A stretch of DNA of 61,361 bases from an uncultured Peptococcaceae bacterium (GTDB lineage: Bacteria > Bacillota > Peptococcia > Peptococcales > Peptococcaceae), in contig CATJSX010000044.1 in the NCBI GenBank assembly GCA_949743265.1, positions 1 through 61,361 of the forward strand, written 5' to 3'. Of this stretch, positions 1-61,361 are shown one piece after another. Positions within the stretch are counted from its first letter, which is position 1. Each line of letters starts with the position of its first letter. The notes beneath the pieces were generated by a model. That model was given only the letters and a program-made list of their open reading frames with translations. It ran no database searches and was not told the DNA's origin. Both the position numbers and the translations under genes were made by a program.

Positions 1-160
1 ATTGTCTTTTGACTAATCATTATTAGTTTAGTGGTTTACCAAGCTATTTTCAATAGCGCAAACGATACCGACTGATTTAGTAGTAAAAAAACTTTATCCA
101 AAAACACTTCCTAATCTTTTCTGTTTTTTATTTGAACGCTTCGTAAATCTTTTCACATTT

Positions 161-199
161 TCACAAGATAGTCAGAAATTCGTCAGAATTTGTTATAAA
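161..199 (+). promoter_or_regulatory. Extended -10 promoter with tandem 11-bp-spaced repeats
   Basis: TGTTATAAA at 191-199 fits an extended -10 element. Upstream, TCACA at 161, TCAGA at 172 and TCAGA at 183 are spaced exactly 11 bp, and the -10 hexamer begins 11 bp after the last. Such spacing is typical of binding sites for OmpR/PhoB-class response regulators. A second extended -10 (TGGTATAAA, 247-255) lies closer to the gene, so the start point is not certain. Confidence 0.4.
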
Positions 200-294
200 A
201 ATATTGGTTTAACATTAAAGTTTTTGTTAGAAGTGGGTGATATACTTGGTATAAATTATAGGAGAATTTATTATTTTAGAGGAGGCAGCAAAAC

Positions 295-1383
295 ATGAAT
301 GTTCTTATTCTTACCAGCCGTTTCGGTAACGGTCATTATCAGGCAGCACAAACTTTGGCAATGCAGCTGCGTCAGCTAAGCGGCGTCAACCCCATCGTCA
401 TAGATTTAATTGGACTCATTTTGGACGAGCATAAAGATAGCGTTTATGAAGCGTATGGTTCATTTGTTAATAAGGGCGGCAGCAGTCTTTTCAATTTACT
501 TTATAAGCATACCGATAACGGCGAGTTGCAAGGATTCTTGCCACTAAAGAAATCATTTACCAGTGCTATTCGCCGTTTAGTTGTTACACATTCGGCTGAC
601 ATGCTTATTGCAACGTATTCAGCAGCGGCAATGGCAGCTTCCGCTTACAAAAAACAATATCGCCATAAGTTGCCTTTGATAACATGCATTACCGATGTTA
701 TCAGCCATAATAATTGGTTGACGCCACAAACTGACGGTTATTTAGTAGCTGCGCCTTTGAGTAAACAACTATTGACTAAAAAAGGCGTCGCCGCTGAAAA
801 GATTTTTGTTACGGGTATTCCTGTCGATGAAGTTTACCATCATCTCCCTCGCCATCGCCAAGGAGCTGTACGCCGCTTATTAGTAATGGGCGGCGGATGT
901 GGACTATTGCCTAAGCAAATGAGCTTTTATGAAACGTTAAACTGCTTACCGCAAACTGAAACAACAATTTTAACCGGTCGCAATGAAGCGCTACGGATGC
1001 GGTTATCGGGACAATTCGAACATATTGAAGTAGTTGGATACACCAATCAAGTGCCGCAATATATGGCACAAGCTGACGTTTTACTTTCTAAAGCGGGTGG
1101 ATTAAGCATCTTTGAAGCCATTTACAGTGAAAAACCGTTGTTGTTATTTCATCCTAATTTGGTTCAAGAAGTACGCAACAGCCAATTTATGATTAGTGAA
1201 AATATGGCTTTTGTTTTACCTAAACAAGCGCAAAAAATGAGCAAAACCTTGTCTTATGTTTTGCATGATGAATTGCAGTTAAAACGTATGACAGCTAATA
1301 TGCGCCGTTTCAAAGAAAAACTGGAGCCAGAAGCACTCATAAAATGGATAACGGCTTATGATGAAACAAGGGAGGCACTATAA
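295..1383 (+). CDS. MGDG-synthase/UgtP-like diacylglycerol glycosyltransferase
   Basis: Probable GT28-type glycosyltransferase that moves a sugar from a nucleotide sugar onto diacylglycerol at the inner membrane face. The N-terminus carries the family GNGH motif (residues 11-14), and the C-terminal donor domain shows GGGCG near residue 200 and SKAGG at 265-269. Its 362 residues fit MGDG synthase and UgtP relatives. GAGGAGG lies about 9 nt before the ATG. The stop overlaps the next start by one base (TAATG), so it is co-translated with the deacetylase and flippase genes. The sugar and acceptor cannot be read from the sequence; the other plausible role is in another glycolipid pathway. Confidence 0.85.
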   Translation: MNVLILTSRFGNGHYQAAQTLAMQLRQLSGVNPIVIDLIGLILDEHKDSVYEAYGSFVNKGGSSLFNLLYKHTDNGELQGFLPLKKSFTSAIRRLVVTHSADMLIATYSAAAMAASAYKKQYRHKLPLITCITDVISHNNWLTPQTDGYLVAAPLSKQLLTKKGVAAEKIFVTGIPVDEVYHHLPRHRQGAVRRLLVMGGGCGLLPKQMSFYETLNCLPQTETTILTGRNEALRMRLSGQFEHIEVVGYTNQVPQYMAQADVLLSKAGGLSIFEAIYSEKPLLLFHPNLVQEVRNSQFMISENMAFVLPKQAQKMSKTLSYVLHDELQLKRMTANMRRFKEKLEPEALIKWITAYDETREAL

Positions 1384-2081
1384 TGGCAATTTTGTTGTTA
1401 TTGCCTTTACTTATTTACTTAATATATGGACCTTTGCCGGCTTTGCTGCGTAAATATTGGACACGCGAAAAATTACGCCAAGAAACAGACAAGCCACAGC
1501 TGGTTTTAACTTTTGATGATGGTCCCGACAGCCGTTATACGCAAGAAATACTGGCGGTGCTGGCTCGTTATCAGGTAAAAGCGGTTTTCTTTTTAGTTGG
1601 CAATAAAGCTTTAAAACAACATAAAATCGTAACGCAGATTCTTGCGGAAGGTCATCAGCTGGGTTTTCATTCCATGCAGCACAAAAATGGTTTGCTGGTT
1701 GGTCCATTTAGTCAGAAAAAAGATTTTTTTCATTGGCAAGCCATAGCGCAAAGCTATCATTGGCCTATCAGTTATTATCGGCCGCCATGGGGATTGGCTA
1801 ATATTAGCGCCATGTATTACGCACACAAATTTCATTACTCAGTGCTTTATTGGAGCGTTATCGTCGGCGATTGGGACAAACGCCATTCGGGAGAAGAATT
1901 ATGCAATCGTTTATTGTCGCAAGTGCATAACGGCGCCGTCATTTGTCTGCACGATTCAGGCGAAGGCACTGGCGGTGATACCGATGCGGCTGCCAATACT
2001 GTTGCTGCATTGGAAAAATTCATTCCTATGATGCAGCGTGTTGGTTATGAATTCGTTTTGCCAAAGGAGGTTATTCGATGA
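1383..2081 (+). CDS. Polysaccharide deacetylase (NodB domain), membrane anchored
   Basis: Carbohydrate esterase family 4 enzyme, expected to remove N-acetyl groups from an envelope glycan using a metal ion. Residues 1-20 form a hydrophobic anchor. The family motifs follow in order: TFDDGPD at 43-49, metal-binding His95 and His99 in HSMQH, RPPWG at 132-136, and LHD at 188-190. All catalytic positions look intact in 232 residues. It overlaps the glycosyltransferase gene by 1 nt and the flippase gene by 4 nt (ATGA), so it belongs to the same envelope or lipid operon. The natural substrate (peptidoglycan, teichoic acid or other glycan) is not decided by sequence. Confidence 0.88.
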   Translation: MAILLLLPLLIYLIYGPLPALLRKYWTREKLRQETDKPQLVLTFDDGPDSRYTQEILAVLARYQVKAVFFLVGNKALKQHKIVTQILAEGHQLGFHSMQHKNGLLVGPFSQKKDFFHWQAIAQSYHWPISYYRPPWGLANISAMYYAHKFHYSVLYWSVIVGDWDKRHSGEELCNRLLSQVHNGAVICLHDSGEGTGGDTDAAANTVAALEKFIPMMQRVGYEFVLPKEVIR

Positions 2082-3106
2082 AAGAAAGTTCGGCAACACT
2101 CGGCAAAAATCCGAGCCGTATGATACTTTTATTATTATTTGCCGCTCTGCTGATGACGCTAACGCTAAGCGGCGGTCAATCATTATTACAGTTGCCGCAA
2201 GCGTTGGCGAACGCTAACGCTTGGTGGCTGGCAGCTGCTATCAGCGCAGTGGTATTTTATTTCAGCGCTCAAGGGATTAACCTTAAATTTCTATTTGCTT
2301 CTTTGGGCTATACGGTCAGTTTTCGACAATCTTTTGGCTATGCACTCATTGATTTTTACTTTAGTGCTATTACTCCCGGCGCTTCTGGTGGACAACCGGC
2401 GCAGCTTTATTATATGCAGCGTCACAAATTGCCAGTGGGCGCGGCGTCATTAGTTATTTTATTGTTTAATATGACGTATCATATCGCAGCAGTTATTTTG
2501 ATGATAACATTTTTGGGACTACGCAGTGATTTTTTAGCTGTGCAATTAGGCTTTGGCAGTATTTTTCTGATTTATGGCGTAGGAATTCATTTGACCTTGA
2601 CGTTACTATTTGCTTTAGCCATTTTTAAACCTAACTTATTAAAAAAACTATTGCACAAAATATTATCGTTGCTGACACAATGGCGCATCGTCAAATCACC
2701 CGAAAAGTGGCGCCAAACAATCACCGATCAAATCAATGAATACAGTCGTGGAGCGGAACATATCAAAGCGCATCCTTTTGTTCTTCTGCGCTGTCAGTTA
2801 ATCAGCTTTGCTCATTTATTAGCATTGTTCTCTGTTCCATTTTGTCTTTTTGGTGCATTTAGTTTGAATGGTTTTGGCTATTTTGATTTAACGGCTCTGC
2901 AAAGCGCTTTATCTATTTCTATTGACACATTGCCTTTACCCGGCGGTGTTGGTGCCGCAGAAGGCGGCTTTATGCTGATTTACCAATCTATTTTCGCGAA
3001 CAATCTTTTGCCGGCTATGTTACTTTTCCGTGGCTTAACTTTTTACGCACCGCTTCTAGGTGGCGGCATAGCAGCGTTGATTGCTACTAAAAAGAATAGC
3101 CGTTAA
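2078..3106 (+). CDS. LPG-synthase transmembrane-domain (flippase-like) protein
   Basis: Integral membrane protein of the lysylphosphatidylglycerol synthase TM/UPF0104 family, related to the N-terminal flippase half of MprF. About eight hydrophobic segments are seen. Two signatures of the family are present: TPGASGGQP around residue 105 and LPLPGGVGAAEGG around 290. The catalytic aminoacyl-transferase half of MprF is absent, so it is more likely a lipid or lipid-linked-sugar translocator than a lysyl transferase. It overlaps the deacetylase by ATGA and ends the operon before a hairpin terminator. Moving the glycolipid made by the first gene is a reasonable inference. Confidence 0.82.
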   Translation: MKESSATLGKNPSRMILLLLFAALLMTLTLSGGQSLLQLPQALANANAWWLAAAISAVVFYFSAQGINLKFLFASLGYTVSFRQSFGYALIDFYFSAITPGASGGQPAQLYYMQRHKLPVGAASLVILLFNMTYHIAAVILMITFLGLRSDFLAVQLGFGSIFLIYGVGIHLTLTLLFALAIFKPNLLKKLLHKILSLLTQWRIVKSPEKWRQTITDQINEYSRGAEHIKAHPFVLLRCQLISFAHLLALFSVPFCLFGAFSLNGFGYFDLTALQSALSISIDTLPLPGGVGAAEGGFMLIYQSIFANNLLPAMLLFRGLTFYAPLLGGGIAALIATKKNSR

Positions 3107-3153
3107 TTGGAATAACTTTTCAGTTGTTTTCACACATTTTCATGGTTATAAAT

Positions 3154-3193
3154 AAAAAAGACAAGCGCTTTCTCAGCCAGCTTGCCTTTTTTA
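3154..3193 (+). terminator. Rho-independent terminator of the glycolipid operon
   Basis: A-rich left flank, CAAGC/GCTTG stem extended by AAAAAAG/CTTTTTT with one mismatch, and a closing T run about 50 nt after the flippase stop codon. Confidence 0.65.
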
Positions 3194-3392
3194 TTTTGCT
3201 TTCATTTAATTTGGGGCAATCTCTTAATCTCATCATACTCAACGTTAATTATCATCATTAGCTTTAACATAATCAAAAAATTTTTGGTAATTTTTCTTAT
3301 TTCAACTTATCGCGAAACTTGCAGGTTTGATAATTTTACAAAGCATATCTTTAAGCCGCCTATCGTAAAATAGAGTCAAGGAGCTGGTGGTG

Positions 3393-4202
3393 ATGAAAAA
3401 ATTTTGTGTTGATGTTCATAAACGTTATGAGGACGAAGGCAGAAAACGTTTAGAAAAAATGGGCGTCGATTATGAGCTGTTCAGCTTTCCCGAAAGAAAA
3501 AGTCGTTTTATCCTATCAACAGAAAAAAATGATCCAAAGCTATTGACTTTTGCCAGTCAAATGGCCGTAATACAAGGCGCTTATTGGCTGGCATTGAAAT
3601 CTTTAGCCACGCAGAGCGAAAAATTGAGCCGTTGGCAGCAAGCAGAGATCAGACCTTTGTTGAAGCTGCGGATAGCTTTGGAGGAAAAACGCTTGATTGA
3701 AGCGGCGTGTTGGGATTTGCACCATCTGCATTTTCACAAACCTTTACTGGATTTGGAAGGATATCTTTATTTTGCGGCGCATGGCTTAAAACGATGCATC
3801 AAACTTTTAACAGCAGCGGAAATCGAGCATTATTTGTTCCAAAAGGAAGAAGAAGATTTTATTAACGTGTTACGCTTTATGGTCAACATTCAGGAAAGTA
3901 TGGTTGAAGAAGCTCATATTTTTTTGCGCGAGCAGTCCTTTGACATCAAAGACAGTGCAGGCAATGATCTGAAAAAAATGTACGCTGCCAGTTTGGAATC
4001 TATTGATGATGATAGTATTAACCAAGAAGACTTGATTATGAGTATTTTGATCACATTGGTGCCCCAAAAAATCATCATTCACTTTATCAACGCCAAAAAT
4101 GATAGCCTATTAAAGATTGCAGAATCGGTATTTGATCAGCGCTTGCAGATTTGCACTGGCTGTGAACGCTGTCAAAATTTATCCTGCCATGACGGCTCAT
4201 AA
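3393..4202 (+). CDS. ytxC: YtxC-like protein
   Basis: Resembles the YtxC family of Bacillota, which is usually encoded just before thrS as it is here; the family is linked by name to sporulation but its biochemical role is unknown. The core from about 145 to 235 (FINVLRFMVNIQ, then FDIKD and LVPQKIIIH) carries the resemblance. The extreme C-terminus has closely spaced cysteines (CTGCERCQNLSC), which could bind metal. Three starts lie in series (GTG, GTG, ATG); the ATG at 3393 is 9 nt from AAGGAG and is preferred. Presence of ytxC does not show that this organism sporulates. Confidence 0.7.
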   Translation: MKKFCVDVHKRYEDEGRKRLEKMGVDYELFSFPERKSRFILSTEKNDPKLLTFASQMAVIQGAYWLALKSLATQSEKLSRWQQAEIRPLLKLRIALEEKRLIEAACWDLHHLHFHKPLLDLEGYLYFAAHGLKRCIKLLTAAEIEHYLFQKEEEDFINVLRFMVNIQESMVEEAHIFLREQSFDIKDSAGNDLKKMYAASLESIDDDSINQEDLIMSILITLVPQKIIIHFINAKNDSLLKIAESVFDQRLQICTGCERCQNLSCHDGS

Positions 4203-4209
4203 TTTATTC

Positions 4210-4237
4210 TTGACTTTTTATGCAGAATGTCTATAAT
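4210..4237 (+). promoter_or_regulatory. Promoter of the thrS T-box transcript
   Basis: TTGACT at 4210-4215 and TATAAT at 4232-4237 are separated by 16 bp, immediately upstream of the T-box leader. Confidence 0.75.
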
Positions 4238-4244
4238 AAAAGAC

Positions 4245-4486
4245 AGCAAAGCAAAAATTCGCTAGAAAAGGACATGTCGTTTGTTTAAGCGCGCTCAGAG
4301 AGGGAGATGTTTGCTGAGAGTATCCTGCCCGCTAATCTTACGGTACCGCCTTAAAGAAGCTGCTGTGAACAGCGGCCGTTTGATCGCCGTTATCTGATCA
4401 GAGAGCGGGCGCTTAAAAAAGCGTCAACTTGGGTGGAAACACGGGAAAGTCATTCTCGTCCCAATAGGGGCGGGAATTTTTTTGTG
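4245..4486 (+). promoter_or_regulatory. T-box leader (threonine), with terminator
   Basis: The leader has the AGAGAGGGAGA stem I element near 4296-4308 and the conserved T-box sequence GGGTGGAAACACGGG near 4431-4445, which pairs with the free 3' end of uncharged tRNA. It ends in a terminator hairpin (CTCGTCCC/GGGGCGGG, about 4456-4477) with a T run. A candidate threonine specifier ACC lies at 4345-4347. Uncharged tRNA-Thr should favour the antiterminator and raise thrS expression. The specifier assignment was made by eye. Confidence 0.88.
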
Positions 4487-4516
4487 TTATTTTTATTAAA
4501 GAAAGGATGATTTATC

Positions 4517-6424
4517 GTGTTAAAAATTACTTTACCAGACGGCGCTATTATATCGTTTGACGAAGACGAAATTACGCCGTTAGCCATCGCCAAAAAAATC
4601 AGCAACGGCTTGAGCAAAAAAGCAGTGGCCGCTAGCATCAATGGTCAAAAAAGCAGTTTATCGCAACCTATCCGTCAAGATTGCACTGTCAATATTTACA
4701 CTTTTGACGACCAAGAAGGACGCGATGTTTTTCGCCATAGCTCGTCCCATATTTTAGCGCAAGCGGTCAAAAGATTGTTTCCTGATACAAAATTAGGCAT
4801 TGGACCAGCTATTAAAGACGGCTTTTACTATGATTTTGATTCTGAACACAAATTTACTCCCGATGATTTGGAAAAAATCGAAGCAGAAATGCAAAAAATC
4901 ATCAAAGAAGACATCCCGTATGTTCGTCAGGAATTGTCAAGAGCCGAAGCTATTGCGTTTTTTAAAGAACGTCAGGAGCCATATAAGGTAGAATTGATTG
5001 AAGATTTGCCTTCAGACGCCATCATCAGCATTTATGAACAAGGCGATTTTGTAGATTTATGTGCTGGTCCTCATTTAATCAGTACTGGAAGCGTCAAAGC
5101 GCCTAAATTATTAAGTTTAGCCGGCGCTTATTGGCGCGGTAGTGAAAAAAATAAAATGCTGCAAAGAATTTATGGGACTTCATTTCCTAAAAAAGCGGAT
5201 TTGGACGACTATCTCTATAAGATGGAAGAAGCCAAACGCCGCGACCATCGCAAATTAGGCAATGAATTGCAGCTATATACTTTTGTTGACGAAGCGCCGG
5301 GCTTTCCGCTGTTTTATCCTAAAGGCATGGTTTTGCGCAATGAGCTAGAAAATTTCTGGCGAGAAGTCCACAGAAACGCTGGCTATGAAGAAATCAGAAC
5401 CCCTATGATCATGAATCGTTCACTATGGGAACGCTCCGGTCATTGGGAACATTATCAGGAAAATATGTATTTTACTGAAATTGACGAACAACCCTACGCC
5501 ATTAAACCCATGAATTGTCCCGGCAGTATTTTGCTTTATAATAGTCAACGACATAGTTATCGCGAATTGCCATTGCGATGGGGTGAAATGGGACTAGTTC
5601 ATCGTCATGAATTATCGGGCGTGCTACATGGATTGATGCGAGTAAGAGCTTTTACACAAGACGATGCACATATTTTTATGTTACCAGAACAAATTGATAC
5701 AGAAGTTAAAGGCGTTATCAAGTTGATTGCCAGCATTTATGAAAAATTCGGCTTCCCTTACCATGTAGAACTTTCTACTCGTCCTGAAAACTCTATGGGT
5801 TCTGATGAATTATGGGAACAAGCTACCATTGCTTTAGAAAATGCATTAAAAGAAATGAATGTTGATTTTATCATCAATGAAGGCGACGGCGCTTTTTATG
5901 GACCAAAGATTGACTTTCATTTGACCGATTCGCTGGATCGTACTTGGCAATGCGGAACCATTCAGCTAGATTTCCAAATGCCAGAAAAATTTGATATGAC
6001 TTATATCGGCGAAGACGGCGAAAAACACCGCCCTGTCATGCTCCATCGAGCCGCTTTAGGCAGTATGGAACGCTTTATCGGCATTTTGACAGAACACTAT
6101 GCCGGTGCCTTTCCCACATGGCTTTCACCAATACAAGCAGAAGTTATTCCCGTAACCAGCCATTTTGCTGATTATGCTCATCAAGTAGCACAAAAATTGA
6201 AAGCGCAAGGAGTGCGTGTCGAAGTCGATGACCGCAACGAAAAAGTGGGCTACAAAATTCGCGAAGCGCAACTGCAAAAAGTGCCTTATATGCTGATTGT
6301 CGGCGAAAGAGAAGTCGAAAACCAAACAGTAGGCGTTCGTCATCGAGCAAAAGGTGATTTAGGCGCTGTCGCCATTGATGAATTTATTGGTGATATTACA
6401 AAGGAAATTAAAGAACGATCATAA
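4517..6424 (+). CDS. thrS: Threonine--tRNA ligase
   Basis: Class II synthetase that charges tRNA-Thr in the cytoplasm. Domain order is complete over 635 residues: TGS domain (1-60), editing domain with HSSSH (His74 and His78) and DLCAGPH, a catalytic core with motif 2 (RHELSGVLHGLMRVRAF) and motif 3 (LHRAALGSMERF), and a C-terminal anticodon-binding domain. Translation begins at a GTG preceded by GAAAGGA. The T-box leader just upstream provides charging-dependent control, and a strong hairpin terminator follows the stop. Confidence 0.97.
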   Translation: MLKITLPDGAIISFDEDEITPLAIAKKISNGLSKKAVAASINGQKSSLSQPIRQDCTVNIYTFDDQEGRDVFRHSSSHILAQAVKRLFPDTKLGIGPAIKDGFYYDFDSEHKFTPDDLEKIEAEMQKIIKEDIPYVRQELSRAEAIAFFKERQEPYKVELIEDLPSDAIISIYEQGDFVDLCAGPHLISTGSVKAPKLLSLAGAYWRGSEKNKMLQRIYGTSFPKKADLDDYLYKMEEAKRRDHRKLGNELQLYTFVDEAPGFPLFYPKGMVLRNELENFWREVHRNAGYEEIRTPMIMNRSLWERSGHWEHYQENMYFTEIDEQPYAIKPMNCPGSILLYNSQRHSYRELPLRWGEMGLVHRHELSGVLHGLMRVRAFTQDDAHIFMLPEQIDTEVKGVIKLIASIYEKFGFPYHVELSTRPENSMGSDELWEQATIALENALKEMNVDFIINEGDGAFYGPKIDFHLTDSLDRTWQCGTIQLDFQMPEKFDMTYIGEDGEKHRPVMLHRAALGSMERFIGILTEHYAGAFPTWLSPIQAEVIPVTSHFADYAHQVAQKLKAQGVRVEVDDRNEKVGYKIREAQLQKVPYMLIVGEREVENQTVGVRHRAKGDLGAVAIDEFIGDITKEIKERS

Positions 6425-6480
6425 ACTATAACTTATTGACTAAAAAGTCGCGTTTATTAAAATGGTTTTCATTCGATTGA

Positions 6481-6513
6481 AAAACAGCATAGCGTTAGTG
6501 CTATGCTGTTTTG
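6481..6513 (+). terminator. thrS terminator
   Basis: Perfect stem AAAACAGCATAGC / GCTATGCTGTTTT around a 6-nt loop, 57 nt after the thrS stop. Confidence 0.85.
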
Positions 6514-6673
6514 TTCTCAATATTATTATCTGTTTATTCAAAATAAAATCACAAACGGCAGCTGAACATCAGCTGGGATGACACCAATCGAAATATATAT
6601 TCTAATACGACAAAATCAGTCGCAAAATTTACACACTATATAATGAACATCATCTTAAAGGAGGTTTTACCAT

Positions 6674-7771
6674 ATGACTAATAATTTTATTTTACCCACT
6701 CCTATTGTCAATCAAAAGGAAACGGACACTTTAGATATTTTAAGTGAGAAATATCGTAAATTGATTGAACCAAACAAAATAGTTTAATTAGGTGCAAAAG
6801 CTGGTCAGCTCGTTCCTGAGAGGTTTAAAAAATTAGGAGCTGATATTGGCTTAACTATATCAGAATATGAATTATACACTCGAATGATGAAAGTTGCTGA
6901 AAATGGCTTTAAAACGCTTGAAGAACAAGCAGCAAAATTTTCTATTAACGAAAAACAGATATTAAACAAAATCAATCATCAATCTTCTAAACATGATATA
7001 ATTAGCTTAGATGAAATTTGCTTAATGCGAAGCTATGATTTAGCTAAATTAGTCAATACATATAAGAGCCAAGATATTGCTACAGCTGCAATAGAAGGCG
7101 GAGGAACCGGCGCGCTCGGTTTTTGGGGATTACCTTTCAATTTCGTCCTCAGTACTTTTCTATATTTTCGTGCCGTTCAATCAATCGCTATGTTTTATGG
7201 CTATGATGTCAAAAACGATAGTACGGAACTGGTGATAGCGAGCGAAGTATTCACCAGCGCACTTAGCCCTATAAAAAATGATATAAACAATGAAGCAACA
7301 AATATTATTGGAAAAATCATGTTAATGAGTCATGCAGCCGTTATTCAACAAACAGCTAAAAAAACGTGGACAGATATGGCAGCACGCGGCGGAATCCCTC
7401 TCTTATTAACGCAAATGCGAGCTTTAGCTAATAAAGCAGCACAAAAAGCACTCCAAAATGCAGGTGCTAAAGAATTAGAAAGTCGTCTTTTTAAAGAAGC
7501 CTTTGAACAAATCGGTCGTAAATTAACATTAAAAACAATAGGTAAAGCTGTACCAGTCGTTTCTGCCGTTATCAGCGCTTTAATTGATACAGCACAAATG
7601 AGACAAATCTTAGAATATGCTGATATTTTCTACCAAAAGCGATTTATCTTGGAAAAAGAAAATCGAATCTACACTTTGCTAAAAGAGTATGATATTACAA
7701 TAACTGATACTGACATAACAAACAATATTGCTATGGATGTTGAATTTGCAACCAAAAATTTTGACGCCTAA
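6674..7771 (+). pseudogene. EcsC-family gene interrupted by an in-frame TAA
   Basis: A good ribosome binding site (AAGGAGG) precedes ATG 6674. Its frame runs 37 codons, meets TAA at 6785-6787, and continues open in the same frame to 7771. Sequence on both sides of the stop reads as one EcsC-type protein of about 365 residues: KYRKLIEPNKIV, stop, LGAKAGQLVPERFKKLGADIG, then the conserved EGGGTGALG region. EcsC proteins are of unclear function and membrane associated in part. The only late starts (ATG ATG at 6884) lack a ribosome binding site, so the downstream 295-residue part is probably not made efficiently. A sequencing error or a true nonsense mutation are both possible. Confidence 0.75.
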
Positions 7772-7786
7772 ATTCCAACAACAGAC

Positions 7787-7826
7787 GAAAACGGCGCATT
7801 ATCAAATAATGATAATGCGCCGTTTT
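7787..7826. terminator. Bidirectional terminator between EcsC gene and M42 peptidase
   Basis: Stem AAAACGGCGCATTATCA / TGATAATGCGCCGTTTT with a 5-nt loop and T runs on both strands, between convergent genes. Confidence 0.85.
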
Positions 7827-7837
7827 TCGCAAAAATG

Positions 7838-8914
7838 TTAAAACCCTGCAATAACTTCTTTATTTAAACGCTTGAGAATTTCTACTGCCAACGTCACGCC
7901 GCCAGCAAAATCATCATAACTAGAGATACCATAATGGGTATGAGCATAACGAACCGGCACGCCGATAACGATTACAGGTACGCCGCCATTAGATAGATGA
8001 ATAGCAGCGCCATTGGTGCCGCCACTAACGCGTACGGCTTCCTGAACGGTAATATTCAGTTCATGTGCCAAATCTAACGCATACCGTTGATAGCGAGGAT
8101 TTGTAATCATGCGCCCATCAATATGCCGCAACATAGGACCTTTTTTAAGAGCTGTTTGACTGGCATAACTTTCCACAAAAGTATCATCAGCAGGACAGCC
8201 TTCAAAAACGATGGCAATATCTGGTTGAACAGTTCGGCAAGTGACGCTGGCACCTCTAACGCCAACTTCTTCTTGGGCAGCAAAAGCGCCCACAATGTCA
8301 ACTGCCAATTCGTTCTGAGATAACGCTTGCATCGTTGCCAAAATAGACGCACAACCCAAACGGCAATCAAAGCCTTTGCCAATCATCAAATCATGCTCAG
8401 CAATATATTCAAAATGAACATCAGGCACTATAGGCTCACCAATACGAATTTTAAAATCATTTACAGCCTCTTCAGCTGAAGTTGCGCCAATATCAATAGC
8501 CATTTGTTCAAAACTCACGTTGATTTCCTGTTCGCTTTTGCTCATAAAATGAGGCGGCTTACTGACAACAATGCCGGGAATATATTTTCCTTCACTATTG
8601 CGGACGCGTACTCTCTGAGCCGCTACGTTACTGGCTACCCAACCGCCCACAGGAATAAACTGCAATGTCCCGTTAGGTCTTATCGCTTGCACCATAAAAC
8701 CAATCTCATCACTGTGAGCATCCAGTTGAACAACAGGCTGTCCGCTTTTATTTTCTTTGCGATACAGATATAAATTGCGCAAACAGTCTTCTTTGAATTC
8801 GCCCAGAGCTTTACCATATTTACGCAAAACTGCTAATACCTCGTCTTCAAACCCCGATATGCCATTGGCATCGGAAATTTCGCTGATCATTTTTAAAGAA
8901 ATCTGTTTGTCCAT
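7838..8914 (-). CDS. M42-family metallo-aminopeptidase
   Basis: Cytoplasmic di-metal peptidase of family M42 (glutamyl or deblocking aminopeptidase group), expected to trim N-terminal residues from imported peptides. Metal and catalytic positions are present: His67 in DAHSDE, Asp183 in GKGFDCRLG, Glu215-Glu216 in QEEVGVRG, an acidic site near 238-244, and His325 in RYAHTHYG. Length 358 fits the family. GGGAGAG precedes the ATG. It lies 11 nt after the creatininase-family gene and so is co-transcribed with it from the promoter near 9722-9749. Substrate preference cannot be told. Confidence 0.9.
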   Translation of the reverse strand: MDKQISLKMISEISDANGISGFEDEVLAVLRKYGKALGEFKEDCLRNLYLYRKENKSGQPVVQLDAHSDEIGFMVQAIRPNGTLQFIPVGGWVASNVAAQRVRVRNSEGKYIPGIVVSKPPHFMSKSEQEINVSFEQMAIDIGATSAEEAVNDFKIRIGEPIVPDVHFEYIAEHDLMIGKGFDCRLGCASILATMQALSQNELAVDIVGAFAAQEEVGVRGASVTCRTVQPDIAIVFEGCPADDTFVESYASQTALKKGPMLRHIDGRMITNPRYQRYALDLAHELNITVQEAVRVSGGTNGAAIHLSNGGVPVIVIGVPVRYAHTHYGISSYDDFAGGVTLAVEILKRLNKEVIAGF

Positions 8915-8925
8915 AATTCTCTCCC

Positions 8926-9696
8926 TTATTTTGTGCTTTTCAACTCTACTTTCTTAAACTCTTCAATGAAATCCACAATATAATCGGCTGTCGTTTGCAG
9001 CATTTCTTTGCCCCATGCTTCAGTAGCAGTCGTTGGATGATCATCGCCAATCCAGCCATTATCAGTAACATTAGTAGTACTGCGGGGAATATTGATTGTT
9101 ACGCCTTTATAAGAAATGCTGGTAAAACCGGTAGCTTTTAGATTTTCGGAAATATCTTTTAAAACCAACGGTCCTTCTATTTCGCTCATATCAACCAGAG
9201 ACGGATCTACTCCCATAACGCCAGCCGTTTCTTCACCACCGCCATGACCACCTTTCCAAGCTGGATTGAGATCCCATGCCATTAGCCACCAGTTCAATTC
9301 AACGACCATAGCGCCTTTCTTTTCAAAATCCAAAGCAACGCGATCAATGGTTTTGATATTGCCACCATGACCATTCAAAATCAAAAATTTTCGTGCTCCA
9401 TGTTTGTACAGCTCATTCATAACAGCCGTAAGCAAATCGTATAATAAATCTAAACCAATATCTATTGTACCCGGAAAATCGCTCAAACTCTGACAAGCCC
9501 CAAAAGGAATTGTTGGCGCGATCATAATATTATTTTTTTCTTCAATCAATTCCAAAATTCGATCAGGGATCAATGTATCTGTCCCTAACGGCATATGCCG
9601 ACCATGAGATTCAATACTGCCTACCGCAAAAATTACCATGTCGTTTTCATTAAAATAGTTTTCTACTTTTGGCCATGTTGTATTCGCTAATCTCAC
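8926..9696 (-). CDS. Creatininase-family amidohydrolase
   Basis: Member of the creatininase/creatinine amidohydrolase superfamily, metal-dependent hydrolases acting on cyclic or linear amides. The signature is complete: Glu29, His31 and His34 within SIESHGRHMPLGTD, His110 in NGHGGN, and HGGGEETA at 151-158. Length 256 is typical. Translation starts at GTG with AGGAGGGG 6 nt upstream. Close relatives act on creatinine, formamides or peptide-like compounds; the pairing with an M42 peptidase and a peptide transporter favours a peptide-derived substrate, but this is inference. Confidence 0.88.
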   Translation of the reverse strand: MRLANTTWPKVENYFNENDMVIFAVGSIESHGRHMPLGTDTLIPDRILELIEEKNNIMIAPTIPFGACQSLSDFPGTIDIGLDLLYDLLTAVMNELYKHGARKFLILNGHGGNIKTIDRVALDFEKKGAMVVELNWWLMAWDLNPAWKGGHGGGEETAGVMGVDPSLVDMSEIEGPLVLKDISENLKATGFTSISYKGVTINIPRSTTNVTDNGWIGDDHPTTATEAWGKEMLQTTADYIVDFIEEFKKVELKSTK

Positions 9697-9721
9697 AACA
9701 AACCCCTCCTAAAAATGGTTA

Positions 9722-9749
9722 ATTATACACGTTTTGACGTGTATGTCTA
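9722..9749 (-). promoter_or_regulatory. Promoter with embedded palindromic operator
   Basis: On the minus strand, TAGACA (9744-9749) and TATAAT (9722-9727) are 16 bp apart. A perfect inverted repeat, ATACACGT-4 nt-ACGTGTAT (9725-9744), covers the spacer and touches both hexamers, the normal place for a repressor site. Confidence 0.6.
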
Positions 9750-9794
9750 CTAATCAATACATTAACACACATACGCGCCAAACCGCCAAGACAC

Positions 9795-9833
9795 AAAAAC
9801 GCAAAACCCACCGCTATCAACAGTGGGTTTTGC
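9795..9833 (-). terminator. Terminator of the Opp/Dpp operon
   Basis: Read on the minus strand, the stem GCAAAACCCAC / GTGGGTTTTGC is followed by GTTTTTG, 15 nt past the end of the substrate-binding protein gene. Confidence 0.8.
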
Positions 9834-9848
9834 TAGTCATATTAACGA

Positions 9849-11417
9849 CTATTGAGCAACTTTTACAGTATGCAGTTTGTGATAACCGATAGGATCCATA
9901 ATAAATCCTTCAACTTTGCTGCTAGCTCCAGCAGTAATATTAGAATAATAAACTGGCGCGTTATTGTTGATTTCTTTCAATTTAATAGCCAACTCTTTGT
10001 AAGCAGCCAATCTTTCTTCTTCATCGCTAGTTGTTCTGCCTTTTTCAACTAAAGCGTCAACTTCAGCATCAGCTAAGAAGGTTCTGTTACCAGCAGCGCC
10101 TTGCTGAGAAGAATGTTCTAAGGAATAATAGGTGTAATCGGCATCAATGGTAGAAGTTACCCAACCCATATAAGCCATATCATGTTCTCCATTAGTTGTC
10201 ATTTGAATAAAGCTGCCAAATTCCATAACATCTACAGAACATTCAATGCCCACTTCTTTAAGCATACCTTGGATAGCTTGGCAAACTTCGACACGAGTTT
10301 GATTATCGTTAACAACAATACTCGTATTAAAGCCATTAGGATAACCAGCTTGCGCTAATAATTCTTTTGCTTTTTCTACATCGTACTCATAAGCACCTGG
10401 GCTAAAATAACCAAATACGCCCGGAGCGATAATAGCATCCGCTGGTTGGCCAGAACCATAAGCAATAACATCAACTATAGTCTGACGGTCAATAGCATAG
10501 TTGATAGCGTCTCTAACTAATTGATTGTTGAATGGTTCCTTGTTCATATTCATAGTAACATAGTAACAAGTCAAAGATGGTGCATCAAATAACTGCAAGT
10601 TTTCATTGGCAGCAACTTTTTCCAAGTCATTAGGAATAATATCATAAGCCAAATCAATTTCGTTATTTTCTAATGCAATGGTTCTCTGTGATGCTTCAGG
10701 AATAACTTTCATAATTAAGTTTTCCGTTGCTGCTTTGCCACCAAAATAGTCTTCAAAAGCAACCAATTTAGCAGAATCACCCGGTTTCCATTCAACAAAT
10801 TTGTATGGTCCGCAACCGATAGGATTCTTGATGAACGCTTCTTCATCAGCTTCTACAAGCGCCTTCGGCACAATAGCTGAAAATGGTACAGACAAGTTTC
10901 TCAGCGCTGGTGCATAAGGTGCTTTTAAGTTAATCAAAACATTGTATTCATCAACAACTTCAATATTGTCGATAAAGTCAACAATGTAAGAAACAGAAGC
11001 AGAAGCAATAGCGCGATCCAATGAGAATTTGACATCTTCTGCTGTTAGTGTGCTGCCATCATGGAACTTAATGCCTTCTCTGATTTTAACAGCATACTGA
11101 GTATCGCTGGTTTGTTCATAGCTTTCAGCAATCAATGGCTGTACTTCGTTGTTTTCATCAACGACAAATAAGGTATCAAAAATTTGATCGGTGAATTCTA
11201 CCGCTGTTGTTTCTTTCCCTTGATGTGGATCCAATGAAGTAATATCAGCGCCTTGACCCCAAGTTAGGGTATCTTTGTAAGCGACTTCCCCACCATTTTG
11301 TTGTCCTTGATTGTCGTTATTTCCTTGTTGTTTGGTGTCGTCACCGCCGCCACAGCCAAAAGCGGTCAACGCCATACACAAAACCAAAGATGTTGCAAGA
11401 ACCTTTCTTCTCTTCAT
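9849..11417 (-). CDS. ABC transporter peptide-binding lipoprotein (SBP_bac_5)
   Basis: Extracellular solute-binding protein for oligo- or dipeptides, tethered to the membrane. The N-terminus is a lipoprotein signal peptide: KRRK, a hydrophobic stretch, and a lipobox TAFGC with Cys22 as the lipidated residue, followed by a Gly/Asn/Gln-rich linker. The body shows family 5 features such as DITSLDPHQG and LKAPYAPAL. Length 522 fits. It is the last gene of a five-gene operon (two permeases, two ATPases, binding protein) on the minus strand. Whether di- or longer peptides, nickel or other ligands are bound is not settled. Confidence 0.93.
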   Translation of the reverse strand: MKRRKVLATSLVLCMALTAFGCGGGDDTKQQGNNDNQGQQNGGEVAYKDTLTWGQGADITSLDPHQGKETTAVEFTDQIFDTLFVVDENNEVQPLIAESYEQTSDTQYAVKIREGIKFHDGSTLTAEDVKFSLDRAIASASVSYIVDFIDNIEVVDEYNVLINLKAPYAPALRNLSVPFSAIVPKALVEADEEAFIKNPIGCGPYKFVEWKPGDSAKLVAFEDYFGGKAATENLIMKVIPEASQRTIALENNEIDLAYDIIPNDLEKVAANENLQLFDAPSLTCYYVTMNMNKEPFNNQLVRDAINYAIDRQTIVDVIAYGSGQPADAIIAPGVFGYFSPGAYEYDVEKAKELLAQAGYPNGFNTSIVVNDNQTRVEVCQAIQGMLKEVGIECSVDVMEFGSFIQMTTNGEHDMAYMGWVTSTIDADYTYYSLEHSSQQGAAGNRTFLADAEVDALVEKGRTTSDEEERLAAYKELAIKLKEINNNAPVYYSNITAGASSKVEGFIMDPIGYHKLHTVKVAQ

Positions 11418-11487
11418 TTGTTAAAACTCCCCCTAAAAATATATTATTTTTATTAAACTGTGCTTATAGTCACAGATTTAACCTCTT

Positions 11488-12453
11488 TTACTGCACCAAG
11501 CGACAAGTCACAAAATGTTCCGGCTCTACTTCTCTAAGAACAAGATCTTGTCCACTACATTCAGCAGTAGCCAACGGACAACGCTTGGCAAAACGACACC
11601 CCGGCTCAGGATTGATTGGCGAAGTGATCTCTCCCTGAAGCAAAATACGTTCCATTTTATAATCAGGATCCGGTACTGGAATGGCTGACAATAAGGCTTT
11701 TGTATAAGGATGCAGCGGATTTTTAAACAACAATTCAGCTGGCGCTTTTTCTACCAACTGCCCCAAATACATAACGGCAATATCATTAGCAAAATGCTTA
11801 ACTACCGACAAATCGTGCGTGATAAACATATACGTCAAGCCCAATTCATCTTGCAAATCCTGCATCAAATTTAAAATCTGGGCTTGAATAGAAACATCCA
11901 AAGCCGAAACCGGTTCATCACAAACGATAAACTTAGGATTTAACGCCAGCGCACGAGCGATTCCAATGCGTTGACGGCGACCGCCATCTAATTCATGAGG
12001 ATAAGTATTGATTAAACGTTCGGCTAAGCCAACCAAATCCATTAGTTCACGCACTCGTTTTTGCAATCCAGCTTTATCTTTTTTATCGTATACGCCCTGA
12101 ATAATCAGCGGTTCGATAATCGTTTCGCTGATACTCATGCGAGGATTTAAAGAAGCAAACGGATCCTGAAAAATAATCTGCATTTCTTTACGCAATGCTT
12201 TCATTTGTTTCTTATCATAGTCGACGATATTTTCACCTTTGAAAAATACTTTGCCTTCTGTCGGTTCGTGCAAGCGCAAAATCGTGCGTCCCATCGTCGA
12301 CTTACCACAGCCCGATTCGCCTACGACACCCAGCGTCGCCCCTTCATTGATGCTGAAATTAACATCATCAACTGCATGCAAAACAGCTCCGGAACTGCCA
12401 AAATATTTTTTCAACCCTTCTACACGAAGGATCTCATTCTTAGCATCAGTCAT
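11488..12453 (-). CDS. Oligo/dipeptide ABC transporter ATPase (OppF/DppF type)
   Basis: One of the two ATPases that power peptide import. The Walker A motif GESGCGKST is at 45-53, Walker B is FIVCDEP, and the C-terminus has the Opp/Dpp-specific cysteine-containing tail (CRFAKRCPLATAEC). The ABC signature is written LDGGRRQRIGIARAL instead of the usual SGGQ, so two of its central residues differ from the consensus. Length 321 is normal. GGAGGG lies upstream of the ATG. It sits 13 nt after the partner ATPase gene. Confidence 0.93.
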   Translation of the reverse strand: MTDAKNEILRVEGLKKYFGSSGAVLHAVDDVNFSINEGATLGVVGESGCGKSTMGRTILRLHEPTEGKVFFKGENIVDYDKKQMKALRKEMQIIFQDPFASLNPRMSISETIIEPLIIQGVYDKKDKAGLQKRVRELMDLVGLAERLINTYPHELDGGRRQRIGIARALALNPKFIVCDEPVSALDVSIQAQILNLMQDLQDELGLTYMFITHDLSVVKHFANDIAVMYLGQLVEKAPAELLFKNPLHPYTKALLSAIPVPDPDYKMERILLQGEITSPINPEPGCRFAKRCPLATAECSGQDLVLREVEPEHFVTCRLVQ

Positions 12454-12466
12454 TTATTTCCCTCCA

Positions 12467-13432
12467 TTACTGTTTTTGACACCGAACGCACCGCACCAAA
12501 TGACCTTCGCCAATGTCAATTAACGGCGGAACATTTTTTTTGCAGATATCTTGAACATACTTGCATCTGGTATGAAATTTACAGCCTTCCGGCAAATCCG
12601 TTGGATCAGGCATCAACCCTTCAACCGGCTGCAAACGCTTGACGTTAGCCGCTAAACTAGGAATAGAGCCAAATAATCCTTCTGTATAAGGATGCTGTGT
12701 ATTTTTAAACACTTGCTGCAAATCACCGTATTCTACAATTTCACCAGCATAAATAATCGCTACGTGATCACAATTCTGGGCGACGACGCCCAAATCGTGC
12801 GTAATCAACAACATAGATGTATTTAATTTCTTTTTTAAGCGGTTAATCATTTCCAAAACTTGTGCCTGAATAGTTACATCAAGAGCAGTCGTCGGCTCAT
12901 CAGCAATCAACAGTTTAGGATTGCAAGCTAATGCAATAGCGATAATTACCCGCTGCTTCATTCCACCAGAAAATTGATGCGGATAGTCGTTCGCCCTTTC
13001 TTTAACGATGCCAACTAATTCCAACATTTCGCCAGCTTTTTGATAAGCCTCCTGCTTAGAAATATTATTATGTTTTTGGATAACTTCCATGATCTGATCG
13101 CCAACTGTCATAACTGGATTTAATGATGTCATGGGATCTTGGAAAATCATCGAAATATGACCACCGCGAATATCCTGCATTTCAATATCGCCTAAAGCAA
13201 GCAAATCTTTGCCGTCATAAAAAATCTCGCCTTCTTTGATTTTTCCCGGCGGATTAGGAATTAACCGCATAATTCCTTTAGCCAGCGTCGTTTTACCAGC
13301 GCCGGTTTCACCAACCAACCCTAATGTTTCCCCTTCGCCAATAGACAAACTGACGCCATTTAACGCTTCTACCAAACCGTCGTCGGTCTGATAGTGAATG
13401 ACCAAATCCTTTACTTTTAATAGTTCTTTCAT
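12467..13432 (-). CDS. Oligo/dipeptide ABC transporter ATPase (OppD/DppD type)
   Basis: Second ATPase of the importer. It has Walker [10 protein letters not shown] near residue 41, signature [15 protein letters not shown], Walker B LLIADEP, and the cysteine-rich oligopeptide tail ([14 protein letters not shown]). Length 321 is usual. It follows the second permease by 30 nt and precedes the OppF-type gene, the standard order. Its canonical signature sequence contrasts with the altered one in its partner; unequal ATP sites are common in heterodimeric ABC ATPases. Confidence 0.93.
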
Positions 13433-13462
13433 CTTGTCACTATTCTCCTTGATTGTTTTTGC

Positions 13463-14386
13463 TTAGCTCTTTAAACGCGGGTCAAGCGCGTCACGCAAAC
13501 CATCGCCAACAACATTGATTGCCAAAATTGTCAGCATAATGCCCATTCCCGGTATGACTGTGATATGCCAAGCATCACGGATGTACGTTCTAGCATTAGA
13601 GAGCATTGCTCCCCATTCTGGCGTCGGCGGCTGAATGCCCAAACCCAAGAAAGATAAACCAGCAATAGAAAGAATGGCTCCAGCTACCCCTAAAGTAGCT
13701 TGAACAATAATAGGCGCCAAGGAATTTGGAATAATATATTTAAAAATAATTCTGGTATCGCTGGCACCTACTGCTCTGGCTGCTTCAATAAATTCCTGAT
13801 CTTTAATGGTTAAGACCGATGCACGCACTGTTCTGGCAAAAGTCGGCACATAGGAAATAGCGATAGCAATCAAAACATTAGTAATGCTGGTACCCATCGC
13901 CGCTACAATAGCAATAGCCAAAAGCATAGAGGGAATCGCCAACAAAATATCCATAAACCGCATGATCACATTGTCAGTCAATTTACCATAAAATCCGGCA
14001 ACCGCTCCTAGTACGCCACCAACAATAGTTGAAATAACGATAGCAATCGTTCCCATAAAGAGCGAATAACGGATTGCCCAAATCATACGCAAAAACATAT
14101 CTCGTCCAAATTCATCCAACCCAAAAATATGAGCGCTGCTGGGTGGCTCCAACCGATTGCGCAAATCAAGTTTAATGACATAAGCATCATAAAATGATTT
14201 ATTAGTCACTAAGTCTACAATAATGGTACCGATGGCAATGACTATCAAAAACATAATAAAGCCCATACCCGCCATTGCCAATTTATTTTTCTTAAATCGT
14301 CTCCATGCTTCCTGCCAAAGAGAACGCTGTTTTTTAGTTGATATATTCGAATTTTGCTCACTAGCTGTTTTTTCTAAATTTGCCAT
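13463..14386 (-). CDS. Oligo/dipeptide ABC transporter permease (OppC/DppC type)
   Basis: Inner-membrane permease subunit with six predicted membrane segments and the EAA loop (EAARAVGASDTRIIFKYI). An N-terminal cytoplasmic stretch of about 35 residues precedes the first helix, and the OppC_N region WRRFKKNKLAMAGM is visible. An upstream ATG at 14443 is in frame, but the ATG at 14386 has AGGAG 7 nt before it and lies after the end of the previous permease gene, so 14386 is preferred (307 residues). Confidence 0.92.
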   Translation of the reverse strand: MANLEKTASEQNSNISTKKQRSLWQEAWRRFKKNKLAMAGMGFIMFLIVIAIGTIIVDLVTNKSFYDAYVIKLDLRNRLEPPSSAHIFGLDEFGRDMFLRMIWAIRYSLFMGTIAIVISTIVGGVLGAVAGFYGKLTDNVIMRFMDILLAIPSMLLAIAIVAAMGTSITNVLIAIAISYVPTFARTVRASVLTIKDQEFIEAARAVGASDTRIIFKYIIPNSLAPIIVQATLGVAGAILSIAGLSFLGLGIQPPTPEWGAMLSNARTYIRDAWHITVIPGMGIMLTILAINVVGDGLRDALDPRLKS

Positions 14387-14396
14387 AGCGCATCTC

Positions 14397-15344
14397 CTAT
14401 CCCTTCTTATATTCCGATTTGATTCTGGGGTCAACAAAGGCATAGATAATATCGACTATTAAATTGACCACGGAGAACATAATGGCTAAGAATATGACGG
14501 AACCCAAAACCAAAGGAATATCTTTGGATTTGATGGAATCAACCATCAACCGTCCTAAGCCCGGCCAAGAAAATACAGTTTCTGTCAACATAGCGCCGCC
14601 TAAAAGCGTCCCAAACTGCAAGCCAACCGCCGTAATAATGGGAATCATTGCGTTACGCATCATATGACGATAAGTAATGATCCGTTCGGATAATCCTTTA
14701 GCTCTAGCCGTACTGATATAATCCTGTCGGATAACTTCCAACATGGAGGAACGCGTCATACGAGTAATCATTGCCGCTGAGCCAGTTCCCAACGTTAACG
14801 CTGGCAACACCAAACTTTGCAAAAGCGGTACCAATCCTTCCCCCATCCCTTGTGAAGGCAACCAGCCTAAATGCAGTGAAAAGATAATAACCACTAACAA
14901 ACCAAACCAAAAGTTAGGCATCGCCACCCCAATCAAAGAAACAATCATCGCCACATTATCAATAAGGGTATATTGTTTCTTTGCCGAAATAATACCGGTA
15001 GGTATCCCGATAACGAGAGCGACCAAAATACCAGCAATAGCTAAAATCGTCGTATTAGGAAAACGCTCCCAAACTTGCTCCCATACGTCAAGACTGTTTT
15101 TGTACGACACGCCTAAATCGCCATGCAACATATCAATAATATAATTGCCGTAACGGATTAAAATAGGATCGTTCAATCCCAATTCTTCTCGTTTCATCTC
15201 CAATGCTTCCGCCGAAGCCTGATCACCTAAGATCATCGCCGCCGGATCGCCCGGAGATAAAGCCATGATAAAAAATACAATAAAAGTCACGCCCAGCAAA
15301 ACGGGTATCATCATCAATAATCTTTTCAGTATGTATTTATACAT
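14397..15344 (-). CDS. Oligo/dipeptide ABC transporter permease (OppB/DppB type)
   Basis: First gene of the transporter operon. It begins with MYKYILKRLLMMIPVLLGVT, the typical OppB N-terminal helix, has six membrane segments, and an EAA loop (TARAKGLSERIITYRHMMRNA). Length 315 is standard. TAGGAG precedes the ATG. No clear promoter was recognised in the 680 nt upstream, though an inverted repeat lies near 15487-15520. Confidence 0.93.
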   Translation of the reverse strand: MYKYILKRLLMMIPVLLGVTFIVFFIMALSPGDPAAMILGDQASAEALEMKREELGLNDPILIRYGNYIIDMLHGDLGVSYKNSLDVWEQVWERFPNTTILAIAGILVALVIGIPTGIISAKKQYTLIDNVAMIVSLIGVAMPNFWFGLLVVIIFSLHLGWLPSQGMGEGLVPLLQSLVLPALTLGTGSAAMITRMTRSSMLEVIRQDYISTARAKGLSERIITYRHMMRNAMIPIITAVGLQFGTLLGGAMLTETVFSWPGLGRLMVDSIKSKDIPLVLGSVIFLAIMFSVVNLIVDIIYAFVDPRIKSEYKKG

Positions 15345-15536
15345 ATCTCTACTCCTAACCCTTTAGTCTTTTGCCACTATATGTTACCCTGAAACCGCTG
15401 CGATTTGATCAGCCTGTCCGCAACTTTCTATCACGAACCGCCATCGCCAGAAATCTTTTCATCACTAAAATAACAAAAACCTTTCTAAAATATACTTAGT
15501 CCAATAGACTATATTTTCTTGGAATAGTTATTTTAA

Positions 15537-15583
15537 GCTGACAAACGACGAATTTCCGCCGTTTGTCGGCTCTTTTTTTGCGA
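15537..15583 (+). terminator. Orphan plus-strand terminator-like hairpin
   Basis: AGCTGACAAACG / CGTTTGTCGGCT stem (one wobble pair) with a 12-nt loop, followed by CTTTTTTTG. No plus-strand gene lies upstream, so it may end an unrecognised small RNA or antisense transcript. Confidence 0.5.
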
Positions 15584-15774
15584 TTTTTTCTTGTCTAAAA
15601 ATCTATACATTTCTGGACGCATCAATTCTCACAAAAGCAGTTTAACATATATCGTTTTATTCGTTCACCATTGTATCATACTCCAATGGAATTCGCAATA
15701 AAAATCACACTATCTAAAAATCGTCATGGTCTTTGCTTCCTAAATAAAATCTCCTTGCTGGCATTTCTTAATTT

Positions 15775-15945
15775 TTATTGCCGCTTAGCGGCTAATGGTT
15801 CAAATGCCTTATCAAAAACAATTTTCGTTGCAAAATACCTTATCCCAAAATCATGACAACTATGCATATATTCGCCAATATATCCAGTAGGAGCGGCAAA
15901 AGCAGTTCGTTTTTCATTTTTTGCTACGACATTAAAATAAGTTCT
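15775..15945 (-). pseudogene. C-terminal coding remnant of an unidentified protein
   Basis: On the minus strand, 56 codons stay open and read like real protein: it includes FAAPTGYIGEYMHSCHDFG and ends DKAFEPLAAKRQ before TAA at 15775-15777. There is no start codon and stops lie just upstream. The ending resembles the tail of the neighbouring DUF885-like protein (ETFAPFAKC) and a short open stretch just after it (KDFEPMAKN). I do not recognise the family. Confidence 0.35.
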
Positions 15946-16025
15946 CTATTTTACACCGCCAGTTTAAAAAACAGTTTAATTTTTTGCCATTGGCTCGAAA
16001 TCTTTAACCAATCCACTGATTTTTT

Positions 16026-17264
16026 CTAGCATTTTGCAAAAGGCGCAAACGTTTCGCCTAAAACCTTTTGGACATTCTTGATAAAAGTATCCGTCGTCTG
16101 TGGCGTATCATAGAGCAAACGGAAGAATTCATTTCGCCTGTCTTTCGGCCACGCTTCATAGGCTTCGTAAATCATCCATCGTCCGTAATAATAACACGGA
16201 TAATATGTGCTCTGTACTGGATGGGTGAAAAAGCGATAAACGTTGTTAGCTTCCACTTCTGTCAAAAAACCGCTACCAGTCATATAAGCCACTGCTTCTT
16301 TTTGCGATGCATTTTCCACATTAACCATAAAACAAGCGTTATTCTGGTACATTCTTTGTAAATCTAACACATGACGTCCCAAAGCAAAAACGGTTTTATC
16401 TTTTGACGTCAAATATGGCGTTTCAACAGTTTCATCATCCCAGCCCAAAAAATGGAGTCCAGTCTCCGGCGCGCCTTCAAACAACGCGTTGGTCGGCGTA
16501 TTATAGGCATAAAAAGCGCCTTCTAATGGCAAGTCACCACGCAAAAACAGCTGATCCCATCGACAATAAAATGTTTGATGACCAGGATAGCCTTCATGAC
16601 AAAGAATATTAGCAAAAAGCGGTCGCGCCCAAGGGCGATCGAGATTAAATGTTAAATCACCGCGAAAGTTCCCCAAATAACGGGAAAAGCCGCTCCAAAA
16701 CACTCCGCGAATACCAGATACAGCGTCAATACCATCTTCCGGCGGTAAATCAACGATTTGCGCCAGTGTTTCTGCTTTGGCATTATCCAAAAATTCTTTA
16801 GCCGCAATCGTTACTTGTTCAGGTGCAATAGCGGTATCATTTATCCATGAAGCAATCATTTCACCAATTTGCCCCTGATAGCCCAAATTGCGCAAAGGCT
16901 CAGCAATTTTATCTTCCAATCGGCAGAAATTTTCTTCTGGAATCCGTTTCATCTCCAGTTGTTGAATCCGTTTCACTCGCGTTAAATAATCAATAGTATC
17001 ACCTTGCATGACTTGTGCAAAACACTTCATCGCTTCTGTCATGCCAAAAACATATTCACCGCCATGACCACCTAAAGTAAGAGCGGTTTTTTGGATTTGC
17101 TCCAAATTATCATTAATCTCGTCCAATGTTGTCATCGTCGGTTCTGCATGGCTATAATTGGCTAATATCAACGCCTCGTCGTACTGTTTCTGTGAATATC
17201 GGCTCAAACTAAGAATACAGTCAAGATAGCGATGACTCATTTCTTCATCTAAATATCGTTTCAT
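16026..17264 (-). CDS. DUF885-like putative metallopeptidase
   Basis: Resembles the DUF885 group of putative zinc metallocarboxypeptidases. The key motif is HEGYPGH at about residues 223-229, matching the HExYPGH pattern of that group, with a candidate third ligand in FEGAPETG near 265. No signal peptide is seen, so it is probably cytoplasmic. Length 412 is shorter than many DUF885 proteins. The frame also opens with a GTG two codons earlier, but ATG 17264 is 8 nt from AAAGGAG and preferred; that ribosome binding site overlaps the stop of the upstream deacylase gene. A role in degrading imported peptides is inferred from context. Confidence 0.65.
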   Translation of the reverse strand: MKRYLDEEMSHRYLDCILSLSRYSQKQYDEALILANYSHAEPTMTTLDEINDNLEQIQKTALTLGGHGGEYVFGMTEAMKCFAQVMQGDTIDYLTRVKRIQQLEMKRIPEENFCRLEDKIAEPLRNLGYQGQIGEMIASWINDTAIAPEQVTIAAKEFLDNAKAETLAQIVDLPPEDGIDAVSGIRGVFWSGFSRYLGNFRGDLTFNLDRPWARPLFANILCHEGYPGHQTFYCRWDQLFLRGDLPLEGAFYAYNTPTNALFEGAPETGLHFLGWDDETVETPYLTSKDKTVFALGRHVLDLQRMYQNNACFMVNVENASQKEAVAYMTGSGFLTEVEANNVYRFFTHPVQSTYYPCYYYGRWMIYEAYEAWPKDRRNEFFRLLYDTPQTTDTFIKNVQKVLGETFAPFAKC

Positions 17265-17277
17265 AATCACTACTCCT

Positions 17278-18222
17278 TTAACAATAGGCTAATAAAGGAT
17301 CGCCAATATTGATAGCCAGTGAACTGATGACATACAAAATGATGCCGTCTTTAGGCGCAAAATATTCGCCTAAGACTTTACCAAAACAATCGCGAATTTC
17401 ACCGACTTTTTGACCGACGACCACTTTTTCTTTCAGCCCAACAGTCGGATACCAAAGTCCTGTTTGTTCAGCATTAAGTCCGCCCATAGGCGATAATTCT
17501 TCACTTTTGCCCAAGTCAAGCACATTGCCGTCAAGTGTGCCGATAAATCGCAATAAGTTATTCACGCCAGCCAGATAGGTCTGCACTTCTTCTTCAGACC
17601 ATAATCCACAACCGCCGATCTCTGACAAAATAGCAGGAACATTCATGGCCGCAGCACAACCAAAAGCGCCATTATTGGACGAGGACGGAATAACATATTC
17701 AATGCCCATAACTTTTGCCGCCTCTTTAGCCAGTTGACTACTTTCACTGCTGCCTAAAGTGGAATAAAAAACGAACGGCGTTAAATTTTCGTGAATATCT
17801 CCCCCATGCAAATCCAAATAAAAATCGGCTTGAGTAAACAATTGGCTGGAAATTGTATAAGCAATACGCTCCGTTACCGTTCCTAACGCTTTGCCAGGAT
17901 ATTCTCTGTTTAAATTTTTGTTATCATATGGTCCTACATACTGCGTTTTGGCAAAAAACGCCGGAATATTGACAGGATGAACGATAGCCACTTGCCCACA
18001 AACATCAGCAGGCATCAAATCCCGCGCTAATCGAACAGCTGTCTCAATGCCCGGATATTCTCCACCATGCGTTCCACCAGTAATAACTACCGTTTTACCT
18101 GCTTTCGCGCCATTGATTAGCGTAATAGGAAGTTTGATGTCACAACCAGAAACCGCAAGATAGCCTTGCACTTTTGAACCGACAGCGGCAGTTAATTCCC
18201 CTACTTGAAATAAATCTTCCAT
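17278..18222 (-). CDS. Succinylglutamate desuccinylase/aspartoacylase-family hydrolase
   Basis: Zinc-dependent deacylase or carboxypeptidase fold of the AstE/AspA family (M14-like). Zinc ligands appear as His52 and Glu55 in GGTHGGEYPG and His139 in DLHGGD; the substrate-binding NLNREYPG follows near 104-111. Length is 314 from ATG 18222, which has AGAGGTG 9 nt upstream; an in-frame GTG at 18234 overlaps that site and is less likely. It heads a two-gene unit with the DUF885-like gene, driven by the promoter at 18281-18309. The acyl group removed is unknown. Confidence 0.82.
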   Translation of the reverse strand: MEDLFQVGELTAAVGSKVQGYLAVSGCDIKLPITLINGAKAGKTVVITGGTHGGEYPGIETAVRLARDLMPADVCGQVAIVHPVNIPAFFAKTQYVGPYDNKNLNREYPGKALGTVTERIAYTISSQLFTQADFYLDLHGGDIHENLTPFVFYSTLGSSESSQLAKEAAKVMGIEYVIPSSSNNGAFGCAAAMNVPAILSEIGGCGLWSEEEVQTYLAGVNNLLRFIGTLDGNVLDLGKSEELSPMGGLNAEQTGLWYPTVGLKEKVVVGQKVGEIRDCFGKVLGEYFAPKDGIILYVISSLAINIGDPLLAYC

Positions 18223-18280
18223 ATCAATAAACACCTCTCCACTTATTGTTGTTAATTTCTGTTATTCCCATTTTTTTGTT

Positions 18281-18309
18281 ATTATAACATGATTTTTATA
18301 GTTACTCAA
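18281..18309 (-). promoter_or_regulatory. Promoter of the deacylase/DUF885-like unit
   Basis: On the minus strand, TTGAGT (18304-18309) and TATAAT (18281-18286) are 17 bp apart. A 10-bp palindrome, GACAATTGTC (18312-18321), sits just upstream of the -35. Confidence 0.65.
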
Positions 18310-18361
18310 TAGACAATTGTCCACTGATAGCGCATAATATAAAATACAATTTTGTCGAGAA

Positions 18362-18390
18362 TTGCTGTTTTGCTTTGACCGTGGTATAAT
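18362..18390 (+). promoter_or_regulatory. Promoter of the DegT-like aminotransferase gene
   Basis: TTGCTG (18362-18367), 17 bp, TATAAT (18385-18390), with a TGG extension before the -10. Confidence 0.65.
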
Positions 18391-18426
18391 AACTTATCAA
18401 TAAATCAACAAGCGAGGGATTTTACC

Positions 18427-19476
18427 ATGAATGAAATCGGTGGATTATTTCTATTTGAACAACTGCCCGAAAAAGAAAACGGCTATATTGAACGCATTGG
18501 CGGCGATGTGCGCTACTTAATGAGCGGTCGCTGCGGTATTTATTATGCTTTAGAAGATTTAAAATTAACAGATGCCAAACGAGTAGCTTATCTGCCTGTC
18601 TATACTTGCGAAACGGTCATTGGTCCTTATCTCAAAGCTGGCTATACCGTTTATTATTACGATGTTGACCAAAATTTGCGTCCTATTTTTGACGAAGCTA
18701 TGTTAGAAAAAATTTCGCTTCTGCATATTTGCGGATATTATGGTTTTTCTACTTATGATCATGACTTCGTCGCTCGCTGCAAAGCCAAAAACATTACTAT
18801 TTTGGAAGATATTACGCATTCGGCTTTTTCTACTGACGGCATTGATCCTCATTGTGACTATGTTGCTGGTAGTTTGCGCAAATGGCTGGGCGTTCCTTCT
18901 GGCGGTCTAGCGTTTAAAATGAACGGTCATTTTACACTAGAGCCTTCCCCTTTTGATGAAGTCCATTTGACTATGCGTACCAATGCTATGCGTAATCGTG
19001 CTGAAGCTCTCCAGCGTGGCGACGAAAAAGCGGCTGCTGAAGCCTCTGATTTATCTTGGTCAGCAGAAATGATGTTACGCCAAATTTTCGCCGACCAAAT
19101 CAGCGATCAGCAATCTATTGAAATCATTCGCCATTATCCGGTTCAAGAATTGATTACTCGCCGCCAAAGTAATTATCGCTATTTATTAGAACATTTTACG
19201 CCTTCTGAACAAGTACAGCTGATTTTTGCGACATTGCCTGATGGCGTATGTCCTAGTCATTTTACCCTTTATGCGCAAAATCGCCCTTTAGTACAAGAAA
19301 AATTAGCGGCGCAAAAGATCCATACAACTGCTTATTGGCCGATACCACCTTTTGTTGATTTGACCAATTATCCAAACGCCCAATATATTTACGATCACAT
19401 TTTCTCTATTCCCTGCGACCAACGTTATAATGAAAACGACATGCATCGTATCAGCAAAGCTCTAAACGCTTTATAA
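18427..19476 (+). CDS. DegT/DnrJ/EryC1/StrS-like PLP aminotransferase
   Basis: Fold-type I PLP enzyme of the sugar-aminotransferase class. The Schiff-base lysine is Lys152 in GSLRKWLG and the cofactor-binding pair is Glu127-Asp128 in ILEDITHSA. Length 349 fits the family. GCGAGGG lies upstream of the ATG. It stands alone between its own promoter and a strong terminator, away from any sugar or antibiotic pathway genes, so the substrate is unknown. Conserved SGRCGIYYALE near 33-43 is the usual substrate entry region. Confidence 0.8.
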   Translation: MNEIGGLFLFEQLPEKENGYIERIGGDVRYLMSGRCGIYYALEDLKLTDAKRVAYLPVYTCETVIGPYLKAGYTVYYYDVDQNLRPIFDEAMLEKISLLHICGYYGFSTYDHDFVARCKAKNITILEDITHSAFSTDGIDPHCDYVAGSLRKWLGVPSGGLAFKMNGHFTLEPSPFDEVHLTMRTNAMRNRAEALQRGDEKAAAEASDLSWSAEMMLRQIFADQISDQQSIEIIRHYPVQELITRRQSNYRYLLEHFTPSEQVQLIFATLPDGVCPSHFTLYAQNRPLVQEKLAAQKIHTTAYWPIPPFVDLTNYPNAQYIYDHIFSIPCDQRYNENDMHRISKALNAL

Positions 19477-19485
19477 AACAGCTTT

Positions 19486-19525
19486 TAAAATCCCGAAATC
19501 TATGACAACAGATTTCGGGATTTTT
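19486..19525 (+). terminator. Terminator after the aminotransferase gene
   Basis: AAATCCCGAAATCT / AGATTTCGGGATTT stem with an 8-nt loop and T5. Confidence 0.88.
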
Positions 19526-19543
19526 CGCCAACCAATGTTTTCC

Positions 19544-19573
19544 TTGTTATTTTCTTCTGAAATATGTTACAAT
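19544..19573 (+). promoter_or_regulatory. Promoter of mtaB
   Basis: TTGTTA (19544-19549), 18 bp, TACAAT (19568-19573), 35 nt before the start codon. Confidence 0.5.
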
Positions 19574-19608
19574 AAAAATTAACGCAATACCATTGGAGGT
19601 ACAGGTAG

Positions 19609-20940
19609 ATGGAAGAAACTAATGAACACTCAAGCAAAACAGTCGCTTTTTTAACTTTAGGCTGCAAAGTCAATCAAGACGAAACGGAAGCAATGGAAGC
19701 TATTTTCGTCCAAAACGGTTACCAACTGGTCAATTTTGAAGAAACCGCCGACGTTTATGTTGTCAATACCTGCACCGTTACCCACTTAAGCGACCGCAAA
19801 TCACGACAAATGCTGCGCAGAGCACGTAAAAATAACTCCCAAGCCGTCGTCATCGCCACCGGCTGCTACGCACAAATCGCTGCTGCTGAAATTCTCTCCT
19901 TAGCTGACGTCGATCTCGTTGTCGGCAATAATCAGCGCACTAAAATCGTACAACTAGCAGAACAATTTGCCAAAGACCAACAAAAACGAGCCGTTGTCGA
20001 AAACAGCGCTGGATTCAAACATTTTGAAGAACTGCCCATGGAACGCATGATAGAACGTACACGCGCCTATTTAAAAGTACAAGATGGCTGCGAACAATTT
20101 TGCACCTATTGTATTATCCCCTATGCTAGAGGTCCTCTACGTAGCCGTTCCCTAGAAAGCACCTTAGCCGAAGCCAAAAAATTAGAAGAAGCAGGCTTTA
20201 AAGAATTGATTCTGACAGGAATTCATTTAGGGGCTTATGGGCAGGAGCAGCCTGAACAGCAGCTTAATATCACTGCGCTTTGTCGCAAAATTTTGCAAGA
20301 GACATCAATTGCTCGTCTTCGTCTAGGCTCCATTGAACCGATGGAAGTCACTGATGAACTAATCGCTTTGATAGCCAGCACCCATCGAATGTGTCGTCAT
20401 CTGCATTTGCCGCTGCAATCCGGTCATGATGATATTTTGGCTCAAATGCATCGTCCATACCGTACCGATGATTATCGGCAGAAACTTCTTGAGATTCGCC
20501 GCAGCATACCGGATATTGCTATTAGTACCGATTTAATGGTGGGTTTCCCCGGCGAAAATGACGACCATTTCCGCAAATGCTTGGCGTTTTGTGATGAAAT
20601 GGCTTTCAGCAATATGCATATTTTTAAATATTCACCGCGAACTGGTACGCCTGCTGCCGAATATGCCCAGCAAATTGACGCTGCCGTTAAAGATTCGCGC
20701 AGCAAACGCATGGCTGATGTTGCTGCGAAAAACAGCACGCTCTTTATGCAGCGATTTGTGGGACAGCAAATGCTAGTTTTATGCGAAGAACAAGACAAAT
20801 ACGGTCTATGGACGGGACATACCGATAATTATTTAAAAGTTTCTTTCACCGGCGAAGCAACGCGAGGCGATTTGGTTTGGGTATCGTTGGAACGTATCGG
20901 CAAAAAAGAACTTATAGGCAGTAAAATTGAACAGAATTGA
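19609..20940 (+). CDS. mtaB: tRNA t6A37 methylthiotransferase MtaB
   Basis: Radical-SAM enzyme that converts t6A to ms2t6A at position 37 of ANN-decoding tRNAs. The N-terminal methylthiotransferase domain has the three iron-sulfur cysteines Cys19, Cys55 and Cys86; the radical-SAM motif CEQFCTYC places Cys161, Cys165 and Cys168. A TRAM RNA-binding domain ends the 443-residue protein. GGAGG lies 8 nt before the ATG. It precedes the HIT and rpsU genes, a common order in Bacillota. Confidence 0.95.
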   Translation: MEETNEHSSKTVAFLTLGCKVNQDETEAMEAIFVQNGYQLVNFEETADVYVVNTCTVTHLSDRKSRQMLRRARKNNSQAVVIATGCYAQIAAAEILSLADVDLVVGNNQRTKIVQLAEQFAKDQQKRAVVENSAGFKHFEELPMERMIERTRAYLKVQDGCEQFCTYCIIPYARGPLRSRSLESTLAEAKKLEEAGFKELILTGIHLGAYGQEQPEQQLNITALCRKILQETSIARLRLGSIEPMEVTDELIALIASTHRMCRHLHLPLQSGHDDILAQMHRPYRTDDYRQKLLEIRRSIPDIAISTDLMVGFPGENDDHFRKCLAFCDEMAFSNMHIFKYSPRTGTPAAEYAQQIDAAVKDSRSKRMADVAAKNSTLFMQRFVGQQMLVLCEEQDKYGLWTGHTDNYLKVSFTGEATRGDLVWVSLERIGKKELIGSKIEQN

Positions 20941-21013
20941 TTTTTTCTGTTGCTTTTATCGTTCTGAGCCGTTACACTATAAGTAAAGATTGATTTGGGA
21001 GGTGAAGCAAACG

Positions 21014-21355
21014 ATGGATTGTATCTTTTGTAAAATTGTTCAAGGTGAAATCCCCTCAAAAATAGTTTATGAAGACGATGCCGTTTTGGCCTTTGATGAC
21101 ATTAACCCTGAAGCGCCAGTACATGTCTTGGTTATTCCCAAAAAGCATATTGCTAGTTTCAACGAATTGACAGCACAAGACGGCGAATTATTGGTAAAAA
21201 TTATGGAATCCATTCAAAGAATCGCCATTTTGAAAAAAGTAGATCAAAGCGGCTATCGAATCGTTAATAACTGCGGCGCAGATGGCGGGCAAACAGTCGG
21301 ACATTTGCATTTTCATATCATGGGCGGTCGCGAAATGTTGTGGCCGGCTGGCTGA
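21014..21355 (+). CDS. HIT-family nucleotide hydrolase (HinT-like)
   Basis: Small purine nucleoside phosphoramidase of the histidine-triad superfamily. The signature HLHFH is at residues 97-101 followed by IMGG, and the N-terminus MDCIFCKIVQGEIP is typical. The chosen ATG at 21014 lies 9 nt from GGAGGTG; a start 24 nt upstream would swallow that site. Length 113 is normal. It sits between mtaB and rpsU. Confidence 0.93.
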   Translation: MDCIFCKIVQGEIPSKIVYEDDAVLAFDDINPEAPVHVLVIPKKHIASFNELTAQDGELLVKIMESIQRIAILKKVDQSGYRIVNNCGADGGQTVGHLHFHIMGGREMLWPAG

Positions 21356-21361
21356 TAGTTC

Positions 21362-21390
21362 TTGATTAAATCAAAAACATATAGTATAAT
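21362..21390 (+). promoter_or_regulatory. Promoter of rpsU
   Basis: TTGATT (21362-21367), 17 bp, TATAAT (21385-21390). The leader holds a hairpin AGCGGTA / TACCGCT (21422-21449) before the ribosome binding site, a possible site of translational control. Confidence 0.7.
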
Positions 21391-21472
21391 AAGTGATGTG
21401 TTTTGATTAGAAGGTCCCCTTAGCGGTAAAAGCTCAGGTCAATACCGCTTAGTATCGGAGGGAGGGAAAACT

Positions 21473-21658
21473 ATGGGAGAAGTGCATGTTCGCAAAGATG
21501 AATCTTTAGATAGCGCATTACGCAGATTTAAACGTTCTTGCCAAAAATCCGGCGTTTTGTCCGAATGCCGCAAACGTGAGCATTATGAAAAGCCAAGCGT
21601 AAAACGTAAAAAGAAATCAGAAGCTGCCAGAAAAAATAATAAAAGAAGATCGTTCTAA
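21473..21658 (+). CDS. rpsU: 30S ribosomal protein S21
   Basis: Small basic protein of the 30S platform that aids initiation on structured messages. The sequence begins with [18 protein letters not shown] and ends with a Lys/Arg-rich tail; 61 residues is the usual size. GGAGGGAGGG lies 6-10 nt before the ATG. It has its own promoter and a leader hairpin. Confidence 0.96.
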
Positions 21659-22131
21659 TTATCTCTTTCATGAGTGTAAAGTCGATAGTAAAAAGCGCTC
21701 CAATGGGGCGGCTCAATAAAACAGCATAAAAATGTTTTCGGAAAAATGGCGTAGCTTCGGCTACGTCATTTCTTCGTTTGACAGTTATTATTTCCCAAAC
21801 CCTCATTTCATTAACCCCTTGAATTACAGAAGACGTCAACTTTCCAATCGCTAAACTTCTTCCATGAGCTGCTTTATCTTGTCCATATCGCCAGCATAAA
21901 TACGCTCTGTTTCATTGATACGCTATACAATCTGGTTAACGTTCACCCGATAATGATATACTATACAGTTATTTGTTTTCCTTTGCCGATTATGCGGAAG
22001 TTCTTGAACCGTAAATTATCCAAGAGCAGGTGAAAGAAAAATTAGCTGCCATGCAGAAAAAAATATGTAACCTGACATGAGGTTGCAAGTTATACGCTGT
22101 ATAATTTGCTTAAAAAAGGAGATGCCTATTG
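21659..22131. other. Intergenic stretch with decayed coding fragments
   Basis: A UUCG-capped hairpin (ATGGCGTAGC / GCTACGTCAT, 21746-21769) may end rpsU transcription, though its T run is poor. Further on lie short protein-like fragments on both strands (minus 21850-21921, plus about 21962-22078) broken by stops. No intact gene is seen. Confidence 0.45.
21962..22078 (+). pseudogene. Possible MerR-type regulator remnant
   Basis: One plus-strand frame reads SFADYAEVLEP, a TAA, then IIQEQVKEKLAAMQKKICNLT and stop. The second part resembles the C-terminal coiled coil of MerR-family regulators, and such regulators often precede GyrI-like genes. The DNA-binding part is missing. Evidence is thin. 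Confidence 0.28.
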
Positions 22132-22776
22132 ATGAAACACGAATGGAAAAAGCATGAGAAAAATTTATATGGGGCAAAACCAATTCCCGCCTTGATTACT
22201 GTGCCTAGGCAAAGCTATATCATGATAGACGGAAAGGGAAATCCAAACCATGAGGATTTTTCAAACAGAGTAGCTGCGCTGTACTCATTGGCTTATGCTA
22301 TAAAAATGGGGTATAAAGCTGCTGCGACGAAAGGCGATACGATTTTAGATATACATGATTTTGCTGTCTATCCTTTAGAGGGTGTATGGCAACAAAAACA
22401 AAATGATGAACTTGTAAAGGAAGAACTGGAATACACCCTTATGATACGACAGCCGGATTTTATTACCGAAAGCATGGTATATGCGGCATTAGAAATTGTA
22501 AAAAAGAAAAAAACCAATCCATTGTATGAGAATATTCGCTTTGACACCATTCAGGACGGAAAATGTATTGAAATTCTGCATATTGGAGCATTTGATGATG
22601 AACCTGCCTCTTTTGAAAAAATGATGCAGTTTGCAGAGGAAAACGGCTTGAAGCGTGATAAGCGTTGTCATCGAGAGATCTATCTAAATAGCGCTAACAG
22701 AGTAGAAAAAAGCAAACTCAAAACTATTTTGAGATTTTCAGTGAAGCAGCACGAAACCTATTCAACTAAATCATAA
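22132..22776 (+). CDS. GyrI-like small-molecule-binding domain protein
   Basis: Stand-alone GyrI-like domain, related to the effector domains of AraC/MerR multidrug regulators, which bind drugs or other small hydrophobic molecules. The N-terminal KHEWKKHEKNLYGAKPIPALI and the closing REIYLNSANRVEKSKLKTILRF match stand-alone members of the family. No DNA-binding domain is present. ATG 22132 is 7 nt from AAAGGAGATG; the TTG just before it is less likely. Upstream, ACCTGACATGAGGT and TATAAT suggest a regulated promoter. Function unknown; drug sequestration or hydrolysis has been proposed for relatives. Confidence 0.78.
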   Translation: MKHEWKKHEKNLYGAKPIPALITVPRQSYIMIDGKGNPNHEDFSNRVAALYSLAYAIKMGYKAAATKGDTILDIHDFAVYPLEGVWQQKQNDELVKEELEYTLMIRQPDFITESMVYAALEIVKKKKTNPLYENIRFDTIQDGKCIEILHIGAFDDEPASFEKMMQFAEENGLKRDKRCHREIYLNSANRVEKSKLKTILRFSVKQHETYSTKS

Positions 22777-22849
22777 CGGATAATAAAAAACTGTTGTTTT
22801 GTTAAAGTTAGACGACAGCGTATTTATGTGTCTAATTGAATAAGAAAAA

Positions 22850-22888
22850 TCTAAGGCGGTTTTGAACACCACTCAAAGCCACCTTAGA
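22850..22888. terminator. Hairpin after the GyrI-like gene
   Basis: A 16-bp stem TCTAAGGCGGTTTTGA / TCAAAGCCACCTTAGA with one mismatch and one wobble. It lacks a clear T run, so termination is uncertain. The sequence up to 23043 holds only a 30-codon protein-like fragment. Confidence 0.4.
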
Positions 22889-23043
22889 CTTTCCAAAATG
22901 AATTTATGAAGCGTATATTAAAGTTGCCCATCTTGAAGAATATGGCAGTATCAAGAAGGTGTCGCCATGCTCATTTTATATCGACACTATTCGATAGTTG
23001 GTAGCTTGTCAAAAAAAATTTACACATCATCACAAACGCTGTC

Positions 23044-23562
23044 TTACCATATTTCATAAGCAGCCAACTCTGTTACAGGAATGCGCGTTTGATGATGACG
23101 TTCTGGATCAGCAGCTCTCCCTTCGCTATAACCAATGGCTAAAATATTGATAGGCTCCCAATGAACAGGTAGAGCAAACTCTTCGCGAATCACTTCTGGT
23201 TTAAAATAACAAATCCATACCGAACCCAATCCTAATTCAGTTGCTTGCAGCATCATATGATCAGTCAAAATAGCTGCATCAATATCCGTCGTTTGCTTTT
23301 GGTCAAAAGGACGTGTCCACGCTTTAGAATGATCAGCAGCCACAATAATTGCCAATGGCGCGCAATAAATATCAGCTCCTTTGCTTAACTTTTTTAAGCC
23401 TTCTTCACTTTGTACCACTAGCAAACGCACCGGCTGAAGATTGCCAGCGGTAGGCGCCACATGAGCCGCCTGCAAAATCTGCGCTAACTTCTCTGTCTCC
23501 ACTTTCTGCGTCGTATAGCTGCGAACAGCATAACGTCTCTTAGCAATTTCCATAAAATTCAT
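23044..23562 (-). CDS. Nitroreductase-family FMN protein
   Basis: Flavin-dependent oxidoreductase of the nitroreductase family. The N-terminus MNFMEIAKRRYAVRSYT is the typical FMN-binding start (Arg-Arg-x-x-R-S), and AAHVAPTAGNLQPVRLLVV supplies the next conserved block; LGLGSVWICYF closes the fold. From ATG 23562 (AGAAAGGA 9 nt upstream) it has 172 residues. The frame extends 18 codons upstream but without a ribosome binding site. It could reduce quinones, nitro compounds or flavins. Confidence 0.88.
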   Translation of the reverse strand: MNFMEIAKRRYAVRSYTTQKVETEKLAQILQAAHVAPTAGNLQPVRLLVVQSEEGLKKLSKGADIYCAPLAIIVAADHSKAWTRPFDQKQTTDIDAAILTDHMMLQATELGLGSVWICYFKPEVIREEFALPVHWEPINILAIGYSEGRAADPERHHQTRIPVTELAAYEIW

Positions 23563-23728
23563 CGCTATCAATCCTTTCTTTGTTTTTCTTGCGGGGCTTT
23601 TTCCCGCTGTTTTCATTGTAACAAAACCATGTCTTTCTGCAAGAATGCACTTTTACGATAGATAGTTCCTAAAAAGAAAGCATCATTGATCGTGCTTGTC
23701 GTTTTTCAGATAAATTCTATCAATAAAC

Positions 23729-23776
23729 GATAAAGACGTTTCTCTCGGCAATATTGCCAAAAGAAACGTCTTTATC
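23729..23776 (-). terminator. Long nested hairpin after the small membrane protein gene
   Basis: Perfect 15-bp stem GATAAAGACGTTTCT / AGAAACGTCTTTATC enclosing a second palindrome GGCAATATTGCC. The minus-strand T run that follows (CGTTTATT) is weak. Confidence 0.5.
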
Positions 23777-23825
23777 CCATATAAAAATCTATCGTTTTTC
23801 CTGTTAATCTATCCCAGCATCTTTA

Positions 23826-24101
23826 CTATTCCTTAATCAAAACCACATTAGCGCTGTGTACCAAGTAAACTTTTCCATCTATTTTCACTTGAATTTGATC
23901 GCCATCATTATAGTCAGTCCAGCTTTCCACGTCACCCTTGACAATTTGTCCATCAGGCAGACGAATAATAGCAGTATCATACGCATAAGTCAAGTCAATT
24001 AGCGTTCGGTTATAAAAATTATCATTGATAATAAACGCTACTGCTGCTACTAACAATACAACTATCACTAATACGGTAACTATCATGATTTTCTTTTTCA
24101 T
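23826..24101 (-). CDS. Small membrane-anchored protein of unknown function
   Basis: A 91-residue protein with KKK, one membrane segment (about residues 5-24) and an extracytoplasmic domain of about 65 residues (IIRLPDGQIVKGDVESWTDY, then a pair of beta-rich stretches ending VYLVHSANVVLIKE). I recognise this only as a type of uncharacterised small protein. GGAGAAAC precedes the ATG. It stands alone between rsmE and the nitroreductase gene, with a long hairpin behind it. Confidence 0.75.
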   Translation of the reverse strand: MKKKIMIVTVLVIVVLLVAAVAFIINDNFYNRTLIDLTYAYDTAIIRLPDGQIVKGDVESWTDYNDGDQIQVKIDGKVYLVHSANVVLIKE

Positions 24102-24182
24102 AAACGTTTCTCCTTCAGTAGCTTAGGTCAAATTGCTGTCCATTTCTTAAGCAAAAGCGTTAATTTTAGAGACTCTATATTA

Positions 24183-24923
24183 TTATCCCAATTCTCCATA
24201 ATGATATAACACCATAGCTAAAGCCGCCATACCGGCAGTTTCTGTGCGCAGAATTCGTTTACCCAACGTTACGCTGTAAACATTTCTTTCTTTTAACAGC
24301 GATACTTCTTGAGCACTAAACCCGCCTTCGGGACCGATAATTAAATTGATTGCCGTCGGAATCGGTTGTTCGTTAAGCAGTGTCTTTAATCTCAACGCTT
24401 TTTCATCTTCCCACAAAAGAATATTTAATTGATCTTGCGGCAGCTCTTGCAAAAGTTGGGCAAAAGTCAAAGGCAAATTGATTTCTGGCACGTTAAAACG
24501 CTTGGATTGACTAGCAGCTTCTTGCGCAATTTTTTGCCAGCGGCTTTGTTTTTTAACAACTTTATCTTGATCAAGTTTAACAACGCAACGCTCGGTAAGT
24601 ACAGGCGTTAGAGAATCCATGCCCAATTCGACACCCTTTTGGATAATCCACTCTAATTTATCGCCTTTAGGCAAGGCTTGATACAGGCACACAGCAATAG
24701 CCGTATCTCGTTGTTCTTGTGATTGACTAATAATGGCGGCTCGAACACTTTCTGCGCCAAATTCACACAAACGAGCAACCAATAATCGCCCATCGCCTGT
24801 TGTCGCAGTTACTTTTTCTCCCACTTTTAAACGCAAAACATGGCTGATATGGTGCGCTAACTGACCGCGAAAAATAATGTCGCTATCGTTTATATCCTCT
24901 TGATTGACAAAAAATCGTCTCAT
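24183..24923 (-). CDS. rsmE: 16S rRNA (uracil-1498-N3)-methyltransferase
   Basis: SPOUT-class enzyme that methylates U1498 of 16S rRNA. The C-terminal knot carries IGPEGGFSAQE and LGKRILRTETAGMAAL, the SAM-binding loops; the N-terminal PUA-like domain begins MRRFFV. Length 246 is typical. GGAGG lies 7 nt before the ATG, and it follows prmA by 3 nt, the usual Bacillota pairing. Confidence 0.95.
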   Translation of the reverse strand: MRRFFVNQEDINDSDIIFRGQLAHHISHVLRLKVGEKVTATTGDGRLLVARLCEFGAESVRAAIISQSQEQRDTAIAVCLYQALPKGDKLEWIIQKGVELGMDSLTPVLTERCVVKLDQDKVVKKQSRWQKIAQEAASQSKRFNVPEINLPLTFAQLLQELPQDQLNILLWEDEKALRLKTLLNEQPIPTAINLIIGPEGGFSAQEVSLLKERNVYSVTLGKRILRTETAGMAALAMVLYHYGELG

Positions 24924-24926
24924 CGT

Positions 24927-25865
24927 TTATCCTCCATAGCTGGCGACAATAGCTACCCAACCGGCAGATTCGCGAATTTCCATGATTTTAAAATTAAACT
25001 GTGCCAATGTTTTCAACACATCATCTTTGCGTGTATCAATAATCCCAGAAGAAATAAATAACTTGGGGCCTTTTAAATAACGGATAGTTTCTGGCGTCAG
25101 ACGAATAATAATATCGGCAACAATGTTCGCCACAATAATATCGCCCGCTTCTCTGGCTTCTTGAAGCAAATCACTGCGGACAATAGAAACTTTTGAGATC
25201 AGCTGATTAAGCGCAATATTTTCTTTCGCCGCTTGTACTGCTACAGTATCATAATCCATGGCTTCTACATTATCAGCGCCTAATAACGCTGCTTGAATCG
25301 CCAAAATGCCGCTGCCGGTGCCTACGTCAAGTATTTTCATACCTTTTTGAACATAATCTTCCAAAAGGTTGATACACAATGCCGTTGTGGCGTGATTGCC
25401 TGTTCCAAAAGCCATGCCGGGATCAATTTCAATCACCAATTCATCATCTTTAGCAGTGTAATCTTCCCATGTAGGTTTAACCACTGTTTTTTTGCCAATT
25501 TTTTCTGGTTTAAAATAAACTTTCCATGAATTCGCCCAATCTTCTTCTTTGACGTCAACAATGGATAAGGCAATTTCTCCCATGTCCATACGTTTTTGCA
25601 CCTGATTTAATTCTTGCTTCAATTCCTCTAATTTACCTAACAAAAACTCATCTTTGGGCAAATAACCTTTAATAACAACTTCTGTTTTTGCCAATAATTC
25701 TTCCGAAAATTCATGATCATCCCATTCTCCCCGATGAGCATAACTAGCAATGAGTTGCGGATCATCAATCACCACACCGCCTGAACCCAGTTCATTGAAA
25801 ATATTAGCAATGCCGTCGATGCACGCTTGATTATCAACGACCAATTTCACTTCAATATAATCCAC
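24927..25865 (-). CDS. prmA: Ribosomal protein L11 methyltransferase
   Basis: Rossmann-fold methyltransferase that trimethylates ribosomal protein L11. The SAM motif is ILDVGTGSGILAIQAALLGA, preceded by GMAFGTGNHATT, which is specific to PrmA; the NIVADI motif lies downstream. Length 312 is usual. It starts at GTG with AAGGATGG upstream and is followed at 3 nt by rsmE. Confidence 0.95.
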   Translation of the reverse strand: MDYIEVKLVVDNQACIDGIANIFNELGSGGVVIDDPQLIASYAHRGEWDDHEFSEELLAKTEVVIKGYLPKDEFLLGKLEELKQELNQVQKRMDMGEIALSIVDVKEEDWANSWKVYFKPEKIGKKTVVKPTWEDYTAKDDELVIEIDPGMAFGTGNHATTALCINLLEDYVQKGMKILDVGTGSGILAIQAALLGADNVEAMDYDTVAVQAAKENIALNQLISKVSIVRSDLLQEAREAGDIIVANIVADIIIRLTPETIRYLKGPKLFISSGIIDTRKDDVLKTLAQFNFKIMEIRESAGWVAIVASYGG

Positions 25866-25890
25866 CTAGCTTCCATCCTTCCATTTTTAT

Positions 25891-27309
25891 TTATCGAATC
25901 GGCGTTTTATGCCGTTTGTTCAGCCAGCGCAAACCGGTTAAAAAAACGCCTACAAAACAAATTATCGCTGCAAAGCGGTAAACATACTGCATACCATACA
26001 GATAGACATCTGGTCGTCCTTCAATAAAGCCCAACACACGATAACCCATCTTTTGGCTCATCATTCCATAAAGCAGCAAAGTAGAAACCGAAATACCAAA
26101 GACCATACCTAAATTGCGTACCAAACCATTGATACTACCTGCTGTACCGAGTTTATTTTTAGGAACAGTAGACATAATCAGCGAGGTATTCGGCGATTGG
26201 AACAAACTAGTCCCGAAAGCTATCATCGCAACGCCTCCTAAAAATACCCCAAGCGGTGTATTTTCACCTACAAAAGACATGACCATTAAGCCGCTGCTAC
26301 TGATAGATAAACCGATAAATCCCAAAATTTCCGAGCCTATTTTGTCTGATAAATAGCCGCTCAAAGGCGCAACCATAAACATCACGATAGGGTAAGTCAT
26401 CATAATCATTCCTGTTATGGTAGGTGAAATTTCCAGCACCTTTTGCAGATAAAACGGCTGAATAAAGTTGTTGCTGGAAATAGCAAAAAACGACAAAAAA
26501 GAACACAAAACACTGATGGTAAACAATTTATTTTTAAACAAACTCAATTCCAGCATGGGGCGCTTTTCGTGGCGTTCAACCTTAACAAAAATAAATCCCA
26601 TAATAAAAGCTACACCAAAAATCAACAACCCTTCCCAATACTTATCCATTCCTTGCTGCAATAACTTAACGCCCAAATAAAGACTAGAAACAAAAAACAT
26701 AAAAAGCAGCGATCCTTTAATATCCAAACGTTTCTGACCATCATTTTGAGTGCGAGGTAAAATTTTCATTGCTAAAACAAGTGCCAGTAATCCAATAGGC
26801 ACATTAAGCAAAAAAATCATATTCCACGAAAATTTGCCCAAAATTAGTCCTCCAAAAGCAGGACCAAACATACTACCCATTGCCACGAAACTACCAGAGA
26901 TGCCCAACGCCCGTCCACGCTCATTGGCCGGAAACGTTTGCGCAATTAAGCCTTGATTCGTCGCCATCGTTGCCGAAGCGCCAAAACCTTCAACAATCCT
27001 GCCAATAATAAGCAATGGAAAACTAGAAGCCATGGCACAAATCAACGCGCCAATGACAAATACGACGATACCAAACTTAAATACTTTATCCTGACCAATC
27101 ATATCGCCCATACTGCCAAAAATTAAAATAAAACAAATAATCGTCAACAAATTGGCCGTAATCACCCATTCTATGCTCGCCATACTGACTGCCAATTCTT
27201 CTGCCATTAACGGTAGAGCGACATTAACGGAAGAACTGTCCAAGCAACACAAAAAAGTGACAAAAACGATATTCAATAAAATGATCCAGCGATTTTTCTT
27301 TAACGCCAT
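25891..27309 (-). CDS. MFS multidrug-type transporter (DHA2-like)
   Basis: Major facilitator with about 14 membrane segments in 472 residues, as in the DHA2 drug:H+ antiporter group. Motif A is seen as GSMGDMIGQDKVFKFG, and the motif C-like GxxxGPxxGG as GSMFGPAFGGLILG near 150. It follows the ACT-domain gene by 27 nt and precedes prmA by 25 nt, so all may be co-transcribed. The exported compound is unknown. Confidence 0.88.
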   Translation of the reverse strand: MALKKNRWIILLNIVFVTFLCCLDSSSVNVALPLMAEELAVSMASIEWVITANLLTIICFILIFGSMGDMIGQDKVFKFGIVVFVIGALICAMASSFPLLIIGRIVEGFGASATMATNQGLIAQTFPANERGRALGISGSFVAMGSMFGPAFGGLILGKFSWNMIFLLNVPIGLLALVLAMKILPRTQNDGQKRLDIKGSLLFMFFVSSLYLGVKLLQQGMDKYWEGLLIFGVAFIMGFIFVKVERHEKRPMLELSLFKNKLFTISVLCSFLSFFAISSNNFIQPFYLQKVLEISPTITGMIMMTYPIVMFMVAPLSGYLSDKIGSEILGFIGLSISSSGLMVMSFVGENTPLGVFLGGVAMIAFGTSLFQSPNTSLIMSTVPKNKLGTAGSINGLVRNLGMVFGISVSTLLLYGMMSQKMGYRVLGFIEGRPDVYLYGMQYVYRFAAIICFVGVFLTGLRWLNKRHKTPIR

Positions 27310-27336
27310 TATCTACCCTCATTTCTTATCAATTGA

Positions 27337-27702
27337 TTAGACAAAAAAATATCCCTTTTTATCCAGCGCTTCTTGTGCCAAAGCCAACTGCTCATTTTTT
27401 ACAAAAAAGTAATTATTTTCTATGCCGCTAACAACAAAAACACTAATCGTATGACTAGCTAAAATCTGACTGATTTTCGCAACAATACCGACCAGCTCGT
27501 AATTCAATTTGCCGTCAATGCAAAATCCTCGCCAGCCATCGTCGTCACTAAGCGTTTGAGCAGGTTTTTGTACGGTAGGACAAACCACTGTTATTTCTGT
27601 TGTACTCTTTAAAATAAATACCAAAGGCGCTGTCCAATCGACCGCTTTGTAATCGGACAATCGACAAATCGAAAAATCTTCTGCGAGTAATTTTAACTTC
27701 AT
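27337..27702 (-). CDS. ACT-domain (CASTOR-like) protein
   Basis: Short protein of two ACT-like folds, related to a family of amino-acid-binding proteins with no catalytic domain. LNYELVGIVAKISQILASHTISVFVVSG is the diagnostic stretch (read as two blocks near residues 66-93), and YFFVKNEQLALAQEAL follows. 121 residues is normal. GGGGGGAAAG precedes the ATG. It begins just after the dnaJ terminator and lies upstream of the MFS gene. Ligand unknown. Confidence 0.82.
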   Translation of the reverse strand: MKLKLLAEDFSICRLSDYKAVDWTAPLVFILKSTTEITVVCPTVQKPAQTLSDDDGWRGFCIDGKLNYELVGIVAKISQILASHTISVFVVSGIENNYFFVKNEQLALAQEALDKKGYFFV

Positions 27703-27737
27703 CTTCTTTCCCCCCTGTCTTTTTCCTTATTGTACCA

Positions 27738-27775
27738 CAAAAAAAGCGATGCAGAAATTAAAATTCTGCATCGCT
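27738..27775 (-). terminator. Terminator of the hrcA-dnaJ operon
   Basis: On the minus strand, AGCGATGCAGAA / TTCTGCATCGCT is followed by a T7 run, a few nt after dnaJ. Confidence 0.92.
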
Positions 27776-27782
27776 GGTGGAA

Positions 27783-28994
27783 TTATTCCATTTTATCATC
27801 ATCCCATAAATCTTCTACCGCATCTTTTATTTTACTGAAAAAGCCTTTATCTTTACTTTTTTCGGCGCCTCTTGTCATGTCGGTTTTTTTTTTATCGTCA
27901 TCAAAAGTGTTGGTCGTATGATTGCTTTCTTTGACTACCATGGTTTCACCCAACTTTTTAAATAATTCTCTCTGTTCGGCGGTCAAATTTTTAGGTGTAA
28001 CAACTTTAATGGTGACATATTGATCGCCTTTACCATAGCCTTTGACGTTTTTGATGCCCTTGCCTTTCATACGGAATTTAGCGCCATTTTGTACACCGGC
28101 GGGAATAGTCAACGTCACATCGCCTTCCAGTGTAGGCACTTGAATATCAGCGCCTAAAGCGGCTTCTACAAAGTTGATTTCCTGTTCCATATAAACGTCG
28201 TCTTCATTACGCTGGAATATTTTGTGGGCTCTGACATTGATATAAATGTACAAATCCCCCTTTGGTCCACCCATTTCGCCGGCTTCACCTTCACCGCTCA
28301 TTCTTAGACGCGAGCCAGTATCAACGCCAGCTGGTACTTTAACTTCCAGTTTGCGAGTCATGCGTTTCTTACCCTGTCCGTTGCAGTCAGGACAAGGATC
28401 TTTGATAACAGTTCCTTTGCCGCCGCATTCTGGACACGTTTTCACAGATTGAAAGGAACCGAAAGGAGTTTTTTGCATAACTTTTTCTTGCCCAGTACCA
28501 TGACAGCGCGGACAAGTCACTGGCGATGAGCCGGCTTTAGCGCCGCTGCCGTTACAAGTTTGGCATGTTTCCCAGCGAGGAATGCTGATAGTTTTTTCTG
28601 TTCCGAATACCGCTTCTTCAAAATCTATCGTCAAATCATATCGCAAATCCTGACCTCTGCGAGGACCACGCTGACTTTGAGCGGAACCAAAGCCGCCGCC
28701 AAAAAACATATCAAAAATGTCGCCCATATCGCCAAAACCTTGACCGCCGCCAAAGCCACCGAACCCGCCAGTAGGACCGTCAGGACCAAATTGATCATAC
28801 TGAGCGCGTTTATCCGGATCAGACAATGTTTCATAAGCATCGTTGACTTCTTTGAATTTCTCTTCTGCTTCTTTATCGCCGGGATTGACGTCGGGATGAT
28901 ACTGACGAGCCAATTTCCGAAAGGCTTTTTTCAGCTCGTCATCCGTTGCATTTTTGTCAACGCCCAGCACCTCATAATAATCTCTCTTAGCCAC
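27783..28994 (-). CDS. dnaJ: Chaperone DnaJ
   Basis: Hsp40 co-chaperone that stimulates DnaK ATPase. It has the J domain with HPD (YHPDVNPGD), a Gly/Phe-rich linker, four zinc-finger repeats ([32 protein letters not shown]) and the C-terminal substrate-binding domains. At 403 residues it is slightly longer than usual, with a charged C-terminal tail of about 45 residues after the core. It is the last gene of the heat-shock operon. Confidence 0.97.
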
Positions 28995-29082
28995 CGTTTG
29001 ATTGCTCCTTTTTCTTTTTGGAATTTAATGCAAACAGACGCTTCGACCAATGTGTAAGTAGCTCGAAGCGCCTTGAGAGCAA

Positions 29083-30912
29083 TTATTTTTCGTCGTTGAC
29101 TTCTGTATATTCAGCGTCGTATACGCCGTCTTCAACATGAGGTTGTTCATCAGATGGACCAGCTGCGCCTTGTGCCTGCGCTGCAGCATACATTTTTTCC
29201 GTCATTTTGTACAGCGCGTTGGTCAATTCCTCGGTTTTTGCTTTGATTTCTTCTGTATTGCCGCCATCTAAAGCCTTTTGTAAAGCTTCTTTAGCCGATT
29301 CAATAGCACTTTTATCAGCAGCATCAATTTTATCTTCGTTTTCTTTCAAAGTTTTATCCACTTGGAAAACTAAGGATTCCGCTTGATTTTTAGTGTCAAC
29401 TTCTTCTTTAAGTTTTCTATCAGCTTCCGCATTTAATTCAGCATCTTTAACCATTCTGTCAATTTCTGCATCAGATAAACCACTATTGGATTGAATGGTG
29501 ATGCGTTGTTCTTTGCCTGTTCCCAAATCTTTGGCGGAAACATTAACAATACCATTAGCATCAATATCGAATTTAACCTCAATTTGCGGTACATTTCTTG
29601 GCGCTGGCGGAATATCCATCAATGTGAAACGCCCCAAGGTTTTATTGTATTTCGCCATATCACGTTCACCTTGTAAAACGTGAATATCAGTAGATGTCTG
29701 ATTATCAGCAGCAGTAGTGAAAATTTGACTGCGCGATACAGGAATAGTCGTGTTACGATCAACGATTCGAGTAAATACACCGCCTAATGTTTCAATTCCC
29801 AAAGACAGTGGCGTAACGTCCAAAAGCACAACGTCTTTCACTTCGCCCGCTAATACGCCCCCTTGAATAGCTGCGCCGATAGCTACGCATTCATCAGGAT
29901 TGATGCCTTTAAACGGTTCTTTGCCGATTAAACGTTTGATAGCGTCTTGCACAGCTGGAATTCTGGTAGAACCGCCAACCAAAATAACTTTGTCAATATC
30001 ATTAGCCGTTAATTGCGCATCTTGCAACGCTTGGCGAGTAGGACCCATGGTTTTTTCAACTAAATCAGCGGTCAATTCATCAAATTTTGCTCTGGTCAGC
30101 GTCAAATCTAAATGCTGCGGCTGATTATTAGCATCCATGGTAATAAAAGGCAAATTGATATTAGAAGTAGTAACATTGGATAATTCGTGTTTAGCTTTTT
30201 CTGCCGCTTCCTTTAAGCGCTGCATAGCAGTTTTATCGCCGGAAAGATCTAGTCCAGTCTGTTTTTTAAATTCGATGATCATCCAATCAATAACTTTTTC
30301 ATCGAAATCATCGCCGCCTAAACGATTGTTGCCGCTGGTTGCCTTAACTTCAAATAAGCCGTCACCCAATTCCAAAATAGAAACATCAAAAGTTCCTCCG
30401 CCTAAGTCAAAAACCAAAACCGTATGATCTTCGCCTTTATCAATACCATAAGCTAAAGCAGCAGCAGTTGGTTCGTTGATAATTCTTAAAACGTTTAATC
30501 CAGCGATTTTACCAGCATCTTTGGTGGCTTGTCGTTGACTGTCAGTAAAGTAAGCCGGTACGGTAATAACCGCTTCTGTAACTGTTTCACCCAAATAACC
30601 TTCAGCGTCCGATTTTAATTTTTGCAGAATCATAGCTGAAATTTCCTGCGGCGTATAAGCAGTGCCGCCAATAGTAACTTTGTAATCTGTGCCCATATGA
30701 CGTTTAATAGAAGCCACAGTATTATCGGAGTTGGTGATCGCCTGACGTTTAGCCACCTGACCGACTAATCTTTCGCCAGTTTTAGCAATGCCTACAACCG
30801 ACGGCGTTGTTCTATTACCTTCTGTATTAGGAATGACAACGGCCTCGCCGCCTTCCATTACTGCTACGCAAGAGTTTGTTGTTCCTAAGTCAATACCAAT
30901 TACTTTTCCCAT
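29083..30912 (-). CDS. dnaK: Chaperone DnaK (Hsp70)
   Basis: ATP-dependent Hsp70 chaperone. The phosphate loop [18 protein letters not shown] opens the protein, [16 protein letters not shown] and [11 protein letters not shown] complete the nucleotide-binding fold, and a substrate-binding domain with a helical lid follows; the C-terminus is acidic (VNDEK). 609 residues is typical of Bacillota. It lies between grpE and dnaJ under CIRCE/HrcA control. Confidence 0.98.
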
Positions 30913-30984
30913 GATAAAATACCCTCCTAAAGGTTTTAAAGCCCAACGGCTCTGATCTATAGTAAATAAATTTTACAAACCATA

Positions 30985-31536
30985 TTATTTCGTAGAAACC
31001 TTGACCATACTCGGTCGCAACACCTTATCTTTGAACTGATAACCGCATCTGACTTCTTCAACGACAGTATCCTCATCTACACTGTCATCCACCACTTGCA
31101 TGATGGCCTCATGCTTATTGGGATCAAAAGACTGACCAACGGTTTCAATGACCTTAAGTCCAGCGCCTTCTAGCACACCCATCAGCTGAGTATAAATCAT
31201 TTCTACACCTTTTAAAAAACTTTTGACTTCTTCATTATCGCTGCTGTTTTTGAGCGCCAACTGAAAATTATCAATAATAGGCAACAAATCGCCAACCAAT
31301 TTAGCGTTGCTGTAAGAAAGCAACTCGTTTTTTTCTTGTGTCGTGCGACGCTTGTAATTTTCAAAATCAGCTGCCACCCGCAGAAATTTTTGATTCAAAT
31401 CAGCCAGTTCAGCGCTTAATTTCTGCGCTTCTTCATTGATGTTTTCTTCATTTTCTACTGTTTCAGCCGATATTTCCTCGGCTGCTGTTTCTTCTGCTAA
31501 TTCCTCCATTAATGTTTCTTGTTCTTGTAAACTCAC
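30985..31536 (-). CDS. grpE: Nucleotide exchange factor GrpE
   Basis: Exchange factor that releases ADP from DnaK. An acidic N-terminal stretch (about residues 1-40) and a coiled coil precede the conserved AADFENYKRRT and the C-terminal beta domain (FDPNKHEAIMQV, GYQFKDKVLRPSMV). It begins at a GTG; an in-frame TGA just upstream fixes this as the earliest possible start. 183 residues is normal. It lies 21 nt after the chaperonin gene. Confidence 0.95.
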   Translation of the reverse strand: MSLQEQETLMEELAEETAAEEISAETVENEENINEEAQKLSAELADLNQKFLRVAADFENYKRRTTQEKNELLSYSNAKLVGDLLPIIDNFQLALKNSSDNEEVKSFLKGVEMIYTQLMGVLEGAGLKVIETVGQSFDPNKHEAIMQVVDDSVDEDTVVEEVRCGYQFKDKVLRPSMVKVSTK

Positions 31537-31557
31537 CCGTCATTCACACTCCTATAG

Positions 31558-33081
31558 CTATTTATCAGTATATGGTTTGCGTTTAATAATGATATTGATA
31601 CGCAAAATAGCCTCTGCCACTTCACCGGCAACTTTTAAAGCATGGCTTTTCACATAAGCTGGATCAACGACGCCTTTTTGCAGCAAATCTTCAATAACGC
31701 CGCTATCGCAGTTAATAGACAGATGGTTATTGTTTTCCTTCACTTGCGCCCGACTGACATCACCCAATTTTTCCAGCGGATTAAAACCAGCATTGCTGAC
31801 AATATGCATAAAAGGACGCTTTAAAGCGTTGATGACACATTCCACACCAAAAGCAGTCATGCCTGCTGCCGCCTCTTTCGTTTTTTCCAATAAGCGAGCA
31901 ACTGCCAATTCGCAAGCACCACCGCCAGCAACCATACCTTCTCTGACTGCCATCTGCACACTAGCAGCGGCGTCTTTGGCGATACGTTCTCGTTCGCCGA
32001 CAATTTCATTGGTAGCAGCGCTGACTAAAACTGTTGCCATAGCTTTGCCGCTGCCGCCAATCACTTTGACTTGCTTCAATTTTTCATCAAAAATAACAGC
32101 GTCAACCCTACCCAAGTTTTTCTTCAATTCTTCCAAAGAACGATTTAAACCGGTACGCTTGATCATTCGTGCACCGCTGTGCTCTGTCAACAAACGCAAC
32201 GTTTTATTAGGTACGCGAGACACCACCATAATACCAGCGTCTGAGAGCATCTCTTCAGCCGTTTCGTTAACACCTCTGTCAACAAAAACGGCGCGGACGC
32301 CGCTGGCAATAATCTTTTCTATATTATTTTTAAACGACGCTTTGGTTTCCAAATAATGCCTAAAGCCGCTCTCAGTCGCCATCGCTTCATTTTCCAATGC
32401 TTCGGCTTCCAATGCATCGTCAATAACCAAAACAGCTACATCTTCCATTACTTCTCGCGGCATTTCTTCATTAAGCCGTTCTCTTTCTACCAAGACGCCT
32501 AGAAAAACTTCATTATCAGCGCCTTCTACCGCTTTAACCACATCAGAGAATTTAAAACTTTCTTCCAGCAGTTTTTCTTCACCAATCATCTGTACAGCGC
32601 TGACAATCAACTGCGCAATATCATGGTATTCGCGACCAGCTACCAAAGCGACGTCAAATAAGCGATCATAATCTCGGTAGTCAATCTTTACCGCTTCCGC
32701 TTCAATAAGCTGGCAGGCTGCCTCAATGCCTTTACGCATTCCTTCTATAACTTGCGCTACCGGCACGCCCTTCATCATCTGTTCTAAACCGCTTAAAACT
32801 AATTCGCCTGCTAAAAGTGCTGTTGTCGTGGTGCCGTCGCCTGCCGCTTCTTGCTGAGCCTTAACGGCATTGATAACCATTTTAGCGATAGGATGGGCCA
32901 CTTCCATTTGATTTAAAATTGTCATACCATCATTAGTAATAATCACTTCGCCAAATTGATCCACCAACATAGTATCCAATCCTTTAGGACCAATGGTATT
33001 TTCTACAGCGCTCATCACGGCTCGCACAGCACTGGCATTGTTCTCCTGTAGATTAAACGCTGTTTCTTTTGTTTCTTCCAC
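31558..33081 (-). CDS. Group III (archaeal-like) chaperonin
   Basis: TCP-1/cpn60-fold chaperonin of the bacterial group III kind, distinct from GroEL. The ATP site is clear: TIGPKGLDTMLVD, Asp51 in ITNDGMTIL, GDGTTTT at 81-87, and VAGGGACE near 380. Sequences such as RAVFVDRGVNETAEEML are closer to archaeal thermosomes than to GroEL. It is 507 residues long, slightly shorter than thermosome subunits, and lacks the GroEL Gly-Met tail. Members of this group work without a GroES lid by using a built-in one, and were first described inside dnaK operons of anaerobic Bacillota. It starts at GTG (GGAGG upstream) between hrcA and grpE. Confidence 0.88.
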   Translation of the reverse strand: MEETKETAFNLQENNASAVRAVMSAVENTIGPKGLDTMLVDQFGEVIITNDGMTILNQMEVAHPIAKMVINAVKAQQEAAGDGTTTTALLAGELVLSGLEQMMKGVPVAQVIEGMRKGIEAACQLIEAEAVKIDYRDYDRLFDVALVAGREYHDIAQLIVSAVQMIGEEKLLEESFKFSDVVKAVEGADNEVFLGVLVERERLNEEMPREVMEDVAVLVIDDALEAEALENEAMATESGFRHYLETKASFKNNIEKIIASGVRAVFVDRGVNETAEEMLSDAGIMVVSRVPNKTLRLLTEHSGARMIKRTGLNRSLEELKKNLGRVDAVIFDEKLKQVKVIGGSGKAMATVLVSAATNEIVGERERIAKDAAASVQMAVREGMVAGGGACELAVARLLEKTKEAAAGMTAFGVECVINALKRPFMHIVSNAGFNPLEKLGDVSRAQVKENNNHLSINCDSGVIEDLLQKGVVDPAYVKSHALKVAGEVAEAILRINIIIKRKPYTDK

Positions 33082-33099
33082 TTTTAATTGCCTCCTTAG

Positions 33100-34128
33100 C
33101 TATGAATCGTCCTTTTGCTTCAGACTTTGTGCTAACGCCTCTAATATGGCAATAGCATTAGAATAATCCATTCGAGTCGGTCCCAATAAGCCAATTTTGC
33201 CGATAATATCATTGCCTAATTGGTAAGTAGCCATAACAACGCTGCAATCTTGTACTTCAGGAATAATATTTTCTGTACCAATCTTGACAACGATATCGCT
33301 GTTTTTGTCGTCTTCTAATAAAGTATTAACGACTTCTTGATCTTCCAGCGTCTGCAAGATTGTTTTTACACGATTAACATCTTTAAATTCCGGCAGGCTT
33401 AGCATATTCAACGTGCCGTTTAGATAAACTTTACTGCTCTTTTCACGGCGCAATATCGAAGAGAGCATCTCTAAAGCCGCATCAACAACTTTACGCTGAT
33501 GTGTCAGTTCAGCAAAAATATTTTCCAACATATCCTTTTGCCAACCGTCTACTGGTATGCCTTTAAGATTTTGATTCAACAACAAAGATACCAAATCCAA
33601 ATCTTCTTTAGTCACTGTCGACGGAATAGCGATAAACCGATTCTCAACCTTTTCACCTTCGGTGACAATGACCATCAGTGCTTTGCCCGGCTCAACCAGC
33701 AACAACTGCAATAATTGCAAACTCTGCTTTTTACCGCCTTCATTGGAAATTAACATCAGCGATGTATAGCTAGTTGCCGAAGAAAGCATTTTCAAAGTAT
33801 CTTCTACGACTTCTTCGACTTGTCTGGATTTATCCTGAATAGCCTTGGCCAAATATTCCCTAGCCTCAGCTTTAATGCTATCTTTATTTATTAAATAGTC
33901 GACATAATAACGATAACCGGCATTCGACGGTATGCGTCCCGCTGACGTGTGAGGCTGCTCAATTAACCCCATTTCTTCTAAATCCGCCATTTCGTTACGA
34001 ATAGTCGCAGACGATACGCCTAAGTTGTATTTTTTGGATATAGTGCGAGAGCCGACCGGCTCAGCAGTTTTGATATAGTCCAAAACTACCGCCTCTAATA
34101 TTTTTTGTTTACGACTATCCATTTCCAT
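33100..34128 (-). CDS. hrcA: Heat-inducible transcription repressor HrcA
   Basis: Repressor that binds CIRCE and turns down class I heat-shock genes when GroE-type chaperonins are free. The N-terminal winged helix begins MDSRKQKILEAVVLDYIKT and includes PVGSRTISKKYNLGVSSATIRN; DLEEMGLIEQPHTSAGRIP is diagnostic. It reads 342 residues from ATG 34128, which is 6 nt from AGAGGTG; the GTG 9 nt earlier lies inside that site. As first gene, it is autoregulated by the CIRCE upstream. Confidence 0.96.
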   Translation of the reverse strand: MEMDSRKQKILEAVVLDYIKTAEPVGSRTISKKYNLGVSSATIRNEMADLEEMGLIEQPHTSAGRIPSNAGYRYYVDYLINKDSIKAEAREYLAKAIQDKSRQVEEVVEDTLKMLSSATSYTSLMLISNEGGKKQSLQLLQLLLVEPGKALMVIVTEGEKVENRFIAIPSTVTKEDLDLVSLLLNQNLKGIPVDGWQKDMLENIFAELTHQRKVVDAALEMLSSILRREKSSKVYLNGTLNMLSLPEFKDVNRVKTILQTLEDQEVVNTLLEDDKNSDIVVKIGTENIIPEVQDCSVVMATYQLGNDIIGKIGLLGPTRMDYSNAIAILEALAQSLKQKDDS

Positions 34129-34180
34129 GGCAATCACCTCTGATTCTCATCATTATCATATGCCATTATTTTTCATTTTG

Positions 34181-34207
34181 TTAGCACTCGTTTAAGTTGA
34201 GTGCTAA
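34181..34207. promoter_or_regulatory. CIRCE operator
   Basis: Perfect consensus: TTAGCACTC, 9-nt spacer, GAGTGCTAA. It lies between the hrcA promoter and the hrcA start codon. Confidence 0.98.
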
Positions 34208-34219
34208 AAATCTAATAAA

Positions 34220-34248
34220 AAAATATCACTTTCTTGCTCTGTTGTCAA
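34220..34248 (-). promoter_or_regulatory. Promoter of the hrcA operon
   Basis: On the minus strand, TTGACA (34243-34248), 17 bp, TATTTT (34220-34225), directly before CIRCE. Confidence 0.75.
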
Positions 34249-34528
34249 TGATTTTGACTAAGAAAAAAATATTTTTTTCTTATTGGATTATTTATACAGT
34301 GCTTTTGCATACCTATTTATCTTTTTTTGAAAGAAAACTATCATCTCCAAAATTTTTTTGAACAAAATCTTGTTGTTCTCGCAAAATTTTTCTCTCACAA
34401 ATTTTTTCTGTTCACTTTTTAATCTGCTTTCATGTTTCTTAATATTTTTCACTTGTTATTTTCACAGCATTTTATAATATTTGATTAACACTTACCTTCG
34501 CCAAATATTGCTTTTCGCGAAAAAAAGA

Positions 34529-34557
34529 TTGCAATTTTCTTCCTGACCTGCTATAAT
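34529..34557 (+). promoter_or_regulatory. Promoter of the tRNA-Gln gene
   Basis: TTGCAA (34529-34534), 17 bp, TATAAT (34552-34557), 14 nt before the tRNA. The AT-rich stretch between it and the hrcA promoter (34261-34528) shows nothing else recognised. Confidence 0.75.
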
Positions 34558-34571
34558 AAATTTCGCAGTAA

Positions 34572-34643
34572 TGGGGATTCGCCAAACGGTAAGGCACTAG
34601 ACTCTGACTCTAGCATCTATAGGTTCGATTCCTATATCCCCAG
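34572..34643 (+). tRNA. tRNA-Gln (CTG anticodon)
   Basis: A 72-nt cloverleaf: acceptor TGGGGAT pairs with ATCCCCA, the anticodon stem CTAGA/TCTAG encloses loop CTCTGAC with anticodon CTG (reads CAG), and the T arm contains GGTTCGATTCC. The discriminator is G and CCA is not encoded. Confidence 0.93.
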
Positions 34644-34649
34644 TTAGTC

Positions 34650-34700
34650 AAAGACAGTAAAAAAAGAGTTCGTAAACAGGACTCTTTTTTTACTGTCTTT
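34650..34700 (+). terminator. Terminator after tRNA-Gln
   Basis: A 20-bp stem beginning AAAGACAGTA and its complement ending TACTGTCTTT, around an 11-nt loop, with internal and trailing T runs. Confidence 0.9.
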
Positions 34701-34774
34701 TATTTTTTGAATAGTTAGCGCCTTTTTATCATATAACGTAGCAGATGGTTATTTTCTAAAAGGGGGGAATCCTA

Positions 34775-34978
34775 TTGAATCATTTAGATCAAACAACTTT
34801 TCAAATAAAATGCCCAGACTGCGGAGAAATCTTGAATTTTTCTTCCAACGACGGACGCAATGAACTAATTTGCCACCATTGCCAATGTCATATTATGTTT
34901 GACAAAGACGATTTTTTGAGCGGTTTACAGGAAGCCAACCGCTTAGTGGGCAATTTATTAAAAGAAATTGGCTCATAA
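34775..34978 (+). CDS. Small zinc-ribbon protein
   Basis: A 67-residue protein with two CxxC knuckles (CPDC near 13-16 and CHHC near 33-36, plus a further Cys38), forming a probable zinc ribbon, then an amphipathic tail SGLQEANRLVGNLLKEIG. Translation begins at TTG with AGGGGGGA 6 nt upstream. It is monocistronic. Function unknown; nucleic-acid or protein binding is possible. Confidence 0.75.
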   Translation: MNHLDQTTFQIKCPDCGEILNFSSNDGRNELICHHCQCHIMFDKDDFLSGLQEANRLVGNLLKEIGS

Positions 34979-35007
34979 TATGATTAGCTAATCGCCTGAG
35001 CGGTAAT

Positions 35008-35042
35008 TTAAAGCAGCGGCTATTTCATAGCCGCTGCTTTAA
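35008..35042. terminator. Bidirectional terminator-like hairpin
   Basis: Perfect 16-bp stem TTAAAGCAGCGGCTAT / ATAGCCGCTGCTTTAA with a 3-nt loop, between two convergent small genes. Confidence 0.7.
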
Positions 35043-35058
35043 GAATGGTTCCTGTCAG

Positions 35059-35184
35059 TTATTCTTCGCACAGACAATAACCAATTGTCAAAAGAATCAT
35101 GACGGCGGCAAAATGAACAACCCACCAGCCCGGACGAAGAAAAGCAAAAATACCCAAATGATGTTTTGTTAACGAATGGAACAT
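35059..35184 (-). CDS. 41-residue membrane peptide
   Basis: A short reading frame with a strong ribosome binding site (AGAGGTG, 6 nt, ATG). The peptide starts MFHSLTKHHLGIFAFLRPGW, continues WVVHFAAVMILLTIGYCLC and ends EE. A histidine-rich, amphipathic N-terminus precedes one membrane helix (about 20-38). The Arg-Pro-Gly-Trp-Trp turn is unusual for chance sequence. It lies divergent to the SulP gene across a large inverted repeat, so the two may share control. I do not recognise a family. Confidence 0.65.
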   Translation of the reverse strand: MFHSLTKHHLGIFAFLRPGWWVVHFAAVMILLTIGYCLCEE

Positions 35185-35290
35185 TACGAATCACCTCTAA
35201 AAAATAGTATGGCGGCTTTATGCTCAAAATATCAGCAAAACTTTAACAAATTTTCATTAAAACGTTGTTTTTACATTTACAAAAAATGGT

Positions 35291-35352
35291 TGCCATACCC
35301 TAAATTAAACTGTATACTATATTATAATAACAGCTTAATTTAGGGTATGGCA
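35291..35352. repeat. Perfect 18-bp inverted repeat before the SulP gene
   Basis: TGCCATACCCTAAATTAA (35291-35308) and its exact complement (35335-35352) flank a 26-nt AT-rich spacer containing TATAAT on both strands; CTGT/ACAG extends the pairing after one mismatch. The right arm is followed by TTTTT. It could be a two-site operator, a transcription attenuator, or a small transposon relic. Confidence 0.8.
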
Positions 35353-35381
35353 TTTTTGCGTCCCCAAGAAAGGAAGTCTTA

Positions 35382-36845
35382 ATGTTGTTGCAAGTCAAAA
35401 AAGAGCTGAACGAATGGTTCGGCAATGCCAGAGGAGATATTTTGGCGGGTTTAGTTTCATCTTTTGCGGTGATTCCAGAAGTCATTGGTTTTTGTATTGT
35501 AGCGGGTATCAGTCCAATGATGGGATTGTACGCCTCATTTTGGCTAACGGTGCTGATGGCTTTTCTCGGCGGCAGACCGGGTATGATTTCAGCAGCGGCT
35601 GGTTCCATGGCGATGGTAATTGTTGGTCTGGTGCGAGATTACGGACCAGAATATTTAATGGTCGCCACAATTTTATGCGGCGTTATTATGTTTATTTTAG
35701 GGGTATTCAAAGTTGGTAATTTAATCAAATTGATTCCCAACAGCGTCAGCGTAGGTTTTGTTGACGCGCTAGCCATCTTAATTTTCTCTTCACAACTTGG
35801 TAATTTTAAAGGAGAAGGATGGCCAATGTATGCACTGGTAGCTTTAGGAATCGTCATCATTTATTGGTTCCCACGCGTAACCAAAGCGGTGCCGTCAACG
35901 TTAGTAGCTGTTATCGTCGTTACAGCTATTGCCATTATTTTTAAAGCGCCTGTCAGAACTATCGGCGATATGGGCGTCATTACTGCCGCTCTACCACCGT
36001 TTCATCTACCTACAGTACCCTTTAATTTAGAAACGTTCCTCATCGTTTTGCCTTATTCTGTTTCTTTAGCTTTAGTGGGTTTAGTGGAAACATTGCTCAC
36101 CAGTCAAGTTATTGACGAAATGACCGATACTGTTGGCAACCGCAATCGCGAATGTCGCGGTTTGGGAATAGCCAATATCGTCAGCGGCTTTTTCAGCGGT
36201 ACATGCGGCTGCGCAATGATTGGACAGGCTATTGTCAATGTTCAGTCTGGCGGACGCGGACGCTTATCTAATTTTGTCAGTGGCGCGTTTTTAATGGTGC
36301 TCATTTTTATTTTGAATGATCTCATGGTGCAAATTCCGTTAGCGGCTTTGGTCGCCGTTATGATTACGGTTTCTATTACTACTTTTGACTGGGATTCTGC
36401 CCGTCATTTGCTACGAATGCCCAAAACAGACGCTTTCGTCATCATCATGGTTGTTGCTGTCGTGGTTGCTACCAGTAATTTGGCTATCGGCGTCGTCTTA
36501 GGTTTAGTCTTTACTGCTATTTTCTTTGCCAACAGTATGTCCAAAATTTCCGTAACGGCTAAACGCACCGAGCAAGCAATAACTTATCAAATTCAGGGAC
36601 AGATTTTTTTTGCTTCTATTGAAGCCTTAAGCAGTGGATTTGATTATAAAGCTCCTCTTGAACAAGTTACTTTGGATTTTTCCAAAGCACATCTATGGGA
36701 TGAATCAGCGGCTACTGCTTTGAAAAAAACAGTCAAAAAATTTACCGATAATGGTAAAACTGTGCAAATCGTCGGCTTAGACGCTGAAAGCATTAACTTG
36801 ATCAACAAATTATACGGCGCGGATCGACAAATAGCCGCTAACTAA
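35382..36845 (+). CDS. SulP-family anion transporter with STAS domain
   Basis: Secondary transporter of the SLC26/SulP family for sulfate, bicarbonate or another anion. The membrane part (about 1-385, some 12-14 segments) has the signature [24 protein letters not shown]; the C-terminal STAS domain (about 395-487) has [17 protein letters not shown]. At 487 residues it is shorter than plant or animal relatives but normal for compact bacterial ones. AAAGGAAG precedes the ATG. The anion cannot be read from sequence. Confidence 0.9.
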
Positions 36846-36928
36846 CTTTTTAATCGTTTAAAATTCATTTTAGGCAATCGAAAACTTAAGCAAAAACTAT
36901 TATCGTTCTTATTTAACAAGGAGGATAC

Positions 36929-37570
36929 ATGAACTATCAATATTTAGCGCTTATTGGTTGGGGCATGGTCATATCTCTGATATTACGCTTGTTGAATTAT
37001 ACGCCGCTAAGCATTTTCATTCTTAGCGCAGGAACGTTTTTGAGCGGCTTCATCATCGCTATAGGTATTTACCATCTGTATCAAACAAAACCGATTTTTG
37101 GTTATGCTTTGGTGCCAGCGGTCTTGTTAATGATCATGAAAACTGCTGAACCATTATTACTGCAGTTTTTGGCTGAGCATGTCGAAATCTTAGCTTCTTA
37201 CACTGTTCATGGTGATGAATATTTGGCGATTTTCTTTCTATGGGTAGCCTTTAGAGAGTTTCTCACAGCTATTTTGTACGGAACTTTACTCAAAGGAACG
37301 CATGAATTAGCACTCGAAGCCAGAAACTTTTCTATGGACGCAAGCAGCAAACTGCTTTTGACCACAATCATTGTTATACAATTTATAATCATCCTGCTAT
37401 CACTTGCTTTGACAATTGTTGTTCGATTACATGAAGGATGGCTATTTGCCTATTTATGGCACGGATACTTTTTGCGCCGATTGCTGACGGTTACTTTCCT
37501 AGTTCGAACGGCAGTTGAAGCAAGCATTATTTATCGTGTTTACTATTTAAACAAATATTGCCCTAAATAA
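36929..37570 (+). CDS. Polytopic membrane protein of unknown function
   Basis: A 213-residue protein with about six hydrophobic segments (roughly 5-22, 28-48, 56-78, 98-118, 138-165, 175-200). Two charged loops carry His and Glu residues (HVEILASYTVHGDEY, LKGTHELALEARNF). I do not recognise the family. AAGGAGG lies 6 nt before the ATG, 83 nt after the SulP gene, with a strong terminator behind it, so it may be co-transcribed with SulP. Confidence 0.75.
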   Translation: MNYQYLALIGWGMVISLILRLLNYTPLSIFILSAGTFLSGFIIAIGIYHLYQTKPIFGYALVPAVLLMIMKTAEPLLLQFLAEHVEILASYTVHGDEYLAIFFLWVAFREFLTAILYGTLLKGTHELALEARNFSMDASSKLLLTTIIVIQFIIILLSLALTIVVRLHEGWLFAYLWHGYFLRRLLTVTFLVRTAVEASIIYRVYYLNKYCPK

Positions 37571-37574
37571 ATAA

Positions 37575-37623
37575 AAACAGCCGAAAGGATTCGCTTTAGA
37601 CGCGATATTCCTTTCGGCTGTTT
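37575..37623. terminator. Bidirectional terminator
   Basis: AAACAGCCGAAAGGA / TCCTTTCGGCTGTTT with an inner TCGC/GCGA pairing, between convergent genes. Confidence 0.85.
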
Positions 37624-37625
37624 GT

Positions 37626-38231
37626 CTATCGTTTCTGCATTCTTTCCAATACCTTTAAAATTCCCGCTCGATTTTTCGCCAGTTTAAACCACTTAGGCAA
37701 ATAATAACCTTGTGACTGCGTTAAAATATAACGTCGTCCGTCTGCTCCTTCGTAATAAGCTTTCTGTCGTAAAGTCGCTCGCGTATAATCAATCAAAAAA
37801 GCCAGATGGTCTTGATTAAGCGCCCAAACGGTATGATTTTTATAACGCTCTGTTAAATAAAGCGCCAATCCTCCCAAATAGTGATGCCAATAAATATCGT
37901 CTGTTTTTTCTGCGGCAGCAATTTGCACCTGACCACAGTGCGGACAACTGATTTTAACCTTAGGATAAAACGTGTCTAAACGCACATTAAACCAGCGACC
38001 ACAATGTTGACAAATGCCTTTGGCTTTCGCTAGATATTTATATCGTCTAATTTTAGCTGTGTGATAACATGCTGAACAAGTCAAATGCAGCAATCCATTG
38101 TCATCTAAACATACTTGGGCTTTACCGCCGCAACGTGGGCAATGAACCAAAATGTGTCCATATCGCAGCTGAAACCAAACGGTATACTTTGCCGATTGAT
38201 CGACAAACCGCCGTTTATCACGTTCTGCCAT
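37626..38231 (-). CDS. Multi-zinc-ribbon protein of unknown function
   Basis: 201 residues with several CxxC knuckles: CPRC and CSAC (about 31-34 and 52-55), CQHC (about 74-77) and CPHC (about 95-98), suggesting two zinc ribbons. The C-terminal half has aromatic and basic residues but no known motif. It lies 13 nt after the DUF4253 gene as the last member of a three-gene operon. A role in nucleic-acid or protein binding is possible. Confidence 0.72.
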   Translation of the reverse strand: MAERDKRRFVDQSAKYTVWFQLRYGHILVHCPRCGGKAQVCLDDNGLLHLTCSACYHTAKIRRYKYLAKAKGICQHCGRWFNVRLDTFYPKVKISCPHCGQVQIAAAEKTDDIYWHHYLGGLALYLTERYKNHTVWALNQDHLAFLIDYTRATLRQKAYYEGADGRRYILTQSQGYYLPKWFKLAKNRAGILKVLERMQKR

Positions 38232-38244
38232 AATAATTATTCAC

Positions 38245-39345
38245 CTAATCCCACCAAAAATACCACACAACGGATTTTAAAAGCGTATCTGCCAAAGCGC
38301 CGGCAGTGCCTTCCGCTGATTGATCGACTCGATCGGGACAAAAAGCAAACTGTTCCAACGCTAAAGCAAGCGCCTCATTTTGATTATCAAGCGGCTTATC
38401 AAGGACAAATTCCACCACATCATGACTAACAGTCGCCGCTACAGCACCATATTTTTCATACCATTTTTTGGCGATAGCCATCATTTCTTCAGCATTAGGA
38501 CACTCATTCCAGCCGCCTATGGGTAAATAAGCAAAAATCTGCCATGGATCTTTAACTGGAATTTTAGCCAAAATAACGGGATAAGTCATATGATCGCTTA
38601 GAGTCCAATAGCCTCCCAAGCGATCAATCATTTCACCACCGTCTATTTCACCCACTACATCGTCTTCCCACGACAAGCCGGCATCAAATGAATCAACTTG
38701 CATTTCCGCCAGTTTTTCACGCAGAATTTCATCACCGTCAGCCAAATCAACTGTCAACAGCGCTTGGCGATAATCATTCGCCGTCATACCTTTGGGCGCA
38801 ACCTCGGTTAGCTGATCCCATAAAACGTCGTCAACGCTAATCAATACCGGTGTAAAGCCTTCTTTTTTACCAGCTATTCTTGCTTCCCGATAAGCGTCTA
38901 CCAACGCTTCATCGTTGACCATAGGCGCAAATATTTGACACGGACACGCCAGATAATCAACTATCAGCTCCGTCAAATCCTTTTTGGGGACTCGTTCTTG
39001 CGCTTTAGACAACAACTGTTTAGCTTCATCGTCTTCAGGCACTAATTTTACAGCAGTAGCTAAATAATTTTGCGCTTCAGCATACTGCTCATTGTAATAA
39101 AAAGCATATCCTATACGAATATACCATAACGGATCATCTTTCCCTTGAGCAGCCACTTTTTGTAACCGTTCAATAGCTTTTTTATAGTTGCCGATATTAT
39201 TATACGCTCTTGCCAAATAACCCGTCGCTTCATAATCCAATTCCTGCCACGCTACTGCTGACAAAGCCGCTATAATTTGCGCATGAGCATTTTCTTGATG
39301 CCATGCTTCGACTTGCTTTAATAATTCATGATCCACTTTTTCCAC
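38245..39345 (-). CDS. TPR protein with C-terminal DUF4253
   Basis: The N-terminal part (about 1-120) shows tetratricopeptide-like repeats (YLARAYNNIGNYKKAIERL, WYIRIGYAFYYNEQYAEAQN). The C-terminal part matches DUF4253: FAYLPIGGWNECPNAEEM followed by KYGAVAATVSHDVVEFVL. 366 residues. Relatives are often found with immunity-type proteins, but no toxin gene is seen here. It lies 22 nt after the DUF1877 gene. Confidence 0.75.
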   Translation of the reverse strand: MEKVDHELLKQVEAWHQENAHAQIIAALSAVAWQELDYEATGYLARAYNNIGNYKKAIERLQKVAAQGKDDPLWYIRIGYAFYYNEQYAEAQNYLATAVKLVPEDDEAKQLLSKAQERVPKKDLTELIVDYLACPCQIFAPMVNDEALVDAYREARIAGKKEGFTPVLISVDDVLWDQLTEVAPKGMTANDYRQALLTVDLADGDEILREKLAEMQVDSFDAGLSWEDDVVGEIDGGEMIDRLGGYWTLSDHMTYPVILAKIPVKDPWQIFAYLPIGGWNECPNAEEMMAIAKKWYEKYGAVAATVSHDVVEFVLDKPLDNQNEALALALEQFAFCPDRVDQSAEGTAGALADTLLKSVVWYFWWD

Positions 39346-39367
39346 TCCTCACATGCAGTTTATATAT

Positions 39368-39877
39368 TCACTGGTCAACGGTAAAAATGACGCTTCTATT
39401 AGCCTTAGCAGCCCGAAGCCAAAAATCTTTACTGCTGTCCAAATAATACCATGTATACTCAAAATCCTGCTCATCGACAGGAAAACCGTACGTTGCTTCA
39501 TCAAGAGCAAAATAACGGCGGCGAAAGGCTGCCTGCTCCATATTAGCCAAAACTTGTGCAGCAGTTTTGACCATTTGCGGGGTTTTATAGGTAATAATAT
39601 AGTCATCTTCCTCTATATAATCGCCATAAAGAACCTCGCCACCTAAAATAACTAATGCTAACGGCGATTCATTGCCGAATTTCAGCTCGCCGTCAGTCAA
39701 GGCTCGGTGCATAGCATCCCATGATTTATCTAATTCTGCCACCCATTGGCGCGACTGTTCAAAATAAGTCTCTTCCAGAACCTCGCTGACAAAATCTACT
39801 CGTTCTTTTCGCGCAAAAGACCGCAATCTTTGGCTGTCAATCTCATCAAGTGCAAATAATACGCCTAAACAGCTCAT
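39368..39877 (-). CDS. DUF1877 (YfbM-like) protein
   Basis: Recognised by ELDKSWDAMHRALTDG near residues 48-63 and by LGGEVLYGDYIEEDDYIITY and FPVDEQDFEYTWYYL later. 169 residues is typical. YfbM-type proteins are small cytoplasmic proteins of unknown role, sometimes listed among immunity-like families. GGGAGG lies 7 nt before the ATG. It heads the operon, with a promoter at 40007-40035. Confidence 0.82.
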   Translation of the reverse strand: MSCLGVLFALDEIDSQRLRSFARKERVDFVSEVLEETYFEQSRQWVAELDKSWDAMHRALTDGELKFGNESPLALVILGGEVLYGDYIEEDDYIITYKTPQMVKTAAQVLANMEQAAFRRRYFALDEATYGFPVDEQDFEYTWYYLDSSKDFWLRAAKANRSVIFTVDQ

Positions 39878-40006
39878 TTTCTACCTCCCTGCGTTATTTT
39901 GAAATTAATCAAAAGTCGCTATCTCCTTCTGAAATCAACGATACGCTTCGTTTAAATACAACTCGCGCTTATAACGTTGCATAAAAACGCCAGCAAGTTA
40001 CTTTTT

Positions 40007-40035
40007 ATCATAGCATAAATAAAAGTCCTTTTCAA
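40007..40035 (-). promoter_or_regulatory. Promoter of the DUF1877 operon
   Basis: On the minus strand, TTGAAA (40030-40035), 17 bp, TATGAT (40007-40012) with a TGC extension. The rest of the 427-nt gap holds an inverted repeat GTCACAA/TTGTGAC (40090-40113) and the HxlR terminator. Confidence 0.6.
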
Positions 40036-40174
40036 CCAAAGCAGAACTTTCATTTCTTTTTAAAAAGTTACGATCTGCTAAAATTTAGCGTCACAATTGT
40101 TCCTTTTTGTGACATGCCCGATTGTTTCCCTATATTATCCTTGACAAAATAAACATGCTAATCATTTATCGCAG

Positions 40175-40217
40175 AAAAAAGCTGAGGCGTTTATTTAAGC
40201 CTGCCTCAGCTTTTTTT
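40175..40217 (-). terminator. Terminator downstream of the HxlR gene
   Basis: AAAAAAGCTGAGGC / GCCTCAGCTTTTTT stem with T runs on both strands, about 90 nt past the HxlR stop. Confidence 0.7.
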
Positions 40218-40304
40218 AAATATTTTCCGTATCGCTTATCAATCACTGCTAGCAAAACAAACGCAATATTCATTCCTATTTTGTTCTGACTAAAGGATCT
40301 CAAA

Positions 40305-40670
40305 TTATTTATGTTGTTTTGCTGTACAGCCTACCGGTTTTATGGCTACTTTCTCCAGAAAATCATTTCCCCAGTCGCACATTGCTTCCAATACAGGAAT
40401 AATGCTTCGTCCCAACGCAGTAAGAGAATACAATGTTCTGGGTGGTTTTTCGGGAATGACTTCCCGATGAATTAAATCCCAACCTTCCAGATCACGCAGC
40501 TGCTGCGACAACATTTTAGGAGTTGCTTTAGGGATCAAGCGCTGCAATTCCATATAATGTAGCGGCCGATCAATTAAATGCCACAGAATCAATGGCTTAT
40601 ATTTGCCACCAATCAAAAGAAGCGTAGCTTCCACAGGACAATTGAATTGAGCTTCTTGTATAGTCATCAT
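40305..40670 (-). CDS. HxlR-family transcriptional regulator
   Basis: Winged-helix regulator of the HxlR/MarR-like group. CPVEATLLLIGGKYKPLILWHL places the conserved N-terminal Cys10; LQRLIPKATPKMLSQQLRDLE is the recognition helix region and PPRTLYSLTALGRSI the wing. 121 residues. AAGGAG precedes the ATG. Its promoter carries an AGTATAA-type inverted repeat like the one before the adjacent MATE pump, which suggests it controls both. Confidence 0.9.
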   Translation of the reverse strand: MMTIQEAQFNCPVEATLLLIGGKYKPLILWHLIDRPLHYMELQRLIPKATPKMLSQQLRDLEGWDLIHREVIPEKPPRTLYSLTALGRSIIPVLEAMCDWGNDFLEKVAIKPVGCTAKQHK

Positions 40671-40770
40671 TATAAGACACTCCTTACGCCGTTTTAAACT
40701 ATATACAATTAGTATAATACATCAGCCAAGACCTTGTCCACTATAGACGTTTCTGTTAATGAAATACCTA

Positions 40771-42132
40771 TCATTGCTCATGCTGCTTAACGCGTAATTC
40801 ACAATGAAGACGCAACGCCATAACCAATGTTACAATAGCGGCAAAAAGATCAGCTATTGGCTGCGCATACAAAATACCATTTATTCCCCAGATATTTGGC
40901 AGCGTTAAAATTATCGGCATAAAGCAAATTCCTTTTTGGCAAGCACTTAAAACAAAACCTTCTTTGCCTTTGCCTAACGCCAAAAAAAGAGCAGCATATA
41001 CCGTATAGAAACCAAAAAGCATAAAAGAAAATCCATTGGCAATGAGCGCCTTTTGACCCAGTAAACGGATTCCGCCAGAATCTGCGATAAACTGCGCTAT
41101 AATTGGTTGAGCCAATACAACCATACAGCCGCCAAAAATTACGCAAAATATAGTGGAATAGATAAGCGCAAGTCTAAGCGCTTGATACAATCGTCCCCAA
41201 TCTCGAGCGCCATAACTATAACCGGCAATAGGCTGAAATCCTTTTATGAACCCAAAAACGCTCAAGCTGCCTATGGTCATTATTCTAACAACAGTACCCA
41301 TTACAGCGATCACACCATCTCCATAAACTTCGGCTTTTCGATTGATAAAAGCGATAGTTATACCTGTTAACAACTGAAAAATCAACGTCGGTATCCCGAT
41401 CTTAAAAATTTCAGCAAGAATCTCTATGGTAAATCGGCAATCTTTGCAACGGAAATGAAAAATACTCTTTTTTTGCCGAATATAACTCCAATAGATCAAT
41501 GTTGAAACCATTTGCGAAATAACCGTAGCCACAGCCGCACCAACAATTCCCCAAGCCATACCGTAAATCAAAACGGGATCCAGAACAATATTGAGCAAAG
41601 CGCCGCACACCAAAGCAGTCATTGCTTTTTTAGCAGCGCCTTCACTAGCCATCAGATTATTCATGGTCACATTAAAGAGATTAAAAACAGAGGCAGCCAG
41701 ATAAATTTCACCATAAGCAAGCGCATAAGGCAATATACTCACGCTTGCTCCCAGCCACAATAAAAACGTTTTTAAAAACATAAGGCTAATAACCGTAACC
41801 ACTGCGCCAACCAATAAACTACCATATAAAGCTGTACTGCATACTTGATCGGCCATTTTAAATTCATGCCGCCCTAATAAACGAGAAAGATACGATGCAG
41901 CGCCATTGCCAAATAATAAACCGATCCCCACCATCAGCTGACTAAGCGGAAAAATAACCGAAATTGCGCCCAGCTGGCTTTCTCCTAAACCACTTACAAA
42001 ATAAGCATCAACCAAATTGTACAACGCATTGATCAGCATACCAATCATGGTAGGAATCCCCAATGATAGTAGAGCTTTTGTCATTGGCGCTTTACTCAAT
42101 AACGCTATACGTTCTTGTTGTTCTTGCAACAT
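40771..42132 (-). CDS. MATE-family efflux transporter
   Basis: Multidrug and toxin extrusion antiporter with 12 membrane segments, using an ion gradient to export drugs or metabolites. LLSLGIPTMIGMLINALYNLVDAYFV-type N-terminal sequence and the second-half repeat (FKIGIPTLIFQLLTGITIAF) are diagnostic. It reads 453 residues from ATG 42132, 7 nt after AAGGAGG; a start 24 nt upstream would cover that site. The promoter region holds long inverted repeats (42145-42220), and the HxlR gene lies just downstream. Confidence 0.92.
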   Translation of the reverse strand: MLQEQQERIALLSKAPMTKALLSLGIPTMIGMLINALYNLVDAYFVSGLGESQLGAISVIFPLSQLMVGIGLLFGNGAASYLSRLLGRHEFKMADQVCSTALYGSLLVGAVVTVISLMFLKTFLLWLGASVSILPYALAYGEIYLAASVFNLFNVTMNNLMASEGAAKKAMTALVCGALLNIVLDPVLIYGMAWGIVGAAVATVISQMVSTLIYWSYIRQKKSIFHFRCKDCRFTIEILAEIFKIGIPTLIFQLLTGITIAFINRKAEVYGDGVIAVMGTVVRIMTIGSLSVFGFIKGFQPIAGYSYGARDWGRLYQALRLALIYSTIFCVIFGGCMVVLAQPIIAQFIADSGGIRLLGQKALIANGFSFMLFGFYTVYAALFLALGKGKEGFVLSACQKGICFMPIILTLPNIWGINGILYAQPIADLFAAIVTLVMALRLHCELRVKQHEQ

Positions 42133-42144
42133 ACAAATGCCTCC

Positions 42145-42220
42145 TTGACAAGTCAATAGTATAAATTATAGTATTGCAGCCGCGAGATTTTAAAATACTA
42201 TAATTTATACTATTTGTCAA
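42145..42220 (-). promoter_or_regulatory. MATE promoter with large paired operator repeats
   Basis: On the minus strand, TTGACA (42215-42220), 17 bp, TATTTT (42192-42197). A perfect 21-bp sequence at 42155-42175 is repeated inverted at 42194-42214; each copy holds ATAGTAT twice as direct repeats. TTGACAA flanks both arms. One copy lies in the -35/-10 spacer and the other in the early leader. Confidence 0.7.
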
Positions 42221-42277
42221 GTAAAAGTTAGCATTACTATTTACGCTTTGAACCATGACAAATTTTTAACCCTACAT

Positions 42278-42308
42278 TGATTCACCAATCTTCTTTTTTT
42301 GCTATAAT
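42278..42308 (+). promoter_or_regulatory. Promoter of the double-HTH MerR gene
   Basis: TTGATT (42278-42283), 19 bp, TATAAT (42303-42308) with a TGC extension. The long spacer is typical of MerR-controlled promoters. Confidence 0.55.
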
Positions 42309-42352
42309 CAAGCGTAAACAGCTTTATCACCTCACGAAGGAGAAAAGAAAAC

Positions 42353-43141
42353 ATGACTTATTACAAAACCAGCGAACTTGCAAAAATCATCGGCGTTCAT
42401 GCTAATACCGTTCGACTATATGAAAAACGCCATCTGATTGCCCAAGCAGAACGACTTCCCAATGGCTACCGTCGCTTTACCGAACTGCACCTTGAACAGT
42501 TCAAACTGGCTCGAGCTGCTTTGCGTGTAGAAATTTTGCAAAACGGTCTTCGCCAACAAGCTGTCGCTATCATTAAGACTTCTGCAGCAGGCAATTATAC
42601 CCAAGCAACTGCACTGACGCTAGCCTATATTACTCAAATCGAAACGGAACAAAACAACGCTGAGGAAGCTATCGCCATTGCGCAATATTTGCTGACTGAT
42701 CTTACCAATGAAGCGCCACCAATTGACTCTATGGTTTATACCAGAAAGCAAGCCGCAAATCATTTAAACGTTACCATTGATACTTTGCGTAATTGGGAAT
42801 TAAACGGCTTATTCACTGCTAAGCGACAAGCAAACGGCTATCGAATTTATACCGAAAAAGATTTAAAACAACTAAAAATCATTCGCTCGTTACGCTGCGC
42901 CAACTATTCCCTCGCTGCTATCCTTCGTATGCTGCGCGCCTTGTCATCTAATCCGCAAGCCAATATTCGTGCAGCAATTGATACACCAACGGCAGAAGAC
43001 GATATTATTAGTGCTTGTGATAAATTGCTGACCTCTCTGTATGAAGCTAAAAATAATGCTTATTTTATTCTCGAACAACTGGAAAAACTGACAAAAATAG
43101 CAGCTTTTTACGAAAAACCCTCCATTTATCCACCAAAGTAA
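42353..43141 (+). CDS. MerR-family regulator with two tandem HTH domains
   Basis: Two complete MerR helix-turn-helix units are present: YKTSELAKIIGVHANTVRLY to NGYRRFTE (residues 4-44) and YTRKQAANHLNVTIDTLRNW to NGYRIYTE (129-168). Each is followed by a helical stretch. Ordinary MerR proteins have a single HTH and dimerise; this one has two in one chain of 262 residues. Immediately downstream are an ABC ATPase and permease gene, likely its targets. AAGGAG lies before the ATG. Effector unknown. Confidence 0.85.
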   Translation: MTYYKTSELAKIIGVHANTVRLYEKRHLIAQAERLPNGYRRFTELHLEQFKLARAALRVEILQNGLRQQAVAIIKTSAAGNYTQATALTLAYITQIETEQNNAEEAIAIAQYLLTDLTNEAPPIDSMVYTRKQAANHLNVTIDTLRNWELNGLFTAKRQANGYRIYTEKDLKQLKIIRSLRCANYSLAAILRMLRALSSNPQANIRAAIDTPTAEDDIISACDKLLTSLYEAKNNAYFILEQLEKLTKIAAFYEKPSIYPPK

Positions 43142-43189
43142 AAAATAATGTTATGCTTTAAACACTTTCATACAAGGAGGAACAACACA

Positions 43190-43909
43190 ATGACCAAAAC
43201 AATCGATGTTTCCGGCTTAAGCAAATCTTACGCCGGAAACAAAATTATTGACCGGCTCAGCTTAACGGTCGCTTCTGGTGAGATCTACGGTCTACTTGGC
43301 GCCAACGGCGCAGGTAAATCAACCACTATTGAATGTCTCTTAGGAACCAAACAAGCCGATGCGGGCACCATTCGAATTTTAGGTTTAGATCCGTACAAAG
43401 ATCGTCAACAGCTTTTTGAACAAGTTGGTGTGCAGTTTCAAGAAGCCCATTATCCCCAACAAATCAAAGTTAAAGAATTATGTGAAGAAACTGCCTGCCT
43501 TTACCAAGACGCAGCAAATTACCAGACTTTATTGCGGCAATTTGCCTTAATAGAAAAAGCCAACGCTTTGGTCAGTGATCTTTCTGGCGGACAGAGACAA
43601 AAACTTTTTATTCTTTTGGCTCTGCTTGCAAAGCCAAAAGTGCTTTTTCTTGATGAATTAACTACAGGTCTTGATCCCAAAGCTCGCCGCGATATTTGGC
43701 AAAGCATACAGGAACTAAAAAGACATGGTTTAACCATTTTTTTGTCTTCTCATTTTATGGATGAAGTTGAAACACTTTGCGATCGAATCAGCATCCTTAA
43801 AAACGGAAGATTATCTTTTACAGGAACTATACCAGAAGCCATTGCACAAAGTCCTTATGACAATTTCGAAGAATCTTATTTATGGTTTATTGGAGAAGAG
43901 ATAAGATAA
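43190..43909 (+). CDS. ABC exporter ATP-binding protein
   Basis: ATPase of an ABC-2-type exporter. Walker A GANGAGKSTT, signature DLSGGQRQKLFIL, Walker B VLFLDE and the H-loop (LSSHFMDE) are intact. From ATG 43190 (AAGGAGG 9 nt upstream) it has 240 residues; a start 42 nt earlier would cover the ribosome binding site. It follows the double-MerR gene by about 48 nt and precedes its permease by 1 nt. Confidence 0.92.
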   Translation: MTKTIDVSGLSKSYAGNKIIDRLSLTVASGEIYGLLGANGAGKSTTIECLLGTKQADAGTIRILGLDPYKDRQQLFEQVGVQFQEAHYPQQIKVKELCEETACLYQDAANYQTLLRQFALIEKANALVSDLSGGQRQKLFILLALLAKPKVLFLDELTTGLDPKARRDIWQSIQELKRHGLTIFLSSHFMDEVETLCDRISILKNGRLSFTGTIPEAIAQSPYDNFEESYLWFIGEEIR

Positions 43910-43910
43910 A

Positions 43911-44627
43911 ATGAATCGTTTTTTTACCCTACTTAAAATCGAAGGAAAATTATCTTTGCGCGGAATGGATATGATTATCTTTGCGCTTTGTCTGCCTGTT
44001 GTCGTAGTAGTGATTTTAGGATTTATTTATAGCGATGCGCCCGTATTTTTGGCGCAATCATTTGGTGCAATCTCGACAATCGCTATTTGTGCCGGCGGCA
44101 TTATGGGTCTCCCTTTGGTTATCGCCGATTATCGGCAAAAAAAGATTTTGAAGCGCTATAAAGTTACACCTACGAAACCCATTCTGCTTTTAGCAGTACA
44201 ATTAACGATTTATGCTCTTTATGCCCTACTGTCACTGTTCTTAATTTTTATAGTAGCCTTCCTATTTTTCGATATGTCCCTTACAGGCTCATGGTCACTA
44301 TTTTTAATCACTTACTTGTTGGTTATGTGCTCATTATTTAGTATAGGAATCATGGTTGGCGGAATTGCACCCAACAGCAAAATAGCTAGTATTATTGCCA
44401 GTATCTTATATTTTCCGATGCTCCTTTTTTCTGGCGCTACCATTCCCTACGAAATTATGCCCACCAATTTGCAAAAAATTGCCCATATCTTACCATTAAC
44501 TCATGGCATTAAACTGCTTAAAGCCGTTTCATTAAATCAGCCTATAGAAACTACGGGAATTATCATCATGATTATCTGCCTAATTATTTGTAGTGGAATT
44601 GCTCTCAAATTTTTTCGCTGGGAATAA
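43911..44627 (+). CDS. ABC-2 type exporter permease
   Basis: Membrane subunit of the exporter, 238 residues with six hydrophobic segments. The ABC-2 signature region (SIGIMVGGIAPNSKIASIIASILYFPMLLFSG-type, near 140-172) and the following TIPYEIMPTNLQKIAHILPLTHG are diagnostic. It begins one base after the ATPase stop. Substrate unknown; drug or peptide export is usual with MerR control. Confidence 0.9.
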   Translation: MNRFFTLLKIEGKLSLRGMDMIIFALCLPVVVVVILGFIYSDAPVFLAQSFGAISTIAICAGGIMGLPLVIADYRQKKILKRYKVTPTKPILLLAVQLTIYALYALLSLFLIFIVAFLFFDMSLTGSWSLFLITYLLVMCSLFSIGIMVGGIAPNSKIASIIASILYFPMLLFSGATIPYEIMPTNLQKIAHILPLTHGIKLLKAVSLNQPIETTGIIIMIICLIICSGIALKFFRWE

Positions 44628-44688
44628 AATACTTAATTATAGATAGAAACCATATCAAGCTATGCTGTTTGACAAAACCTGAAACAAG

Positions 44689-44733
44689 AAAAAGCACGCA
44701 AAAACGCTAAAAATCGTGTTTTGCGTGCTTTTT
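44689..44733 (+). terminator. Terminator of the ABC exporter operon
   Basis: Perfect stem AAAAAGCACGCAAAA / TTTTGCGTGCTTTTT with T5, 60 nt after the permease stop. Confidence 0.88.
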
Positions 44734-44874
44734 ATCGCTAAATTATTTTGTTTATTCTGAGGAAGTTGTTTTAACATCACATCAATTCGTCCAATATACT
44801 TAGGATTGCATAAATACATTATCTATTTCAAAATACGCGCCGCTTAATTATTCCTTTAAAATTATCGTGTCTTC

Positions 44875-44913
44875 TCACATTCTGCTCACAAATTTTGGTT
44901 ACTATGATATAAT
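44875..44913 (+). promoter_or_regulatory. Promoter of the two-component system with 11-bp-spaced TCACA repeats
   Basis: TGATATAAT (44905-44913) is an extended -10. CTCACA occurs at 44874 and 44885, 11 bp apart, the second in the -35 position. This suggests activation by an OmpR/PhoB-type regulator, perhaps the gene's own product. Confidence 0.5.
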
Positions 44914-44943
44914 AGAAAAAATCTTTTGAGGAGGTTTTCTGCT

Positions 44944-45621
44944 ATGAATGATGTTTTACTTGTTGAAGATGAAGCCAATTTGCGGCGCATTATCACCAAC
45001 TATTTGAAAAAAAATCAATTCCATGTCACTGAAGCGGCTGACGGCCAAGAAGCGCTGGATCTCTTCGTTGACGGGGCGTTTAATCTGGTCATTCTTGATT
45101 TAATGCTGCCCAAAGTCAATGGCTATGACGTTTGCCTGACCATTCGCCGTTCATCCAAAGTTCCTATTGTTATTTTAACAGCTAAAGACAGTGAACTTGA
45201 TGAATTAAAGGGCTTTAACTGTGGCGCTGACGAATATATTTCTAAACCCTTCAGTCCTGATATTCTTATCGCCCGTATTAAGTCTTTACTCAAACGCAGC
45301 GATATGTTGCTATCCGATACTATTACCATAGGCAATTTTGTTCTGGATAATCGTCAACGCATCGTTTCAATTGATGGTAAGCGCATTGTTTTAACACCAA
45401 AAGAATTTGATTTGATCTATTATTTGGTCAACAATCGCAACATTGCTTTGAGCCGTGAACAAATTTTGGATGCTGTTTGGGGCATGGATTATTACGGCGA
45501 TGTCCGCACCGTTGATACTCATATCAAATGTATTCGTGCCAAATTAGGTGATTTTGGACAGTCTATTCACACCCTCCGCAAATTTGGTTACAAATTAGTC
45601 GCAGAAAAGGAGCCTTTATGA
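44944..45621 (+). CDS. OmpR/PhoB-family response regulator
   Basis: DNA-binding regulator. The receiver domain has acidic residues Glu8-Asp9, phosphoacceptor Asp52 (VILDLMLPK), Thr79 and Lys101 (SKPFSP); the winged-helix effector domain ends TVDTHIKCIRAKLGD and LRKFGYKLV. From ATG 44944 (GAGGAGG 9 nt upstream) it is 225 residues. It overlaps the histidine kinase gene by ATGA. The input signal is not known. Confidence 0.95.
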   Translation: MNDVLLVEDEANLRRIITNYLKKNQFHVTEAADGQEALDLFVDGAFNLVILDLMLPKVNGYDVCLTIRRSSKVPIVILTAKDSELDELKGFNCGADEYISKPFSPDILIARIKSLLKRSDMLLSDTITIGNFVLDNRQRIVSIDGKRIVLTPKEFDLIYYLVNNRNIALSREQILDAVWGMDYYGDVRTVDTHIKCIRAKLGDFGQSIHTLRKFGYKLVAEKEPL

Positions 45622-47171
45622 AACCGAAATTAACTCATATCCGCTATCGTTTTTTTATGGTAATTGCGTTCATTTTGCTCTTCAACATTTTGGTCACGTT
45701 GATTTTCGGCAGCACTTTAATGGAAAAATTCTATATAAACAATAAAGAAAATGAGCTTCGCAACGCTTCCCGCTCCATTGCTGCCCATATTGAAGCGGGT
45801 ACTTTTAATTTAGATAATAACGACGAATTAAATAATGCCATTTGGGAAGCCGAACAAAAAAATATTACGGTTTTGCTGTTTACTTTAAAAGGACAAACCG
45901 CTTTCGTTAGCTATTATTCTCGAGGCAACCATCAACCAGAAAAAATGAAAGCTCGTTTTACGGCAGAAGATAACAAAGCCGAAGAATTTACTACGGTCAA
46001 TCCTTTTTATCAGCGCAATTTAGAAGATATGATGCGCCAAGCTCAACGCCGTGACGTCTTTGATCTGGCTTCTTTGCCGCTTTTTGTCGAAGAAAACATA
46101 CCGTTTCCTATGTTGACGTTCTATGAAACGTTAGGAGAAAACCGTTATCTTTTCTTGAGCACACCGAGAGAGCCCATTGCCATGACTGCTAAATTAGGCG
46201 TACAATATAATCTATATATTTCACTAGCGACCTTTATACTTGCTGCCATTTTAACATTTTTCGTAACCAAACGTTTTACACAGCCTATCGCCGATATTGA
46301 TGCAGCGGCTCAGCGTATCAGTCAAATGGATTTTTCTCAACAAGTCGAAATCAAAACAGGAGATGAATTGGAGGAACTTTCCATCAGTATCAATCTCATG
46401 GCAGAAAAACTCAAAGCCTACATTGAACAACTGGAACTCAATCAAGAATTATTAGCCAAAGATTTAGCGCGTGAAGCTAAGACAAATCAATTTCGTCGTC
46501 AATTTATCACCAATGTATCTCATGATTTTAAGACACCTTTAGCGTTAATTCAAGCCTATACGGAAGCATTAAGTGATGATTCTTTGACTGAAGAAGAACA
46601 AAAGGAATATCGGCAAATTATTTTGAAAGAAAATCAACGAATGAACACACTGGTCACTCAACTGCTTCAGCTTTCCAAGCTGGAAGGCGGCGTTATCACA
46701 CTGGAAAAATCCATCATCGTTTTGGAAGAAATGATACGTGAAATGGTCCACCATAACCAATTAGCGATCAAAGAAAAAGAACTTTCGGTTGTTATTTTAC
46801 CTACAGAGGATCATTTTGCATTAGGCGATTACCATCGTATTATGCAAGTAATGGTCAATTTATTGGAAAATGCTATCAAATATACACCGCCTAAAGGCAA
46901 AATTATTTGGGACGTGCAGCTGGCGGCAAACCAACGTTATCGCATCACCATAACCAATACCACCGAACAATTGAGCGAAGACGAATTAGACAACATTTTC
47001 GTCAGTTTTTATCGTAAAGATTCCGCGCGTTATAATGACGGTAAAAGTTTCGGCTTGGGATTAGCTATTATCAAAGCTATTATGAATCTTCATCAAGAAG
47101 ATTGCGGCGCGCAAAATACTACTGACGGCGTACAATTTTACTTTGAACTCCCTGCTGTTACGGATCTTTAA
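45618..47171 (+). CDS. Sensor histidine kinase (HAMP-HisKA-HATPase)
   Basis: Membrane kinase partner of the response regulator. Two membrane segments (about 10-32 and 193-213) enclose an extracytoplasmic sensor domain; a HAMP linker (near 216-268) follows. The phosphoacceptor histidine is in FITNVSHDFKTPLALI near residue 300, the N box is QVMVNLLENAIKYTPP, and the G2 box is SFGLGLAIIK. The usual Asp-Gly of the G1 box is replaced by a Thr-Asn-Thr stretch. 517 residues. A convergent yqgF gene follows. Confidence 0.94.
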   Translation: MKPKLTHIRYRFFMVIAFILLFNILVTLIFGSTLMEKFYINNKENELRNASRSIAAHIEAGTFNLDNNDELNNAIWEAEQKNITVLLFTLKGQTAFVSYYSRGNHQPEKMKARFTAEDNKAEEFTTVNPFYQRNLEDMMRQAQRRDVFDLASLPLFVEENIPFPMLTFYETLGENRYLFLSTPREPIAMTAKLGVQYNLYISLATFILAAILTFFVTKRFTQPIADIDAAAQRISQMDFSQQVEIKTGDELEELSISINLMAEKLKAYIEQLELNQELLAKDLAREAKTNQFRRQFITNVSHDFKTPLALIQAYTEALSDDSLTEEEQKEYRQIILKENQRMNTLVTQLLQLSKLEGGVITLEKSIIVLEEMIREMVHHNQLAIKEKELSVVILPTEDHFALGDYHRIMQVMVNLLENAIKYTPPKGKIIWDVQLAANQRYRITITNTTEQLSEDELDNIFVSFYRKDSARYNDGKSFGLGLAIIKAIMNLHQEDCGAQNTTDGVQFYFELPAVTDL

Positions 47172-47287
47172 AGCACATATTTGTTTAAATCCAGAAAAAA
47201 CAACTTAACATTTGGAGTCGCTTTATTTAGACGTGTCTCAAAATGGCAATCTTGTCTTAACCAACAGAAAATGATTCATTCTATTTT

Positions 47288-47704
47288 TCAGACACGTCCT
47301 AATCGCTCCAGATAACTCTGGAGAATAATTACAGCCGCCATTTTATCAATGACTTTACGACGTTTTTTGCGAGATACGTCAGCTTCCAACAATGCCCGCT
47401 CCGCGCTTACTGTCGTCAGCCGTTCATCAACATAAACCACATCAATAGCGATTTTATCTAATAACGCCTCGGTAAATTGCTGGACTTCTTCAGCTTTAAA
47501 GCCTATAGAGCCGTCCATATTTTTAGGCAATCCTACTACTAATTCACTGACATCATATTCTGTTATTAAATGCGCCAAATGAGCCACATCTTCTGTTAGT
47601 GTAGTACGAACATAAGTTTTCAAACCTTGCGCCGTAATTTTTAACGGATCGCTTAACGCCACACCTATACGTTTTTCACCGACATCTAAAGCCATAATTC
47701 GCAT
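47288..47704 (-). CDS. yqgF: YqgF/RuvX pre-16S rRNA processing nuclease
   Basis: RNase H-fold protein, first called a putative Holliday junction resolvase and now linked to 16S rRNA 5' maturation. The catalytic Asp7 lies in MRIMALDVGEKRIGVALSDP; GLPKNMDGSIG and VDERLTTVSAERALLEADVSRKKRR supply the other conserved blocks. 138 residues is typical. It ends the alaS-ireB-yqgF unit, but a large inverted repeat separates it from ireB. Confidence 0.95.
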   Translation of the reverse strand: MRIMALDVGEKRIGVALSDPLKITAQGLKTYVRTTLTEDVAHLAHLITEYDVSELVVGLPKNMDGSIGFKAEEVQQFTEALLDKIAIDVVYVDERLTTVSAERALLEADVSRKKRRKVIDKMAAVIILQSYLERLGRV

Positions 47705-47745
47705 GTGCTCTCTCCTTATTTAAAAAATTTTACCAACAACAATTT

Positions 47746-47853
47746 CAGGTTGGCAATAAAAGCACCTTTCTGTCTGACAAACCAAATAGGAATCGCTCTT
47801 GCTCCTCTTAGTATGGGTTTGTGCTTCGAATTGCAACTTTTATTGCCAACCTG
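47746..47853. repeat. 17-bp inverted repeat / structured element between ireB and yqgF
   Basis: CAGGTTGGCAATAAAAG (47746-47762) and its exact complement (47837-47853) enclose 74 nt; ACAAACC/GGTTTGT pair again inside. No T run follows on the minus strand, so it is not a simple terminator. It could be a structured RNA within the operon or a small transposon relic. Confidence 0.7.
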
Positions 47854-47907
47854 ATCGTATTTTTTCTTATGTTTACAGACTCAAGCTATTTATCCGCCAT
47901 TACTTTT

Positions 47908-48165
47908 TCATTCTTTCTTGAGATAGCTGGTAACCAATTCTTCCATCAATTCATCCCGCTCAATCTTGCGGATAAGATTGCGCGCATTAAGATGGCTAGT
48001 AATATACGCTGGATCGCCGGAAATCAAATATCCAACGATTTGGTTAATCGGATTATATCCTTTTGCTAACAGCGCCTGATAAACTGTCTGCAATATTTCT
48101 TGCGGAGATTCCGCTTCTTTGGACGCGTGCTGAAAATACATTGTATCATCTAATTCAATCGACAT
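47908..48165 (-). CDS. ireB: IreB-family (UPF0297) regulatory phosphoprotein
   Basis: Small protein that in enterococci is a substrate of the IreK Ser/Thr kinase and lowers cephalosporin tolerance. The sequence opens [19 protein letters not shown] and includes [23 protein letters not shown], which is highly characteristic. 85 residues is normal. The order alaS-ireB-yqgF is conserved across Bacillota. GAGGGTG precedes the ATG. Confidence 0.93.
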
Positions 48166-48217
48166 GTAAACACACCCTCTTTTTCATTGAAACCTACTTT
48201 TTGCGCTAAAAATTCCT

Positions 48218-50872
48218 CTACTTCACAGCATTTGCGATAAGATGTTCTACTAAAGCTAACGCATCTGACAATTTATCGTAATTTTTACCACCAGCTTGCG
48301 CCATATCAGGCCGCCCGCCGCCGCCGCCGCCAGTAATTTTAGCAACTTCTTTAATGATATTACCGGCATGAAGTCCACTCTTCGCTAAATCCTTAGTAAT
48401 AGCGGCTACTAAATTGACGCCGTCTTCGCTTTTAGTTCCCAAAACCACGACGCCGCTTTGTAATTTTTCTCTAAACAAATCAGCCATATCTCGCAAATTA
48501 TTCATATCGCTTGCCACTACTTCACACGCCAAGACGTTAACACCGTTAATTTTTTTAGTACCTTTCAGTAATTCATCAACCTGCCCTTTAGAAGATTGAC
48601 TTTTTAACTGTGACAATTCTTTTTCTGTTTCTTTCAGTTGATTTTGCAGCTGTTCAATACGGCTTAAAATATCTTTTTCGTTAGTCTTTAACGTTTTGGC
48701 GACTTGATGTAACTGCTGTTCTTTGGTCACATAATGTTCATAAGCAGCTAAGCCAGTTACAGCTTCTATTCTTCTAACACCCGAAGCAACCGCACCTTCG
48801 CTCAAAATTTTAAAGCTGCCAATTTGGCTGACATTTTTGAGATGTGTTCCTCCGCACAATTCTCTACTAAAATCTCCTGCTTGTACACACCGCACAATAT
48901 GACCATACTTTTCACCAAATAAAGCGGTAAAACCAAGTTTTTTTGCTTCCTCCAAATCCGTTTCAAAAACAACCACATCGTAGCTTTTTAACACTTCTTC
49001 ATTGACCCTTTTTTCGATCAAAGATAATTCTTCTGCGCTAACAGCAGTAAAGTGAGAAAAATCAAAACGCAAGCGGTGATAATCCACTGACGAACCGGCT
49101 TGATTGACATGTTCTCCTAACACTTCTTTCAAAACTTTATGCAGCAAATGCGTAGCCGTATGGTTGCGAGCTGCTGCCTGCCGTCGCTCAGCATCAACTG
49201 TGCATGTCACTATTTCGTCTATCTGAACTTCACCATAAACTTTACCTTGATGGATATACTTACCATCAGGCATCTTTCGCGTATTTTCTACCTCAATATA
49301 GCCAGCAGCACCTCTTAAAATACCGCTGTCCCCTGCCTGTCCACCGCTTTCAGCGTAAAAGGGCGTTATGGGTACAACAACATAAACTTCTTGCCCTTCT
49401 TCCGCTTTGGTTACTTTATTACCATCAACTATCATCCCTGTTAAAGTCGTTTGAGTCGTTAATTGCTCATAACCTACAAATTCCGTTTTAGGCAAATCAC
49501 CCAGTTGTTCGGTAACAGTAAGTGCCAAATCCCAAGCCGTTACTTTCTGCTTAGACATTCTCGACTGCTCTCGCTGATTCTTCATTGCCGCTTCAAAACC
49601 AGCGCTATCAACAGTCATGCCTGCTTCTTCAGCCATATCTTGAGTTAAGTCAATAGGAAAACCATATGTGTCATAGAAAGTAAACGCTGTTACACCGTCA
49701 ATCTCTGTTTTGCCTTCTTTTTTCAAACGATCAATAGCATCGTTAACAATATGGATGCCATCAGTCAAGGTCAGCTGAAAGCGTTCTTCTTCAGCTTTGA
49801 TAGCTCGTTCAATCATTGGCAACTTTTCGCTGATTTCTGGATAATCTTCACCCATCAAATCAGCTACCACCGCACTAAATTGATACAAAAACGGACCTTC
49901 TAGCCCTAATGATTTGCCAAAGCGCACAGCACGACGCAAAATCCGTCTTAAAACGTATCCTCTTCCTTCATTACTAGGCAAAACTCCATCACTAATTAAA
50001 AATGTACAAGAACGGGCATGATCGGCAATAACGCGAAAAGGAAAACCGCGGTGATCGCTATAATAAGTAAGCCCTGTCATTTCTTCTACTTTATTGATCA
50101 GTGGTTTAATCAAATCCGTATCATAATTACTGTCAACGTTTTGTACAACAGACGTAATGCGTTCCAATCCCATACCAGTATCAATACTCGGTCTGGGCAG
50201 CGGCGTCAAAACGCCGTTTTCATCACGATTATACTGCATAAATACTAAATTCCAAATTTCTAGCCATCGATCACAATCACAAACGCCCAAAGCGCAACCG
50301 TCAGGATGATCGCATTTTTTGTCCTCTCCGCGATCGATATGGATCTCGCTGCAAGGTCCACAAGGTCCTGTTTCTCCCATTTGCCAAAAATTATCTTTTT
50401 TACCCAAACGTAAAATTCGCTCTGGCGGTACCGGTGTTAATTTCCGCCACAACTCATAGGCTTCATCATCATCTTGATAAATTGTTATATACAATTTTTC
50501 TTCTGGCAAACCAATTTCCTTGGTTAGAAACGTCCACGCAAAATCAATAGCATCGCGTTTAAAATAATCACCAAAAGAAAAATTGCCCAGCATTTCAAAG
50601 AACGTATGATGCCGCGCTGTTCTGCCTACCGTATCCAAATCATTATGCTTGCCGCCAGCACGCACACATTTCTGTGATGTCGTGGCGCGAGTATAATTCC
50701 GTTTCTCCAAGCCGAGAAACACATCTTTAAACTGATTCATTCCTGCATTAGAAAATAATAACGTCGGATCGTTATAAGGGACTAATGATGAACTTGCCAC
50801 ATGAGTGTGCCCTTTTTCTTCAAAAAATTTGATAAACTTTTGCCGAATCTCTTTGCCTGTTAATACTTGCAT
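48218..50872 (-). CDS. alaS: Alanine--tRNA ligase
   Basis: Class II synthetase charging tRNA-Ala. The catalytic domain shows VRAGGKHNDLDTVGRTARHHTFFEMLGNFSFG; the editing domain holds HTATHLLHKVL and CGGTHLKN; a coiled coil and a DHHA1 domain (GGGGGGRPDMAQAGG) finish the chain. From ATG 50872 (AAAGGGG, 7 nt) it has 884 residues; the ATG 18 nt upstream overlaps the ribosome binding site. Its promoter is at 50950-50978 and no T-box is seen. Confidence 0.97.
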   Translation of the reverse strand: MQVLTGKEIRQKFIKFFEEKGHTHVASSSLVPYNDPTLLFSNAGMNQFKDVFLGLEKRNYTRATTSQKCVRAGGKHNDLDTVGRTARHHTFFEMLGNFSFGDYFKRDAIDFAWTFLTKEIGLPEEKLYITIYQDDDEAYELWRKLTPVPPERILRLGKKDNFWQMGETGPCGPCSEIHIDRGEDKKCDHPDGCALGVCDCDRWLEIWNLVFMQYNRDENGVLTPLPRPSIDTGMGLERITSVVQNVDSNYDTDLIKPLINKVEEMTGLTYYSDHRGFPFRVIADHARSCTFLISDGVLPSNEGRGYVLRRILRRAVRFGKSLGLEGPFLYQFSAVVADLMGEDYPEISEKLPMIERAIKAEEERFQLTLTDGIHIVNDAIDRLKKEGKTEIDGVTAFTFYDTYGFPIDLTQDMAEEAGMTVDSAGFEAAMKNQREQSRMSKQKVTAWDLALTVTEQLGDLPKTEFVGYEQLTTQTTLTGMIVDGNKVTKAEEGQEVYVVVPITPFYAESGGQAGDSGILRGAAGYIEVENTRKMPDGKYIHQGKVYGEVQIDEIVTCTVDAERRQAAARNHTATHLLHKVLKEVLGEHVNQAGSSVDYHRLRFDFSHFTAVSAEELSLIEKRVNEEVLKSYDVVVFETDLEEAKKLGFTALFGEKYGHIVRCVQAGDFSRELCGGTHLKNVSQIGSFKILSEGAVASGVRRIEAVTGLAAYEHYVTKEQQLHQVAKTLKTNEKDILSRIEQLQNQLKETEKELSQLKSQSSKGQVDELLKGTKKINGVNVLACEVVASDMNNLRDMADLFREKLQSGVVVLGTKSEDGVNLVAAITKDLAKSGLHAGNIIKEVAKITGGGGGGRPDMAQAGGKNYDKLSDALALVEHLIANAVK

Positions 50873-50949
50873 GATTAAGCCCCTTTCCATAGCTTCTTAT
50901 CTTTTATCGACGCTTGACCGCTTCCATCGCCAAATTCTATATTCATTTT

Positions 50950-50978
50950 ATTATACAAAGTCAACATTTCCTTGTCAA
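50950..50978 (-). promoter_or_regulatory. Promoter of alaS
   Basis: On the minus strand, consensus TTGACA (50973-50978), 17 bp, consensus TATAAT (50950-50955). Confidence 0.85.
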
Positions 50979-51085
50979 ATATGAAAAGTTATTTTTCACC
51001 AAACAAATAGTAGCAGTGAAACCAAAGAAAAAAAATATGCTAAAACAACTGAACTCTATAAACTATCAATCGCTAAATCAATAGT

Positions 51086-51274
51086 TTAAAAAAGCGCAGC
51101 CGTCGTGAATAGTATCTCATACTTTCGAAACTTGCTAACGCTCAATCTGCTTAAGCGCTTTAAAAACATTTCTGGAGTGATTTTTTCTGTCGACTGTTTC
51201 TTTCGCCAAAGCGATAAGGCATACCGAAAAATAGTTTCATAGTATTTTTTATAAATTTTTTCAAATGCTTCCAC
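51086..51274 (-). pseudogene. Truncated ECF sigma factor remnant
   Basis: The 62-codon frame reads FEKIYKKYYETIFRYALSLW, then STEKITPEMFLKRLSRL, which matches region 2 of extracytoplasmic-function sigma factors (YxxIxRYALSL... EDITQETFLKAL). Regions 3 and 4 are missing and the rest of the frame is unlike a sigma factor. The ribosome binding site is poor. It lies between rny and alaS with no anti-sigma gene. Confidence 0.5.
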
Positions 51275-51374
51275 ACAAACACTTTCTTTTGAATAATAAT
51301 TTTATCTTTCCTCTAACTGTGTGATTTCCAACATGCCAAAATGTTGCAAAATCCACCCAGCATTATTTATCGTC

Positions 51375-51415
51375 AATAAAAATACGCCCCGATCAATTGC
51401 TGATCAGAGCGTATT
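51375..51415 (-). terminator. Terminator of rny
   Basis: On the minus strand, AATACGC / GCGTATT enclosing GATCA/TGATC, followed by TTTTTATTG, about 55 nt after the stop codon. Confidence 0.75.
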
Positions 51416-51469
51416 ATCACGTTAATAAAACAATCAAAAAACTGCCTTACGCATTCTATATGGAATTTT

Positions 51470-53005
51470 CTATTTCGCATAATCCACCGCTCTAGTTTCC
51501 CGAACGACAACAACTTTAATCTGTCCCGGATATTCCAATTCTTTCTCAATGCGCTTGACAATATCACGACTCATTTTCACTGAAGCAGCATCATCAATTT
51601 TGTCTGGTTTGACAATAATCCTGATCTCTCTGCCGGCTTGAATAGCGAAAGATTTTTCGACGCCTTCAAATTCGTTGGCGATTTCTTCCAGTTTCGTTAA
51701 ACGTTTTAAATAAGATTCCAGTGTTTCTCTTCTAGCGCCTGGTCTAGCGGCTGATACGGCATCGGCAGCGGCAACCAAAACGGCTTCAATAGTAAGCGGT
51801 TCCACATCACCATGATGCGCTTCTATAGCATTGACAACATCTTTAGATTCACGATAACGTTTTGCCAGTTCAGCGCCAATCGTAACATGAGGACCTTCTA
51901 CTTCATGATCTACTGCTTTACCCAAATCATGCAATAAGCCGGCGCGTTTGGCTAACTGAACGTCGACACCCAATTCAGCAGCCATCATGCCTGCTAAATG
52001 AGCAACTTCAACAGCGTGTTTTAAAACGTTTTGTCCATAACTGGTGCGATATTTTAAACGTCCCAATAACTTAATCAATTCTGGATGCAAACCGTGTACA
52101 CCAGTATCAAAAGTCGCCTGTTCGCCTTCTTCTCGAATTTTGATTTCAATCTCTTTCTGTGCTTTTTCAACCATTTCTTCGATTCTCGCCGGATGAATAC
52201 GACCGTCAATGATCAATTTTTCTAACGCTACGCGGGCAACTTCTCTCCTAATGGGATCAAAACCGGATAGAATAACTGCTTCCGGCGTATCGTCAATGAT
52301 CAAATCAATACCCGTAAGGGTTTCCAGCGTACGGATATTACGCCCTTCGCGTCCAATGATGCGCCCTTTCATTTCATCATTAGGCAGCGCAACGACAGAA
52401 ACCGTCGTTTCTGCTACATGATCAGCGGCACAACGTTGAATGGCCAACGAAATGATTTCTCTAGCTCGCTTATCGGCTTGTTCTTTTGCAGACGCTTCAA
52501 TTTCTTTAATCATCATGGCGGTTTCATGCTTGATTTCTTCTTCAACACGACCTAAAAGCAACTCTCTAGCTTCGTCGGAAGTCATATTAGCGAGTCCTTC
52601 CAGTTCGGCCAGTTGTTTATGATAAAGTTCATTGATGTCGTTTTTAATAGTTTCTATTTCCTGTTCGTTCTTTTGCAGATGTTCTTCTTTACGTTCCAAA
52701 GCTTCCGATTTGCGCTCTAAAGATTCTTCCTTTTGTACTAAGCGTTTTTCTGTCTTTTGCAACTCACTGCGTTGCTCTTTGGCTTCTTTTTCCGCTTCGG
52801 TACGAATTTTATGAGCTTCGTCTTTGGCTTCCAGAATCGCTTCTTTTTTGATGGCTTCCGTATTTTTAGTTGCCGTCTCGATGATCTTTTGCGCCTCCGC
52901 CTCGGCTGATTGGATCTTTGATTCGGCAATAGATTTTCTTAATAAATAACCGGCTAAAATTCCCACGGCTAAAGCAATAATTCCTATTATAATTTTCTCC
53001 AGCAT
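51470..53005 (-). CDS. rny: Ribonuclease Y
   Basis: Membrane-bound endoribonuclease that starts mRNA decay in Bacillota. Residues 3-22 are the membrane anchor, a long charged coiled coil runs to about 180, the KH domain holds [17 protein letters not shown], and the HD domain holds [10 protein letters not shown]. 511 residues is standard. GAAAGGAGG precedes the ATG. Between it and recX lies a transcribed structured region with its own promoter and terminator (53092-53307), which may attenuate rny transcription. Confidence 0.97.
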
Positions 53006-53091
53006 AATCGCCTCCTTTCTTCTGTAAAATAAATGCTAAATTACTCAAACGCTACTCAAAAATCAATCAACGGGGGTCTTTTTCTGTCCAC

Positions 53092-53272
53092 AAAAAAAGC
53101 AAACCGAGAATTTCGGTTTGCTGAAATCGACTATATATAAATACACCATTATGGATGATGACCAAAAACCTTTTCTGCTGCGGCTAGTCTGCACCAATCG
53201 TCATTCACTTATCCAACATTTTATATATAGATTCTGTCACGAACAGAAATAATCTCATTAAACAATTTCCCC
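53092..53272 (-). ncRNA. Candidate structured leader or small RNA upstream of rny
   Basis: Read on the minus strand, about 180 nt run from a strong promoter to a rho-independent terminator. The body folds as an 11-bp stem (53220-53230 with 53131-53141), then GGAT/ATCC and ATGAC/GTCAT helices, enclosing a 37-nt loop. The terminator (AGCAAACCGA / TCGGTTTGCT plus T7, 53092-53122) is 87 nt before the rny start, with no clear promoter between. This matches the layout of a riboswitch or attenuator; a free-standing sRNA or a divergent 6S RNA are alternatives. Confidence 0.55.
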
Positions 53273-53278
53273 TTTATC

Positions 53279-53307
53279 ATTGTATAAATAAAAAATCAAA
53301 CTGTCAA
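53279..53307 (-). promoter_or_regulatory. Promoter of the rny leader/small RNA
   Basis: On the minus strand, TTGACA (53302-53307), 17 bp, TACAAT (53279-53284), in the gap after recX. Confidence 0.8.
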
Positions 53308-53330
53308 GTGGATTGCATGAACTCTTTAAA

Positions 53331-53768
53331 TTATTGATTAGTTTTATCGACTACCGCTTCGATCAAATCATAATCAAATCCCTTATAGGCTAAATGCCGT
53401 TTAATTTTCTCATAAGGTAAATTTTGACTGGCTTTTTTATTCGCTAATTGTTGTGCCAAGGCCAATTCAGTTTCGTATGGATAAAACTGCATTAAAGCTT
53501 CATCAATAATGGCACCATCAATACCTTTCTCTTTCAATTCATTCTTAATCTTGTAACGACCAGTAGGTTTTAAGTTGATGCGGCTATTGATCCACGCCTC
53601 GCAAAATTTCAGTTCGTCTAAATAATGATACTGCTGCAAATAAGCAATCACTTTGTCGATAATATCTCGCTCATACTGTTTTTTTTGCAAGTATTGTCTC
53701 ATTTCCCGTTCGCTGCGCGGTCGAATCAGCAAATATTTCAAGGCTTGTTGTTTCGCTTTTTCCAACAT
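53331..53768 (-). CDS. recX: Regulatory protein RecX
   Basis: Binds RecA filaments and limits their extension. Three-helix RecX repeats are visible: ALKYLLIRPRSEREMRQYLQ, then FCEAWINSRINLKPTGRYKI and ENLPYEKIKRHLAYKGFDYDLI-type sequence. 145 residues is usual. Its ATG overlaps the recA stop by one base (TAATG), so the two are translationally coupled. Confidence 0.92.
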   Translation of the reverse strand: MLEKAKQQALKYLLIRPRSEREMRQYLQKKQYERDIIDKVIAYLQQYHYLDELKFCEAWINSRINLKPTGRYKIKNELKEKGIDGAIIDEALMQFYPYETELALAQQLANKKASQNLPYEKIKRHLAYKGFDYDLIEAVVDKTNQ

Positions 53769-54958
53769 TATTCATCGTCCTCTGACATAAACAAATCATC
53801 CATTTCCAATTCTTCATCATTTAAAAACAACGCTTCACTTTCTATGCTATCTGTTTCTTCAGAAGAATCTTCTGTATTTTCTTTAGCATCGTCTTCTTTG
53901 ACGCCAATAATTTTGCTGGCCTCTGCAGCGTGCTCACGAATTTTATTTTCGATTTCGGTGCAAATATCTTCATGTGTTTTAAGAAAGTTTTTGGCATTTT
54001 CGCGTCCCTGCCCCATTCTTTCTCCATTATATGAATACCAAGAGCCGCTTTTTTGTACGATTTCCAACTCAACGGCAACATCAATAATATTGCCTTCTTT
54101 AGAAATTCCTTCGCCATACATGATATCAAACTCCACAATCTTAAATGGCGGCGCTACTTTATTTTTGGCAATTTTGACTTTAGTGCGGCTGCCAATAATA
54201 TCATCGCTTTGTTTGATAGCTTCTCCTTTTCTGACCTCCATACGCACAGAAGAATAAAATTTTAGCGCACGACCGCCGGTAGTTACTTCGGGATTGCCAT
54301 AAGTAATGCCAATTTTTTCCCGCACTTGGTTGATAAAAATCATCGTGGTATTATTTTTGCTGAGATTGCCCGTTAATTTGCGCAAAGCCTGCGACATCAG
54401 TCGAGCTAAAAGCCCTACATGAGTATCGCCCATATCACCGTCAATTTCGGCTCTCGGCGTTAAAGCCGCTACCGAATCAACCACAATAATATCAACCGCG
54501 GCGCTGCGCACTAACGCATCGCAGATTTCCAGTGCTTGTTCGCCGTTATCCGGTTGTGAAACCAGCAAATTGTCAATATCAACGCCGATTTTTTTAGCAT
54601 ATATAGGGTCTAAAGCGTGTTCAGCATCAATAAAAGCAGCAACACCGCCGGTTTTTTGGCATTCGGCAACAATGTGTAACGCTACGGTCGTTTTGCCTGA
54701 CGACTCTGGTCCGTATATTTCAGTAACGCGTCCTTTGGGAATGCCGCCAATACCTAACGCGGTATCCAATGCGATAGAACCCGTAGGAATCGCTTCGATG
54801 TCCAACCGTTCCTGTTCACCCAAGCGCATTAACGTGCCCGCGCCAAATTGTTTGTCAATCTGTTTCAATGCATTTTCTAAGGCTGTTTTTTTGTCAACGA
54901 CTTTATTGTCATTTTTTTTACTTGCCGCTGCTTTCGTTTTTGATGATTTTTCTGCCAT
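53768..54958 (-). CDS. recA: Recombinase RecA
   Basis: ATP-dependent strand-exchange protein and SOS co-protease. Walker A is GPESSGKTT at 83-91, Walker [13 protein letters not shown], the L1/L2 loops and [20 protein letters not shown] are intact. At 396 residues it is longer than E. coli RecA, with a charged N-terminal extension of about 20 residues ([16 protein letters not shown]) and an acidic C-terminal tail of about 50. GGAGG lies before the ATG. Confidence 0.97.
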
Positions 54959-55057
54959 AATGGCGCCTCCTTTTGGTTCTCCATTGGCCGCTCGTTAAAA
55001 ATTTTAACGAGCGTGCCTATATCGGACAATATATTGAGTCCTCTCTGTGCTTCCATT

Positions 55058-55591
55058 TCAAAATTTTTTTACAGTAACATATGACAAATAGCAAGTCGCT
55101 TGAGCTATCACTTTCAAATAATCGTCAGCTTCTTCTCTCGTTTTGAAAACAATGATGGTTTTATTTTTTTGATATTGCGCTAACAACCGATAAATATTAG
55201 GAAGTTGTTCTTGAGGAAAGTTAATGATCCACTGTTTAAACGTTTCATCAAATTCTGTTTCCACCCACGGCAAGTCCTCACGCTTTTTCCCAATGCGAGA
55301 TTCTGCGCCTTCAAGACATACCCTCAACGAATAATCCAATAAAAAAACCGTATCACAAACGCTCAAGCGCATAGCAAGGGTACGCTGGTAATTTCCGTCA
55401 ATAATCCAACGGTCGCTTTGAAGGATTTTATCTAATTGTTTATCAAATTCTGCTAAAGAAATATTAGTGCCGTCAGATTTGTGCCAAATCATATCAAGAT
55501 AATATAAAGGAAGATTTGTCACCGCCCTTAACTGACGGGCAAAGGTGCTTTTGCCCGCTCCGGGACTACCAATAACGATAACTTTCTGCAT
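55058..55591 (-). CDS. P-loop NTPase, adenylate-kinase/FlaR-like
   Basis: Small P-loop protein of the type annotated as DNA topology modulation protein FlaR or AAA-like kinase. Walker A is GSPGAGKST at residues 8-16; the phrase LPLYYLDMIWHKSDGT and DRWIIDGNYQRT are typical. From ATG 55591 (GGAGG, 6 nt) it has 177 residues; the frame runs 42 nt further up without a better start. Its phosphoryl acceptor is unknown. Confidence 0.8.
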   Translation of the reverse strand: MQKVIVIGSPGAGKSTFARQLRAVTNLPLYYLDMIWHKSDGTNISLAEFDKQLDKILQSDRWIIDGNYQRTLAMRLSVCDTVFLLDYSLRVCLEGAESRIGKKREDLPWVETEFDETFKQWIINFPQEQLPNIYRLLAQYQKNKTIIVFKTREEADDYLKVIAQATCYLSYVTVKKF

Positions 55592-55687
55592 AACGTTCCT
55601 CCATGATTTTAACTGACAACAAAACTCTGGCATTCTTTTCCTATAAATTTCACTTAAATCGTTTACACCTCAACACGCATCGCTCTT

Positions 55688-56773
55688 TTACCGAAAATCA
55701 ATGATATTCTTGCAACGGTCATTAAAACGTTCTTCTGCCAGAGCAACTAGCCGATCCAATAGTTTCGCCATATCTAAACCAGAATATTGCCATAGCTTGG
55801 CATACATACTGATCTCTGTAAATCCCGGTAATGTATTGATTTCATTAAGGTAAATTTTGCCCGTTGCCTTATCGATAAAGAAATCCACTCGAGCTAATCC
55901 AGCACAGTCAATAGCTTGATAAGCTTCTTTTGCCAATATGCTGATAGTTGCCGCTTGTTCATCAGTCAATTGCGCTGGTATTTGAGCAATAGATTTGTTG
56001 TCGATGTATTTGGCGTTATAATCATAAAAATCATTGGAAGCGATAATTTCACCAGCTATAGAAACTTGGGGATTATCATTTCCCAATACGGCCACTTCAA
56101 TTTCACGTACGTCTAAGCCTTCTTCTATCAACAATTTGCGGTCATATTTACCAGCCTCTTTGAGCGCCGCTAATAAAGACGATTGGTCGATCGCTTTGCT
56201 TACACCGACGCTAGAACCAGCATTAGCTGGTTTAACAAAAATGGGATAAGGCAAATTTTGTTCGATCATCAATAAAATATCTTCTGGTTTTTCTTCTACT
56301 TGACTGCGTAAAACCGTTACAAATTTGACTTGCGGCAAATGATGATACGTAAAAATCTTACGCATCAAAATTTTGTCCATTCCTACCGACGAAGCCGCCA
56401 CACCAGCGCCCACATAAGGCAGCGATGCTAATTCAAAAAGCCCCTGCAAAATACCATCTTCACCGTAAGTTCCATGAATAATCGGGAAAACAACATCCAA
56501 ATGAACCAAAACCGCTTGATCTTTTACCCGACGCAAAGGCGCTGATGGTATAGGCAAAAGCACTACTTCATGCTCATCATAATTTTCTGGTTTAAAAGTC
56601 AAAATATCATCTTCTCTAATGGGACCATACCATTTGCCGTCTTTAGCTACTGCAAGAGGCCAAATATGATATTGCTCATGATCTAAATGAGCGATAATAG
56701 CAGCCGCCGAACTCAATGAAACCTCATATTCGCCAGAACGACCGCCGAAAACAACCGCTATATTTTTTTTCAT
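55688..56773 (-). CDS. ddl: D-alanine--D-alanine ligase
   Basis: ATP-grasp enzyme that makes the D-Ala-D-Ala end of the peptidoglycan precursor. VVFGGRSGEYEVSLSSA opens the protein, HGTYGEDGILQGLFEL lies near 95, YPIFVKPANAGSSVGVSKA and VREIEVAVLGN form the ATP-grasp, and LNEINTLPGFTEISMYAKLW closes it. From ATG 56773 it is 361 residues. YAKL-type ending of the active loop is expected for Ddl using D-Ala. Confidence 0.95.
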   Translation of the reverse strand: MKKNIAVVFGGRSGEYEVSLSSAAAIIAHLDHEQYHIWPLAVAKDGKWYGPIREDDILTFKPENYDEHEVVLLPIPSAPLRRVKDQAVLVHLDVVFPIIHGTYGEDGILQGLFELASLPYVGAGVAASSVGMDKILMRKIFTYHHLPQVKFVTVLRSQVEEKPEDILLMIEQNLPYPIFVKPANAGSSVGVSKAIDQSSLLAALKEAGKYDRKLLIEEGLDVREIEVAVLGNDNPQVSIAGEIIASNDFYDYNAKYIDNKSIAQIPAQLTDEQAATISILAKEAYQAIDCAGLARVDFFIDKATGKIYLNEINTLPGFTEISMYAKLWQYSGLDMAKLLDRLVALAEERFNDRCKNIIDFR

Positions 56774-56793
56774 TTGTGAAGAACTCCTTAATC

Positions 56794-57273
56794 TCATAAT
56801 AGTTTTACTATCGAATAAGCAACGACCGCTAACGCCACCATAAACTGAAGCGCTGTACCTGCCGCTATGCCTAAGAACACACCGGCAGCTACGGTCATTG
56901 ATTCAGTGAGCGTACGTTTTTGCAACCACAATTCTGCTATTATAGCACCCAAAACCGCACCGACTGCCATGCCTAGCACAGAAAAAATCAGCATCCCAAT
57001 AACGCCGCCCACCAATGCGCCTATCAATCCTTTGGTAGATACGCCAAATTTTTTGGCGCCGATGACGCTGGTACCATAGCTCACCAAACCGCAAACCGTA
57101 GTCAAAAATCCTACAAACGCCAAATAAAGCCACGAAAAAGTTTGCCAATCGTCAAACCAGCTATATACCAGTAAAGCGACGAAAATCAAACTCATGCCCG
57201 GTATTAGCGGTACAATCGTACCCAAAAGTCCCAACAAAAGCATAAGCGTTAAGATCCACTGACTATTATCCAC
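56794..57273 (-). CDS. DUF456 membrane protein
   Basis: Membrane protein with about five hydrophobic segments and the repeated glycine-rich pattern of the DUF456 family (GLLGTIVPLIPGMSLIF at 15-31; VGGVIGMLIFSVLGMAVGAVLGAIIAEL-type later). 159 residues is usual. It starts at GTG with GAGGGG upstream and overlaps the ynbB gene by 8 nt. Function unknown; the family lies near envelope genes, here just before ddl. Confidence 0.85.
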   Translation of the reverse strand: MDNSQWILTLMLLLGLLGTIVPLIPGMSLIFVALLVYSWFDDWQTFSWLYLAFVGFLTTVCGLVSYGTSVIGAKKFGVSTKGLIGALVGGVIGMLIFSVLGMAVGAVLGAIIAELWLQKRTLTESMTVAAGVFLGIAAGTALQFMVALAVVAYSIVKLL

Positions 57274-58546
57274 GGCTTTCCCCTCGGCTTAATTGACCAA
57301 CGGCAGCGACAACGCCAGCAATGGCATGAGCTAATGACAAACCGCCTTGCATATAAGCGATATAAGGCGGTCGCATTGGTCCGTCAATACTCAATTCAAT
57401 AGAAGACCCTTGCACAAAAGTCCCACCTGCCATAATTACTGCATCATCATAGCCGGGCAGAGGCACGTCAATGGGAGTAACATGAGCGTCAAGAGGCGAC
57501 GCCATTTGTATGCCGCGGCAAAATTGGCGCATATTTTCGGCGTTATTTAATTGGATTGCCTGAATAATGTCAGTCCGCGCTTCTTGGGCTTGAGGCGATA
57601 CTTGATAGCCCAGCTTTTCCAGCAACTGAGCAGTAAAAACAGCACCTTTTAAGGCTTGTTCCACAATTAGCGGCGCCATAAATAATCCTTGAAAGACCAA
57701 GCGGTTAAAATCAAGAGCAGAACCAACTTCGCCGGCAATGCCCGGTGCCGTTAAGCGACAAGCGGCATGATAAACCAAATCTTTACGCCCAGCAACATAA
57801 CCGCCTCTAGGCGCTAAAGCCCCGCCGGGATTCTTGATTAGCGAGCCAGCAATCAAATCTGCGCCAACTTCCAGCGGTTCCTTAAGCTCTACGAATTCAC
57901 CGTAACAGTTATCCACATAGCAAATAATCTGAGGGCTAATCTCTTTTACAAAACGAATAACTTTTTCAATTTTGGCAATGGACAACGACCGTCGCCATGA
58001 ATAGCCGCGTGAACGTTGGATACAAACCATTTTAGTCTGCGGTGTCACTACTTTTGCAATGGCATCATAATCAAAATCATCGTCAATCAATTCGACTACA
58101 TCATGACGAACACCTAATTCAGCGAGCGTACCCGGTTCTTTATTTTTGCCAATAACTTTCTGCAACGTATCATATGGCAGACCACTTAAGGAAACAAAAT
58201 GATCGCCACAACGCAAATTGCCAAAAAGCCCCAGCGCCAAAGCATGTGTACCTGAAGCGATATTGGCTCGCACCAGAGCAGCTTCACCTTTAAAAATTTC
58301 TGCCCAAATCAATTCCAGTACATCGCGACCTGTATCGCCATAGCCATAGCCAGTAGAGCCGTTTAAATGGAAATCTGACGCTTGATGTTTTTGAAAAGCG
58401 TTTAAAATTTTCAACTGATTAGTATATGTTTTTTCATTGATCTCATTGTAAATTGGCTGTATCTCTACATATGACTGTTCAATCAACATCATCAGCGTTT
58501 CGTCAAGCTGATAGTTCCGCTTTAGCTGTTCAAAAAATGCTTTCAT
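57266..58546 (-). CDS. ynbB: YnbB-like PLP enzyme (methionine gamma-lyase/aluminium resistance family)
   Basis: Fold-type I PLP protein of the family called methionine gamma-lyase family or aluminium resistance protein; the true reaction is not firmly known. The cofactor lysine is Lys238 in GSLIKNPGGALAPRGGY and the Asp that binds the pyridine nitrogen is Asp212 in CYVDNCYGEF. 426 residues is typical. It overlaps hflX by 17 nt, a pairing seen across Bacillota. Confidence 0.9.
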   Translation of the reverse strand: MKAFFEQLKRNYQLDETLMMLIEQSYVEIQPIYNEINEKTYTNQLKILNAFQKHQASDFHLNGSTGYGYGDTGRDVLELIWAEIFKGEAALVRANIASGTHALALGLFGNLRCGDHFVSLSGLPYDTLQKVIGKNKEPGTLAELGVRHDVVELIDDDFDYDAIAKVVTPQTKMVCIQRSRGYSWRRSLSIAKIEKVIRFVKEISPQIICYVDNCYGEFVELKEPLEVGADLIAGSLIKNPGGALAPRGGYVAGRKDLVYHAACRLTAPGIAGEVGSALDFNRLVFQGLFMAPLIVEQALKGAVFTAQLLEKLGYQVSPQAQEARTDIIQAIQLNNAENMRQFCRGIQMASPLDAHVTPIDVPLPGYDDAVIMAGGTFVQGSSIELSIDGPMRPPYIAYMQGGLSLAHAIAGVVAAVGQLSRGESRG

Positions 58547-60356
58547 TTTCTATCTCCAATACAATATATTCTTCTAATTCTGGAATCATGTCGTTTTCAT
58601 TGACAGCTACCCGTACCTTAACGACCTCATTATCATAGCAAACTTCTGCTACCTTACCAATACTGTATAACTTGCTGAGCAAATCTCCTCTAGCAACAGG
58701 CAGCGAAAACAGTATCGTTTTATGGCGCTTACTTAATTGTGTAGTCAATAGCGTCAATAACTGGTCGAGATTTGTCCTAGCCTTTACTGACATATAACAA
58801 CAATTTTCTTTGGGCAAATCAAGACTAACTGCTGGCAATGCAGCTAGTTGGTCAATTTTATTGAATACATAAATCATGGGTTTATTTTGTACATCTAATT
58901 CACTTAAAATATGCTGTACAGCTCTAATTTGATTTTCAAAGTTTTTGTTGCTGACATCCACTACATGGATCAATAGATCGGCCAACTGTAATTCTTCCAG
59001 CGTCGCCTTAAAGGCCTCGATTAACTGTGGCGGTAAATCTCTGATAAAACCAACGGTATCAGTCAGCAACACTTTAGTTTCGTCAGGCAAACTTATTGCA
59101 CGCGTTGTCGTATCCAAAGTTGCAAAAAGCTGATCTTGAACATAAATCTGCTCGTCAGCCAAAAGATTGAGCAAAGATGATTTGCCGGCATTGGTATAGC
59201 CAATCAAAGCAGCCTGTGGAAGCTGATTTCTTTCTTTGCGCTTTCTTTGAACAGCACGATTTTTGCGTACGATTTCCAATTCATGACGCAATGCTTCAAT
59301 ACGGCGACGAATATGACGTTTATCACTTTCAAGTTTAGTTTCGCCCGGACCTCTGGTGCCAATGCCGCCGCCCAAACGGGACATTTCCGTACCGTGTCCG
59401 CTCAAACGAGGCAGCAAATAATTAAGCTGTGCCAATTCTACTTGCAATTTACCTTCTTTGCTTCTAGCCCGTTGAGCAAAAATATCTAAAATCAATGTCG
59501 TCTTATCAATGACCTTGAGATTTAAACGTTTCGTCAGATTATTTTGCTGTGAAGGCGACAGCGCTTTTTCCACAACAAGACAATCTGCTTGATGATTCTG
59601 CGCCAAAAGTGCGATTTCTTCCAGTTTGCCTTTACCTAAGAAATAAGCGCCATCAGGCTTTTCTTTTTTCTGTATCACTTGACCAACGACTTCCAGACCA
59701 GCCGTTTTCGCTAATTCTACCAACTCGGTCATCACATCATCTTTTTCCCATTCATCATAATGCTGACTAAAAAGCGCTGCTAAAACAGCGCGGTCTTTTT
59801 GGGGAACATTATGGTACAGCGGCTCGTCAAGAGCACGCTCTACTTCTGCTAATAACATCTGAAAATCAAGCGACAATAGTTTATTGACACTAAAAGGTCC
59901 CGCTAAAGCTACATTCTCGCCTAAAACACCCTTTTCCGGTCGCAGCATTGCCAATGAAATCGTCATTTTTTCACCAACACCAACAGCACATATGCCGTCT
60001 AAACGCAATTGAATTAAAGCGCTAAGATCAGGTTGACTAAGATGGCTTTGTCCATTGGGATGCGTATGGATACAACGCACGCCGCTTAATCCGTTGGAAC
60101 TTCTTTTGCGCCAGATTTCCGGCATTTGCGCCAACTGACGACTGCCGACGCTGACCATTTCCACTCGTCCCTGACGATTGATATAAAGAGCAATCTCTCG
60201 GTTTAATATTAAAGTTAACTCATTGAGTTCCGTCAAAAGTTCACCAGAAATGATTTCGCTTCTCGCCGTAGAAAAATCATATAAATTCTCCAGCCGACCG
60301 AGCATATTCTGATCAAGTCCCGCCATTGCGCCCATTATCTTTTTTTCCAAATCCAT
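58530..60356 (-). CDS. hflX: GTPase HflX with N-terminal JAMM/RadC-like domain
   Basis: Ribosome-associated GTPase that splits stalled ribosomes. The HflX part (about 195-608) has the glycine-rich LGGGIGTRGPGETKLE, G1 GYTNAGKSS, G3 DTVGFI and G4 NKID. In front is an extra domain of about 185 residues with a complete JAMM signature: Glu54, His97-Thr-His99, seven residues, Ser107, two residues, Asp110 (HTHPNGQSHLSQPD). Typical HflX has about 430 residues; this has 608. The ribosome binding site AGGAG is only 2 nt from the ATG, so translation may be weak or start a little later. It overlaps ynbB by 17 nt. Confidence 0.92.
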   Translation of the reverse strand: MDLEKKIMGAMAGLDQNMLGRLENLYDFSTARSEIISGELLTELNELTLILNREIALYINRQGRVEMVSVGSRQLAQMPEIWRKRSSNGLSGVRCIHTHPNGQSHLSQPDLSALIQLRLDGICAVGVGEKMTISLAMLRPEKGVLGENVALAGPFSVNKLLSLDFQMLLAEVERALDEPLYHNVPQKDRAVLAALFSQHYDEWEKDDVMTELVELAKTAGLEVVGQVIQKKEKPDGAYFLGKGKLEEIALLAQNHQADCLVVEKALSPSQQNNLTKRLNLKVIDKTTLILDIFAQRARSKEGKLQVELAQLNYLLPRLSGHGTEMSRLGGGIGTRGPGETKLESDKRHIRRRIEALRHELEIVRKNRAVQRKRKERNQLPQAALIGYTNAGKSSLLNLLADEQIYVQDQLFATLDTTTRAISLPDETKVLLTDTVGFIRDLPPQLIEAFKATLEELQLADLLIHVVDVSNKNFENQIRAVQHILSELDVQNKPMIYVFNKIDQLAALPAVSLDLPKENCCYMSVKARTNLDQLLTLLTTQLSKRHKTILFSLPVARGDLLSKLYSIGKVAEVCYDNEVVKVRVAVNENDMIPELEEYIVLEIENESIF

Positions 60357-60429
60357 TTCTCCTTTATATAACTCCCTTTTCGGAAAAGTGTTGCCATTGC
60401 TTAACTTTCCTACAATTCACACTCATTTC

Positions 60430-61134
60430 TCAATCATATTCTGCACAAATATATTTGAAATCCTCGGTCTTGTGCAACGTTGACAAAGCATGTTTTTCAA
60501 TATGCTTCGCCATAATTTCTACTGCATACTGGAAATTTTCTGATGGATGACCCTCGGCGCAGCGCACCATTGTTATCAGCATCTCATTGTCGCCCTCAAT
60601 GTATTCAGACGGATAGTTGCCAGAATTATCGCAGGAATCTTCGTGACGGTATTTCTGTCTTACATCTTCCATTTGTGCTGCTGTGCCAATCACTGCATGG
60701 TAATCCATGTTATCGCTATCACAGTAATAGTCAATAAAAAGTCTTGCTACCACATCTGGGCATTGTTGGATTTGCTTAATAATGGCATCTGCATTCCGAA
60801 TGGCAAATCTCCGAATTTCCTGCTTAGCGTGCTCCTCGTTTTCATAGTGAATGTACAAAAGTATTTCGTGACCATTAAGCGTAGCGGTGAGATTCTGAAG
60901 TGTTGCGTCCTTGCCATAGACGGCACGCAGTGTCCGAATAAGCTCATCCTCCGGCACGCTGTACAGCGTCATCTCACGCTTGCTTTTCCCAACAGGAATG
61001 TCATAGGTGAGTATTTGATATTGTGCGTCATAGTCAAAGGAAATAGCGTTGTAGCCATCAATGTCCTTACTGAAATCAACAACGCTGTATACACCTTCTT
61101 TGTAGGTGAGCGGAATGTTGCGTAATTCTGGCAT
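60430..61134 (-). CDS. Hypothetical protein, probably horizontally acquired
   Basis: A 234-residue protein I do not recognise. It opens MPELRNIPLTYKEGVYSVVD and is rich in acidic residues, with no membrane segment or signal. AAAGGAGGAG lies before the ATG. Codon use differs visibly from neighbours (more GC-ending codons, for example GGCACGC and CTCGGCGCAGCG stretches), which hints at recent transfer. It lies upstream of hflX, with a partial gene of like composition further on. Confidence 0.6.
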   Translation of the reverse strand: MPELRNIPLTYKEGVYSVVDFSKDIDGYNAISFDYDAQYQILTYDIPVGKSKREMTLYSVPEDELIRTLRAVYGKDATLQNLTATLNGHEILLYIHYENEEHAKQEIRRFAIRNADAIIKQIQQCPDVVARLFIDYYCDSDNMDYHAVIGTAAQMEDVRQKYRHEDSCDNSGNYPSEYIEGDNEMLITMVRCAEGHPSENFQYAVEIMAKHIEKHALSTLHKTEDFKYICAEYD

Positions 61135-61285
61135 TTGGGTCTCCTCCTTTTATCAATTTCCGATTTGTATTTCTAATAGAATACCACAATCACACTCATA
61201 TTTCTATCCAATTTCCATTAAATTTCTTCCTTTCTCCAGTACTGTTTTGTTGTCTGTTATGCTGTCGGTTCTTGTTCTGAATTTC

Positions 61286-61361
61286 TCATTCAAGATTCTT
61301 CCTGTTATAGCTGATGACCTTGGTATAGGCTAATTCTGTTGCGGTCTTGGTCTGCTCTTTG
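61286..61361 (-). CDS. Partial C-terminus of an unidentified protein (runs off window)
   Basis: On the minus strand, the frame KEQTKTATELAYTKVISYNR, then KNLE and TGA (stop at 61286-61288), enters from beyond the window. Codon use resembles the neighbouring hypothetical gene. Too short to identify. Confidence 0.35.
   Translation of the reverse strand, partial: KEQTKTATELAYTKVISYNRKNLE

Follow-up and report, generated by a model that had tools for sequence, protein, structure and literature searches.

A probable transcription attenuator in the leader of the RNase Y gene rny in Peptococcaceae and related Bacillota

RNase Y starts much mRNA decay in many Bacillota, and in the DNA analysed here its gene, rny, is preceded by an element that is probably a cis-acting transcription attenuator of this gene. 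The DNA is a 61,361-nt contig of an uncultured Peptococcaceae bacterium, in the following referred to as the window. The element is best read as a new attenuator, outside all Rfam families, and thus as a type of RNA that Rfam does not contain. A terminator switch of this kind was found at rny in every complete case of the window's class and in several other lineages. Because the same layout stands before rny in every class relative tested, rny output is probably controlled by premature termination, and the amount of the decay machinery in these bacteria is therefore probably set at transcription elongation. An initial annotation of the window had proposed either a leader that could terminate transcription prematurely or an independent small RNA (sRNA). 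The first part is strongly supported by the comparative data described below, and the second is disfavoured.

Architecture of the leader and search for known families

All parts of the element lie on the minus strand, where promoter, leader and terminator lie in the gap between recX (53331-53768) and rny (51470-53005). Profile matches identified the rny product as RNase Y (TIGR03319, 795.6 bits) and the neighbouring genes as those for RecX and RecA. The leader promoter (53307-53279) consists of the -35 hexamer TTGACA (53307-53302), a 17-nt spacer and the -10 hexamer TACAAT (53284-53279). With 11/12 consensus matches it is the best in the region, and in nearly all relatives the promoter is equally strong, mostly 11/12 and with a 17-nt spacer. 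The folded leader spans about 53273-53123, i.e. about 150 nt, and the predicted RNA including the terminator has about 180 nt. Both the start site and the termination are predictions from sequence.

Several helices could be identified within the leader. The closing helix P1 pairs UGAGAUU (53257-53251) with GAUUUCA (53128-53122), the latter strand adjoining the terminator. It is followed by the P2 hairpin (53248-53232), in which UUCUG pairs with CAGAA. The long-range AU helix P3, found both in the fold and in the family comparison, joins CUAUAUAUAAA (53230-53220) to UUUAUAUAUAG (53141-53131); these 11 pairs are unique within the 3.04 Mb genome. Additionally, a fold of the transcript truncated right after the terminator 5' arm places a candidate antiterminator 5' strand, P1a (GUUU, 53263-53260), opposite 53119-53116 within that arm. 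The intrinsic terminator (53122-53091) has a stem of 10 pairs, AGCAAACCGA-AATTC-TCGGTTTGCT at 53122-53098, and a run of seven T (53097-53091); its pairs covary within the family, where it is conserved. The promoter, the 11-bp long-range stem and the terminator with its T7 were thus present as first annotated.

The Shine-Dalgarno sequence of rny, AAGGAGG (53017-53011), is read 81-87 nt beyond the terminator stem. Between terminator and gene, the sole promoter-like match (9/12, 53028-53001) cannot drive rny, because its -10 hexamer sits on the start codon. This bears out the earlier remark that no good promoter follows the terminator, and since there is no later promoter, rny would depend on read-through.

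Searches against Rfam 15 at gathering scores gave no match at the window element, nor in 18 related loci. A relaxed search of the element returned chance-level matches only, the best being a Drosophila snoRNA model (E 0.2). As a positive control for this search, the relaxed settings recovered a T-box in the same window (4253-4466, plus strand, 76.3 bits, E 5.9e-17; gathering score 93). This T-box and its terminator stand immediately 5' of a gene at 4516 for a threonyl-tRNA synthetase-like protein of 635 aa. Riboswitches, T-boxes, r-protein leaders and sRNAs all being without an Rfam match at the element, identity with a T-box or a known riboswitch was rejected. The initial annotation had named 6S RNA in particular as a family to be searched for. 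The rny leader is similar to 6S RNA (RF00013) in its length, its own promoter and terminator and its long helix. It differs in that the 6S covariance model finds nothing in 53006-53330 up to E 10, and the 6S RNA of this genome is found at another locus, on another contig (G000:C176:34810-34992, 72.9 bits); identity with 6S was rejected on these grounds. The 6S scores in the window's family are below those in most of the class.

In the open-licence literature searched for rny/ymdA attenuation, antiterminators or premature terminators, no terminator leader of rny is described, and rny is absent from the main text of a genome-wide attenuator survey (PMC2965389). The statement that no described element matches consequently holds for Rfam 15 and for the papers searched.

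Conservation in the family and breadth of the layout

The rny upstream regions of the family repeat the promoter, P1, P2, P3 and a terminator with AGCAAAYCG. P1 reads UGAAAUUGC/GCAAUUUCA in relatives and is conserved, with mild covariation, across the family. In the case of P2, relatives carry ACCUG and CAGGU, and each of the five counted pairs (5/5) has a sequence in which both partners are changed. Pairs were counted in a sequence-only alignment of nine homologous family leaders; the MAFFT alignments A1 and A3 were left out of pair counts, as their P1 strands are out of register in several rows. In this set, 94.5% of the pair cells were paired; a control with slid registers, which preserves relatedness yet favours a structure read from those same sequences, gave 28-45%. 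Nine pairs showed changes on both sides, as compared to 2.7 in shuffles (0/500), a significance that is overstated because the family rows are related. Unaided, RNAalifold proposed the same P1, P2, P3 and terminator for the family. The check on covariation that had been suggested for homologous leaders thus found both double-changed pairs and conservation, and judged by this conservation, the window element is more than chance. A DNA search with the whole element reached relatives through the terminator only; the remainder became clear from the aligned rny upstream regions.

The stability of the fold was also compared to shuffles. For the whole element, the predicted fold has -43.6 kcal/mol (z -2.09) and 7/200 shuffles are equally good, and the window leader minus its terminator is no more stable than shuffles (p 0.67). 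As a set, leaders are more stable than shuffles, with a mean z of -2.1.

To describe how far the arrangement extends, a detector for the order strong promoter, terminator and gene was used. In the window's class, every complete region upstream of rny was positive (37/37), as compared to 0/37 antisense regions and 0/370 shuffles. Among other Bacillota, 36/89 rny regions were positive. When genes of the same loci were compared, the layout preceded 44 of the 102 rny genes and 6 of the 373 others, one of these six being a T-box. No promoter of at least 9/12 follows the terminator in 76 of the 77 positive loci. The terminator is absent in many Bacillota, namely in most Bacillales and Lachnospiraceae-like loci.

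The leader sequences diverge greatly between lineages, and the inner domain differs while the layout stays constant. A covariance model, R1, was built from a more homogeneous subset (alignment A4) and represents a leader type from other families of the class. It has one match per genome in 16/46 class genomes, each directly upstream of rny, and a phylum sample of 299 genomes gave no match outside the class. Matches to leaders outside the training set had E values of 6e-6 to 4e-11, with one more at 2.5e-4. In this second leader type, for which helices 1 and 2 alone of the pair table serve as evidence because the terminator helix (helix 3, 47% paired) is out of register there, P1 has four double-changed pairs, with the exchanges UA/CG/UG, GC/AU/GU and CG/UA/UG. 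Separately, a terminator core ACCGAG...CTCGGT recurs in otherwise unrelated leaders. In four loci (L169, L175, L176 and L039) the rny leader has 36-61 nt and contains little beyond promoter and terminator, as if without a sensor domain.

Pairing of the 5' region with the terminator arm and alternative readings

For the antiterminator, leaders were folded as transcripts ending with the terminator 5' arm, and the mean probability that this arm pairs with the first 55 nt was compared to dinucleotide shuffles. In 62 leaders it was 0.55 as compared to 0.22 in shuffles, with a Wilcoxon p of 5e-11 that is overstated, like the other p values on these sets, since relatives are not independent. For the window the values were 0.55 and 0.14, with 0/30 shuffles reaching the observed value. 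Completion of the terminator flips the predicted fold in many leaders, the window among them, and in some others (L139, L132, L129) the antiterminator form is still the predicted minimum afterwards. Because shuffling destroys P1 too, a second test was added in which 3' segments were exchanged among lineages. Leaders paired better with their own segment than with a foreign one (p 6e-11), and the effect is weaker for the arm alone (p 0.006); the window itself takes middle ranks (0.30 and 0.38). Its antiterminator overlap amounts to four pairs behind an internal loop. Altogether, it is firm that P1 adjoins the terminator. Across the leader set, an overlap of P1 with the terminator arm is likely according to these folds, since most leaders have a 5' region that pairs next to the arm and into it; for the window taken alone, the predicted overlap carries modest confidence. 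Thus, as in known attenuators, an intrinsic terminator lies between promoter and gene, and an alternative antiterminator pairing is predicted across the set.

These pairings also bear on a first alternative, in which the terminator would be passive: it would end recA-recX transcription and, by constitutive partial read-through, give a fixed low rny level without regulation. Just about 24 nt separate the end of recX from the -35 hexamer that follows it, so the terminator would also end the recX mRNA. The nearly bare terminators of L169, L175 and L176 agree with such a role, and in lineages with leaders of 36-61 nt a fixed read-through fraction could suffice. A bare terminator would however not need the leader helices, nor the pairing of the 5' end with the terminator region, which are conserved and covarying. 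Furthermore, the family leader is kept at rny where the upstream gene is not recX (L112, L117), for which a terminator serving recX only was rejected. We consider a passive terminator unlikely.

A metabolite riboswitch, in which a small molecule would stabilise the P1 domain and so set termination, resembles the attenuator reading in its layout. The closed multi-helix domain is aptamer-like, lies beside a terminator with which its pairing is predicted to be mutually exclusive, and is conserved in structure within the family. Known aptamers, however, hold near-invariant pocket bases across much larger distances. In four family lineages, admittedly a small sample, 8/49 unpaired positions were conserved, as compared to 29/58 paired ones. 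With so few unpaired positions conserved and an inner domain that changes from lineage to lineage under a constant layout, a riboswitch becomes less likely, and no Rfam riboswitch matches; altogether we regard this reading as quite improbable. Established terminator/antiterminator leaders such as the T-box (RF00230) share the order of promoter, closed domain, arm-overlapping antiterminator and gene. Unlike T-box and riboswitch leaders, the rny leader has no Rfam match, no conserved pocket or specifier was found in it, and the gene that it would control encodes an RNase.

A trans-acting sRNA that lies upstream of rny by chance would account for the strong promoter, the terminator and the discrete RNA, about 180 nt long, that is predicted from them. 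Since the element is single-copy and always found at rny, whatever the upstream gene, this part of the initial annotation is disfavoured. Against it speak also the missing alternative promoter for rny past the terminator, the terminator-to-start spacing of 24-211 nt within the class, and the lack of a match to 6S or any other Rfam family, so that we judge an independent sRNA very unlikely, although the terminated leader could have a second role. Most improbable is a ribosome-mediated attenuation by a leader peptide: the window has an ORF of 17 codons (53258-53205, ATG at 53258, MRLFLFVTESIYKMLDK, with AAGGGG upstream) and the P1 strand encodes M-K/R-L in some relatives, but start codon, length and frame vary, 42 of the 69 long leaders lack any ORF of at least 8 codons with a Shine-Dalgarno sequence, and a leader-peptide attenuator was rejected because a translated leader ORF is not conserved.

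Proposed mechanism and its possible input

Under the cis-acting attenuator that we favour, the strong promoter would start a leader RNA of about 180 nt, and the nascent leader would fold into a closed domain with the helices P1, P2 and P3. The outermost P1/P1a would join the 5' end of the RNA to sequence that borders the terminator 5' arm and extends into it. With P1/P1a intact, RNA polymerase would proceed into rny. With P1/P1a open, the terminator would form and a short RNA would be released.

We infer that this termination is regulated and responds to some input. By analogy, the most likely input may be RNase Y itself or the RNA-decay load, an assignment that we make tentatively. For example, RNase Y could cut or bind the AU-rich leader, whereby the antiterminator 5' strand would be lost. 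An effect of this kind would mirror, at the level of transcription, the feedback in B. subtilis, where RNase Y represses its own synthesis (PMC10303841): it cleaves its transcript near the start of the coding region as well as in the 5' UTR, there mostly in the first 50 nt. An autogenous input is favoured because of this feedback, and the corresponding 5' region of our leaders holds the antiterminator 5' strand, which makes a similar effect there conceivable.

The B. subtilis rny 5' UTR (PMC10303841) is likewise an AU-rich, partly structured leader of the same gene (164 nt), through which expression is set. It differs in that control works through RNase Y cleavage of the rny mRNA, which alters mRNA stability, with no terminator described in the sections considered. 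The Bacillales rny loci examined are mostly without a terminator, unlike those of the window's class. In E. coli, the rne 5' UTR is a structured leader acting in cis for RNase E, the main decay endonuclease (summarised in PMC10303841). Control of rne acts on mRNA stability via hairpin binding, whereas the signal in the rny leader is an intrinsic terminator. The known RNase Y feedback is mRNA cleavage in B. subtilis, and no control of rny by a terminator is described in the papers searched.

A more far-reaching and rather doubtful possibility is that the leader acts as a homeostat of RNA decay at the level of transcription, in which free RNase Y or decay products would act on the nascent leader, remove or block the antiterminator 5' strand and so trigger termination at rny. 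This same speculative reading would cover the whole Bacillota class and several further lineages, with a sensor that diverges while P1 and terminator coevolve.

Uninterrupted A-U helices are enriched in the 62 rny leaders, the mean longest run being 5.7 as compared to 4.3 in shuffles, with 10 in the window. This enrichment is compatible with several readings, and no evidence for RNase Y binding is taken from it.

The leader offers a defined RNA for asking how cells gauge their RNA-decay capacity, and cultured relatives are available in Desulforamulus aeronauticus, Desulfoscipio geothermicus, Acidaminococcus fermentans and Syntrophomonas zehnderi. In Desulforamulus, Desulfoscipio and Desulfosporosinus (L042, L043, L044) the leaders have another inner structure, and again a 5'-end helix lies beside the terminator.
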